Positions 1 through 40,847 of a stretch of 40,847 bases of DNA are shown one piece after another. A model generated the notes under the pieces. It saw only the letters and a program-made list of their open reading frames with translations, did no database searches and was not told where the DNA came from. Position numbers and translations under genes: made by a program. Position 1 is the stretch's first letter. Each line of letters opens with the position of its first letter. Source of the stretch: Actinomycetota bacterium (GTDB lineage Bacteria; Actinomycetota; Acidimicrobiia; Acidimicrobiales; Ilumatobacteraceae); contig JAUSLQ010000171.1 of NCBI GenBank assembly GCA_030645675.1, forward strand, positions 1-40,847, written 5' to 3'.

Positions 1-287
1 TCGCCCGTCACTACGGCAAGCAGGGAGTGCGGGCCAACTGCATCGCCCCCGGCGCCATCGAGACCACCGCACTGACGGCGATCCGCAAGCTGATGTCCGA
101 GGCCAAGGGCATCCCGTACGAGGAAGCACTCGAGCGGGTGATGGTGGAGGAGTGGCACCTCGACATCGCGCTGCAGCGCCCGGGCAAGCCCGAGGAGGTG
201 GGCGACCTGATCGCATTCCTGCTGTCGCCCCGCGCCGGCTACCTCACCGGTGCCCTCATCAACATCGACGGCGGTACCGCCTTCTGA
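1..287 (+). CDS. SDR family oxidoreductase, C-terminal part (5' end outside window)
   Basis: The reading frame is open from base 3 and ends at TGA 285-287. The first residues, ARHYGKQGVRANCIAPG, are the segment that follows the Tyr-x-x-x-Lys site in classical short-chain dehydrogenases. The end, with a PGKPEEVGDLIAFLLSP stretch and LTGALINIDGGTAF, is the usual SDR C-terminus lining the substrate pocket. The Rossmann motif and catalytic residues lie upstream of the window, so cofactor and substrate cannot be judged. It converges on the alcohol dehydrogenase gene, and a perfect 42-bp palindrome lies between the two stops. Family assignment is secure; function beyond NAD(P)-dependent alcohol/ketone oxidoreduction is not. 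Confidence 0.9.
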   Translation, partial: ARHYGKQGVRANCIAPGAIETTALTAIRKLMSEAKGIPYEEALERVMVEEWHLDIALQRPGKPEEVGDLIAFLLSPRAGYLTGALINIDGGTAF

Positions 288-323
288 CCCCGCGACCCTC
301 CGCGACCCCCCGCCCCACCCCCA

Positions 324-365
324 CGCGAACTTAAGTTCGCGGAGCTCCGCGAACTTAAGTTCGCG
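324..365. repeat. 42-bp perfect palindrome (two 18-bp palindromes around GAGCTC), probable bidirectional terminator
   Basis: Two identical copies of CGCGAACTTAAGTTCGCG (324-341 and 348-365) flank the palindrome GAGCTC, so the whole 42 bp is its own reverse complement. It lies between the convergent stops at 287 and 403 and could fold as one long hairpin or two short ones on either strand, which suits a bidirectional terminator. It has no T-tract. A related pair of the same 18-mer occurs at 23758-23799, so it is a dispersed element rather than a chance palindrome. A protein-binding site is the alternative. Confidence 0.75.
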
Positions 366-402
366 CCGGGCCTCGGGCGGCGGGCCTCGGGCGGCGTCGG
401 CG

Positions 403-1449
403 TCAGCTGGGGTCGACGAGGATCTTGATGTGCTGGTCGGCGTGGTGCAGCAGCTCTTCCAGGCCGTCGTCGACCAGGCGCTCGAGCGGGATGTGGTCGC
501 TGATCATCGTCGCGCTGTCGAAGCCGCCGCCCGCCAGCATCGCCAGCGTCGCCGGGAAGTCGGTCTCGGGTTCGTAGGTCATCGAGTAGCGGATGTCGAT
601 CTCGTTGACCATCGCCCGGCCCATGTCGACCCTGGCCTGCTCCTGCCAGCCGGCGACGCTGACGATCGTGCCACGCGGCCGCACCAGCGCGATGCCCTGG
701 TTGAAGGCGACGCTGGAGGCGGTGGTGTCGAACACGATGTCGACGCCCTGGCGGGCGATGTCGCGCACGGCCGAGCGCAGATCGCCGCCCACCGGGTCCA
801 CCACGGCGGTGGCGCCCAGCGTGTGTGCCGCAGCCCGCCGGGCGGGGGAGAGGTCGGTGACGATCGTGGCCTGGGCCCCGCCGGCGCGCACGGCCTGCAG
901 CACGCCGAGGCCGATCGGGCCGGCGCCCAGCACCAGCACGGTGGCGCCGAGGGTGGACGGGCCACGGCGCACGGCGTGCACAGCGACGGCCATCGGCTCG
1001 GTGAGCGCGGCCTCGACCACGCCGAGGCCGGCGGGCACGGGGTAGCACGAGCGCCGCGAGACGGCGACGAACGGGGCCAGGCCACCGTGCAGTGGCAGGC
1101 GGTACCCGCCGTAGAGCGCGAGCTTGCGGCACATCTGCGGCCACGCGTGGTGGCAGCTCCAGCAGGTGCCGCACCACTCCATCGGGGCGACGGCGACGGC
1201 GGTGCCGACGGCCAGGTCGGTGACGCCCTCGCCCACCTCGCGCACGATGCCGGCGAACTCGTGGCCCAGCACGACGCCGGGCACGTGCATGGCCGCGCCG
1301 CCGGTGTCGCTGCCCACGTAGGTGTGCAGGTCGCTGCCGCAGATGCCGTTGCGCGACACCTGCAGCAGCACCTCGCCCGGCCCGGGCTCGGGGGTGGCGA
1401 TGTCCTCGATGCGGATGTCTCGCGACCCGTACCAGACGGCTGCCTTCAT
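403..1449 (-). CDS. Zinc-dependent medium-chain alcohol dehydrogenase (threonine/butanediol dehydrogenase type)
   Basis: The 348-residue protein has the full MDR layout. Catalytic zinc ligands are C37 (in NGICGSDLH), H63 and E64 (in LGHEF). The structural zinc loop has four cysteines (C93, C96, C99, C107). A Rossmann motif VLGAGPIGLGV follows near residue 170. It is therefore expected to oxidise a secondary alcohol or diol with NAD(P)+ in the cytosol. Its start ATG overlaps the stop of the upstream CoA-transferase-like gene (ATGA, 1446-1449), so the two are translationally coupled and belong to the minus-strand operon begun by the cupin gene. The substrate is unknown; the context suggests a hydroxy-acyl or short-chain alcohol intermediate. 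Confidence 0.93.
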   Translation of the reverse strand: MKAAVWYGSRDIRIEDIATPEPGPGEVLLQVSRNGICGSDLHTYVGSDTGGAAMHVPGVVLGHEFAGIVREVGEGVTDLAVGTAVAVAPMEWCGTCWSCHHAWPQMCRKLALYGGYRLPLHGGLAPFVAVSRRSCYPVPAGLGVVEAALTEPMAVAVHAVRRGPSTLGATVLVLGAGPIGLGVLQAVRAGGAQATIVTDLSPARRAAAHTLGATAVVDPVGGDLRSAVRDIARQGVDIVFDTTASSVAFNQGIALVRPRGTIVSVAGWQEQARVDMGRAMVNEIDIRYSMTYEPETDFPATLAMLAGGGFDSATMISDHIPLERLVDDGLEELLHHADQHIKILVDPS

Positions 1450-2597
1450 CGTGCACCTCCGAGTGCCGCGCTCAGCATCTCACGGTGCTCGGGTGCGGCG
1501 ACGGTGATCAACCGGCGCGCCCGCTCGGCGTCGTCGACACCCCGCAGGTCGGCGATGCCGTGCTCGGTGATCACCAGGCCGATGTCGCTGCGCTGCGTCG
1601 ACACGACCTCCACCCTGGGGACGATCGTGCTGTCGCCCTTCGCGTTGGTGGCGCGCACCGACACGATCGACATGCCGCCCACGGAACGCGAGGCCGCCAC
1701 GCAGAAGTCGGCGTGGCCGCCGACCGAGGTGATGACCTTGCCGTTGACGCGCTCGAGGTTGATGGACCCGTCGAGGCCGATCTGCAGCGCGGTGTTGCAG
1801 CCGACGAAGCGAGGGATGGCCGACACCTGGGTGAGGTCGTGGGTGCGCGTGATGCTGCACAGATCCAGCAAGCCCGCCGCGGCCAGGCGGCGCACCGGGT
1901 CGCCACCCCACGTGTAGGCGGTGACCACCGGGGCCTTCAACAGATCGCGGTCGGCCAGCGCGGCCATGGCGTCGGTCACCAGGCCCGACCAGATGCGCAC
2001 GGGCTCGGTGAGCGAGTTGGCGATCGCCTCGCCGATGCCGCCGGGGCCGAACTGCAGCGTCGCGTCGTGGGGCAGCAACGACACCACGTGGGCGCCGATC
2101 TGCGCGTCGACCGCATCGCCGGGGCGCTGGGCGGCAGGCGCCTCGGGCGGCGCGGGTGGGCGGTCCACCGTGGCGACGATGTTGCCGGGGATCTCGGGCG
2201 CACCCAGATCCTCGCCGTCCTCGTCGACCTCCACCACCACCTGCTTCGCGGCCAGCGCGAGCGAATCCGCGTAGCCCACCGACGACGTGAACACCAGCCG
2301 ATCGCCTCGGCGCACGCCGGTGACGACACCGACGTCGGGCCGCCAGTTGCCGATGAACGACGGCACTGCCGACAGGCGCATGGGTAGCGCCTGGAAGCGC
2401 CCTTCGGCGACAGCGCGGGTCATCGCGAACCCGGCCATGTACGTGCGGCCGGTGAGCGCCGGGTCGGCCAGCCATTCGGGCCGGTCGACCATCCAGCCGA
2501 GGAACAGCTCGAAGGGGCCGGTGTGGCCGAGCAGGCTGGCGATGTCGGCGGGATTGCTCCGCGGCCCGAGCGGGCCGTCGGCGTAGGCGATGCGCAT
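1446..2597 (-). CDS. Acetyl-CoA hydrolase/transferase-like protein (class I CoA-transferase fold), catalytic Glu apparently absent
   Basis: The 383 residues match the acetyl-CoA hydrolase / 4-hydroxybutyrate CoA-transferase family: LQFGPGGIGEAI at about 181-192, NGKVITSVGGHADF at about 285-298, a TIVPRVEVVSTQRSDIGLV segment near 324, and TEHGIADLRG near 344. The family usually has a catalytic Glu in an H-T/S-E-M-x-S-D motif. Here the aligned stretch reads IWSGLVTDAM, with Gly where Glu is expected. It may be an actinobacterial subgroup with altered chemistry or a CoA-binding protein. At 383 residues it is shorter than the usual 430 or more. It sits 7 bases after the cupin gene and overlaps the dehydrogenase by 4 bases. 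Alternative starts are possible, but this one gives the tight spacing. Confidence 0.85.
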   Translation of the reverse strand: MRIAYADGPLGPRSNPADIASLLGHTGPFELFLGWMVDRPEWLADPALTGRTYMAGFAMTRAVAEGRFQALPMRLSAVPSFIGNWRPDVGVVTGVRRGDRLVFTSSVGYADSLALAAKQVVVEVDEDGEDLGAPEIPGNIVATVDRPPAPPEAPAAQRPGDAVDAQIGAHVVSLLPHDATLQFGPGGIGEAIANSLTEPVRIWSGLVTDAMAALADRDLLKAPVVTAYTWGGDPVRRLAAAGLLDLCSITRTHDLTQVSAIPRFVGCNTALQIGLDGSINLERVNGKVITSVGGHADFCVAASRSVGGMSIVSVRATNAKGDSTIVPRVEVVSTQRSDIGLVITEHGIADLRGVDDAERARRLITVAAPEHREMLSAALGGAR

Positions 2598-2604
2598 GCG
2601 TGTC

Positions 2605-3111
2605 TCAGTACTTCTTTCCGTCGTCGGTGGTCCAGTCGACGGCCTTGCTGGCGCCGAACTTCGACATCACCCACGGCGGCAGCCGCGTGGGCATCGGCAG
2701 CGGCACCATGCGAGCGCCACGAGCCTTCAACAGGTCGTCGAACAACTGCTGGTCGCCCGTGAACGGCGAACCCTCGCCGGCGATGAAGCCGTACAGTTCG
2801 CAGCCCTCGGGGCCGGCCTCCCACGGGCCGAACGTGTCGCCCCACTCCAGCATGATGTGCGTGCCGGCGGTGCAGACGATGTCGCCGCAGCTGATGCTGC
2901 CCTTCAGGATGAAGTTGATGTGATCGCCGGTGTGGCCGTGGTGGTTGCTGAACGCGCCCGGATCCCACTTGTTCCAGAAGGCGATGTACCGCGGCGACAT
3001 CTCGATCCACTTCTCCCAGATCGACGCCGTGCGCCCGTCGGCGAACTCGTACCGCAGCATCTCCTCTGCCGGCACGTCGTCGAGATGCTTGATGCTCGGT
3101 CCACCCTTCAT
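2605..3111 (-). CDS. Cupin-domain protein
   Basis: The 168-residue protein has a single cupin barrel. Metal-ligand candidates are H58, H60 and H64 in SNHHGHTGDH, followed by INFILKGSISCGD and a second motif around LEWGDTFGPWEAGPEG. Cupins with this pattern bind Fe, Mn or Zn and act as dioxygenases, isomerases or hydrolases, or simply bind small ligands; sequence alone does not decide. It is the first gene of the minus-strand operon cupin / CoA-transferase-like / alcohol dehydrogenase and is divergent from the SDR at 3205. The CTGACGC-AG-GCGTCAG operator lies in the 93-bp gap. A GAACGCC stretch, not a strong ribosome site, precedes the ATG. Confidence 0.85.
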   Translation of the reverse strand: MKGGPSIKHLDDVPAEEMLRYEFADGRTASIWEKWIEMSPRYIAFWNKWDPGAFSNHHGHTGDHINFILKGSISCGDIVCTAGTHIMLEWGDTFGPWEAGPEGCELYGFIAGEGSPFTGDQQLFDDLLKARGARMVPLPMPTRLPPWVMSKFGASKAVDWTTDDGKKY

Positions 3112-3172
3112 GGCGTTCGTCCTCTCGGTGTTCGTGGCCGTTGACCGGCCAGGTCAGCGGTCCCCTCACCAT

Positions 3173-3188
3173 CTGACGCAGGCGTCAG
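3173..3188. promoter_or_regulatory. Palindromic operator CTGACGC-AG-GCGTCAG (site 1)
   Basis: This is a perfect 7+2+7 inverted repeat in the divergent gap between the cupin (start 3111) and SDR (start 3205) genes. It is a variant of the CTGACAC-NN-GTGTCAG site found at seven further places in the window, and lies 17 bases before the SDR start. It probably controls both directions. The binding protein is not encoded here. Confidence 0.7.
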
Positions 3189-3204
3189 CGTAGTGTGCGA
3201 CGTC

Positions 3205-4005
3205 ATGCAGATCGAAGGGAAGATCGCGGTCGTCACCGGCGGCGCCAGCGGCATCGGGCGGGCGCTGGCCATGGAGTTCGTGGCCCGGGGCGCGGCGGGC
3301 GTGGTGGTGGCCGATCTCGACGGCGAGTGGGCGCAGAAGGTGGCCGAACGCATCGGGGGCCTGGCCGTGCAGTGCGACGTCGGCGAGCCGGGGGCCATCG
3401 AGTCGTTGGTGGCCGCGGCTCGTGCCCGCTACGGGCGTGTCGACATCTTCTGCTCGAACGCCGGTTACAGCGACCCCGTGGGCGTGGGCCTCGACGAGTC
3501 GATGGAGGCGTTCGAGCGCCTCACTCGCGTGAACATGCTGGCCCACGTGGCCGCGGCGAAGGCGGTGGTGCCGGAGATGGTCGAGCGCGGCGGCGGCTAC
3601 CTGCTGCAGACGCTGTCGTCGGCGGCGCTCATCTCCGGGCCCGCCGCGCCGGGCTACACGTTCACCAAGTTCGGGGCGCTGGGGTTCGCCGAGTGGATGG
3701 CCGTGAACTACGGCGCCAAGGGCGTGCGCGTGTCGTGCCTGTGCCCCAACGTCGTCTACACGGGCATGTTCGGCCGGCCGAAAGACCTCGATGCCGTGGC
3801 GGTGCCGCCTGCCGTTGGGGCGCTGGGCGAGGTGCTGCTGCCGGAGGACGTGGCCGTCACCGTCGCCGACGCGATGGAGGGGCCCGAGCCGTTCCTCATC
3901 CTGCCCCACCCGCGAGTGGGCGAGTCGTACCGCCGCAAGGCCGACGACTACGAAGGCTGGATCCTGCGGACGCGCGAGCGACTTGCCCGCATGCAAGCGG
4001 GCTGA
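3205..4005 (+). CDS. SDR family NAD(P)-dependent oxidoreductase
   Basis: The 266-residue classical SDR has VVTGGASGIGRAL at residues 9-21 for dinucleotide binding, the SNAG variant of the NNAG motif near 84-87, Ser138/139 and the catalytic pair Y151/K155 (YTFTK). The Asp in VVVADLDGEW after beta-2 favours NAD(H). Start ATG 3205 is chosen because the fold begins at once (MQIEGKIAVVTGG); an in-frame GTG at 3193 would add four residues. No good ribosome site precedes either, and the operator ends at 3188, so the message is probably almost leaderless. It ends in a convergent gap against the acyl-CoA ligase. The likely role is a hydroxyacyl-CoA or alcohol dehydrogenase in the regulated catabolic set. 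Confidence 0.92.
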   Translation: MQIEGKIAVVTGGASGIGRALAMEFVARGAAGVVVADLDGEWAQKVAERIGGLAVQCDVGEPGAIESLVAAARARYGRVDIFCSNAGYSDPVGVGLDESMEAFERLTRVNMLAHVAAAKAVVPEMVERGGGYLLQTLSSAALISGPAAPGYTFTKFGALGFAEWMAVNYGAKGVRVSCLCPNVVYTGMFGRPKDLDAVAVPPAVGALGEVLLPEDVAVTVADAMEGPEPFLILPHPRVGESYRRKADDYEGWILRTRERLARMQAG

Positions 4006-4010
4006 TTCCG

Positions 4011-4047
4011 GGGCTGAATCGTCCTGGCAACCGGGAGGACCTAGCCC
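4011..4047. terminator. 17-3-17 hairpin at convergent gene ends (copy 1)
   Basis: Arms 4011-4027 (GGGCTGAATCGTCCTGG) and 4031-4047 (CCGGGAGGACCTAGCCC) are inverted-complementary with a few mismatches around the loop CAA. It begins 5 bases after the SDR stop at 4005 and faces the ligase stop at 4188. The same architecture and a related sequence recur at 26337-26373, also between convergent genes. It is probably a bidirectional terminator; there is no T-tract. Confidence 0.6.
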
Positions 4048-4175
4048 GAGAAGCCGTGCTGGGAGGACCTAGCCCGAGAAGCCCGGCTGGGGACGGTTTG
4101 GCCCGAAGAAGCCCCGGCTGGGGACGATTTGGCCCGAGAAGCCCGCTGGAACGATCCAGCCCGAGAAGCCGGGGA
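4033..4175. repeat. Degenerate direct-repeat array, five units of about 28-31 bp
   Basis: Successive units share GGGGACGATTT, GGCCCGAGAAGCC and GGCT with little or no sequence between them; the units start near 4034, 4061, 4089, 4120 and 4148. The first two read GGGAGGACCTAGCCCGAGAA and units three and four read ACGRTTTGGCCCGARAAG. The array fills the convergent gap 4006-4187, which has no gene. It seems to have grown by duplication of one arm of the preceding hairpin. There are no unique spacers, so it is not CRISPR. Confidence 0.7.
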
Positions 4176-4187
4176 GCGGTGGCAGGG

Positions 4188-5714
4188 TCATCCCTTGGCG
4201 TAGCGGTCGCGAAGCTCGCGCTTGAGCAGCTTGCCCGTCGGCAGGCGAGGCAGCTCGTCGACGAAGTCGACCGACACCGGGCACTTGTAGTGGGCCAGGC
4301 GCGAGCGGCAGAACTCGATCAGCTCGGCGGCCAGCTCGGGCCCTGCAGCCGCTGGGTCGGCGGCCATCACGACGGCCTTCACCTCTTCGCCCAGGTCGGC
4401 GTTGGGCACGCCGATCACGGCCACGTCGGCCACGGCCGGGTGCATCGTCAGCTCGTTCTCCACCTCTTGCGGGTAGATGTTCACACCGCCGGAGATGATC
4501 ATGTGCGACACGCGGTCGGTGAGGTAGAGGTATCCGTCGCCGTCGAGGTACCCCACATCGCCGAGTGAGCTCCAGCCCCGGTCGTTGAACGCGTTCTGCG
4601 TCTTCACCGGGTCGTTGTGGTACTCGAAGGTGGTGGGGCTCTCGAACCAGATCTGGCCGGTCTCGCCCACCTCCAGTTCCACACCCTCGTCGTCGAGGAT
4701 GTGCAGCTTGCCGATCATCGGCACGCCCACCGAGCCGGGGTGCGCCAGCCACTCCTTCGGGCCGACGGCGCAGAAGCCGTTGCCTTCGCTGCCGGCGTAG
4801 AACTCGTAGATGATCTCGCCCCACCACTCGATCATCTTCCGTTTCACCTCCACCGGGCAGGGCGCGGCGGCGTGCACGGCCTTCTGCAGGCTGGACAGGT
4901 CGTGGGCGGTGCGCTCGGCGTCGGACAGCTTCAGCATGCGCACGAAGTGGGTGGGCACGAACTGGGCATGGGTGACCTTGTGCTGCTCGATCAGCGCGAG
5001 AGCCTGTGCGGGATCGAACTTCTCCATCACCACGACGGTGCCGCCGAGGCGCTGCACGGCGGTGGTCCAGCCCAATGGTGCGGCGTGGTAGAGCGGCGCG
5101 GGACAGAGGTAGATGGTGTCGCTGGTGAACCCGTACAGCATCTGGATGAGCCCGACGATCGCACCCGGCCCGCTGCCGAACGGCTGGCCGCTGAGCGGCG
5201 GCTTGATGCCCTTCGGGCGGCCGGTGGTGCCCGAGGAGTAGAACATGTAGTTGCCCTCCACCTCGTTCTCCAGCGCCTGTGCCGGGTACTCGGCGACGGC
5301 CGTCTCGTAGCGCACGTAGCCCTCGACGTCGCCGTCCATCACCAGCTTGGTCAGCACGTTGCCGAGGTACGGCTTGAGGCTGGAGGCCACACCGCTGAGC
5401 ATCGCCGAGGTCACCACCGCGGCCGCGCCGCAGTCCTCGATGATGTACCCGGCTTCCTCCGGCTTGAGGTGCCAGTTGATGGGTGTGCAGTACAGCCCGC
5501 TGCGCTGCGCCGCCCAGTAGACCTCGAAGTACCGCGGGTGGTTCTCCAGCAGCACGGCCATGTGGTCGCCAGGGCGCAGGCCGGCGGCGTAGAACAGCTG
5601 TGCCAGCCGCTTCGAGCGTTCGTCGAGCTCGCGGTAGGTGACGATCGCGCCGCTGTCGGCCATGATCACCGCGGGCTGATCGCCCTTGTCCGCCACGTAG
5701 TCGCCGGGTTCCAT
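4188..5714 (-). CDS. AMP-dependent acyl-CoA synthetase (FadD-like ligase)
   Basis: The 508-residue ANL-family adenylating enzyme activates a carboxylic acid to its acyl-CoA via an acyl-AMP. Visible motifs are the P-loop-like YSSGTTGRPKG (159-169), the A5 region YEFYAGSEGNG, the hinge region SLGDVGYLDGDGYLYLTDR and the C-terminal catalytic lysine K495 in LPTGKLLKREL. Length and motif spacing match bacterial FadD-type ligases for medium-chain, aromatic or steroid acids. A GAAAGGA ribosome site precedes the ATG. It lies downstream of the MaoC hydratase on the same strand, 99 bases away, with a palindrome between. The substrate cannot be read from sequence. Confidence 0.93.
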   Translation of the reverse strand: MEPGDYVADKGDQPAVIMADSGAIVTYRELDERSKRLAQLFYAAGLRPGDHMAVLLENHPRYFEVYWAAQRSGLYCTPINWHLKPEEAGYIIEDCGAAAVVTSAMLSGVASSLKPYLGNVLTKLVMDGDVEGYVRYETAVAEYPAQALENEVEGNYMFYSSGTTGRPKGIKPPLSGQPFGSGPGAIVGLIQMLYGFTSDTIYLCPAPLYHAAPLGWTTAVQRLGGTVVVMEKFDPAQALALIEQHKVTHAQFVPTHFVRMLKLSDAERTAHDLSSLQKAVHAAAPCPVEVKRKMIEWWGEIIYEFYAGSEGNGFCAVGPKEWLAHPGSVGVPMIGKLHILDDEGVELEVGETGQIWFESPTTFEYHNDPVKTQNAFNDRGWSSLGDVGYLDGDGYLYLTDRVSHMIISGGVNIYPQEVENELTMHPAVADVAVIGVPNADLGEEVKAVVMAADPAAAGPELAAELIEFCRSRLAHYKCPVSVDFVDELPRLPTGKLLKRELRDRYAKG

Positions 5715-5743
5715 GAGGGTCCTTTCGAGGATCTGCAGATGCC

Positions 5744-5765
5744 GAGGTGCGACGCGTCGCGCCTC
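5744..5765. promoter_or_regulatory. 22-bp near-perfect palindrome between MaoC and ligase genes
   Basis: GAGGTGCGACG and CGTCGCGCCTC form an inverted repeat with one mismatch, centred on GACGCGTC. Next to it at 5731-5740 is the short palindrome ATCTGCAGAT. Both lie in the 99-base gap between the MaoC stop and the ligase start. It may be an intercistronic hairpin or terminator, or an operator for the ligase gene; no other copy is seen in the window. Confidence 0.4.
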
Positions 5766-5813
5766 AGCGAGGGAAGTTGTACACCACGCGGGTGCGCGGA
5801 GCCATGGCGACGG

Positions 5814-6779
5814 TCAGGGCGCCCAAGCCACCAGGGTCCAGCGCAACAGGTCGGCGGTGCTGCCGTCGGGGTTCACGCGTGCGCCGATGATCTCGAAGCG
5901 CATGAGGTGGCCGCTGCCCGCCGGGGTGCGCTCGACCAGCGTGTGGCGGAACTCGAGCATGTCGCCCTCGAACGCCGGGCCGACGTGGTCGCACCCGTCC
6001 CATGCGACCACGGTGGCGAGGCCGGGCAGGATGCGGGTGAGCGACGCCTGCGCCAGGCCCTGCACGTGGCCGCCGTAGACCAGGCGGCGACCGCCGGGCC
6101 CCAGTGTGTGGTCGCGGTGCACCGCGGCCTGGTTGAACGTCAGCCGGGCGAGCGGCGCGGCCATGTCGATGTGGTCGCGCAGCGGGTCGGTGCGGGTCTC
6201 GCCGACGGCCCACTCGACGCCGGCCAGGCCCGACAGGTCCCAGGCGGGAACGGCGCCGACCAGATCGGCCAGCGGGGTGGGGGCCGAGGGCCCGGGGATG
6301 TCGCTGCTGTGGCCGGGCGACACCGTGCCGGCCACCAGCGCGCAGCGCTCGTACTCCACGACCGGGCCGTCATCCGTGCAGCTCTGGATGCCCAACCACA
6401 CCTTGCCGCGGTGCTGGCCGTCCTTCGGCGCGGCGTCGCGCAGGCCTAGCACGGTGGCGGTGGTGGTCAACGTCTGGCCCAGGCGCACCGGCTGCAGCAC
6501 GCGCACCGACCGGTAGTAGAGGTTGGCGATCGCCCGCCGGGTGGCGTTCGTGGTCTGCCCGATGGAGTACTGCATCACCAGGCCGGGGTTGGCCAGCGAG
6601 CCCTCGCCGCCCGCGGCGCGGTACGCCGCCTGGTCGGCGGCGAAGCGGTGCTGGTCACCGGTGATCGCGCGGTACAGCGCGTTGTCGGCCTCGGTGAGCG
6701 TGACCGGCGGCAGCGCCGGGATGGTGCCCCCGATCTCGAAGTCTTCGAACAACGGGCCCAGCTCGTGGAGTGGTCTCAT
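5814..6779 (-). CDS. MaoC-family (hotdog) enoyl-CoA hydratase/dehydratase, two-domain
   Basis: The 321 residues from ATG 6779 fit a double-hotdog MaoC protein. The N-terminal half begins LFEDFEIGGTIPALPPVTLTEADNALYRAITGD, and the C-terminal half contains TFNQAAVHRDHTLGPGGRRLVYGGHVQGLAQASLTRILPG, which resembles the R-specific hydratase block (a D-x5-H-type segment followed by GxxxHG). It probably hydrates an enoyl-CoA made by one of the acyl-CoA dehydrogenases in the window. An upstream in-frame ATG/GTG adds 12 residues without homology-like character; GGATGGGGAC before ATG 6779 supports the later start. It is first in a two-gene minus-strand unit with the ligase. Confidence 0.85.
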   Translation of the reverse strand: MRPLHELGPLFEDFEIGGTIPALPPVTLTEADNALYRAITGDQHRFAADQAAYRAAGGEGSLANPGLVMQYSIGQTTNATRRAIANLYYRSVRVLQPVRLGQTLTTTATVLGLRDAAPKDGQHRGKVWLGIQSCTDDGPVVEYERCALVAGTVSPGHSSDIPGPSAPTPLADLVGAVPAWDLSGLAGVEWAVGETRTDPLRDHIDMAAPLARLTFNQAAVHRDHTLGPGGRRLVYGGHVQGLAQASLTRILPGLATVVAWDGCDHVGPAFEGDMLEFRHTLVERTPAGSGHLMRFEIIGARVNPDGSTADLLRWTLVAWAP

Positions 6780-6852
6780 GTCCCCATCCTTGCGCGCCGC
6801 CGGGGCCGGCACCAACGTTGTGGTGCGGGACGTGACACGCAGGCTCGCCCTT

Positions 6853-6879
6853 CCGTTGCGAGGTCGCTCCGCGCAACGG
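6853..6879. repeat. Inverted repeat CCGTTGCG / CGCAACGG upstream of MaoC gene
   Basis: Arms 6853-6860 and 6872-6879 are perfectly complementary, with an 11-base loop, 73 bases upstream of the MaoC start. It may be an operator or hairpin in the leader of that gene. There is no second copy, so its role is open. Confidence 0.4.
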
Positions 6880-7330
6880 TTGATGTCGAGGTACCGCTGC
6901 GCCCAATCTGCGAGACGTAGCGTCGGTGCAGGTCAACGTCGACGCATTCTGACTCTTGACTCGGTGGAGGCGCGCCTCTACGGTGACCGAAACCGTTTTT
7001 GTGAGCTTGCTCGTTTTCCCTGGGGGTTCGATGTCCCGGATTTGCACACACACGTAGGTGCGGGTGAGGCGGCGTGGGGGTCGCGCTGGTGGTGGCGCTC
7101 ACGACGGTGATGTTCGGGTTGCCGTTCACGCCGACTCGGCGAGCGGAGCATTGATGGATGACGGCGGCGAGGATTGTGATGCCGCCTCCGAACGTACTAA
7201 CTAGTCCAACACTATTTCAGGCCTTTCTTGGCGGCGGAGTTGATGGCTTGATGTTCCTTGTATCTGGGTCATTCCAAGATGAGAACGGTGGCATCACAGA
7301 TGTGGTGGCATTCCAGTGCGACGTCGCTGT
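6880..7330. other. Gene-poor stretch, lower GC towards its 3' part
   Basis: No reading frame here looks coding: the candidate ORFs lack recognisable domains and third-position bias. From about 7150 the base composition falls clearly below the surrounding level and stays mixed until the transposase remnant near 7600. Together with the broken transposase this suggests an old insertion scar carrying the promoter region of the MaoC gene at its left edge. I see no tRNA or attachment-site duplication. Confidence 0.5.
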
Positions 7331-7516
7331 ATGAAGTCGATACTCGGAGTAGTTCTAATGGCTCTGGCTTGTATTGCTGCTGTAGGTGTGGTCCGTAGGT
7401 GGCTGACAATTAGGAGAATAGATGGATATGACTTTTACGACCGAAATTACTATATGGCACTACTTGGGTTGTGCATTTTCTTGGCGATCGTTGGAGTTCG
7501 GTTCGTAGCCGGCTGA
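7331..7516 (+). CDS. Small putative membrane protein (61 aa)
   Basis: I do not recognise this ORF. From ATG 7331 it encodes 61 residues with two hydrophobic segments, about 3-19 (ILGVVLMALACIAAVGV) and 41-58 (YYMALLGLCIFLAIVGVRF), separated by the basic/polar loop RRWLTIRRIDGYDFYDRNY. That is the layout of a two-pass inner-membrane hairpin. Base composition is distinctly lower in GC than neighbouring genes, and no clear ribosome site precedes the ATG. It lies between the MaoC gene and an insertion-sequence remnant, so it may be cargo of a mobile element or a spurious frame. It is listed because the two-segment pattern is convincing; expression is unknown. Confidence 0.4.
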   Translation: MKSILGVVLMALACIAAVGVVRRWLTIRRIDGYDFYDRNYYMALLGLCIFLAIVGVRFVAG

Positions 7517-7554
7517 GGCCAAGCATCGACCGATGTTGCTGCGATGGTATGAGT

Positions 7555-7647
7555 CCCGTGGAGTGGTTTTGGGGGTCCACCGTGAGGTGAGCCATCGGCG
7601 TGATTCTTGGTGTGTTCCGCCAAGAACCCACGAAGGAGTACACACCG
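7555..7647 (+). mobile_element. Left end and leader of an IS256-type insertion sequence remnant
   Basis: The GGTTTTGGGGGTCCACCGTGAG region and the following GTGTGTTCCGCCAAGAACCC stretch precede a CGAAGGAG ribosome site and the transposase start at 7648. This matches the usual untranslated left end of mutator/IS256 elements. No right end or matching terminal repeat is present, so only the 5' piece survives. Confidence 0.5.
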
Positions 7648-7848
7648 ATGGCTCTGTCCGAGTCTGCCTTGTCCGAGATGCGCGCTGCGATCGATGTCGG
7701 CCAAGGAGGTGATCTGGTCCGCCATCTGGCCGAGTGGGGGCTGCAGCAGTTGATCGAGGCCGAGGCCGCCGAGGTGATCGGCGCCGGCCGCTACGAGCGT
7801 GTCGCGCCGGGCGCATCTTCGGGCCGAGCGCCAGCTGTTACGATCTGA
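7648..7848 (+). pseudogene. IS256 (mutator) family transposase, N-terminal fragment
   Basis: The 66-residue ORF starts MALSESALSEMRAAIDVG and continues DLVRHLAEWGLQQLIEAEA and EVIGAGRYERV, the characteristic N-terminus of IS256-family transposases (about 400 residues when whole). Homology stops after GAGRYERVAPG. The next residues are unrelated and a stop follows at 7846-7848, so the DDE catalytic domain is gone and the copy is dead. A strong ribosome site (AAGGAG) precedes the start. The break is at about 7808, only some 45 bases before the acyl-CoA ligase start, so deletion or insertion at this edge must have shaped the ligase promoter. Confidence 0.8.
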
Positions 7849-7859
7849 CACCGATGTCA
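7839..7859 (+). promoter_or_regulatory. Putative -10 box and operator TGACAC-CG-ATGTCA spanning the ligase start codon (site 2)
   Basis: TGACACCGATGTCA (7846-7859) matches the recurring TGACAC-NN-GTGTCA palindrome with one mismatch. The ATG of the ligase (7854-7856) is the first triplet of the right half-site. A TACGAT hexamer at 7839-7844, 9 bases before the ATG, would place the transcription start at or near the A of the start codon, so the mRNA is probably leaderless. A bound repressor would cover both promoter and start. Confidence 0.6.
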
Positions 7860-9479
7860 TCGTCTCGAGCGCAGCACGAAGCCTGCGCGCTGCCGGTAGC
7901 CCCACCCCTGGTCGGCGTCCACCGCACGCTGGCCGACGCGCTGACGGCAGCGGGCACGCAGCACGGCGAGCGGGAAGCCATCGTCGACGGCGACCGCCGC
8001 CTCAGCTTTGCCGAGTGGGACCGCTGCGCCGAGGGGCTGGCTCGCGTGCTGGTGCAGCGTGGTGTGCGGCCCGGCGACGTGGTGGCGATCGTGTTGCCGT
8101 CGTCCATCGACTACGCGATCGCGTACGGCGCGATCACCAAGGCCGGCGCCATAGCGACCGGGCTGAACCTGCGCCTCGGCGCCCACGAGGTGGCGGCGAT
8201 CCTCGCGATCGCGCCGCCGGCGTTGGTGATCGTCGACCGTGATGCAGCCGCGTTCCGCCTGCCCGCCGGCGTCGCCACCTTCGAGCACAGCGAGCTGCCC
8301 GCGGCCTATACGGCTGCGCCGCTCGCCGAAGGGCGGCCGCCCCGCCAGCCCGACGACCCGGCCGTCATCATCTGGACCAGTGGCACCACCGGCGTGCCCA
8401 AGGGAGCGTGGTTCGACCATCGCAACCTGGAGTCGGCGGTGCTCAGCGCCGGCATCATGAGCCGCCCGTACGACCGCAAGCTGGTGGGGACGCCGTTCCC
8501 CCACGCGGGCTACATGGCCAAGCTGTGGGACCAGCTGGCGTGGGGCACGTGCATCGTCGTCAGCCCGGCGCCGTGGACACCGCAGTCGATGCTGCACTCG
8601 TTGGTGCACGAGCGCATCACCGTCGCCGGGGGAGTGCCCACCCAGTGGGCGAAGCTGCTCGAACTGCCCGATGTGGGCGCGGCCGACCTGTCGAGCGTGC
8701 GCCTCGGGCTGGTGGCCACGGCGCCTGCGTCGCCCGAGCTGATCGAGCGGGTCACCGCGACCATCGGCTGCCCGCTGATCGTGCGCTACGCGATGACCGA
8801 GTCGCCCAGCATCACCGGCACCGAGCCGCACGACCCACCCGACGTGCAGTGCCACACCGTCGGCCGCGCCCAGGAGGGCATGGAGATCGACCTGGTCGAC
8901 GAGGCCGGTGCGCCCGTGACAGCGGGAGCGGTCGGCCGGGTGCGCGTGCGCGGCGCCTGCGTGATGCGCGGCTACTGGGGAGCGCCCGAGACGACCGCCG
9001 CGGTGCTCGGCCCCGACGGGTGGCTGACCAGCAGCGACCTCGGCCGGCTCGACCCCGACGGCAACCTCGTGCTGGTCGGCCGCACCACCGACATGTACAT
9101 CCGTGGCGGCTACAACGTGTACCCGCTGGAGGTGGAGAACGTGCTCGCCGATCACCCGCAGATCGACCGAGTGGCGGTGGTCGGCACGGCCGCCGCGGTC
9201 ATCGGCGAGATCGGCGTTGCGTTCGTCGCGCCCACCGACCCGGCGCACCCGCCCACGCTCGCCGCGCTGCGGCAGTGGACGCGCGAGCGGCTGGCGGACT
9301 ACAAAGCTCCTGACCGCTTGGTGATCGTCGAGGCACTGCCGCTCACCAGCATGCTGAAGATCGACAAGGCACAGCTCAGCCGCATGGCCGCGCTCACGAC
9401 CGACACCCGAACGACTGACACCCGAACGACCGACACCCGAACGACCGACACCCGCACCGGCGACGGCGCACACCACTGA
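7854..9479 (+). CDS. AMP-dependent acyl-CoA synthetase with repetitive C-terminal tail
   Basis: The 541-residue ANL ligase carries WTSGTTGVPKGAW (about 178-190), the A5-like YAMTESPSITG, the hinge STSSDLGRLDPDGNLVLVGRT region and a C-terminal lysine in SMLKIDKAQLSR; the usual P-T-G-K is altered around the lysine. It converts an organic acid to its CoA thioester and probably opens the pathway of this operon. Start ATG 7854 is chosen because homology begins directly after it and the operator/-10 arrangement supports a leaderless start; the frame upstream is shadow coding in the transposase remnant. The last 25 residues are four TDTRT-type repeats. The DUF35 gene follows after 14 bases. Confidence 0.92.
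   Translation: MSSSRAQHEACALPVAPPLVGVHRTLADALTAAGTQHGEREAIVDGDRRLSFAEWDRCAEGLARVLVQRGVRPGDVVAIVLPSSIDYAIAYGAITKAGAIATGLNLRLGAHEVAAILAIAPPALVIVDRDAAAFRLPAGVATFEHSELPAAYTAAPLAEGRPPRQPDDPAVIIWTSGTTGVPKGAWFDHRNLESAVLSAGIMSRPYDRKLVGTPFPHAGYMAKLWDQLAWGTCIVVSPAPWTPQSMLHSLVHERITVAGGVPTQWAKLLELPDVGAADLSSVRLGLVATAPASPELIERVTATIGCPLIVRYAMTESPSITGTEPHDPPDVQCHTVGRAQEGMEIDLVDEAGAPVTAGAVGRVRVRGACVMRGYWGAPETTAAVLGPDGWLTSSDLGRLDPDGNLVLVGRTTDMYIRGGYNVYPLEVENVLADHPQIDRVAVVGTAAAVIGEIGVAFVAPTDPAHPPTLAALRQWTRERLADYKAPDRLVIVEALPLTSMLKIDKAQLSRMAALTTDTRTTDTRTTDTRTTDTRTGDGAHH
9396..9455 (+). repeat. 15-bp tandem repeat, four units, inside ligase 3' end
   Basis: ACGACCGACACCCGA is repeated at 9396, 9411 (one change), 9426 and 9441 (last base changed). 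It encodes the pentapeptide series TTDTR at the ligase C-terminus, after the last conserved motif. It is a coding minisatellite, likely variable in copy number between strains. Confidence 0.9.
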
Positions 9480-9493
9480 AAGGCACGGCAACC

Positions 9494-9898
9494 ATGGCGC
9501 ACGATCGCGAGCTCCCGACGGTGGAGGACGAGACCCGGCCGTACTGGAAGGCGGCCGCCGACGGCACGCTGCTGATCAAGAAGTGCAACGCGTGCGGCGA
9601 GGTGCACCACTACCCGCGCCCGTTCTGCCCCAGCTGCTGGAGCGACGACGTGGCCTGGCAAGAGGCCAGCGGCCGCGGCACCGTGTACACGTACTCCACG
9701 ATCTTCCGCAACGACCTCCCTCCGTTCGACGCCTGGGGCGCGTACATCGCCGCCGTGGTCGAGCTGGAGGAAGGCCCGCGGCTGATGACCAACATCGTCG
9801 ACTGCCCGCCGGAGGAGTGCTCCGTGGGCATGCCCGTGGTGGTCGACTTCCGCCCGCTCACCGACGACATCGGTGCGCCGATCTTCCGCAGGGCATAG
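9494..9898 (+). CDS. DUF35 / OB-fold acyl-CoA-associated zinc-ribbon protein
   Basis: The 134-residue protein has a rubredoxin-like zinc ribbon (C31, C34, C45, C48) followed by an OB-fold half (GRGTVYTYSTIFRNDLPPF onward). Known DUF35 proteins bind acyl-CoA and act as partners of thiolase-like enzymes; in actinobacterial steroid side-chain degradation the ChsH2 DUF35 domain holds the Ltp2 retro-aldolase. Here it lies in an operon after the ligase and before a VOC protein and acyl-CoA dehydrogenase. The nearest Ltp-type thiolase is the convergent gene at 11879, a plausible partner. An AAAGGCACGGCAACC leader gives a weak ribosome site before ATG 9494. Confidence 0.9.
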   Translation: MAHDRELPTVEDETRPYWKAAADGTLLIKKCNACGEVHHYPRPFCPSCWSDDVAWQEASGRGTVYTYSTIFRNDLPPFDAWGAYIAAVVELEEGPRLMTNIVDCPPEECSVGMPVVVDFRPLTDDIGAPIFRRA

Positions 9899-9903
9899 CC
9901 GCC

Positions 9904-10758
9904 GTGATCGATCTCTCCGCCCCAGTCTGCGAGCCCGGCAACTGCCATCGCATCGCGTTTGCGGTGCGCGATCTGCCCGCCGCGGTGCGCTGGTTCGAAG
10001 ATGTCCTCGGTGCGGTCATGCTGCCCATCCCGCAACAGGCGGGCGGGGCCGTGGAGGCCGAGGCCGACGGCGGCCAGATCGCAGTGATGTGGCTGCAGAG
10101 CGTGCCCATCGTGCTGCTCGGCTCCACCCAACCCGACGGCATCATCGGCCGCTACCTGGCCGCCAACGGGCCCAGCGTGCAGTCGCTGGCCTGGGAGATC
10201 CCCGACATGTGGGGCACCGAGAACCTGCTGCGCGCGAACGGCATGAAGATCGTCGGCACCGACATCGAAGGGAGGCACTTCTTCGTGCACCCCAAGCACA
10301 CCGAGGGCATGCTGCTGGAGTACACCGACGACGTGCTGCCGGGCGACCCGCGCCGCGGCAACGGCGTGGCCGCTCTGGTCGGCTCCGTGGCGATCGCCTC
10401 CGTGCAGCGGGTCACCACCGTCGTGCCCGACATCGACGCCGCCGTGGCCGCGCTGCGCTACACGTTCAACGGCGTCGCCGCCGCAACGGCCGACGAAGCC
10501 GTCGACGTCGTCATCGGCGACCTCACGGTTCGGCTGGTCACGGCCGCCACCGACGGCGGGCGTTTCGCCGGGCTCGCGGGTAGCACCCGCTTCCACTCGG
10601 TCACGCTGGCCGTGCCCGACCTCGCCGCGCTACCTGCGCAGCTGACCGCGGCCGGCATCGGCGTCGCCGCCAGCGACACCAACGGCATCGACGGGCAGTC
10701 GTTGTGGGCCGACCCGGCCGGCACGCTGGGCCTGCGGTTCGAGTTCGTCGCGGCATGA
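9904..10758 (+). CDS. Two-module VOC (glyoxalase/extradiol fold) protein
   Basis: From GTG 9904 the protein has 284 residues. An N-terminal VOC module begins NCHRIAFAVRDLPAAVRWFEDVLGA and ends with EGMLLEYTDDVLP. A second starts VQRVTTVVPDIDAAVAALRYTFNG and ends GTLGLRFEFVAA. The paired modules resemble glyoxalase, epimerase or dioxygenase proteins. H15 (CHRIAF) and E109/E140-type residues could be metal ligands, but I cannot assign the reaction; an acyl-CoA epimerase or isomerase would fit the context. The start is 5 bases after the DUF35 stop. Its stop overlaps the start of the acyl-CoA dehydrogenase (ATGA at 10755-10758), indicating coupled translation. Confidence 0.75.
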   Translation: MIDLSAPVCEPGNCHRIAFAVRDLPAAVRWFEDVLGAVMLPIPQQAGGAVEAEADGGQIAVMWLQSVPIVLLGSTQPDGIIGRYLAANGPSVQSLAWEIPDMWGTENLLRANGMKIVGTDIEGRHFFVHPKHTEGMLLEYTDDVLPGDPRRGNGVAALVGSVAIASVQRVTTVVPDIDAAVAALRYTFNGVAAATADEAVDVVIGDLTVRLVTAATDGGRFAGLAGSTRFHSVTLAVPDLAALPAQLTAAGIGVAASDTNGIDGQSLWADPAGTLGLRFEFVAA

Positions 10759-11855
10759 GCCAGGCAGCGGAGCTCGAGGAGTTCCTCCTCGGCGCCATCC
10801 CGCGGTTCCGCGCCCTCGGTGCCGCACCCGGTTCGTGGGACGAGAAGATGGCCTGGCAGCAGATCCTCGGCGAGGGTGGCTGGGTGGCGCCGTCGTGGCC
10901 CGTCGAGCACGGCGGCCGTGGGTTGTCCACCGCCGACCGCATCGAGTGCGAGCTGGTGATGGCCGCGTCGGGCACGCCGATGATCGCGTCCACGTTGGGC
11001 GTGAAGAACGTCGGGCCGACGCTTGCGATGTGGGGCACCGACGAGCAGAAGGCGCACCTGCCGCGCATCCTGTCCGGCGAGGAGATCTGGTGCCAGGGCT
11101 TCAGCGAGCCGGACGCCGGCTCGGACCTGGCCAGCCTGCGCACGCGGGCGGTGCTCGACGGCGACGACTTCGTGATCGACGGCGAGAAGGTGTGGACGTC
11201 GCAGGGCCTGCGCGCCACCCACTGCCAACTGCTGGTGCGCACCGACCCGACCGCGTCGAAGCATCGCGGCATCTCCGCGCTGCTGGTCCCGCTGCACCTG
11301 CCCGGCATCGAGCGTCGCCCGATCCGGCAGATCAACGGCGACTCGGAGTTCGCCTCCATGCACTTCGACGGTGTGCGCGTGCCGCGCTCGGCCCTGCTGG
11401 GGCCGCTGCACGACGGCTGGAACGTCACCACCTCGACGCTGGCCCACGAGCGCGCAGGCGTGGCGATGTTCGCCCAGCGCCACGAGGCGGATGTTCTGGC
11501 CCTCGTGCGCGAACTGGCCGGCAGCGGCCTCGACGCGGTGGCCCGGCAACTGGTCGTGCGCCGCTACATCGACGGCCGGCTGATCGGCCTGGTGGGCCGC
11601 AAGATCCTGTCCACCCTGGTGCAGGGCGGCACGCCCGGCCCCGAGCAGCAGCTGATCAAGCTGGCCTGGAGCCTAGGCGAAGCCCGCCTGGCCGAGGCTC
11701 GTGCGGTGTTGGCCGGCCCGGCGCTGATGGCCGGTGGGGCACCCGAGGCGGAGGAGGCGCTGCTGCGTTCGCGTGCCTCCACCATCGCCGCCGGCACCAC
11801 CGAGGTGATGAAGAACATCATCGCCGAGCGGGTGCTCGGCCTGCCGCGCGACTGA
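10755..11855 (+). CDS. Acyl-CoA dehydrogenase
   Basis: The 366-residue flavoprotein oxidises an acyl-CoA to the 2,3-enoyl-CoA with FAD. It shows WCQGFSEPDAGSDLASL (the flavin/substrate motif of the family, about 112-128), FVIDGEKVWTS, the LVPLHLPGIERRPI middle segment and the ending AAGTTEVMKNIIAERVLGLPRD. It resembles the single-subunit FadE proteins of steroid and branched-acid catabolism rather than classic short-chain enzymes. Start ATG 10755 overlaps the preceding stop and gives a normal N-terminus; further upstream is shadow. It ends the ligase / DUF35 / VOC / dehydrogenase operon, 23 bases from the convergent Ltp-type gene. Confidence 0.95.
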   Translation: MSQAAELEEFLLGAIPRFRALGAAPGSWDEKMAWQQILGEGGWVAPSWPVEHGGRGLSTADRIECELVMAASGTPMIASTLGVKNVGPTLAMWGTDEQKAHLPRILSGEEIWCQGFSEPDAGSDLASLRTRAVLDGDDFVIDGEKVWTSQGLRATHCQLLVRTDPTASKHRGISALLVPLHLPGIERRPIRQINGDSEFASMHFDGVRVPRSALLGPLHDGWNVTTSTLAHERAGVAMFAQRHEADVLALVRELAGSGLDAVARQLVVRRYIDGRLIGLVGRKILSTLVQGGTPGPEQQLIKLAWSLGEARLAEARAVLAGPALMAGGAPEAEEALLRSRASTIAAGTTEVMKNIIAERVLGLPRD

Positions 11856-11878
11856 GGATCCTGGGGGTACGGCGAGGT

Positions 11879-13024
11879 TCAGCCGCGGCCGAGCAGCATC
11901 GTGCCGCTGCTGCAGAACCAGCCACCGGTGCCGCTGACGCAGGCGACCTCGGCATTCGGTACCTGCCGGTCACCGGCCTCGCCGCGCAACTGCTTGGCCG
12001 CCTCGACCAGCAGGAACAGGCCGCGCTGGCCGGGGTGGCAGGCCGACAGCCCGCCGCCGTCGGTGTTGGTGGGCAGCGCGCCGCCGACACGCAGCTTGCC
12101 GTCCTCCACGAACGCACCGCCCTCGCCCTTGCCGCAGAAGCCGAGGTCTTCCAGCGTGATCAGCAGCATGTACGTGAACGCGTCGTAGAGCTCGCACACG
12201 TCGACATCGGCCGGGGTGAGGCCCGCGCGCTGGAACGCGAGGCGGCCCGAGTCGGCGGCCGGGCCGGTGGTGAAGTCGGCCCACTGGGCCATGTTGATGT
12301 GCGAGATGCCCTCGCCACTGCCCAGGATCCAGACGGGCGTGCCCGGGATGTCGGCGACGCGGTCTTCGGCGACCAACACGATCGCGGCTGCGCCGTCGCT
12401 GCGGATGCAGCACTGCAACTTGGTGAACGGGTCGGCGATCATCGGGCCGTCGAGCACGTCGGCGATCGTGATCGGGTCGCGCACGAACGCCTCGGGGTTG
12501 AGGCCCGCGTTGAAGCGAGCGCTGACCGCGATCTCGGCGAGCTGCTCGATGGTGGTGCCGTGCTCGTGCATGTGGCGGCGGGCGGCCATCGCGTACTTGG
12601 AGATGAGAGTGTGCCCGTACGGCGCCTCCCACTGCATCGGGCCGCGGGCGCCCCAGTCGAGGTTGGCGGTGCGCAGGCCCTTGCGCAGGTCGGCGCGAGC
12701 GGTGCTGCCGTAGGCCAGCAGCACGACATCGGCGTGGCCCGCGCTGATCGCATCAGCTGCGTGCGCGGCCATGACCTCCCACGACGACCCACCGACGGCG
12801 GTGCTGTCGATCCAGGTCGGCCGCAAGCCCATGTACTCCGCGACGTCGACGGGGGCCATCGTGCCCAGGCCGGTTGACGCGAAGCCGTCGATCTGGTCCG
12901 GGCGCAGCCCGGCGTCGCCCAGCGCTCGCCGGCTGGCCTGGGCCATCAGGGCGTAGGGGGTCTGGTTGTCGACCTTGCCGACCTCCGACAGTGCAACACC
13001 CGCGATCGCGACTCGGCGACTCAT
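11879..13024 (-). CDS. Ltp/SCPx-type thiolase homologue without the nucleophilic cysteine (probable retro-aldolase)
   Basis: The 381-residue thiolase-fold protein begins SRRVAIAGVALSEVG and contains the SDGAAAIVLVAEDRV core and PTNTDGGGLSACHPG with H330. Where thiolases carry the acylated cysteine it reads STAVGGSSWEVMAA (Ser80/Ser81), and the usual N-E-A-F motif is ELYDAF with Tyr280. Loss of the cysteine and gain of this tyrosine are features of the Ltp2-type aldolases, which cleave beta-hydroxyacyl-CoA side chains without CoA attack and work with DUF35 partners. I infer a similar retro-aldol role here. The start ATG 13024 follows GAGGTCGAAGAG; a longer frame upstream crosses the operator and is rejected. 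It is divergent from the SDR at 13120. Confidence 0.85.
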   Translation of the reverse strand: MSRRVAIAGVALSEVGKVDNQTPYALMAQASRRALGDAGLRPDQIDGFASTGLGTMAPVDVAEYMGLRPTWIDSTAVGGSSWEVMAAHAADAISAGHADVVLLAYGSTARADLRKGLRTANLDWGARGPMQWEAPYGHTLISKYAMAARRHMHEHGTTIEQLAEIAVSARFNAGLNPEAFVRDPITIADVLDGPMIADPFTKLQCCIRSDGAAAIVLVAEDRVADIPGTPVWILGSGEGISHINMAQWADFTTGPAADSGRLAFQRAGLTPADVDVCELYDAFTYMLLITLEDLGFCGKGEGGAFVEDGKLRVGGALPTNTDGGGLSACHPGQRGLFLLVEAAKQLRGEAGDRQVPNAEVACVSGTGGWFCSSGTMLLGRG

Positions 13025-13065
13025 CTCTTCGACCTCCAACGTCCTCGAACCGACTGATACCGTAA

Positions 13066-13081
13066 CTGACACCCGTGTCAC
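13066..13081. promoter_or_regulatory. Palindromic operator TGACAC-CC-GTGTCA (site 3)
   Basis: A perfect 6+2+6 inverted repeat (13067-13080, with a flanking CTGACAC) sits in the 95-bp gap between the divergent Ltp-type thiolase (start 13024) and SDR (start 13120). It is one of the best-conserved copies of the family and could repress both genes. Confidence 0.75.
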
Positions 13082-13119
13082 CGGCCTACCCGGTGGCCCG
13101 CTCGTGAAGGGGAACGTCA

Positions 13120-13884
13120 ATGGGGAATCGTCTCGCAGGTCGTGTCGCGCTCGTCTCTGGCTCCACACGCGGCATCGGCCGCACCATCGCCGAGGTGTTC
13201 GCCGCCGAGGGTGCGAAGGTGGCCGTCACCGGTCGCACCGTGGAGAAGGGCCAGAAGGTGGTCGACCGCATCCGCGAGAACGGCGGCGAGGCCGAGTTCT
13301 TCCAGCTCGACGTCACGGTCGAGCAGAGCGTGCACGACACGATCGAGGCCGTCGTCGCCCGCTTCGGTTCCCTCACCACGCTGGTCAACAACGCCGCGCC
13401 CACCACCGAGGTGTCCACGACGGTGAAGCCCCTGCACCAGTACACGACCGAGGAGTGGAACGGCATCATCACCAGCGCGCTCACCGGCAACGTGTTCTGG
13501 GCCTCGAAGTACGCCTGGCCGCACCTGGAGGCCGCAGGCAACTCCACCATCGTCAACATCTCATCGGGCCAGTCGCTGCGCGGCTTCACCGGCTTCGGTG
13601 CCTATGGCGCGGCGAAGGGCGCGATGAACAGCGTCACCCGCACGCTGGCTGTCGAAGGCGCGCCGGTGGGCATTCGCTGCAACGCCATCATCGTCGGCCG
13701 CATCGTGGCCGGCCGTGGCGACTCGGGCGTGGGCATGTCGAAGGTGCCGGGCAGCATCGGCAACCCCGGCCAGATCGCGTCGACGGCGTTGTTCCTGGCG
13801 TCGGACGAATCGTCGTTCATCACCGGCGACCTGATCACTGCCGACGGCGGTGTCACCGTCAACGGCGACCTGCTGATGGGCTGA
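13120..13884 (+). CDS. SDR family oxidoreductase (FabG-like)
   Basis: The 254-residue classical SDR shows LVSGSTRGIGRTIAEVF at 11-27, VNNAA at 89-93, Ser148/149 and the catalytic Y162-G-A-A-K166. TGRT after beta-2 suggests NADP(H) preference. The C-terminal FITGDLITADGG is typical. It should interconvert a hydroxyl and a keto group on an acyl-CoA or cyclic substrate. AAGGGGAAC precedes ATG 13120. It shares its control region with the divergent Ltp-type gene, suggesting that the two act on successive intermediates. Confidence 0.93.
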   Translation: MGNRLAGRVALVSGSTRGIGRTIAEVFAAEGAKVAVTGRTVEKGQKVVDRIRENGGEAEFFQLDVTVEQSVHDTIEAVVARFGSLTTLVNNAAPTTEVSTTVKPLHQYTTEEWNGIITSALTGNVFWASKYAWPHLEAAGNSTIVNISSGQSLRGFTGFGAYGAAKGAMNSVTRTLAVEGAPVGIRCNAIIVGRIVAGRGDSGVGMSKVPGSIGNPGQIASTALFLASDESSFITGDLITADGGVTVNGDLLMG

Positions 13885-13890
13885 CGCCGC

Positions 13891-13905
13891 GGCCGGTCGC
13901 CGGCC
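13891..13905. terminator. Short GC-rich hairpin between convergent SDR and YkgJ-like genes
   Basis: GGCCGG-TCG-CCGGCC forms a six-pair stem with a three-base loop in the 39-bp convergent gap after the SDR stop (13884) and before the YkgJ-like stop (13924). It is a plausible bidirectional terminator without a T-tract. Confidence 0.45.
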
Positions 13906-13923
13906 GACGCCCGTGCCGCGCGC

Positions 13924-14538
13924 TCAGCGCGGCCGGTGGGTGATCGCCGCCGCGACCTCGGCAGGTGTCGGCTCGCCGCCGCGTAGGAACAGGCGGTGCG
14001 TGCGCACGGCGGCAACTGCTGCCTGGGTGGCGGTGGCCGGCACGGCCTCGCGCGGCAAATCGCCGGATCGGTCGCGAACGAACTCGGCGGCCGACCGCAC
14101 CGCTGCATGCAGCACGTCGTCGAGTTCGGTGGGGTGCTCGAAACGCCATCGCCGCGCCTGCTCTGCGACCGCCGGCCCGTCGGCGTCGATGCCCGCGGCC
14201 GCGAACACGCGGCAGTCGTAGACCCGGCAGGTGTGCGGGCGGTGGGCGTAGATCGTGCAGCGGTCGTCGACCAGCATCGGGCAGCGGCCCTGTTCGTCGT
14301 AGCCCATCAGCATGTGGCCGCGCGGTGCTCCGGGAGCAGGGAACAGCAAGGCGGTGGGGATGTGCGCCAGCGCGTCGCGCTCGTCGGGAGCGATGTGGAT
14401 GAATTGTGCCGAGCGGCAGCACGCCGTGCATTCGCCGCAGGGCACGTCGGACTCGCCGCTGCCGCCGATCGCCGCCAGCGCCTCCGCCAGCCAGGCGCCG
14501 AACGCCCCGGCCGGCAGGTCGCAGGTGTCGTCGTCCAT
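13924..14538 (-). CDS. YkgJ-family cysteine-cluster protein
   Basis: The 204 residues from ATG 14538 carry the CxxC-xx-CC cluster PCGECTACCR, then CPMLVDDRCTIYAHRPHTCRVYDC, which is the YkgJ/UPF0153 pattern of putative zinc or Fe-S binding proteins. Their function is unknown; some are linked to protein modification or metal handling. The C-terminal half is helical and unconserved in appearance. Earlier in-frame starts exist, but they run into the promoter of the divergent thiolase; the DDDTCDLPAGAF start is the most natural. It is not obviously part of the catabolic pathway. Confidence 0.8.
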   Translation of the reverse strand: MDDDTCDLPAGAFGAWLAEALAAIGGSGESDVPCGECTACCRSAQFIHIAPDERDALAHIPTALLFPAPGAPRGHMLMGYDEQGRCPMLVDDRCTIYAHRPHTCRVYDCRVFAAAGIDADGPAVAEQARRWRFEHPTELDDVLHAAVRSAAEFVRDRSGDLPREAVPATATQAAVAAVRTHRLFLRGGEPTPAEVAAAITHRPR

Positions 14539-14612
14539 CGCCGGCCAGCGTGACACCTGGCGCGGATCGCGTCCAGGCGACCGCGCCCCGAGGCAGCGGA
14601 AATGACCCGCAA

Positions 14613-14631
14613 GCGACACCTGTGTCAGAAT
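14613..14631. promoter_or_regulatory. Operator GCGACAC-CT-GTGTCAG with overlapping -10-like CAGAAT (site 4)
   Basis: The palindrome (one mismatch in the left arm) lies in the divergent gap between the YkgJ-like gene (start 14538) and the thiolase (start 14639). CAGAAT at 14626-14631 overlaps the right arm and lies 7 bases before the thiolase ATG, as expected for a leaderless message. Confidence 0.6.
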
Positions 14632-14638
14632 CGACGCC

Positions 14639-15814
14639 ATGCCTGAAGCAGTCATCGTCTCCGCCGCCCGTACACCCATCGCTCGTGCCCGCAAGGGTTC
14701 GCTGGTCGATGTCGACGCCCAGACGCTGGCCCAGATCGCGGTCAAGGCTGCGATCGACCGCTCGGGCATCGACCCGTCGCTGATCGACGACATCGTGCTC
14801 GCCGAGTCGATGCAGGGCGGCGGAGTGATCGCCCGCTACGTCGCCAACGTGCTCGGCCTGCTCACCGTGCCCGGCCTGGCCGACAACCGCCACTGCGCCG
14901 CCGGCCTCAGCGCGGTGCAGATCGGCGCTGCCAGCATCCGCGCCGGCATGGACCAGATCGTGGTCGCCGGCGGCACCGAGAGCCTGTCCAGTGCGCCGCA
15001 GCTGCTGAAGTCCACCCCTGCGTCCGCCGCCGACTTCCAGCCGTGGATGCCGGCCAGCCACCCCGACAGTGCTGCCGCTCCGGCGTGGGACATGAGCATC
15101 ACGGTCGGCGAGAACACCGCCCGCATCGCCGGCATCACCCGCCGCGACGCCGACGAGTGGGCCGCCGGCTCGCACCAGAAGGCCTACGCCCAGGTCAGCA
15201 ACGGCTACTTCGACGCCGAGATCGTGCCGGTCGAGGTGTCCGACGGCGCCGGCGGCACCCGCCTGTTCGCCCGCGACGAGCACCCCCGCCCCGAGACCAC
15301 GGTCGAGAGCCTGTCGGCACTGAAGCTGATCCACCCCGAGATCGAGAACGCCACGGTCACCCCCGGCAACTCGTCGGGCATCAACGACGCCGCGGCGGCG
15401 CTGGTGATCATGAGCGACGAGGTGGCCAAGCGCGAAGGTCTCACCCCGCTGGCCCGCATCGTGTCGTGGGCGTCGGTGGGCATCGACCCCGAGCAGACCG
15501 GCCTGGCCCCCACGAAGGCGATCCCGAAGGCGCTGGCCCGCGGCGGCATGCAGATCAGCGACATCGACCTGTTCGAGATCAACGAGGCGTTCTGCTCGAT
15601 GGCCGTCGCCACCACCCGCATCCTCGGCCTCAACCCGGAGATCGTGAACCCGTACGGCAGCGGCTGCGGCCTCGGCCACCCGATCGCGGCCACGGGTGCC
15701 CGCATGGTGGTCAGCATGATGCACGAGCTGCGCCGCCAGGGGAAGAACACCGGCGTCGTGTCGATGTGCGCCGGCGGCGGCATGGGTTCGGCGCTCGTCC
15801 TCGAAGTGCTCTGA
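14639..15814 (+). CDS. Thiolase (acetyl-CoA acyltransferase, FadA-like)
   Basis: The 391-residue thiolase keeps the complete active site: nucleophile C86 in NRHCAAGLSA, N-E-A-F at about 315-318, H347 in CGLGHPIAATG and C377 in MCAGGGMGSA. It should cleave a 3-ketoacyl-CoA with CoA to release acetyl- or propionyl-CoA, as FadA5-type enzymes do in sterol side-chain degradation. No ribosome site is seen; the ATG follows an operator/-10 arrangement that suggests a leaderless transcript. The start MPEAVIVSAARTPIARA is the standard thiolase N-terminus. The patatin gene follows 7 bases after the stop. Confidence 0.96.
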   Translation: MPEAVIVSAARTPIARARKGSLVDVDAQTLAQIAVKAAIDRSGIDPSLIDDIVLAESMQGGGVIARYVANVLGLLTVPGLADNRHCAAGLSAVQIGAASIRAGMDQIVVAGGTESLSSAPQLLKSTPASAADFQPWMPASHPDSAAAPAWDMSITVGENTARIAGITRRDADEWAAGSHQKAYAQVSNGYFDAEIVPVEVSDGAGGTRLFARDEHPRPETTVESLSALKLIHPEIENATVTPGNSSGINDAAAALVIMSDEVAKREGLTPLARIVSWASVGIDPEQTGLAPTKAIPKALARGGMQISDIDLFEINEAFCSMAVATTRILGLNPEIVNPYGSGCGLGHPIAATGARMVVSMMHELRRQGKNTGVVSMCAGGGMGSALVLEVL

Positions 15815-15821
15815 CGTTCCG

Positions 15822-16682
15822 TTGCCCACCACCGTGACGACGCCGCTCCCCGGGTTGACGCTCGTGCTGGGCGGGGGCGGTACCGGAGGCATCGCGTGGG
15901 AGACGGGAGTGCTGCTCGGCCTCGCTGAGGCAGGCAGTGAGGTGCTCTCCGTCACGCAGCGCGTCATCGGGACATCGGCGGGATCCGCTGTCGGCGCTCA
16001 GGTGCTGTCCGGGCTGGGGATCGAGGAACTGTTCGGTCGGCAGATCTCGGAGGAACACGGCGAGGTCATGCCCGACTTCGACGCGAGCCTGGCGGCCGCG
16101 GTCTTCACTGCACTGTTGGGCGGCAAACCGCTCGACGTGGGTGCACGGCGCCGCATCGGTGCAGCTGCGGTGACTGCACCGACGCTGCCGCCCGAGGTGC
16201 GTCGCGCAGTGATCGAGTGGCGGCTGCCCAGCCACCAGTGGCCGACCACGCACTTGCAGGTCACGGCGGTCGACTGCGAGAGCGGAGATCTCGTCGTGTT
16301 CACGCGCGACAGTGGCGTGTCGTTGGTCGATGCGGTGATGGCCAGCTGTGCGGTGCCGACCATGTGGCCGGTCGTGAGCATCGGGGGTCGGAGCTACATG
16401 GACGGAGGCATCTGCTCGCCGGTGAACGCGCTCCTCGCGGGCGATGCGGCGCGGGTGCTGGTGCTGACACCGCTCACCGGCCCGATGGGCGCCTCCACGC
16501 TCGTGGAACTCGAGCAGCTGCGCGCGAACGGAAGCCGCACGGCCGTGATCAGCGCGGACGACGACGCGATCGCGGCGATGGCCAACCCGCTCGATCCTTC
16601 GTGTCGCGCGCCTGCCGCCGAGCAGGGTCGTCGCCAAGGCCGCGCCGCCGTCGAGCAGGTGCGACTGCTGCTCGCTGATTGA
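15822..16682 (+). CDS. Patatin-like phospholipase/esterase
   Basis: The 286-residue patatin-fold protein has oxyanion-hole glycines LVLGGGGTGGIAW (14-26), nucleophile S52 in GTSAGS and the catalytic-dyad D194 in YMDGG. It should hydrolyse an acyl ester (lipid or steryl/CoA ester). There is no signal peptide, so it is cytosolic. The start could be TTG 15822 or GTG 15834; both precede TLVLGGGG and neither has a clear ribosome site. It lies 7 bases after the thiolase stop and is probably co-transcribed with it. Confidence 0.88.
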   Translation: MPTTVTTPLPGLTLVLGGGGTGGIAWETGVLLGLAEAGSEVLSVTQRVIGTSAGSAVGAQVLSGLGIEELFGRQISEEHGEVMPDFDASLAAAVFTALLGGKPLDVGARRRIGAAAVTAPTLPPEVRRAVIEWRLPSHQWPTTHLQVTAVDCESGDLVVFTRDSGVSLVDAVMASCAVPTMWPVVSIGGRSYMDGGICSPVNALLAGDAARVLVLTPLTGPMGASTLVELEQLRANGSRTAVISADDDAIAAMANPLDPSCRAPAAEQGRRQGRAAVEQVRLLLAD

Positions 16683-16694
16683 TCCGACCGGACC

Positions 16695-17759
16695 TCAGCG
16701 GTCGACGAAGTGCTGCAGCGTAGGCCCCAGCAGGTCGGGGATCGCGCCGTGGATGACGATCTCGTCGGCCCCGGTGGCCAGGTACTTCTGCAGGCGGCGA
16801 GCACACGTGGCGGCCGAGCCGGTGGCGGTGCCTTCCTCCAGCCAGTGGCGGGGCAGCGAGGCGGCCACCTCGGCCAGCTGGTCCTTCGTGAACGCGGTAT
16901 CGGCCGCGCCGCGCAAGCCTTCCAGCATCGGGTGCGCGCGCAACTTGGCCAGCTCGGCGGTGTCGAAGCCGTTGACTCCGGCGAGCAGTTCGCCGAACTC
17001 GGGGATCTGGTAGTAGGTCACCGCCCGGCCGCCCACCACGGCCGCCTCCTGGCCGGCTGTCAGGTCGGGGGCGGTCACGACGGTGGCGTACACCTTCACC
17101 GACAGCGGGTCGCGGCCGGCCGCCTCGGCGGCGGCACGGACGCGCGCGACCGCCCGGCCGACGGCCTCGGTGGTGAGCATCGGGTGCAGGATCGCGCCGT
17201 CGAAGTGGGTGCCGGCGAGATCGAGCGTCTTCGGGCCGATGGCGGCCAGCACGATCGGCGGCGGCGCCACGTCGGGCAGGTCGCCCAGCCGCAGGGAGGG
17301 GAACCGGCCGGCCGGCCCGTCGTACCGCACCTTGCCTCCCTTGCAGAGCGTGCGGAACATCTCGGCGAAGTCGATCAGCACCTGGTTGGTCATCGCCGGC
17401 AGCCCGACCGCCTTCCACATCGGTGCCGTCGAGCGGCCGACACCGAACACGAAGCGCTCGCCGCTGAGCGACTGCATCGTCATCGCCATGCTGGCCAGCG
17501 CCAGCGGATGACGGAACGCGAAGTGCGAGATGCCCGACGCGATCGTGGCCCGCGACGTGGCCTGGGCGATGGCGCCACCGAGCACGCCCAGGTCTTTCGT
17601 GCCGTAGCGCTCGCTGATCCAGATGGTGCCCAGACCGAGGTGCTCGGCGGTCTGCGCCTGGCCGACAGCCGCCCGCGGGTCGCTGACCCGCCCCGGCAGC
17701 ACGTAGGCCCCAAGGCGGTCGAGGGGGCTCGGTTCTCCGGGTGTACGGGCGGCGGGCAT
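16695..17759 (-). CDS. LLM-class flavin (probably F420)-dependent oxidoreductase
   Basis: The 354 residues from ATG 17759 form a luciferase-like TIM barrel: LGAYVLPGRVSDPRAAVGQAQTAE, GLGTIWISERY, ATIASGISHF, GERFVFGVGR and a C-terminal GADEIVIHGAIPDLLG. Actinobacterial members of this subgroup commonly use F420 and act as dehydrogenases or reductases in redox detoxification or catabolism. The substrate is unknown. An in-frame GTG at 17777 would add six residues (MCQTNP); the ATG is preferred because the conserved part begins after it. The start is 11 bases from the operator shared with the divergent phosphotransferase. Confidence 0.9.
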   Translation of the reverse strand: MPAARTPGEPSPLDRLGAYVLPGRVSDPRAAVGQAQTAEHLGLGTIWISERYGTKDLGVLGGAIAQATSRATIASGISHFAFRHPLALASMAMTMQSLSGERFVFGVGRSTAPMWKAVGLPAMTNQVLIDFAEMFRTLCKGGKVRYDGPAGRFPSLRLGDLPDVAPPPIVLAAIGPKTLDLAGTHFDGAILHPMLTTEAVGRAVARVRAAAEAAGRDPLSVKVYATVVTAPDLTAGQEAAVVGGRAVTYYQIPEFGELLAGVNGFDTAELAKLRAHPMLEGLRGAADTAFTKDQLAEVAASLPRHWLEEGTATGSAATCARRLQKYLATGADEIVIHGAIPDLLGPTLQHFVDR

Positions 17760-17769
17760 CGGGTTAGTC

Positions 17770-17783
17770 TGACACACGTGTCA
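17770..17783. promoter_or_regulatory. Operator TGACAC-AC-GTGTCA containing the phosphotransferase start codon (site 5)
   Basis: A perfect 6+2+6 palindrome. The GTG start of the plus-strand phosphotransferase (17778-17780) is the first triplet of the right half-site, exactly the position that ATG has in the ligase site at 7846. On the other side the LLM gene starts at 17759. Binding here would block both divergent genes. Confidence 0.7.
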
Positions 17784-18848
17784 TCTGCCGTCACCTCCCG
17801 CGACCACGACGAAACCACCGCCACGCTGGTGCAGTACCTGTCGCGGCGGCTCGGTGTCGACACCGTCGAGATCAGCGATCTCAGCCTGCCGAAGGCGGGC
17901 TTCTCCAACGAGACCATCCTCGGTCGCGCCGTCTGGGCCGACCGGGCGGGAGCGCACTCGCGCGACTTCGTGCTGCGCATCCAGCCCACAGGCCATCAGC
18001 TGTTCGTCACGCCCGACGCCATCCGCCAGGCGCAGGTGGTGTCCAGCCTGGCCGGCCACGTACCGGTACCCACCGTGTGGCTCACCGAGGCCGACCCGGC
18101 GGTGTTCGGCGCCCCGTTCTACCTGATGGACCGCTCGTACGGCCGGGTTCCACCCGACGTGCCCACGTTCCACAAGAAGGGCTGGGTGGCCGACCTGCCC
18201 GAGCCGCAGCAGCGCCTGGTGCACGAGAACGGCATGCGCGAGCTGGTGCGCCTGCACGGCATCGCCGACCTGGCCCCGTTCCAGTTCCTCGACACGCCGG
18301 GCGACGGGGCGACGGCGCTGGAGCGCTACGTGCGCCACATCCACGGCTGGTACGAGTGGTGCGCGCCGGTGCGGGTGCACGCACCCGAGGTGATCGACCG
18401 GGCGATGCAGTACGCGCTCACCGAGATGCCCACCGACGACAGCGCGACCATCGTCTGGGGCGACGCCCGCATGGGCAACATCATGTTCGGCGACGACCTG
18501 TCGGTGGCCGCGATGTTCGACTGGGAGGGCGCCACCCTCGGCCCGCCCGAGATCGACGTCGCCTGGTGGGTGCTGTTCGACGAGTTCCTCTGCGAGAGCC
18601 GCGGCGCCACCCGCCTACCTGGCATCGCCGGGCGCCAGGAGTTCTTCGCGAAGTACGAGGAGCTCAGCGGCCGCTCGCTGCGCAACATCGACTACTACTC
18701 CGTGCTCGGCGGCCTGGTGCTGTCGATCATCAACAGCCGCCTGGCCGACCTGCTCGTGAAGAGCGGTGCCACCGAGCCGGCGATGGCGGCGAAGTTCGTC
18801 ACCTGGGTCACCGACATCACTACCCGCCACCTCGACGCACTGGGCTGA
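17778..18848 (+). CDS. Aminoglycoside-phosphotransferase-like kinase (ACAD10/11-type)
   Basis: The 356-residue APH/choline-kinase-fold protein shows AGFSNETIL (phosphate loop region), FVLRIQPTG for the ATP-site strand, IVWGDARMGNIMFGDD (Brenner catalytic loop, W for the usual H) and AMFDWEGATLGPPEIDVAWW (metal-binding Asp). Bacterial relatives next to acyl-CoA dehydrogenases resemble the kinase domain of ACAD10/11, which phosphorylates 4-hydroxyacyl-CoAs; a similar role here is inference. GTG 17778 is chosen because no other start precedes the conserved region and it lies within the operator, mirroring the ligase at 7854. No ribosome site is present, so the mRNA is probably leaderless. Confidence 0.85.
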   Translation: MSSAVTSRDHDETTATLVQYLSRRLGVDTVEISDLSLPKAGFSNETILGRAVWADRAGAHSRDFVLRIQPTGHQLFVTPDAIRQAQVVSSLAGHVPVPTVWLTEADPAVFGAPFYLMDRSYGRVPPDVPTFHKKGWVADLPEPQQRLVHENGMRELVRLHGIADLAPFQFLDTPGDGATALERYVRHIHGWYEWCAPVRVHAPEVIDRAMQYALTEMPTDDSATIVWGDARMGNIMFGDDLSVAAMFDWEGATLGPPEIDVAWWVLFDEFLCESRGATRLPGIAGRQEFFAKYEELSGRSLRNIDYYSVLGGLVLSIINSRLADLLVKSGATEPAMAAKFVTWVTDITTRHLDALG

Positions 18849-18978
18849 CTGCAGGTCGGCGGGCCACCGCGCGCGGCTTGGCGTGCGCGGCTTGGCGTGC
18901 GCGTGTCCGAGGTCACTAAGGTCTCCTCCGGGGTTACGAGACATCACGTTTCACAGCACATCTGAAAGAGAGAGCATC
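18849..18978 (+). promoter_or_regulatory. Leader region of the SDR/ALDH operon with a 14-bp tandem repeat
   Basis: GCGCGGCTTGGCGT occurs twice in tandem at 18871-18898, followed by an AT-richer segment with possible promoter elements around 18915-18945 and the ribosome site GAAAGAGAGAG before ATG 18979. The TGACAC-type operator is absent here, so this operon may be controlled differently from its neighbours. Confidence 0.4.
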
Positions 18979-19833
18979 ATGGCCGGTCGCCTGGAAGGCA
19001 AAGTCGCATTCATCACGGGCGCAGCACGCGGGCAGGGCAAGAGCCACTGCATCCGCCTGGCGCAAGAGGGCGCCGCAATCATCGCCGTCGATCTCTGCGA
19101 GCCGATCGACACCGTGGCGTATGCGCTGGGCACCGATGCCGACTTCGCCGACACGGTCGCGCAGGTGGAGGCCATCGGTGGCCAGATCCTGGCGTTGAAG
19201 GCCGACGTGCGCGAGCGCAATCAGCTCCGCGACGCGGTCGAAGCCGGCATCGCCAAGTTCGGTGCGCTGCACATCGTGTGCGCCAACGCCGGCATCCTGC
19301 CGATCAAGGGCCGCGACCCCCAGGCGTTCGTCGACGCGATGGACGTCGACTTCGGTGGTGTGCTCAACGCCGTGGCCGTCAGCCTGCCGCACCTGGGTGC
19401 CGGCGCTTCGATCATCCTCACCGGCAGCACGGCCGGCCTCATCGAGGGCTCCGTCAACAACCCGGCGCTCGGGCCTGGCGGCTCGGGCTACGGCCTCGCC
19501 AAGAGCTTCATCGTCAAGTACACCGAAGTGCTGGCGCTGCAGGTGGCGGAGAAGATGATCCGCGTCAACGCGATCCACCCCACGAACTGCAACACCAACC
19601 TGCTGCACAACGACGAGCTGTACAAGCTGTTCCGCCCCGACCTGCCGAACCCAACCACCGACGACGTGATGCCGGCGTTCAACGTGTTCCAGGCGATGCC
19701 CATCCCGTACATCGAGCCGGTCGACATCAGCAACGCCGTGCTGTGGCTGGCCAGCGACGAAGCCCGCTACGTGACGGGCGTGAACCTGCGGGTCGACGCC
19801 GGCTCGTACATCAAGGCCCCCAACGGGCTCTGA
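18979..19833 (+). CDS. Mycofactocin-coupled-type SDR family oxidoreductase
   Basis: The 284-residue SDR begins GRLEGKVAFITGAARGQGKSH, and the GARGQGxSH glycine motif, long insert after DLCEPIDT, and VNAIHPTNCNTNLLHN are hallmarks of the SDRs that hold NAD(H) tightly and pass electrons to mycofactocin. Catalytic residues are S150, Y171 and K175. It should oxidise a secondary or cyclic alcohol. A typical C-terminus (YVTGVNLRVDAGSYIK) is present. GAAAGAGAGAG precedes the ATG; earlier in-frame codons are shadow. It heads an operon with the aldehyde dehydrogenase 44 bases downstream and another SDR. No mycofactocin maturation gene lies in this window. Confidence 0.92.
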   Translation: MAGRLEGKVAFITGAARGQGKSHCIRLAQEGAAIIAVDLCEPIDTVAYALGTDADFADTVAQVEAIGGQILALKADVRERNQLRDAVEAGIAKFGALHIVCANAGILPIKGRDPQAFVDAMDVDFGGVLNAVAVSLPHLGAGASIILTGSTAGLIEGSVNNPALGPGGSGYGLAKSFIVKYTEVLALQVAEKMIRVNAIHPTNCNTNLLHNDELYKLFRPDLPNPTTDDVMPAFNVFQAMPIPYIEPVDISNAVLWLASDEARYVTGVNLRVDAGSYIKAPNGL

Positions 19834-19877
19834 TCTCCACCACCACTCATCACACGTTCGCAACGAGGAGACCCAAG

Positions 19878-21353
19878 ATGGCTGACCTGAAGTTCACCCC
19901 CGAACGCCGCATGCTGATCGACGGCCAGCTGGTCTTCGCCGACAGCGGCAAGGAGTTCGACAACATCAGCCCTGTCACCGAAGAGGTGCTGGGCACGGTG
20001 GCCGACGCGTCGGCGGCGGAGATGCAGCGGGCCATCAAGGCTGCCCGCCGCGCCTTCGACACCACCGACTGGAGCACCAACCACCAGTTCCGCAAGCAGT
20101 GCCTGCTGCAGCTGCACGAGGCGCTGGTGGCGGAGAAGGAAGAGCTCCGCGAGGAGATCATCGCCGAGACGGGCGCGCCGCGTGCGGTCACCTACATGGC
20201 TCAGGTCGACGGGCCGCTGGCCGACGGCGTGCTGTGGCCCGCCCACCAGATCGACGAATTCCCGTGGAAGCGTCGCCTGCCCGACGCCGAGATGTTCGGC
20301 TCGGTCAGCCACCGCGAGGTGTGGAAGGAAGCGATGGGCGTGATCGGTGCGATCACCCCGTGGAACTACCCGTTCGAGGTCACCATCAACAAGGTGGCGC
20401 AGATCCTCGCCACCGGCAACACGATGGTGCTGAAGCCCGCGCCCGACACTCCGTGGAACGCCACCCGCCTGGGCCGCATCGTCGCCGAGAAGACCGACAT
20501 CCCGGCCGGCGTGTTCAACGTCGTGACGTCATCCGATCACTTGGTCGGCGAGGAGCTGACGCTGTCGCCCGACGTCGACATGATCTCGTTCACCGGCTCC
20601 ACCGCCACGGGCAAGCGCATCATGGAGAAGGGCGCGGCCACGCTGAAGCGGGTGTTCCTGGAGCTCGGCGGCAAGAGCGCGATGATCGTCCTCGACGACG
20701 CAGACTTCTCGGCCGTGGTGCCGATGGCCTCCATCGTGTGCATGCACGCCGGCCAGGGCTGCGCGATGCAGACCCGCCTGCTGCTGCCCCGCTCCCGCTA
20801 CGAGGAAGGCGTCGAGCTGATCAAGGCCGGCATGAGCTTCTTCCCCTACGGCGACCCCGACGACATGGCCAACATGATGGGGCCGCTGGTCAGCGAGAAG
20901 CAGCGCGACCGTGTGCTCGGCTACATCCAGAAGGGCATCGACGAGGGCGCCAAGCTCGTCGTCGGTGGCGGCAAGCCGGCACAGATGGAGAAGGGCTGGT
21001 ACGTGGAGCCGACGCTGTTCATCGACGTCGACAACTCGATGACCATCGCCCGCGAGGAGATCTTCGGGCCGGTGCTGTGCGTCATCCCGTACGACGACGA
21101 CGCAGATGCCATCCGCATTGCCAACGAGAACGAGTACGGCCTGTCCGGCAGTGTGTTCGGCAGCCACGAGCGGGCGGTCGCGGTCGCTGCCGCGATCCGC
21201 ACCGGTTCCATCGGTGTCAACGGTGGCGTGTGGTACGGCGCCGACATGCCGTACGGCGGCTACAAGACCAGTGGCATCGGGCGCCAGAACGGCATCGAGG
21301 GCTTCGAACAGCACCTCGAGACGAAGATCATCGCCTGGCCCGCCGGGGCCTGA
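19878..21353 (+). CDS. Aldehyde dehydrogenase (NAD(P)+-dependent)
   Basis: The 491-residue ALDH superfamily enzyme has IGAITPWNYPFEVTINK (oxyanion N163), VSFTGSTATGKRI-type cofactor motif as ISFTGSTATGKRIM near 237, general base E262 in LELGGKSA and nucleophile C295 in AGQGCAMQTR, then EEIFGPVL. It oxidises an aldehyde to the acid, not to an acyl-CoA. AACGAGGAGACCCAAG supplies the ribosome site. It lies between two SDR genes in the same direction, forming an alcohol-aldehyde-acid oxidation set that would deliver acids for the ligases in the window. Confidence 0.96.
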   Translation: MADLKFTPERRMLIDGQLVFADSGKEFDNISPVTEEVLGTVADASAAEMQRAIKAARRAFDTTDWSTNHQFRKQCLLQLHEALVAEKEELREEIIAETGAPRAVTYMAQVDGPLADGVLWPAHQIDEFPWKRRLPDAEMFGSVSHREVWKEAMGVIGAITPWNYPFEVTINKVAQILATGNTMVLKPAPDTPWNATRLGRIVAEKTDIPAGVFNVVTSSDHLVGEELTLSPDVDMISFTGSTATGKRIMEKGAATLKRVFLELGGKSAMIVLDDADFSAVVPMASIVCMHAGQGCAMQTRLLLPRSRYEEGVELIKAGMSFFPYGDPDDMANMMGPLVSEKQRDRVLGYIQKGIDEGAKLVVGGGKPAQMEKGWYVEPTLFIDVDNSMTIAREEIFGPVLCVIPYDDDADAIRIANENEYGLSGSVFGSHERAVAVAAAIRTGSIGVNGGVWYGADMPYGGYKTSGIGRQNGIEGFEQHLETKIIAWPAGA

Positions 21354-21360
21354 GGCTGCG

Positions 21361-22137
21361 ATGACCGTCTCGTTCGATCTCACCGGCCGCACGGCGCTGA
21401 TCACCGGCGCCGGGCAGGGGGTGGGGGCCGGCATCGCCGCAACCCTCGCCGCCGCCGGCGCAAAGGTCTACGTCAACGACCTGGTCCCCGCTCGCGCCGC
21501 CGCTGCCGCCGACGAGCTGATCGCAGTTGGCGGCGCCGCCGAACCGCTGGCGTTCGACGTCACCGATCACGAGGCGGTCGTCGGCGCGCTCCAACGCGTG
21601 GGCGGTGTCGACATCCTGGTGAACAACGCCGGCAACGCCGGTGGCGACGGGTGGCCGGGGATGGTGCCGTTCGTGCAGACCGCGCCCAGTGAATGGGCGC
21701 CGTTCCTGCAGGTGAACCTGTTCGGTGTGATGCACTGCGTGCACAGCGCGTTGCCGTACATGATCGAGCGCCGTTGGGGGCGCATCATCACGATCATGTC
21801 CGACGCAGGCCGGGTGGGCGAGCCGAACATGGCTGCGTACGCGGCGGCGAAGGCCGGGGCGGCGGCACTGACTCGTAGCGTGGCCCACGAGGTGGGCCGC
21901 TACGGCATCACCGCCAACAACATCGCGCTGGGCACCATGCGCACCCCGCTCTCCGAGGCGCGGTGGGCGACCATCACGCCGGAGGAGTCCAAGGTGGTCC
22001 TGCAGCGCTACCTGGTGCGGCGGCCGGGCAACCCCGACGACGTCGCGGGCCTGGCGCTGTTCCTGGCCAGCGGTGCCGGCGAGTGGGTCACCGCTCAGAC
22101 CTATCCGGTCAACGGCGGGTACTCCGTCGCGCTGTAG
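21361..22137 (+). CDS. SDR family oxidoreductase
   Basis: The 258-residue classical SDR has LITGAGQGVGAGIAATL (13-29), VNNAG (87-91), S147 and catalytic Y160/K164 (YAAAK), with VNDL after beta-2 suggesting NAD(H). It starts 7 bases after the aldehyde dehydrogenase stop and belongs to that operon. It lacks the mycofactocin-type insert of the first SDR, so the two are probably not redundant. The substrate is unassigned; a hydroxyacyl-CoA or cyclic alcohol is likely. Confidence 0.93.
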   Translation: MTVSFDLTGRTALITGAGQGVGAGIAATLAAAGAKVYVNDLVPARAAAAADELIAVGGAAEPLAFDVTDHEAVVGALQRVGGVDILVNNAGNAGGDGWPGMVPFVQTAPSEWAPFLQVNLFGVMHCVHSALPYMIERRWGRIITIMSDAGRVGEPNMAAYAAAKAGAAALTRSVAHEVGRYGITANNIALGTMRTPLSEARWATITPEESKVVLQRYLVRRPGNPDDVAGLALFLASGAGEWVTAQTYPVNGGYSVAL

Positions 22138-22174
22138 TTCGGGCGTGCCGGCCGACGCTGCCTTCGACAGCCGG

Positions 22175-22193
22175 CTGACACGAGTGTCAGAAT
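22175..22193. promoter_or_regulatory. Operator CTGACAC-GA-GTGTCAG with -10-like CAGAAT, upstream of meta-cleavage operon (site 6)
   Basis: A perfect 7+2+7 palindrome at 22175-22190, with CAGAAT at 22188-22193 overlapping its right arm as at site 4. It lies 78 bases before the dioxygenase ATG 22268 and is the only such site of the four-gene ring-cleavage operon. The GTG inside the right arm (22184) is in frame with the dioxygenase and open, but the coding start is better placed at 22268. Confidence 0.75.
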
Positions 22194-22267
22194 GTGGTTC
22201 CTGTTGCCAGCCTGGCGCGACGCGGTGCCGGTCTGGTCCCGCTCGCCCTGCGAAAAGGGAGCACACG

Positions 22268-22885
22268 ATGCCTGCCATTCCCAACGCCCAGCTCACTCAC
22301 ATGGGGTTGTTCGTCAACGACCCGGCCGTCATGGTCGCGTTCTACACCGAGCTGTTCGGCTTCGAGGTCAGCGATGCCGGCGAGTTCCACGGCAAGCACC
22401 TCACGTTCCTCACCCGCAACACCGACGAGCACCACCAGCTGGTGCTGATCCGGGGCCGCACCGCCGGGCCGGGCGAGAAGCTGCTCGGGCAGGTGTCGTT
22501 CCGCGTCGACACGTTGGCCGACCTGCGCCACTTCCTTCGCCGCTCCGCCGAATTGGGCGCCACCGAGCACGAGGCGCGCAACCACGGCAACAGCTGGAGC
22601 ATCTACTTCCGCGACCCAGACCACAACTTCATCGAGATGTACGTGGTCACCCCCTGGCAGGTGCGCCAGCCGTGGCGGGTGGAGCTGGATCTCGATCTTC
22701 CCGACGCGGAGATCGAGGCGCTGACCAAGCAGCTGATCGACGAGGCGGGGGTGTTCGTGCCGCTCGCCGACTGGACCCGCGAGATGGCGGCCCGCATCGC
22801 CGCCCGCAGCGCCGGCGCCGCTGGCACCGCTGGCCCTGCTGGCCCTGCTGGCACCGCTGGCCCCGCTGGTGGTGACCGGTCGTGA
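22268..22885 (+). CDS. Single-domain type I extradiol dioxygenase (VOC family) with collagen-like tail
   Basis: The 205-residue VOC protein carries the 2-His-1-carboxylate triad expected of an Fe(II) extradiol dioxygenase: H11 (LTHMGLFV), H56 (DEHHQLVLI) and E123 (NFIEMYVV), plus the active-site-like H106 in NHGNSWSIYFRDPDHN. It would open a catechol-type ring next to the hydroxyls (meta cleavage). It is the short single-module type, not the two-module BphC/HsaC length. AAAAGGGAGCACACG precedes ATG 22268. The tail after about residue 185 is GTAGPAGPAG-like and low in complexity. Its stop overlaps the GTG start of the hydrolase by 4 bases. Confidence 0.88.
   Translation: MPAIPNAQLTHMGLFVNDPAVMVAFYTELFGFEVSDAGEFHGKHLTFLTRNTDEHHQLVLIRGRTAGPGEKLLGQVSFRVDTLADLRHFLRRSAELGATEHEARNHGNSWSIYFRDPDHNFIEMYVVTPWQVRQPWRVELDLDLPDAEIEALTKQLIDEAGVFVPLADWTREMAARIAARSAGAAGTAGPAGPAGTAGPAGGDRS
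22818..22872 (+). repeat. Coding repeat for Gly-x-x (collagen-like) tail of dioxygenase
   Basis: A series of GGCACCGCT / GGCCCTGCT nine-base steps encodes Gly-Thr-Ala and Gly-Pro-Ala triplets (GTAGPAGPAGTAGPAGG) at the C-terminus of the dioxygenase, just before the hydrolase start. It is probably unstructured and variable. Confidence 0.85.
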
Positions 22886-23769
22886 CCGCCGACGACCGCC
22901 CCAGCCTGTGGAGCGCGTTGCGCGAGGTGGCGTTCACGCAGAGCTACGTCGATGCCGGTGGCATCCGCACCCGCTACGTGGAAGCCGGCCCCGCCGACGC
23001 GCCGGCGGTGGTGATGCTGCACGGCACCGGTGGCCACTGGGAGACGTTCGCCCGCAACCTGGGCCCGTACTCGCAGCACTTCCGCACCATCGCCTTCGAC
23101 ATGGTGGGCAACGGGTTCACCGACCGGCCCGACTACGACTACGAGATCCCGCAGTACGTCGCCCACGTGCAGGCCACGATGAATGCGCTCGGCGTGCAGC
23201 GCGCTCACCTGCTGGGCACGTCGTTGGGCTCGTGGGTGGCGGCGGCGTTCGCCCTGCAGCACCCCGAGCGGGTGCACAAGCTGGTGTTCATGTCCGCCAC
23301 CGGGCTGGTGGGCACGGCCGAGAACATGGCCCGCATCCGGGCAACGCGCATGAACGCGGTGAACGACCCCGAGTGGTCGTCGATCAAGGCGATGTTCGAC
23401 CACCTGCTGGCCGACGAGAAGGACCGCCTCGACGACCTGGTGTCGTTGCGTCAGGCCATCTATCGCCAGCCCGGCATGATCCAAACGATGGAGCACACCC
23501 TGGTGCTGCAGGACGCCGAGGTGCGCCAACGCAACCTCATCCCGGAAGCCGATTGGCGGCGCATCACGGCGCCCACGCTGACCATCGCGTCGGGCGAGGA
23601 CGTCAGCGAGTACACCAACACCTCCCGCCAGGTCGCCCAGCTGATGCCGAACGCCACGGTGTTCGAGATGCCCGCCGTGAAGCACTGGCCCCACTTCGAG
23701 AACGCCGACCTGTTCAACCAGGTCAGCCTGCACTTCCTTCTCACCCCCACCCCCTCCCCGCGAACTTAA
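22882..23769 (+). CDS. Alpha/beta-hydrolase, meta-cleavage-product C-C hydrolase (MhpC/BphD-like)
   Basis: The 295-residue alpha/beta-hydrolase shows the oxyanion loop MLHGTGGHWETF, nucleophile S114 in LLGTSLGSWVA, D240 in IASGEDVSEY and H268 in AVKHWPHFE. This is the triad and spacing of the C-C bond hydrolases acting on 2-hydroxy-6-oxo-dienoates after extradiol cleavage. It follows the dioxygenase with a GTGA overlap, the expected order of action. The last residues, TPTPSPRT, are unconserved. The stop TAA (23767-23769) lies inside the palindromic repeat at 23758-23799, so the repeat has supplied the end of this gene. Confidence 0.9.
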   Translation: MTADDRPSLWSALREVAFTQSYVDAGGIRTRYVEAGPADAPAVVMLHGTGGHWETFARNLGPYSQHFRTIAFDMVGNGFTDRPDYDYEIPQYVAHVQATMNALGVQRAHLLGTSLGSWVAAAFALQHPERVHKLVFMSATGLVGTAENMARIRATRMNAVNDPEWSSIKAMFDHLLADEKDRLDDLVSLRQAIYRQPGMIQTMEHTLVLQDAEVRQRNLIPEADWRRITAPTLTIASGEDVSEYTNTSRQVAQLMPNATVFEMPAVKHWPHFENADLFNQVSLHFLLTPTPSPRT

Positions 23770-23799
23770 GTTCGCGGCCCGCGAACTGAAGTTCGCGGG
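23758..23799. repeat. Second copy of the CGCGAACTTAAGTTCGCG palindrome pair (within the ring-cleavage operon)
   Basis: CGCGAACTTAAGTTCGCG at 23759-23776 is identical to the units at 324-365. A second unit with one change (T to G) is at 23780-23797, within the 22-base CCCGCGAACTGAAGTTCGCGGG. It overlaps the hydrolase stop codon and lies 31 bases before the FAD hydroxylase start. Both loci are preceded by a C-rich run. In this position it may attenuate or stabilise the operon mRNA rather than end it. Confidence 0.8.
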
Positions 23800-23829
23800 A
23801 AGGACTCAGCGACACGACAGGTAGGACGA

Positions 23830-25499
23830 ATGGCCACCGTGAATCAAACCGACGTGCTGGTGATCGGCGCCGGCCCGTGCGGGATGGCATTGGCCAACCT
23901 GCTGGCCGTCTACGGCACGCGCACGATCGTGATCGACCGCGAGCTGCAGATCATCGACTACCCGCGGGCGGTGGGCATCGACGACGAGTCGCTGCGCACC
24001 TGCCAGGCGATCGGCGTGGTCGACGACGTGCTGCACGACACCCTGCAGAACACGCCCATCCGCTACTACACGTCGTGGGGGCGCTGCTTCGCGCACGTGA
24101 AGCCGGCCGCCAAGCCCTTCGGCTGGCCGCGGCGCAACCTGTTCCTGCAGCCCCTGCTGGAGCAGTCGTTGCGCCGTGGCGCGGCCCGCCGGCCTCTGCT
24201 CGACCTGCGCCTCGGCCACGAGCTGGTGTCGCTGCAGCAGGACACAGATGGCATCACCGCCGAGGTGCGCCGGCCCGATGGCAGCACCGCGCAGGTCACG
24301 GCTGCCTACGCGGTGGGATGCGATGGTGGCCGCAGCACGGTGCGCGACCTGGTGGGTGTGCAGCTGGAGGGCACCACCTACCCGGTGAAGTGGCTCGTCG
24401 TCGATGTGCAGAACGACCAGATGGACGCGCCCTACTCGGCCGTCTACTGCGACTCGCAGAGCCCGACGCTGATGGTGCCGTTGCCGTACCGCCACCGCCG
24501 CTTCGAGTTCCAGCTGCGGCCGGGCGACGACGAGGAGGCCGTGGTGCAGCCCGAACTCGTGCGCACCCTGCTGGCCGGCCGCTACGGCGACACACCCTTG
24601 CCCGATGTCGTGCGCGCCCGCGTGTACCTGCACCACGCCCGTGTGGCCTCGACGTTCCGCACCGGCCGCGTGCTGCTTGCCGGTGATGCCGCCCACCTGC
24701 AGCCGCCGTTCTTCGGGCAGGGCATGAACTCGGGCATGCGCGACGTCACCAACCTGGCCTGGAAGCTGGCGGCCGTGGTGCGGGGCGTCGCCGGCGAGCA
24801 GATCGTGGCCACGTACGACACAGAGCGCCGCCCACACGCGGCGGAGATGGTGGGCTTCGCCACCCGTATGGGTCGCATGTACAAGCCGCGCACCCGGTTG
24901 ACGGAGCGCTTCCGCGACCTGGCGTTCCGGGCCGTGCAACTGGTGCCGGGCGGGCGCGACTACATCCTCCAGCAGAAGTACAAGCCGATGCCGCGCTACA
25001 CCGCCGGCGTGCTGGCCGGTGTGGTGCCCGACTCGAAGACGGATCCCGTCGGCCGCATGTTCATGCAGCCCGACGTCGTTGCTGACGGCGCACGGATGAA
25101 ACTGGACGACGCGATCGGCCCGTGGTTCGCGGTGCTGTGCGTGGGCACGACGCCGGCCGGGCTGGACGCCGCGGCGCTGGCGTGGTGGCGCTCCATCGGG
25201 GCTTCAGTCGTGCACGTGGTGTCGTCGTGTGCCCGACCGCTCGCGGCCGCGAGTGTGTCGGCCGCTGCGGCCGACGATGGCGGTGATGGCGGTGATGGCG
25301 GTGATGGCGGCGCAGCGGCAATCGAGGACGTCGACGGTGCCTTCCGCGACTGGCGGCTTTCCCGGCCGGCGGACGAGGTGATCGTGCTGCGCCCCGATCG
25401 CTACGTCGCGGCCACCTGCAGCGTGGCCGGCTTTCCGGCCACCACCGCCGCTCTGCGGGTCACGCTGGGCACGCCGCCGCCGTCGCCTACGGTGGCGTC

Positions 25500-25503
<4 letters not shown>
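23830..25503 (+). CDS. FAD-dependent aromatic hydroxylase (MhpA-like class A monooxygenase)
   Basis: The 557-residue class A flavoprotein monooxygenase begins [19 protein letters not shown] (FAD ADP-binding site), has [17 protein letters not shown] (DG motif) and [18 protein letters not shown] (GD motif). Length and [18 protein letters not shown] match the 3-(3-hydroxyphenyl)propionate hydroxylase family. With NAD(P)H and O2 it would make the catechol cleaved by the dioxygenase at 22268. The C-terminal thioredoxin-like domain is interrupted by a [11 protein letters not shown] run near residue 485. The stop overlaps the hydratase GTG by 4 bases. The exact aromatic substrate (phenylpropanoid or other phenol) is not decided. 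Confidence 0.9.
25276..25311 (+). repeat. 9-bp tandem repeat (GATGGCGGT, four units) in hydroxylase gene
   Basis: GATGGCGGT is repeated at 25276, 25285 and 25294, with GATGGCGGC at 25303. It keeps the frame and encodes a Gly-Gly-Asp run in a surface loop of the hydroxylase C-terminal domain. Unit number can vary without a frameshift. Confidence 0.9.
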
Positions 25504-26303
<800 letters not shown>

Positions 26304-26336
26304 GACTGGGGCTGATCCGTTCCACTCCGGCATCCG

Positions 26337-26373
26337 GGGCCGAGTCGTCCCGGAAACCGAGACGATCCAGCCC
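26337..26373. terminator. 17-3-17 hairpin at convergent gene ends (copy 2)
   Basis: Arms 26337-26353 (GGGCCGAGTCGTCCCGG) and 26357-26373 (CCGAGACGATCCAGCCC) pair with few mismatches around the loop AAA. It lies in the 143-base convergent gap between the hydratase stop (26303) and an SDR stop (26447), and matches copy 1 at 4011-4047 in arm length, loop length and sequence. A related half arm, GGGGCTGATCCGTTCC, lies just before it. Probably a bidirectional terminator. Confidence 0.6.
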
Positions 26374-26446
26374 TGGAACCTGACGCCAGGGATCGGAGAT
26401 CGGTCGGCGAGGCGGGGCGGGGCGAGCAGGCCTGACGCGATCGGGC

Positions 26447-27229
26447 CTACAGCACCCCGGCGTCGAGCGCCGAGCCGGGGGCGAACGAGCGCACGTTGAC
26501 CACGTCGATCATCTGGCCCTTGGGGCGGGTGAGCACGAACACCATCGCGTCGGCCATCCACTCGGGGTCCATGCCGGGGCCGGCGACGCGGGTCATGTAG
26601 CCGCTCTCCATCCACTCGGGCAGCGCGGCTTCCACTCCATCGGGCGTGAAGTTGACGCCGAAGTCGGTGCCACCGATGGAACCGGCGACGTAGTTCGACA
26701 CGCGGATGCGGTCGGCGCGCAGCTCGTGGTTCAGCATGCGGCTGAACGTGTCGAGGCCACCCTTGGACGTGCCGTACAGCACCATGAACGGCATGTAGTC
26801 GCCCGTGATCTCCGACGACACGTTGACGATGTCGCCGCCGCCCGCCTTGCGCAGCAGCGGTACCGCCGAGCGGGTGGTGAGGATGGGGCCGCGCAGGTTG
26901 ATGTCGAGCACGAAGTCGATGTCGTCGTCGGTGGCATCGGCGATCTTGGCGATGCGGCCGACGCCGGCCACGTTCAGCAGCGCATCGATCTTGCCGAACT
27001 GCTGGTCGATCTCGAGAAAGGCGGCGCGCACGCTGTCGGCGCTGGCGATGTCGCACACGATCGGCACGGCGGTGCGGCCGAGGCTGCTGGCAGCTTCGGC
27101 GAGGCGCTCCTTGCCCCGGGCCAGCATCACCACCGTGGCGCCTTCCTCCACGCAGCGCTTGGCGACGGCCAGGCCCATGCCGGCCGAGCCGCCCACCACC
27201 ACGATGACCTTGTCGTTCAGTTGACCCAT
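26447..27229 (-). CDS. SDR family oxidoreductase
   Basis: The 260-residue classical SDR has VVVGGSAGMGLAVAK (10-24), the LNVAG variant of NNAG (85-89), Ser138/139 and catalytic Y152/K156 (YGTSK). MLARGKERL after beta-2 suggests NADP(H). The C-terminal RPKGQMIDVVNVRSFAPG differs from the usual DGG ending. It is the last gene of the P450 operon, 15 bases after the ferredoxin stop; the reading frame ends at TAG 26447. It probably oxidises the hydroxyl made or exposed by the P450 system. Confidence 0.92.
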   Translation of the reverse strand: MGQLNDKVIVVVGGSAGMGLAVAKRCVEEGATVVMLARGKERLAEAASSLGRTAVPIVCDIASADSVRAAFLEIDQQFGKIDALLNVAGVGRIAKIADATDDDIDFVLDINLRGPILTTRSAVPLLRKAGGGDIVNVSSEITGDYMPFMVLYGTSKGGLDTFSRMLNHELRADRIRVSNYVAGSIGGTDFGVNFTPDGVEAALPEWMESGYMTRVAGPGMDPEWMADAMVFVLTRPKGQMIDVVNVRSFAPGSALDAGVL

Positions 27230-27244
27230 CTCGGTACGGCTCCT

Positions 27245-27436
27245 TCAGTCGACGAGCGTGATGGCACGCTCGGGGCAGTTGCTGGCGCCCGCGCGGGCGG
27301 CGGCCTCGTCCTCCGGGGCTACTTCTGTCTCGTGCATCGCGTTGTAGCCGCGCTCGTCCAGCACGTACACGCTGGGGGCGAGGGCTGCGCAACGGCCGTG
27401 GCCGCTGCAGGCATTGGTGTCGACGATGATCTTCAT
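27245..27436 (-). CDS. 3Fe-4S-type ferredoxin, P450 redox partner
   Basis: The 63-residue ferredoxin begins KIIVDTNACSGHGRCAALAP. The cluster pattern is C10-x2-H13-x2-C16 ... C54-P, with His in place of the second cysteine, the arrangement of single-cluster ferredoxins found beside actinobacterial cytochromes P450. It would carry electrons from a ferredoxin reductase to the P450 at 28253. It lies between two SDR genes in the same operon. No ferredoxin reductase gene is seen in the window. GAAAGAGCAGAACATG-type spacing gives a modest ribosome site. Confidence 0.93.
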   Translation of the reverse strand: MKIIVDTNACSGHGRCAALAPSVYVLDERGYNAMHETEVAPEDEAAARAGASNCPERAITLVD

Positions 27437-27475
27437 GTTCTGCTCTTTCGTGAAAGGGTTCGGGGTGGGCCTGGG

Positions 27476-28243
27476 TCAGGCCGACTTCCAGCCGCCGTCG
27501 ACCGGAAGCACCACGCCGTTGACGTGGCTGGCCTCGGCCGACGCGAGCCAGGAGATGGTGGAGGCGATCTGTTCGGGCTTGGCCGTCTTCTCGCCGAGGG
27601 CGATGCTGGGCTGCTGGCGCAGGTAGGCCCACATGACGTCGCTCGGCGGTGTTGCCGTGGTGGCGATGTTGGTCTCGGTGCCACCGGGGCAGACAGCATT
27701 GCAGCGCACGTTGGTGTTGCCGTACGTGTAGGCGATGTGCTTGGTGAGGCCGATGATGCCGTGCTTCGACGCGATGTAGGCCGCGCCGGCACCCGAACCG
27801 CCGAGGCCGGCGATGGAGGCGACGTTGACGATGGCCCCGCCCCGCTCGGCCATCAGTGGGACCAGCAGCCGGCACAGGCGCATCGGCGCCTTCAGGTTCA
27901 CGTTCTGGACGAGGTCCCACAGATCGTCGCTGACCTGGCTGACCGGATAGAAGTAGTCCATCACACCGGCCACGTTGGCCAGCACCCGCACCGGGCCGAC
28001 GGCTTCGGCCTGCGCGACGAGAGCCTCGATGAACGCCCCGTCAGTCAGGTTGCCGGGAACTGGAGTGATGCCGCTCTGCTCAGCGGCGACTGCCGCCAGG
28101 CCGTCGGCGTTGGCATCGGTGGCCACCACGGTGGCGCCTTCCTGGGCCAGCATGATCGCCGTCGAGCGGCCGATGCCGGATGCCGCGCCGGTGACGAGCG
28201 CAACCGTGTTGTCGTGTCGTGCAGCCATCTGTCGTGCAGCCAT
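27476..28243 (-). CDS. SDR family oxidoreductase
   Basis: The 255-residue classical SDR has ALVTGAASGIGRSTAIML (15-32), the ANVAG variant, Ser143 in VASIAG and catalytic Y156/K160 (YIASK). ATDAN after beta-2 favours NAD(H), and it ends VNGVVLPVDGGWKSA. It starts 9 bases after the P450 stop. ATG 28243 and ATG 28225 are both possible starts (the peptide begins MAARQMAARHD, a short duplication); the second is as likely. Position between P450 and ferredoxin indicates a shared substrate, for example oxidation of a hydroxylated terpenoid or steroid. Confidence 0.92.
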   Translation of the reverse strand: MAARQMAARHDNTVALVTGAASGIGRSTAIMLAQEGATVVATDANADGLAAVAAEQSGITPVPGNLTDGAFIEALVAQAEAVGPVRVLANVAGVMDYFYPVSQVSDDLWDLVQNVNLKAPMRLCRLLVPLMAERGGAIVNVASIAGLGGSGAGAAYIASKHGIIGLTKHIAYTYGNTNVRCNAVCPGGTETNIATTATPPSDVMWAYLRQQPSIALGEKTAKPEQIASTISWLASAEASHVNGVVLPVDGGWKSA

Positions 28244-28252
28244 GTCGTGAGG

Positions 28253-29458
28253 TCACACATCCCATTCGAGGTGGAGCGAGCTGATGCCCATCTGGCCGCC
28301 GTGCTCGGGCACCTCCGTGCCGGGAACGATGCGATAGTTGGGGATGCGCTCGTGCCACATGGTCATGGCGGTCAGCAGTTCTTCGCGGGCGAGGTGTGAG
28401 CCGAGGCAGCGGTGCGGCCCGGCGCCGAAGGCGAGATGCCGGTTGATCTCGCGGTCGATGATCACCTTGTCGGCATCCACGAACTCGCGCGGATCGCGGT
28501 TCGCCGCCACGAGCGGCATCATCACCACTTGGCCGGCCTTCATCGGGCAGCCGGCGACTTCGGTGTCCTGCGACAGCTTCCGGCTGGGGGTGACGAACGA
28601 GTAGAAGCGCAGGAACTCCTCGATGGCCGACGGCCACAGCTGCGGCTCGGCCAGGAGGCGCTCGCGGTCTTCGGGGTACGTGGCCAAGTGCCAGAAGTTG
28701 TAGGAGAGCTGCGTGGCGACGGTGTCGAGGCCGGCCATGAACATCAGCAGGCAGAAGTCGAGGATGTCCTGGGTGGGGATCGGCTCGCCGTCGATCTTCG
28801 CGGCCAGGACGTAGCTGATCATGTCGTCCTTCGGCTCCGCGCGGCGCTGGTCGATCAGCTTGCTGAAGTAGCCGATGACCTCCATCATCGCCGCGAACTG
28901 CAGCTCCATCGACTCCGGAGTGCGCTCGGTGTGGAGGATGGTGACCTCCCATGCCTGGAACTGGTCGGCGTCTTCTCGGGGCAGACCCATGAGGTCCATG
29001 AAGATCACGTTCGGGAACAGCAGCGCCACCTCGGACACGAACTCGCAGCTGCCCTTGGCGGCGATGGAGTCGAGCACCTCGGTGAAGCGGTCGCGCAGGC
29101 TCGCCTTCAGCTTGTCGACCGCACCCGGCGACCACAGCGGGGTCAGCAGCTGGCGCCAGGCGACGTGGATGGGGCCATCCAGCATCTCCGGGATCCAGCG
29201 GTACGGCGGGTTCGGATCGGAGGGGGTGACGGCCTCGTTCGTGAAGACGGCCGCAGTCTGGTACGACTTGCGGATGTCGGCCATCCGCGTCAGCAGGTAG
29301 TACTGGTGCCCGGCCGCATCGCCCGTGTAGACGGGCGATGCCTCGCGCAGGCGATCGATGATGGCCATGTGCTCGCCGGCGGGCAGCTCGCCGGGGATCA
29401 CGTCCTGAAGGTGGGCGACGGGGCAACCCGCCGGGTTGTGGAGCTCGGTGGTGGTCAT
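28253..29458 (-). CDS. Cytochrome P450
   Basis: The 401-residue soluble bacterial P450 carries the I-helix oxygen-activation motif AGLDT (242-246), the K-helix E281-F-L-R284, and the heme loop FGAGPHRCLGSHLAREEL with thiolate C351. There is no membrane anchor. It hydroxylates an unactivated carbon using electrons from the ferredoxin at 27245. ATG 29458 is chosen: GGGGAACACGC precedes it and MTTTELHNPAGCPV is a normal N-terminus; a frame 21 codons longer upstream has no ribosome site. I cannot assign a CYP family with confidence. Steroid, terpenoid or fatty acid substrates all fit the surrounding acyl-CoA genes. Confidence 0.96.
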   Translation of the reverse strand: MTTTELHNPAGCPVAHLQDVIPGELPAGEHMAIIDRLREASPVYTGDAAGHQYYLLTRMADIRKSYQTAAVFTNEAVTPSDPNPPYRWIPEMLDGPIHVAWRQLLTPLWSPGAVDKLKASLRDRFTEVLDSIAAKGSCEFVSEVALLFPNVIFMDLMGLPREDADQFQAWEVTILHTERTPESMELQFAAMMEVIGYFSKLIDQRRAEPKDDMISYVLAAKIDGEPIPTQDILDFCLLMFMAGLDTVATQLSYNFWHLATYPEDRERLLAEPQLWPSAIEEFLRFYSFVTPSRKLSQDTEVAGCPMKAGQVVMMPLVAANRDPREFVDADKVIIDREINRHLAFGAGPHRCLGSHLAREELLTAMTMWHERIPNYRIVPGTEVPEHGGQMGISSLHLEWDV

Positions 29459-29563
29459 GCGTGTTCCCCTTGGTTCCGCTTGCTGCGGTTCCCCGAACCG
29501 CGCTCTGAAAGAGTAACCCATTTACGCCTACCGACCGCAAGCGTGGGGGTGGGGAGCGGGTGG

Positions 29564-30484
29564 TCAGCCGCCCATGCGCAGGCCGGGGGTGCGGGTGCGG
29601 AACACGTCGGTGGCGAACAGGTCGCCCAGCTTCTCCGCGTCCCAGCGCTTGCCGCCGTTGTTCAGCACGACCTCTTCGGTCCAGCCGTTCATCCAGAAGA
29701 TCTTCTCGCCCATCGCGCGGATCACCTGGCCGCTCACGTGACCGGCCTGCGGGCTGGCCAGCCAGGCGACCACCGGCGCGCACAGCGACGGGTCCATGCG
29801 GTCGAACTCGTTGTCGGCGATCTCGTCGGGCTCGCGCACCTGGGCTCCGCTCATCGTGGCCGACAGGCGGGTGATGCCCCCGGGCCCGATGCAGTTGGCG
29901 GTGACACCGATCTTGGCCAGCTCGATGTTGAGCGTGAGCGTGAGCGCCACGATGGCGCCCTTGGCCGTGGCGTAGTTGGTCTGCCCGAAGTTGCCCAGCA
30001 GGCCGGCGCCGGAGGTGGTGTTGATGATGCGGCCGTAGGTGGTGCCGCCGGATGCCTTGGCCGCCTCGCGCCAGTGCTGCGATGCGGCCCGGCTGAGGAG
30101 CCAGGTGCCGCGCACGTGCACGTTCATCACCAGGTCGAAGTCGGCCACCGACATGTTCCAGATCGCCCGGTCGCGCACGATGCCGGCGTTGTTGACCAGG
30201 ATGTCGAGACGGCCGTACTCGTCGACCGCCTGCTGCACCATCGCGTTGGCCTGCTCTTCGTCGGCGACGTTGCCGTAGTTGGCCGACGCGTTGCCACCAC
30301 GGGCCTTGATGATGTCGACCACCACGTCGGCGTCGCGGCCGGCGCCCTCGCCGCTGACGTTGGAGCCGAGGTCGTTGACGATCACGGTGGCGCCGTGCTT
30401 GGCCAGTTCCAGCGCATGGCCGCGCCCGATGCCGTGGCCGGCACCGGTGACGAGGGCGATCTTTCCGTCGAGAAGTCCGGGCAT
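29564..30484 (-). CDS. SDR, peroxisomal MFE-2-like (3R)-hydroxyacyl-CoA dehydrogenase type
   Basis: The 306-residue SDR begins LLDGKIALVTGAGHGIGRGHALELAKHG and has VIVNDLGSNVSGEGAGRDADVVVDIIKARGG, a long insertion after beta-2 typical of the dehydrogenase part of multifunctional enzyme 2 and its bacterial single-domain relatives. Catalytic residues are S158, Y171 and K175. It probably oxidises (3R)-hydroxyacyl-CoA, pairing with a MaoC-type hydratase. ATG 30484 is chosen because the fold begins there; a 27-codon extension upstream enters the operator region. It heads the minus-strand P450 operon and is divergent from the enoyl-CoA hydratase at 30607. Confidence 0.93.
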   Translation of the reverse strand: MPGLLDGKIALVTGAGHGIGRGHALELAKHGATVIVNDLGSNVSGEGAGRDADVVVDIIKARGGNASANYGNVADEEQANAMVQQAVDEYGRLDILVNNAGIVRDRAIWNMSVADFDLVMNVHVRGTWLLSRAASQHWREAAKASGGTTYGRIINTTSGAGLLGNFGQTNYATAKGAIVALTLTLNIELAKIGVTANCIGPGGITRLSATMSGAQVREPDEIADNEFDRMDPSLCAPVVAWLASPQAGHVSGQVIRAMGEKIFWMNGWTEEVVLNNGGKRWDAEKLGDLFATDVFRTRTPGLRMGG

Positions 30485-30561
30485 GGCGTGCTCGCTTTCG
30501 AGAGGTGAGGCGCTGGCTGCAGCGCGGGGGACGGGGCGTCCGTGTTGAACCGGAAGCGCGG

Positions 30562-30577
30562 CTGACACTAGCGTCAG
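30562..30577. promoter_or_regulatory. Operator CTGACAC-TA-GCGTCAG between divergent operons (site 7)
   Basis: A 7+2+7 inverted repeat with one mismatch lies in the 122-bp gap between the SDR heading the P450 operon (start 30484) and the enoyl-CoA hydratase (start 30607). It is well placed to control both operons together. Confidence 0.7.
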
Positions 30578-30606
30578 AACGCTGTCGGATGCGAAGGGAA
30601 GCTGCC

Positions 30607-31407
30607 ATGGGCCAAGACGTCGAAACCCGCGCGGGGTTGGAGATCGAGTGCCACGATGGTGGCGTGGTGGTGCTGCGCCTGGCGCGCCCCGAACGCCGCA
30701 ACGCAGTCGACATCGACACCGCCCGGGCGTACACCGAGTTCCTGGTCGGTGCCAACAGCGACAGCGCGGTGCGCGCCATCGTGCTGACCGGCAACGACAA
30801 GAACTACTGCACGGGCGCCGATGTGCCGCCAGGCGCGCCGAAGCTGAGCGCCCTCGACTACCGCTACGCCACCGAGGACTACCGCTCGTGGTTCAAGGCG
30901 CTGTGGGAAGTGGAGAAGCCCGTCGTCAGTGCGGTCAACGGCAACGTGGCCGGCGCCGGCTGGATGCTGGCGCTGCTGGCCGATCTGGTGGTGGCCAACG
31001 CCGACGCTCGCTGGACGCACGTGTTCAGCCGCCGCGGCATGGTGCCCCACGCCGGCGACCCGTACTTCCTGTCGAAGATCATCCCGTTCCACCGGCTCAG
31101 CGAGATCGCCTTGCTCAGCGACACGCTCACGTCGGCCGATCTGGACCGGTGGGGCCTGATCAACCGTTGCGTCGCCGGCGACGACGTGCTGCCCACGGCG
31201 ATGGAGCTGGCCACCCGCCTGGCTGCCGGGCCCACCCGCACTCTGGGCCTCACCAAGCGGCTCTACCGGCGGGCGCTGTCCACCGACATGGCCACCTCGT
31301 TCGAGGACGAACGCAACGCCACTGCCCTCATCTCCACCACGAAGGACCGCGTCGAAGGCGTGATGTCGTTCGTGGAGAACCGGCCGCCGAACTTCATCGG
31401 CGACTGA
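30607..31407 (+). CDS. Enoyl-CoA hydratase/isomerase (crotonase) family protein
   Basis: The 266-residue crotonase-fold protein has VVLRLARPERRNAVD, the first oxyanion segment NYCTGADV, the second NGNVAGAGWMLALLADLV, and FSRRGMVPHAGDPYFLSKI. The two hydratase Glu positions are not both evident (the second region reads MVPHAGD), as in many EchA paralogues, so hydratase, isomerase or a different crotonase reaction are all possible. GAAGGGAAGCTGCC precedes ATG 30607; an in-frame ATG at 30589 has no ribosome site. The fused acyl-CoA dehydrogenase follows 53 bases later. Confidence 0.9.
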   Translation: MGQDVETRAGLEIECHDGGVVVLRLARPERRNAVDIDTARAYTEFLVGANSDSAVRAIVLTGNDKNYCTGADVPPGAPKLSALDYRYATEDYRSWFKALWEVEKPVVSAVNGNVAGAGWMLALLADLVVANADARWTHVFSRRGMVPHAGDPYFLSKIIPFHRLSEIALLSDTLTSADLDRWGLINRCVAGDDVLPTAMELATRLAAGPTRTLGLTKRLYRRALSTDMATSFEDERNATALISTTKDRVEGVMSFVENRPPNFIGD

Positions 31408-31460
31408 CCCACTTCGTCCACCCCCAACCTCATCAACCTCACCGACCGGAAGGTTCCGCA

Positions 31461-33614
31461 ATGTCCATCGCCCTCACCGAAGACCATCGTGCGCTCGCCG
31501 AGGTGGCCCGCTCGTTCCTGGCCGAGCGCGGCGCCATCGCAGCGGCCCGCGAGCTGCTCACCGCCGACCACGACGCGCTGCCCGCCTACTGGGCCGAGAT
31601 CAGCGAGATGGGCTGGCCCGGCCTGCACCTGCCGGAGGCGCTCGGTGGCTCGGGCTACGGGCTCGGCGAGCTGATCGTCGTGGCCGAGGAACTGGCACGC
31701 GTCGCCGCCTCTGGCCCGTTCCTGGCCACCACCTGGGCCTCGGCTGTCATCGACGCTGCCGGTACGCCGGCCCAGCGCGAGCGGTACCTGCCCGGCCTTG
31801 CCGCCGGCACCACCATCGGCGCCGTCGGCCTCGGTGGCTCGTTGCAGCGCGGCCACGACGGCCGCCTCTCCGGCGACGCCGGCCTGGTGCTGTCCGGCGA
31901 GCTCGCCCAGCTGCTGGTGCTGCGCGCCGGCGACGACCTGGTGATCGTCGAGGCGGAGGGCCTGCCCGCCATCCCCACCGAGGGCCTCGATCCGGTGCGC
32001 CGCGTGGCGCGCGTCGATGTCGGCAACGTGGTGGTGCCGGATCACGACGTCATCGCCGGTGGTGCGGCCGTCGCCGTGGCCGCCGGGCGCCTGCTGGCCG
32101 CGGCCGAGGCCGCCGGTGGCGCCGCCGCCTGCTTGGAGACTGCTGTGGAATACGCGAAGGTGCGCGAGCAGTTCGGCCGCACGATCGGCTCGTTCCAGGC
32201 GGTGAAGCACCACTGCGCCAACATGCTGGTCGACGCCGAGCTGTCGGCGGCGGTCGCATGGGATGCCGGCCGCGCCGGTGTCGTGGGCGAACAGGCGGCG
32301 CTGACCGCCGCCCTCGCCGCGACCCAGGCGCTGCCGGCGTATCGCCGCTGTGCCGAGAAGAACATCCAGATCCTGGGCGGCATCGGCTACACGTGGGAGC
32401 ACGATGCCCACCTGCACCTGCGCCGCGCGTCGGTGCTGGCCGCGGTGTTCGGTGGCGACCGTCAGGCGCCGCTCGACGTCGCCGGCCTGATGGGCAGCGG
32501 CGTCGCCGCCAACGGTGGCCTCGAGCTGCCGCCCGAGGCCGAGCAGTACCGGGCCGACGCCCGCGCCTTTCGCGCCACCTACGACGTGCTGCCCGAGGAC
32601 GAGCGGCGGGCTGCGCTCATCGACTCCGGCTACTTCATGCCGCACTGGCCGAAGCCGTTCGGCCGCGCTGCCGGTGCCATCGAGCAGATCGTCATCGACG
32701 AGGAGCTCGAGGGCGTCGATGTACCCAACCTGGGCATCGGCACCTGGGTGCTGCTCACCCTGGTGCAGCACGGCACCCCCGACCAGATCGAGCGCTGGGT
32801 GCGCCCCAGCCTGCTGGGCGAATTGCGCTGGTGCCAGCTGTTCAGCGAGCCCAACGCAGGCAGCGACGCGGCGGCGATCAGCACCCGCGCCACGCGGGTG
32901 GACGGCGGCTGGCTGGTGAACGGACAGAAGGTCTGGACCAGCGATGCCCACAACTCGAACCGCGGCCTGGCCACCGTGCGCACCGACACCACCGCCGGCA
33001 AGCACGCTGGTGTCTCCACGTTCGCCATCGACATGAAGGCGAAGGGTGTGGAGGTGCGCCCGCTCACCGAGCTCACCGGCGAGAACATGTTCAACGAGGT
33101 GTTCTTCGACGATGTGTTCGTGCCCGACGACGACGTGGTGGGCGAGGTCAACCAGGGCTGGAAGGTGGCCCGGGCCACTCTCGGCAACGAGCGAGTGTCC
33201 ATCGGCGGCAGCAAGGGCAATCTCGACAAGGTGACGGCCGACGACCTGGTGGCGCTCGCCGCCCAGTACCTGCCCGGCGACACGTCAGCGCAGGTCGACG
33301 TCGGCCGCATGGCAGCGGAAGAACACGCGATGTCGGCACTGAACCTGCGCCAGGTGATGCGCTCGATCATCGGTGGTCCTCCCGGGGCCGAGGGCAACAT
33401 CACCAAGCTGCTGTCCGCCGAGCACGCCCAGTCGTCGTCGGCGTTGGGCATGCGCATCGTGGGCGAGGCCGGCATCGCCGCCGGCGAGCCGCGCGTCAGC
33501 CACGCCTACCAGTTCAGCCGTTGCCTCACCATCGCCGGCGGCACCAGCGAGATCGTGCGCAACGTCATCGCCGAGCGCCTGCTGGGTCTGCCCCGCGACC
33601 CGCTGGCCAAGTAA
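31461..33614 (+). CDS. Fused double acyl-CoA dehydrogenase (FadE34-like)
   Basis: The 717-residue protein is two acyl-CoA dehydrogenase domains in one chain. Residues 1 to about 345 include YAKVREQFGRTIGSFQAVKH and ILGGIGYTWEHDAHLHLRRA. Residues from about 355 include WCQLFSEPNAGSDAAAIS, VNGQKVWTSDA and IAGGTSEIVRNVIAERLLGLPRD. Heteromeric ChsE-type dehydrogenases in steroid side-chain degradation use two such subunits, and FadE34 of Mycobacterium is a natural fusion of about this length. FAD-dependent desaturation of a bulky, steroid-like acyl-CoA is inferred. ATG 31461 is preceded by GGAAGGTTCCGCA, and the N-terminus MSIALTEDHRALAEVARSFL is standard. Confidence 0.94.
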   Translation: MSIALTEDHRALAEVARSFLAERGAIAAARELLTADHDALPAYWAEISEMGWPGLHLPEALGGSGYGLGELIVVAEELARVAASGPFLATTWASAVIDAAGTPAQRERYLPGLAAGTTIGAVGLGGSLQRGHDGRLSGDAGLVLSGELAQLLVLRAGDDLVIVEAEGLPAIPTEGLDPVRRVARVDVGNVVVPDHDVIAGGAAVAVAAGRLLAAAEAAGGAAACLETAVEYAKVREQFGRTIGSFQAVKHHCANMLVDAELSAAVAWDAGRAGVVGEQAALTAALAATQALPAYRRCAEKNIQILGGIGYTWEHDAHLHLRRASVLAAVFGGDRQAPLDVAGLMGSGVAANGGLELPPEAEQYRADARAFRATYDVLPEDERRAALIDSGYFMPHWPKPFGRAAGAIEQIVIDEELEGVDVPNLGIGTWVLLTLVQHGTPDQIERWVRPSLLGELRWCQLFSEPNAGSDAAAISTRATRVDGGWLVNGQKVWTSDAHNSNRGLATVRTDTTAGKHAGVSTFAIDMKAKGVEVRPLTELTGENMFNEVFFDDVFVPDDDVVGEVNQGWKVARATLGNERVSIGGSKGNLDKVTADDLVALAAQYLPGDTSAQVDVGRMAAEEHAMSALNLRQVMRSIIGGPPGAEGNITKLLSAEHAQSSSALGMRIVGEAGIAAGEPRVSHAYQFSRCLTIAGGTSEIVRNVIAERLLGLPRDPLAK

Positions 33615-33642
33615 GTTCCCCCCGACTGCATTTCCCCCGACC

Positions 33643-33677
33643 GCAACCCCGCCGGCCGCAACCCCGCCGGCCGCAAC
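33643..33677 (+). repeat. 15-bp tandem repeat between dehydrogenase and hydratase genes
   Basis: GCAACCCCGCCGGCC is repeated in tandem (from 33643 and 33658), followed by a partial third unit GCAACAAGG that supplies part of the AAGGAG ribosome site of the next gene. It fills the 75-base intergenic stretch. Confidence 0.8.
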
Positions 33678-33689
33678 AAGGAGTACGAC

Positions 33690-34433
33690 ATGAGTGTGCT
33701 GACCGAACTTCGTGATGGTGTGATGACCCTCACGCTGAACCGCCCCGAAGCGGGCAACTCGCTGAACCCGGAGGTGGGTGCCGGCCTGGTGGCAGCGATG
33801 GACGAGGCCAACTCGAACCCCGACGTTCGCGTGTTGATCATCACCGGCGCCGGCGAGAAGATCTTCTGCGCGGGCATGGATCTGAAGGCGTTCGCCGCGG
33901 GCGAGAACATGGCGCTGGTCGGTGCGGGCCTGGCCAAGCTCACCACTTGCGTCAAGCCCGTCATCGCCGCTGTCAACGGCATGGCGCTGGCAGGTGGCTT
34001 CGAGGTGATGATGAAGTGCGACCTCGTGGTCGCCGCCGATCACGCCAAGTTCGGCATCCCCGAGGTGAAGCGCGGCCTGGTGGCTGCAGGTGGCGGCACC
34101 CGCTTGCCCAAGCGCATCCCGCTGCAGGTGGCGCTGGAGCTGGGCCTGACCGGCGAGCCGATGACGGCCGCACGGGCGCTGGAGTTGGGCCTGGTCAACC
34201 GGGTGGTGCCCGCCGCCGACGTCATGTCCACCGCGCTGGCGCTGGCGGCGCTGATCACCGCCAACGGCCCGCTGGCCGTGCAGGCGACGAAGCGCCTGAT
34301 GTGGGACGAAGTCGGCGACGACCCGCTGGAGCACATCGGTCGCACCGTCGCCCCGGTGTTCGCCAGCGAAGACGCCCGCGAGGGCGCGACGGCATTCGCC
34401 CAGAAGCGCCAGCCGGAGTGGAAGGGCCGCTGA
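33690..34433 (+). CDS. Enoyl-CoA hydratase (crotonase family)
   Basis: The 247-residue crotonase has NRPEAGNSLN, the oxyanion segments FCAGMDLKAF and ALAGGFEVMMKCDLVVAA, and FGIPEVKRGLVAAGGG. Both catalytic glutamates of a true hydratase are present (E in GGFE and E in PEV). It should hydrate the enoyl-CoA made by the fused dehydrogenase upstream. AAGGAGTACGAC gives a strong ribosome site before ATG 33690. It ends convergent to the dienelactone hydrolase gene, with a hairpin between. Confidence 0.94.
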   Translation: MSVLTELRDGVMTLTLNRPEAGNSLNPEVGAGLVAAMDEANSNPDVRVLIITGAGEKIFCAGMDLKAFAAGENMALVGAGLAKLTTCVKPVIAAVNGMALAGGFEVMMKCDLVVAADHAKFGIPEVKRGLVAAGGGTRLPKRIPLQVALELGLTGEPMTAARALELGLVNRVVPAADVMSTALALAALITANGPLAVQATKRLMWDEVGDDPLEHIGRTVAPVFASEDAREGATAFAQKRQPEWKGR

Positions 34434-34473
34434 CACGGCAGCACTCGCCTGGCGGGTGACACCGGCAATCTTG

Positions 34474-34503
34474 CGATGGGGCGGTCGGCGGGCCGCCCCA
34501 TCG
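34474..34503. terminator. GC-rich hairpin between convergent genes
   Basis: CGATGGGGCGG (34474-34484) and CCGCCCCATCG (34493-34503) form a perfect 11-pair stem with an 8-base loop in the 83-base gap between the hydratase stop (34433) and dienelactone hydrolase stop (34517). It is a good candidate for a bidirectional terminator; there is no T-tract. Confidence 0.65.
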
Positions 34504-34516
34504 TCGCGTCCGCGGC

Positions 34517-35239
34517 CTACAGGTGGCGGTGCAACAGCGAGTGCACGCGCTCCCAGTGCAGCTCTGACGCCGCCCGGTTGTAGCGCTCGGTGCCGGCCGG
34601 GGCGTACCCGTGCACGGCGTCGGTGAGCCAATCGATGGTGTGGCGCACCCCGGCGCGCTCGAGTGCCCCGCGCATCACGGGCACGGTCTCCGGCGGAGCG
34701 GTGGCATCCTCGTCGCACCAGCCGAAGTAGAGCTCGGCAGTGATGGCATCGACACCCACATGGGGCGAGTCGGGTGTGTCGCGCACCAGCCATGCGCCGT
34801 GGATCGACGCCGCTGCGGCCACGCGCCTCGGCAGTCCACGAGCCACGGACACTGCCAACCCGCCGCTCATGCAGAAGCCGACGGCACCCACCTTGCCGTC
34901 GCGGGCGCCCGGGTCGGTGGCCGCGTGCGCCAGCAGCGCTTCGGCGTCGCCGACGATGTTGGTGGGGTTGACGGTGCCCATCAGGTCGCGGCGGGCGTGC
35001 ATGTCCTCGTCGCTCATGCCGAACTCCCGGAACGGGCCGCCACGGTAGAAGAGGTAGGGCAGCATCACGTAGTAGCCGGCGGTGGCCAGTCGTGAGGCCA
35101 TGTCCTTCAGCACCGGGCGGATGCCGGGAGCGTCCATCAGGTACAGCACCACCGGGTGTGGGCCGTCGTGCTGGGGGTGGAAGACGAACGTCTTCATCGA
35201 TCCGTCGGGTGTGGCGATGTCGACCTCTTGCTCGATCAT
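34517..35239 (-). CDS. Dienelactone hydrolase family protein
   Basis: The 240-residue alpha/beta-hydrolase has the dienelactone hydrolase triad: C123 in VGFCMSGGLA, D176 in GWCDED and H210 in DAVHGYAP. It also shows HPVVLYLMDAPGIRP and PYLFYRGGPF. It would open a lactone or other activated ester, consistent with aromatic or cyclic ketone catabolism. ATG 35239 begins MIEQEVDIATPDGSM. It is divergent from the MFS transporter; a 13-bp palindrome lies in the 105-base gap, closer to the transporter start. Confidence 0.93.
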   Translation of the reverse strand: MIEQEVDIATPDGSMKTFVFHPQHDGPHPVVLYLMDAPGIRPVLKDMASRLATAGYYVMLPYLFYRGGPFREFGMSDEDMHARRDLMGTVNPTNIVGDAEALLAHAATDPGARDGKVGAVGFCMSGGLAVSVARGLPRRVAAAASIHGAWLVRDTPDSPHVGVDAITAELYFGWCDEDATAPPETVPVMRGALERAGVRHTIDWLTDAVHGYAPAGTERYNRAASELHWERVHSLLHRHL

Positions 35240-35328
35240 GCCGGTGATTCTGCCAGGGTCGCGGTGACGGCGGCCGGAGGTGCCTGTGCCGGATGTGGCG
35301 GTTGGGGTTCACATTGGCTGGGCGAAGG

Positions 35329-35341
35329 TTGTACAGTACAA
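35329..35341. promoter_or_regulatory. Palindrome TTGTAC-A-GTACAA at the transporter start, probable operator
   Basis: A perfect 13-bp inverted repeat ends 3 bases before the transporter ATG (35345). It overlaps a possible -10 region, with TTCACA about 18 bases upstream. It is unrelated to the TGACAC sites and probably binds a drug- or substrate-sensing repressor. No repressor gene is adjacent within the window. Confidence 0.5.
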
Positions 35342-35344
35342 GTA

Positions 35345-36871
35345 ATGACCGACGAGCCCGAACCGTCCACCGAACGCGTTGGCCTTGCGTACCAGTGGAA
35401 GGCGATGTGGATCGTGCTGCTCGGCACGTTCATGGTCGTGCTCGACACCACCATCGTCAGCCTCGGCCTCACCTCTGTGGCCAACGACCTCGGTGCGGCG
35501 AAGAACATCGAGTGGGTCGTCACCTCCTACATCGTCGCGCTGGGTGTCTCACAGCTGACCAGCGGCTGGCTGGGCGATCGCTTCGGTCGCGCTCGTGTGT
35601 ACGTGGTCGCACTCGGCGTCTTCACGGTGGGCTCGCTGGCCTGCAGCCTGGCGCCGGGGTTCGGTTGGCTGATCGCTGCTCGCGCGCTGCAGGGTGTGGG
35701 TGGCGGTCTGGTGGTGCCCATCGCCATGGCGATCATCTACGACCTGTTCGAGCCCAGGGAGCGGGGCAAGGCCATCGGCTACTTCTCGATCGCGGTCATG
35801 GCGGCCCCGGCGATCGGCCCGGTGCTGGGCGGCACGATGGTGTCGTCCATCGGGTGGCGTTGGCTGTTCCTGGTCAACGTGCCGATCGGCCTCATCGCCA
35901 TCCCCGTCACGTCGCGGTTGCTGCGTGCGTCGGGCACGATGGTGCGCCGGCCGCTCGATCGCCTCGGGTTCGGGGTGGTTGCCGCCGGCCTGGTGCTGCT
36001 GCTGGTGGGCCTTCAGCAGGGTGGTTCGTGGGGCTGGGGGTCCGCCAGCGTGCTCGCCTTCCTCGTGGCCGGCTTGGGCCTCACGGCGCTGTTCGTGGTG
36101 CGGGCGCTGCGCATCGAGTCGCCGCTCGCGGAGGTGCGCATCTTCGGGAACCCGGTCTTCTCCCTGGCACTCTTGGTGATGTCGCTCTCCACGCTCGCCC
36201 AGTACATGCGGCTCATCTACATCCCGATGGAGCTGGAAGGTGTGCGCGGCATCGAGGCCAGCACCGTGGGCTGGCTGATGATGCCGTCCGCGGTGGGCAT
36301 GGCGTTCACCCTGCCGATCGGTGGTCGTCTGGTCGACAGGCTGGGTGGGCGCGTTCCATCCACGATCGGGTTGCTGATCGTGGCGGCTGCTTACTGGCCG
36401 TTGTCGAACCTTGGTCAGGACACGTCGCTCTGGACGATCTCCATCCTGTTGTTCATCGGCGGGCTTGGCTCAGGCATCGGCATGACGGCGCCGAACGTGA
36501 TCTCGATCAATGCCGTCAGGGCCACCCAGGTCGGTCAGGCGACGGCGCTGAGCCAGGTGGGCCGACAGATCACCCTGGCGATGGGCCTGGCAGTGCTGGC
36601 CTCGGTCTACGTGGGGCTGGCACCGGCCCGCGGCAACGCCACGCCGCCCACCGCCGCCGAGGCGTTGCGCATCTCGGCGGAGTCGATGCACGCGTACAAC
36701 ATGATGTTCCGCATCGCCTTCTGGATCCTCATCGCGGTGGTGTTGTTGGCACAGTTCCTGCCGGCGAAGGCGACCTCGCAGGCGATGCAGGAACGCCTCG
36801 CGGCGGAACGCGATGCACTTCGTGCCGACGGGCACCTGGCAGAGTCTGTGTCGGTGATCGAATCGGCGTGA
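35345..36871 (+). CDS. MFS transporter, DHA2 (EmrB/QacA-like) family
   Basis: The 508-residue integral membrane protein has many hydrophobic segments consistent with 14 passes. MFS motifs seen are LDTTIVSLGLTSVANDL (the LDxTIVN motif of drug:H+ antiporters), GWLGDRFGRARVYV (motif A), ARALQGVGGGLVVP (motif B region) and AAPAIGPVLGGTMVSSIGWRWLFLVNVPIG (motif C region). A cytoplasmic C-terminal tail follows. It probably exports a hydrophobic or aromatic compound, or imports a substrate of the island. The ATG follows the TTGTAC palindrome directly with no ribosome site. The next gene, a degenerate SDR, begins 23 bases later. Confidence 0.93.
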   Translation: MTDEPEPSTERVGLAYQWKAMWIVLLGTFMVVLDTTIVSLGLTSVANDLGAAKNIEWVVTSYIVALGVSQLTSGWLGDRFGRARVYVVALGVFTVGSLACSLAPGFGWLIAARALQGVGGGLVVPIAMAIIYDLFEPRERGKAIGYFSIAVMAAPAIGPVLGGTMVSSIGWRWLFLVNVPIGLIAIPVTSRLLRASGTMVRRPLDRLGFGVVAAGLVLLLVGLQQGGSWGWGSASVLAFLVAGLGLTALFVVRALRIESPLAEVRIFGNPVFSLALLVMSLSTLAQYMRLIYIPMELEGVRGIEASTVGWLMMPSAVGMAFTLPIGGRLVDRLGGRVPSTIGLLIVAAAYWPLSNLGQDTSLWTISILLFIGGLGSGIGMTAPNVISINAVRATQVGQATALSQVGRQITLAMGLAVLASVYVGLAPARGNATPPTAAEALRISAESMHAYNMMFRIAFWILIAVVLLAQFLPAKATSQAMQERLAAERDALRADGHLAESVSVIESA

Positions 36872-36894
36872 GCCGGGGTGCTGAGGGGGAACAG

Positions 36895-37461
36895 ATGGAT
36901 CTGGGGATCACAGGAAGGTCGGCGCTGGTCGTCGGTCCCGACGACGAGCTGGGCGCAGCCTGCCGGCGGGCGCTCGCGGCGGAAGGGGTGCGACTGGCCA
37001 CCTCGATCGGCGACGGCGAGGTCGACATCCTCGTGGCGCACTCTGCTGCGGGTGGCCACCCGTCGCTCCTCGACGTGCAGGCGGCCGCCGAACTGCACCA
37101 GTCGTGGAACGTTGTGGTCGACACGCTCGACCTGTTCCGCGCTGCGTTGCCGGCGATGGCATCGCGGGGCTGGGGCCGGTTCGTGTTCGTGGGCGCCGCT
37201 GGCTCGCGGTCGCTCGACGCGATCGACGCGATCGACGAGGAGCTCGATGCGATCACCTCGCTGGCGATGCGTGCTGCGCAGAAGGTGCTCGCTGCCGAGG
37301 CCGGCCCGGCCAACGTCACTGCCAACTCGGTGCTGCGCGGCGGCGAGGCCACCGCCGACGAAGTGGCTGCAGCGGTCACGTTCCTGTGCTCGGAAGGCGC
37401 TGGGTACATCACGGGCGTGTCGATCGACGTCGCCGGCGGCGTCGGGTCGGCGGTGTACTGA
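36895..37461 (+). CDS. Degenerate SDR-fold protein lacking cofactor and catalytic motifs
   Basis: The 188-residue protein is recognisable as SDR-derived by its C-terminus (VTANSVLRGGEATADEVAAAVTFLCSEGAGYITGVSIDVAGG), but the glycine-rich motif is replaced by VVGPDDELGAACRR, the NNAG motif is absent (VAHSAAGGHP), and the positions of the Tyr and Lys read about D118 and S122. At 188 residues it is about 60 short. It is unlikely to be an active dehydrogenase and may be a regulatory or structural partner of the next SDR. CTGAGGGGGAACAG gives a strong ribosome site before ATG 36895. Its stop overlaps the next ATG (TGATG at 37459-37463), implying coupled expression. Confidence 0.8.
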   Translation: MDLGITGRSALVVGPDDELGAACRRALAAEGVRLATSIGDGEVDILVAHSAAGGHPSLLDVQAAAELHQSWNVVVDTLDLFRAALPAMASRGWGRFVFVGAAGSRSLDAIDAIDEELDAITSLAMRAAQKVLAAEAGPANVTANSVLRGGEATADEVAAAVTFLCSEGAGYITGVSIDVAGGVGSAVY

Positions 37462-38288
37462 TGGACTACGGCATCAACGACAAGGTCGCCATCGTCTCCG
37501 GTGGCAGCCGCGGCATCGGCCGTGCGATTGCCGAGGCGCTGTTGGGCGAGGGCGCGTTCGTGATGATCTCCGCCCGCACCGAGGTCACGCTGGCGGCCGC
37601 TGCTGTGGAGCTCGACGCCTTGGCGCCTGGGCGGGTGGCAGCGGTTGCCGCCGACATGACCGACCCGGACGGTGTGCAGGCCGTCGTCGACGCCACGCGG
37701 GCGCGCTTCGGCCCGGTGAGCATCGCCGTCAGCAACGTGATCGGCCATGTCATCGACTCCAAGAAGGAGGGCGATGGCCCAGGTGCGGGCAACTTCGCCT
37801 CCATGCCGGCCGCCGAGTACCGCCGCGAGTTCCAGCACCTGTTCGTGTCGGCGTGGGCGTTGGCCCATGCATGCATCCCCGACATGCGGGCGCAGCGCTG
37901 GGGCCGCATCTGCAACATCGGCAGCGGTGTCGCCCGCGAGCCTGCCACCGAACTGCCGCACGTGCTGCCCAACGTGGTGCGCCCGGCGGTCGCCGGCATG
38001 CACCGCATCCTCGCCGCTCGGCTCGCCGGCGACGGCATCACGGTGAACAACATCCTCACCGGCTCCATCCTCACCGACCGCAACCTGTCGTACTGGAACT
38101 GGCTGGCCGGCGAAACCGGCAGCACGTTCGAGGCCGTCACCGCCGGCTTCCACTCGCGCATCCCCTTGCGCCGCCAGGGCAAGCCCGAGGAGATGGCCGC
38201 GCTGGTCGCGTTCCTGTGCTCGCAACGCGCCGCCCGCATCACCGGCCAGTCGATCCCCGTCGACGGCGGCATCACCCGCCACCTGTAG
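37461..38288 (+). CDS. Atypical SDR without Tyr-x-x-x-Lys
   Basis: The 275-residue protein keeps the dinucleotide motif AIVSGGSRGIGRAIAEALL (10-28) and a DGG C-terminus, but where Y-x-x-x-K should be it reads LPNVVRPAVAG: P170 for Tyr and R174 for Lys. The NNAG motif is VSNVIG. This resembles an SDR subgroup with a SNxxR-type segment whose chemistry is unclear to me; it may bind NAD(P) but use other residues. It starts at the A of the TGA stop of the degenerate SDR, so the pair could form a heteromer. It is the last gene of the transporter operon. Confidence 0.85.
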   Translation: MDYGINDKVAIVSGGSRGIGRAIAEALLGEGAFVMISARTEVTLAAAAVELDALAPGRVAAVAADMTDPDGVQAVVDATRARFGPVSIAVSNVIGHVIDSKKEGDGPGAGNFASMPAAEYRREFQHLFVSAWALAHACIPDMRAQRWGRICNIGSGVAREPATELPHVLPNVVRPAVAGMHRILAARLAGDGITVNNILTGSILTDRNLSYWNWLAGETGSTFEAVTAGFHSRIPLRRQGKPEEMAALVAFLCSQRAARITGQSIPVDGGITRHL

Positions 38289-38380
38289 GTGCGGCAGTGG
38301 CCGCTGGGCCATGCTCGAACAGTGCTGCGAACCGAGCAGACGAGGCGGTCGCGGAACAGAGGTAGTTCTAGAGCTCCGTC

Positions 38381-38737
38381 ATGTGGATCCCGGCGAAGTG
38401 CGATCCCATCCGGCGGAGATCGATGGTCGCCCTGTGCCTGACGTTGTCCGTTGCTGGTCTGGCCAGCTGCGACGACGAGGCGAACGTCGGAGGGTCGAAG
38501 ACGCCCAGGATCACGGTTGACGAGGCAGCGAGCGACGGCTCGGCGTTCCTGCTCAAGGAACCGGTGGTACGCACCATCGCGGGGCTGTCGGACGTGGTGG
38601 CGCAGGACTTCGGGGATGTGCCGATCTTCGAGAACCCGGATCCTCGTGGGCCCTGCGGTGCGGGACGTCGCTTCAACGTCGAGTTGGCCCGCGCGACCTG
38701 GCAAGTTGGCGTTGAGACCACGCATGGGGTCGGCTGA
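38381..38737 (+). CDS. Small putative lipoprotein, apparently 3'-truncated
   Basis: The 118-residue ORF has a lipobox: IRRRSMVALCLTLSVAGLASC followed by DDEAN, so signal peptidase II cleavage before Cys30 is expected (positions 27-30 LASC). The mature part (ITVDEAASDGSAFLLKEPVV to FENPDPRGPCGAG) resembles actinobacterial secreted hypothetical proteins, but I cannot name a family. The last 12 residues are encoded by the first copy of the 70-bp-period repeat, so the original C-terminus seems to have been lost. An internal ATG at 38423 has a better ribosome site (GGCGGAG) but would lack the basic n-region. Confidence 0.55.
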   Translation: MWIPAKCDPIRRRSMVALCLTLSVAGLASCDDEANVGGSKTPRITVDEAASDGSAFLLKEPVVRTIAGLSDVVAQDFGDVPIFENPDPRGPCGAGRRFNVELARATWQVGVETTHGVG

Positions 38738-38820
38738 ACGCCGACTTGGGCGTGGCCGAGCCGCGGCGAGGCATGTTGGCGTTGAGACCACGCATGGGGT
38801 CGGCTGAACGCCGACTTGGG
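38705..38820. repeat. Tandem repeat, two 46-bp identical copies at 70-bp period
   Basis: GTTGGCGTTGAGACCACGCA and the following 26 bases occur identically at 38705-38750 and 38775-38820, separated by 24 bases. Each copy has outer GGCGTT / AACGCC arms that can form a hairpin. The first copy contains the lipoprotein stop codon; the second ends just before the 3' end of the convergent thiolase-like gene. It is a repeat-type insertion or duplicated terminator in the convergent gap. Confidence 0.85.
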
Positions 38821-38852
38821 GTGGTGGGGGAGTGGCCGCAGCCGGTGCGCAG

Positions 38853-40001
38853 TCAGTCCTTGGTGAGCAGCATGGCGCCGCTGAAGGGACCCACTGCGTT
38901 GGCCCACACCGACACGTCGGCGCCTTCCACCTGGCGGGCGCCGCACTGGCCGCGCAGTTGCTTGACGGCCTCGATGCAGAAGTTGGCGCCGTGCCGGCGG
39001 CCGACGTTGATGGCGCCGCCGTCGGTGTTGGTGGGCACCTTGCCGCCGAGGCTGGTGTTGCCCTCGGCCACGAACGGCCCGGCCTGCCCGGGCGGGCACA
39101 GCCCGAGGGCTTCCAACCACTGCAACGTGATGACGCTGAACCCGTCGTACAGGTGCGCCGTGGAGACGTCCGACGGCTTGAGGCCGGTGCGCGACCACAG
39201 CAGTTCGGCACAGTGCGCGGGGGAGGTGCGCACCATGTCGGGGAGGATCTCGAAGTTCATGTCGTGGATGGCCGAGAGCGCCATCGCATCGACGAACACG
39301 GCCGGCTGCTGCAGGTCGCGGGCGCGCTCTTCGGTGGTGAAGATGACGGCCGAGCCCGAGTCGCACGGGTAGTCGCAGTCGAGGATGCGCAGCGGCTTGG
39401 TGATGTACGGCATGGACAGGTACTGCTCGGCGCTGAGTGCCTCGCGCTGCAGCGCGTTGTCGTTGAGCAGTGCCCAGTTGCGCTGCACCTCGGCGAACTT
39501 GGCGAAGTGCTCTTCGGTGCAGTCGCTCTCGTGCATGTAGCGGTTCATCAGCAGGCCCGCCCATTGGGTGGGGCTGAAGTCGCCGTAGGGGTACTGCCAT
39601 TGAGTGTCGCCCGGGTTCGGGGCTCCCAACATCGCCCCACCAGCGGCCAGGGCGGCACTGCTGGGCTGCTGCATCATGATGCGGAAGGCCATCACGGTGT
39701 CGGCATGGCCGGCGGCGACGGCCTGCACCGCGTGGTAGGCGGGCGTGATGAACGCCGGCGAGACGCCGACGTTGAGGCTCCACTTCAGCCTGTCGAAGCC
39801 CATCATCCAGGCGAAGTCGACGGCGTCGCCGCCCCACGTGCCCACGCCGTCGATGTCGCCGGCCTTCAGGCCCGCATCTGCCAGCGCGGCGATGGCGGCC
39901 TGCGCGGCGTGGTGGCGCTCGCTGAGGCCGCTGTTGCGGGCGACCTGCGAGTAGCCGACGCCGACGATGGCGACGCGACGGTTGCTGGTGCGCACGGTCA
40001 T
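38853..40001 (-). CDS. Ltp2-type thiolase-fold protein (probable retro-aldolase subunit)
   Basis: The 382-residue thiolase-fold protein begins TSNRRVAIVGVGYSQVARNSG. The segment where thiolases have the nucleophilic Cys reads SLNVGVSPAFITPAYHAV, without cysteine. The N-E-x-F position is HLYDGF with Tyr285, and PTNTDGGAINVGRRHGANF carries H337. It is therefore not a thiolase by mechanism, but resembles Ltp2 aldolases that split a beta-hydroxyacyl-CoA formed from a sterol side chain. It is coupled by a 4-base ATGA overlap to the DUF35 gene upstream, the same pairing as ChsH2-DUF35/Ltp2. The start is ATG 40001; a longer frame is shadow through the DUF35 gene. Confidence 0.88.
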   Translation of the reverse strand: MTVRTSNRRVAIVGVGYSQVARNSGLSERHHAAQAAIAALADAGLKAGDIDGVGTWGGDAVDFAWMMGFDRLKWSLNVGVSPAFITPAYHAVQAVAAGHADTVMAFRIMMQQPSSAALAAGGAMLGAPNPGDTQWQYPYGDFSPTQWAGLLMNRYMHESDCTEEHFAKFAEVQRNWALLNDNALQREALSAEQYLSMPYITKPLRILDCDYPCDSGSAVIFTTEERARDLQQPAVFVDAMALSAIHDMNFEILPDMVRTSPAHCAELLWSRTGLKPSDVSTAHLYDGFSVITLQWLEALGLCPPGQAGPFVAEGNTSLGGKVPTNTDGGAINVGRRHGANFCIEAVKQLRGQCGARQVEGADVSVWANAVGPFSGAMLLTKD

Positions 40002-40441
40002 GATGCCACCGACCCTTCTGCCATCGCGGCCACAGGACGGAAGACCGGGATCACGATCTCCGGCGAGAGCTCTTCGAACGCGACCTCCAGCTGCATGCCG
40101 ATGCGCACGTCGGCCTCGGCGATGCCCACCAGATTCGTGAGGAAGTGCAGATGCGGCTGCTCGGCCAGTTCCACGGTGGCCAGCAGGTACGGCACCCGCG
40201 AGACGAAGAACGGGTGGAACGCCTTGTGCGTCTCGGTGAACGCATACAGGGTGGCCTTGCCCGAGACCTTCTCGCCGGCGAGGTCCATCGACTGGCAGTT
40301 GCGGCACACCGGCCGCGGCATGTGCACGTAGAAGCCGCACGAGCGACACCGCAGGATGCGCAGCTCGCCCGCACGGGTGCCTTCCCAGAAGTAGGCCGTG
40401 CTCGGGTCGTCGGGCAGCGGTGGCGGTGCCGGCTGGTTCAT
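39998..40441 (-). CDS. DUF35 / OB-fold zinc-ribbon protein, partner of the Ltp2-type enzyme
   Basis: The 147-residue protein has the zinc ribbon C32-x2-C35 ... C46-x2-C49 (LRCRSCGFYVHMPRPVCRNC) and an OB-fold part (GKATLYAFTETHKAFHPFF onward). It starts the minus-strand pair with the Ltp2-type gene, whose ATG overlaps its stop. In steroid catabolism such proteins form a complex with the aldolase and channel acyl-CoA. GAAGGAGCCCC precedes ATG 40441. It is divergent from the enoyl-CoA hydratase at 40528, with an operator-like site between. Confidence 0.93.
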   Translation of the reverse strand: MNQPAPPPLPDDPSTAYFWEGTRAGELRILRCRSCGFYVHMPRPVCRNCQSMDLAGEKVSGKATLYAFTETHKAFHPFFVSRVPYLLATVELAEQPHLHFLTNLVGIAEADVRIGMQLEVAFEELSPEIVIPVFRPVAAMAEGSVAS

Positions 40442-40482
40442 GGGGCTCCTTCAGAGGTGTGTGGGCTATCGTGCTGCCCAAG

Positions 40483-40496
40483 TGACACTTCCGTCA
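40483..40496. promoter_or_regulatory. Degenerate operator TGACAC-TT-CCGTCA (site 8)
   Basis: The left arm is perfect and the right arm has two mismatches to GTGTCA. It is placed as in the other divergent pairs, between the DUF35 gene (start 40441) and the enoyl-CoA hydratase (start 40528). It is weaker than the other copies and is included because the position matches. Confidence 0.45.
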
Positions 40497-40527
40497 AGTG
40501 TGCACACCCGAGCGTCAGGGGGACGAA

Positions 40528-40847
40528 TTGGACACTCAGCAGGATCTGGGCAAGGTGCTCTACGCGGCCGAGGGGCACATCGCCCGGATCACGCTGAACT
40601 GGCCGGAGAAGGCCAACGCGCAGTCCAGCGAGATGGTGTGGAACCTCGACGCTGCGCTCGACCTGGCCGAGAAGGACTACGACATCAAGGTGGTGATCCT
40701 GCGGGCCAACGGCAAGGGGTTCTGCAGCGGCCACCAGATGTCGGGCCCCGATGCGTACCCCGAGTTCGGGCGCTCGCAGGCGGCCACCGACTCGAACTGG
40801 CTGGGCAGCCGCGAGCTGTTCCTGTTCCCCACGCTGCGCTTCTTCGA
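40528..40847 (+). CDS. Enoyl-CoA hydratase (crotonase family), 3' end outside window
   Basis: An open frame runs from TTG 40528 to the window end with no stop. It encodes KVLYAAEGHIARITLNWPEK and continues with DIKVVILRANGKGFCSGHQM, the typical crotonase N-terminal strands and first oxyanion segment. AGGGGGACGAA, directly before the TTG, supports this start; an in-frame GTG at 40498 lies against the operator and is less likely. About 106 codons are present, so the second oxyanion segment and catalytic Glu are not visible. It is divergent from the DUF35/Ltp2 pair. Confidence 0.88.
   Translation, partial: MDTQQDLGKVLYAAEGHIARITLNWPEKANAQSSEMVWNLDAALDLAEKDYDIKVVILRANGKGFCSGHQMSGPDAYPEFGRSQAATDSNWLGSRELFLFPTLRFF

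Follow-up and report, generated by a model that had tools for sequence, protein, structure and literature searches.

The window analysed here, the whole stretch of 40,847 nucleotides from a genome of the family Ilumatobacteraceae, contains four exact copies of the palindrome TGACAYNNRTGTCA, against an expectation of 0.03 (shuffle mean); four or more copies arose in none of 100 shuffles. The palindrome is over-represented near the genes of one pathway, as in a TetR-type unit, and is called the operator below. A looser pattern with two mismatches occurs at chance level in the window (14 found, 11.9 expected) and was dropped. One operator, TGACACACGTGTCA at 17770–17783, lies between two divergent genes: an APH-family phosphotransferase on the forward strand (17778–18848), predicted to be leaderless, and an LLM class F420-dependent oxidoreductase (TIGR03857) on the reverse strand (16695–17759), whose ATG 17759 is 18 bp from the phosphotransferase GTG 17778. 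Positions 17770–17786 read TGACACAC-GTG-TCATCT, and the frame continues into an open reading frame of 356 codons. The putative −10 element TAGTCT (17765–17770, forward) stands 7 nt before the GTG and has its final T in common with the operator. A second operator, TGACACCGATGTCA at 7846–7859, is placed likewise at the ATG 7854 of an AMP-binding acyl-CoA ligase (7854–9479, forward), where 7846–7862 reads TGACACCG-ATG-TCATCG and leads into a frame of 541 codons. Direct reading confirms the initial annotation in that both start codons are the first triplet of the right half-site and are followed by TCATC. Its statement that no ribosome site precedes them also holds, SD-like 5-mers being absent 3–13 nt upstream of both starts.

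How much does the position of a start codon within an operator prove? Since TGACAYNNRTGTCA contains RTG at the start-codon position on either strand by construction, the position alone is little proof. Among 33 distinct exact sites in the window and its relatives (the identical phosphotransferase sites of genomes G003 and G009 merged to one), 31 of the 66 readings stay open for at least 90 codons, so an open frame entered from the operator is common. The four exact sites of the window give six gene-facing readings, picked by hand, and four of these are in frame and open, namely those of the ligase, the phosphotransferase, the extradiol dioxygenase gene and the thiolase gene at 11879–13024 (reverse). 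These observations favour a coincidence of frame, in which the mRNA would begin farther upstream and be translated from a non-SD leader or from another start. Two of the four readings indeed belong to genes with SD-led starts. The operator at 22176–22189 precedes the extradiol dioxygenase, whose likely start is ATG 22268 with AAGGGAG; GTG 22184, proposed initially as a third start at the same operator position, is in frame and open to that ATG but has no TANNNT 6–9 nt upstream, and we rejected it as a leaderless case. The operator at 13067–13080 lies between an SD-led SDR gene (13120, forward) and the SD-led thiolase gene (13024, reverse), where an in-frame operator GTG, absent from the initial annotation, is open besides the SD-led ATG; TACCGTA at 13058–13064 gives a −10 reading on both strands. 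A further operator with one mismatch, CGACACCTGTGTCA at 14614–14627, precedes the ATG 14639 of another thiolase gene (CAGAAT-N7-ATG, without SD). Several operator-linked genes being SD-led, an operator on the start codon is not the rule of this regulon.

The promoter signature is rarer than an open frame: TANNNT stands 6–9 nt ahead of the operator RTG in only 5 of the 66 readings, and all five enter long frames, those of the phosphotransferase (own genome, G014 and the merged G003/G009 site), the ligase and a TetR gene of G014. The deciding evidence is conservation, the check that the initial annotation had proposed: for the phosphotransferase, start and operator are kept in register in all five orthologues found, its own genome included; they span two families, four coming from one genus and G064 from another family. 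The arrangement TA[GC]TCT-N7-RTG-TCA recurs in the own genome, G003, G009, G014 and G064, with GTG in four and ATG in G064, where the left half-site has degenerated to TGGCAGAGATGTCA. The −10 element, TAGTCT or TACTCT, ends 7 nt before the start in each of them, and codon 2 is invariably TCA, a triplet that accounts for 15 of 599 serine codons in the tabulated reading frames of the window. An alternative GTG at codon 65–66 is conserved, though it lies deep inside the conserved domain; for other downstream starts no conservation was found among the orthologues. The conserved register and −10 spacing, together with the lack of an SD before GTG 17778, argue against mere coincidence of frame, and the divergent start 18 bp away does so as well, because any phosphotransferase leader would have to sit within the oxidoreductase coding region. 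We consider coincidence unlikely here, and the sequence comparisons support leaderless transcription of the phosphotransferase from GTG 17778.

The initial annotation was silent on the divergent oxidoreductase gene 18 bp away, which shares the phosphotransferase operator. The gap of 18 bp between the two starts is preserved in all four genomes of the genus that have the gene pair and measures 19 bp in G064; in the same four genomes the operator's own TGA is the in-frame stop upstream of the oxidoreductase ATG. With the two starts so close, the single operator probably spans a two-way promoter. The candidate −10 of the oxidoreductase, CAGACT at 17766–17771 (reverse), ends 6 nt before its ATG, overlaps TAGTCT by 5 bp and lacks the first T of TANNNT. 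Across the relatives it reads CAGACT or CAGAGT, a weak element by the statistics of G014 itself, where CANNNT is unenriched at gap 6 and its higher count at gap 7 tracks three-base periodicity. The oxidoreductase might instead carry a leader: behind a conserved GGAGGTGA, a six-codon frame (MTRVSD or MTRVSE) crosses the operator and could encode a leader peptide, and this sequence is found in the window's own genome, G003, G009 and G014. On the opposite strand, however, its SD-like stretch spells the conserved V-T-S codons of the phosphotransferase, and G064 lacks it, which makes such a leader very improbable. Comparable geometry is present elsewhere in G014, where five back-to-back pairs of the form CAY-N6..8-ANNNTANNNT-N6..8-RTG separate divergent frames in 800 kb; that these are leaderless pairs with a common symmetric −10 is compatible with their sequence.

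Leaderless genes appear to be normal in this genus. In G014, a relative within it, TANNNT-N6..9-RTG precedes 141 of 526 predicted genes, as against 11–26 at six control spacings, and GTG starts peak at a gap of 6–7 nt. By these counts leaderless genes would be frequent, at about one in four, in one member of this Acidimicrobiia genus; in the open-access literature searched we found no title or abstract pairing leaderless with Acidimicrobi. A test of all ATG and GTG triplets up to 90 nt from the tabulated starts of the 37 window genes gave five genes with the signature: the SDR gene at 3193–4005, the ligase, the phosphotransferase, the hydratase gene at 25500 and the MFS gene. The ligase and the phosphotransferase are thus not the sole leaderless-looking genes of the window.

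The ligase itself is a less certain case. Its ATG 7854 agrees with the protein N-terminus, and the gene belongs to the five readings with TANNNT at 6–9 nt, the −10-like TACGAT (7839–7844, forward) standing 9 nt before the ATG. This element is one base from the operator, like TACCGT before a DUF35 gene in G014, which follows directly behind TGACACACCTGTCA with no ligase there. The ligase may therefore be a second, separately arisen case, placed behind an operator next to DUF35 and transcribed leaderless, or nearly so, from TACGAT. Several points weigh against this. A gap of 9 is rare, with 8 ATG cases among the G014 genes as against 34, 31 and 23 at gaps 6, 7 and 8. The survey covered 11 of 30 ligase-match loci, the window's own among them, and at none of the other ten was an operator with at most one mismatch found between −300 and +60; at the loci examined the relatives start elsewhere, and the register of start and operator was seen in this genome alone. 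Upstream, what is probably the 5′ part of a Mutator/IS256-type transposase gene (7648–7803, forward) ends some 35 bp short of the ligase −10, so the ligase promoter may be recent or damaged. On balance we lean slightly towards the separate origin.

Which protein would bind these operators? The likely regulator, judging by co-occurrence, is encoded by a TetR gene of G014 (C19:147112) with an operator at its own start, where TGACACTAACGTCA precedes the ATG by 7 nt. Exact TGACAYNNRTGTCA sites number 9, 8, 5 and 6 in the four genus genomes with the gene pair and are absent from the other 11. A TetR gene of this type occurs together with the operators and carries one in G003, G009, G014 and G445, the last from another genus; identity to the G014 protein is 83–84% in G003 and G009, and the best matches in those 11 operator-free genomes have E-values of 3.7e-8 or weaker. 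G445 and G053 have three and two exact sites, respectively, plus a TetR relative, and G445 contains no close phosphotransferase (best match 35%). A search of the window's own assembly, which is 80% complete, gave no gene of this type (best match 28%). Another TetR gene, inside the G014 cluster (C19:119426), was rejected as the regulator: only remnants of it persist in G003 and matches of at most 35% over part of its length in G009, and both genomes keep operators. The window's genome does encode a relative of it (G000:C254, 64–73%), around which no operator with at most one mismatch occurs within the 7 kb examined. C19:147112 is the better-fitting candidate, and the G000:C254 relative counts against regarding the identity as settled. 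A TetR gene of G014 (L118) has TAGCGT-N8-ATG, and the right half of TGACATTAATGTCA begins with this ATG. Sites of type TGACATNNATGTCA (L084/L118, L086, L091) probably represent a different operator class; ATG-TCA is in frame at L086, L091 and L100 without TANNNT, and at L118 with it.

Taken together, these data lead us to propose, with a probability of about 0.7, that a TetR-type operator covers the −10 and start region of a short two-way promoter, from which the phosphotransferase, and probably the oxidoreductase likewise, would be transcribed leaderless, both under repression. The palindromes would be the operators of a TetR-family repressor governing a catabolic regulon. The phosphotransferase mRNA would lack a leader and begin at or beside GTG 17778, and the oxidoreductase mRNA would probably start in the same manner at ATG 17759 from the overlapping −10. 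A bound dimer would cover the end of the −10, the point where transcription begins and codons 1 and 2 of the phosphotransferase, overlap the oxidoreductase −10 and block RNA polymerase in both directions until an inducer, probably a pathway intermediate, released it. The analysis shows the sequence itself, its conservation, the lack of an SD, the leaderless signature in G014 and the joint occurrence of operator and regulator, while the transcription starts, the identity and binding of the repressor, the repression and the inducer are what we infer. A leaderless gene has no leader separating promoter from start codon, hence the start codon can fall inside the operator; the binding site of the repressor is probably superimposed on the start codons of leaderless genes, with promoter, switch and first codons sharing a few bases. 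The superimposed design put forward in the initial annotation is supported in this form for the phosphotransferase, is undecided for the ligase and does not extend to GTG 22184. We give about even odds to a broader proposal, in which one 14-bp TetR operator serves two divergent leaderless genes 18 bp apart, operator bases fix codons, and the arrangement arose more than once, counting the phosphotransferase, the ligase and the G014 TetR gene with its ATG in TGACATTAATGTCA. If so, the regulatory region would be little more than the gap itself, the operator reaching codon 2 of one gene and supplying the in-frame upstream stop of the other, and coding bases would be fixed by selection for repressor binding. 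The locus offers a testable example of the limit of control-region compression in leaderless bacterial genes and of a transcription-factor site constraining the N-terminal codons of a protein; the abundance of leaderless genes indicated for one member of this genus also matters for start-codon annotation there.

Leaderless genes under TetR control and bidirectional promoters are each known, and the present case combines them. For the exact arrangement, a repressor site over a leaderless start within a divergent pair, we found no description in a literature search judged mostly by title, and none of the publications listed for operator sequence and TetR, judged in the same way, concerns this operator; the full pattern appears in none of them. 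In the available portions of the sources, mycobacteria have about a quarter of their genes leaderless with a TANNNT −10, an ATG or GTG at +1 being necessary and sufficient and C being preferred at −1 (PMC3898074, PMC4633059); GTG 17778 is likewise preceded by C, and these sources treat genome-wide surveys and not repressor binding over an initiation codon. Lambda cI and the tetR of Tn1721 are named as leaderless repressor genes (PMC3017554), and crtR is reported to be leaderless, with a binding motif upstream of the crtE start (PMC5401885). Bidirectional promoters of E. coli produce divergent transcripts from a common symmetric −10, with 18 bp as the commonest distance between starts, and the TetR-family AcrR represses acrAB and acrR in both directions (PMC12825309); in the accessible part of PMC4512697 the bidirectional promoter appears in a reference only. 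Here 18 bp separates the start codons, which are the predicted transcription starts, and the candidate −10 elements overlap, that of the oxidoreductase being weak (CAGACT/CAGAGT). Unlike in the E. coli account, whose available text does not use the word leaderless (PMC12825309), the two start codons would themselves be the transcription starts. The nearest counterpart is the acuR-acuI-dddL operon of Rhodobacter sphaeroides, a catabolic operon whose mRNA begins exactly at the ATG without an SD and whose TetR-family repressor recognizes an inverted repeat overlapping the promoter; related operons are also leader-free according to the abstract (PMC3017554). Our system resembles it in the proposed TetR-family repressor, the promoter-overlapping operator, the predicted mRNA start at the initiation codon, the lack of an SD and the catabolic context. 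In the acuR operon, as far as that source describes it (PMC3017554), the leaderless first gene encodes the repressor and transcription runs one way, whereas in our case codons 1 and 2 of a structural gene fall within the operator, which probably acts on a divergent pair; closer to acuR is the TetR gene of G014 that has its ATG in the palindrome. The arrangement is, in this sense, a compact version of control schemes known elsewhere.

The initial annotation placed the start codons of two genes inside a predicted operator, as the first triplet of its right half-site. Both lie where claimed: the acyl-CoA ligase reads TTACGATC-TGACACCG-ATG-TCATCG (ATG 7854) and the APH-family phosphotransferase GGTTAGTC-TGACACAC-GTG-TCATCT (GTG 17778), and the proposed lack of a ribosome site is borne out by the absence of Shine-Dalgarno (SD)-like 5-mers 3-13 nt upstream of either. 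Pfam assigns AMP-binding and APH domains, respectively. For the ligase, ATG 7854 is the fitting start. Full-length relatives of the phosphotransferase with >55% identity were found in five of 100 genomes: that of the window, three of the same genus (G003, G009 and G014; 86-88%) and one of another family of the order (G064; 56%). A scan of genome contigs returned the same four other carriers, MAGs labelled Actinomycetota, Acidimicrobiaceae or Acidimicrobiia. Start and operator stay in register in all five as TA[GC]TCT-N7-RTG-TCA; G064 has a degenerate left half-site (TGGCAGAGATGTCA) and ATG in place of GTG, while the -10, the start and the right half are retained. All five have TCA as second codon, a triplet used for 15 of 599 serine codons in the tabulated window ORFs. 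No in-frame ATG, GTG or TTG occurs within 38 nt upstream in the five orthologues; all have CTG at -9, and the next candidate, in G064, is ATG at -39. The in-frame starts downstream are scattered, save a GTG at codon 65-66 common to all five, deep within the conserved domain. Judged from the genomes, the superposition of predicted operator and start codon is real, is conserved for one gene, the phosphotransferase, and is a compact variant of known control.

ATG 17759 is the start of the divergent LLM class F420-dependent oxidoreductase (TIGR03857, minus strand). In each of the four genus genomes the operator's own TGA provides the in-frame stop upstream of it, at -24, and the sole other start between that stop and the ATG is a GTG within the operator. 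In these four, 18 bp separate the two start codons, against 19 in G064, and the candidate -10s, TAGTCT (+) and CAGACT (-), share 5 bp. CAGACT is weak, being without the first T of TANNNT; CANNNT is not enriched in G014 at a gap (hexamer end to start codon) of 6 nt (31 against a mean of 33.6), and its count of 76 at gap 7 follows a three-base period (55, 76, 44 and 57 at gaps 4, 7, 10 and 13). The oxidoreductase is thus likely leaderless by its geometry rather than by its motif. On the minus strand (17798-17764 in the window), the four genus genomes have GGAGGTGA and, running through the operator, a 6-codon ORF (MTRVSD or MTRVSE), probably as a by-product of the phosphotransferase V-T-S codons.

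For the ligase the register was seen in the window's genome alone: an operator with at most one mismatch was found in none of ten other ligase-match loci examined, over the interval between 300 nt before and 60 nt after the match start, and the nearest relatives, inspected by eye, start close behind an upstream gene. In G014 a looser-type operator, TGACACACCTGTCA, directly precedes an SD-led DUF35 gene, whereas the window has DUF35 after the ligase, so the ligase block differs between the two genomes. A probable 5' part of a Mutator/IS256-type transposase (7648-7803) lies close upstream of the ligase promoter; its Pfam match (E 0.003) is too weak to pass the family cut-off, and over 52 residues it is 58% identical to two plasmid sequences of Rhodococcus, of which one is annotated as transposase. 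For the ligase, with one genome and marginal spacing, an operator-embedded leaderless start is plausible.

How common are such starts by chance? The palindrome TGACAYNNRTGTCA has four exact copies in the window against 0.03 expected, and TGACANNNNTGTCA recurs with one mismatch at 14614, 30563 and 40483. RTG invariably opens the right half-site on both strands, and four of the six gene-facing readings of the exact window operators are open and in frame; two of these four belong to genes with an SD-led start instead, namely the thiolase (ATG 13024, preceded by GGAGG) and the extradiol gene. The latter starts at ATG 22268 behind AAGGGAG, so that GTG 22184, put forward as a third case in the meta-cleavage operon, is a frame coincidence. 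Among 33 distinct exact sites (by 64-bp context, window included, sites adjacent to locus ends excluded), 31 of 66 readings are open for at least 90 codons, and an open frame by itself is therefore weak evidence. TANNNT stands 6-9 nt ahead of RTG in only five of the 66: three belong to the phosphotransferase (the window's own context, that of G014, and that of G003 merged with identical G009), one to the ligase and one to a G014 TetR gene. A smaller set of 11 loci (22 readings) has no TANNNT at that distance. The TetR gene, on G014 contig C20 (L118, about 2179; identical place at L128 4934), reads GTAGCGT-TGACATTA-ATG-TCA-ACG, with TAGCGT 8 nt ahead of an ATG that opens the right half of TGACATTAATGTCA: the same design on another gene. 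The gene on its far side has GGGAGG ahead of ATG.

Several further arrangements were observed. At 3174-3207, TGACGCAGGCGTCA has two mismatches to the operator and is followed by TAGTGT-N8-ATG, the ATG (3205) being an in-frame start 12 nt within the SDR 3193-4005. TACCGTA (13058-13064), TANNNT on both strands between an SDR (13120, +) and the thiolase (13024, -) and conserved in G003 and G014, is probably a bidirectional promoter adjoining an operator, with SD-led genes. Operators followed by CA(N3)T-N7-ATG without obvious SD (window 14614-14639, L092 230-255, L096 335-360, L094 4390) precede a thiolase in the window's genome, G003 and G009 and a different gene in G014; this may be a second arrangement, with the final CA of the operator belonging to the -10. 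TGACA-N4-TGTCA sites are adjoined by GGGAC...GTCCC-type or GGGGC...GTCCC-type palindromes (L013 ~1480-1514, L011 ~1501-1535, L100 ~8226-8275), which we take to resemble DosR boxes.

The leaderless background was gauged on 800 kb of G014, with 526 genes from simple ORF calling (length and codon GC). TANNNT precedes ATG 34, 31, 23 and 8 times and GTG 20, 22, 3 and 2 times at gaps 6, 7, 8 and 9, against about 2-3 at each other position. At gaps 6-9 it is carried by 141 of 526 genes, whereas six control spacings gave 18, 24, 11, 19, 26 and 22. By this count between about a fifth and a quarter of the genes look leaderless; for Mycobacterium tuberculosis the share given is 26%, taken over genes with a primary TSS (PMC3898074). 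The phosphotransferase (GTG, gap 7) is typical of the G014 distribution and the ligase (gap 9) lies in its tail; in the window, TANNNT-N6..9-RTG occurs near the tabulated start of 5 of 37 genes. Back-to-back leaderless motifs number ten in the 800 kb against 1-5 in six Markov simulations, five of them between two divergent in-frame ORFs, and such gene pairs may be a habit of the genus. These five pairs, on contigs C25 and C26, have ANNNTANNNT in common, with start codons 6-8 nt off each side. At 25500 in the window, the GTG of an HPD-type hydratase overlaps the 3' end of the upstream flavin monooxygenase, with TACGGT 6 nt ahead, and may be an internal leaderless start.

Which protein binds the operator? 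Exact sites occur in four of 15 genus genomes, those with the gene pair (nine in the window's own, eight in G003, five in G009, six in G014), and in none of the other 11; outside the genus, G445 has three and G053 two. A TetR protein of G014 (C19:147112) has orthologues in G003 and G009 (83-84%) and relatives in G445 (71%) and G053 (54%); best matches in the 11 operator-less genomes are E 3.7e-8 or weaker. In G003, G009 and G014 its gene carries the operator at its own start (TTGACACTAACGTCATGTCATC-ATG, TAACGT 9 nt ahead), and in G445 TTGACACTACTGTCATGTCAT lies upstream of the frame; G445 has no close phosphotransferase (best 35%). By NCBIfam and PDB searches the G014 protein belongs to TetR, scoring under the cut-off of each NCBIfam family listed. 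In G064 a TetR (40%) is encoded on the phosphotransferase's contig and has in common with the G014 protein the stretch SRASFYTYFPSKR, presumably the recognition-helix region. The C20 TetR is about 35% identical to this candidate, its best other matches being 33-35%. C19:147112 is likely the regulator. Against it counts a TetR inside the G014 cluster (L093 7418-8050, intact), to which the window's genome does hold a relative (C254, L127; 64-73%), unlike C19:147112, whose best match in that assembly is 28%. Of the cluster TetR, G003 retains no more than fragments (L092 8259-8697), and nothing close was found in G009.

In the open-access literature, screened mostly through titles and the beginnings of abstracts, no description emerged of two divergent leaderless genes 18 bp apart with an operator over the start codon of either. 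Each element of the arrangement is already known. AcuR, a TetR repressor of Rhodobacter sphaeroides, covers the promoter of an operon that is leaderless and whose 5' end has been mapped (PMC3017554). In Escherichia coli, 18 bp is the most frequent distance between the starts of bidirectional promoters, one of which is repressed in both directions by AcrR (PMC12825309). In mycobacteria, RTG at +1 suffices for translation and C is preferred at -1 (PMC4633059); GTG 17778 likewise has C at -1.
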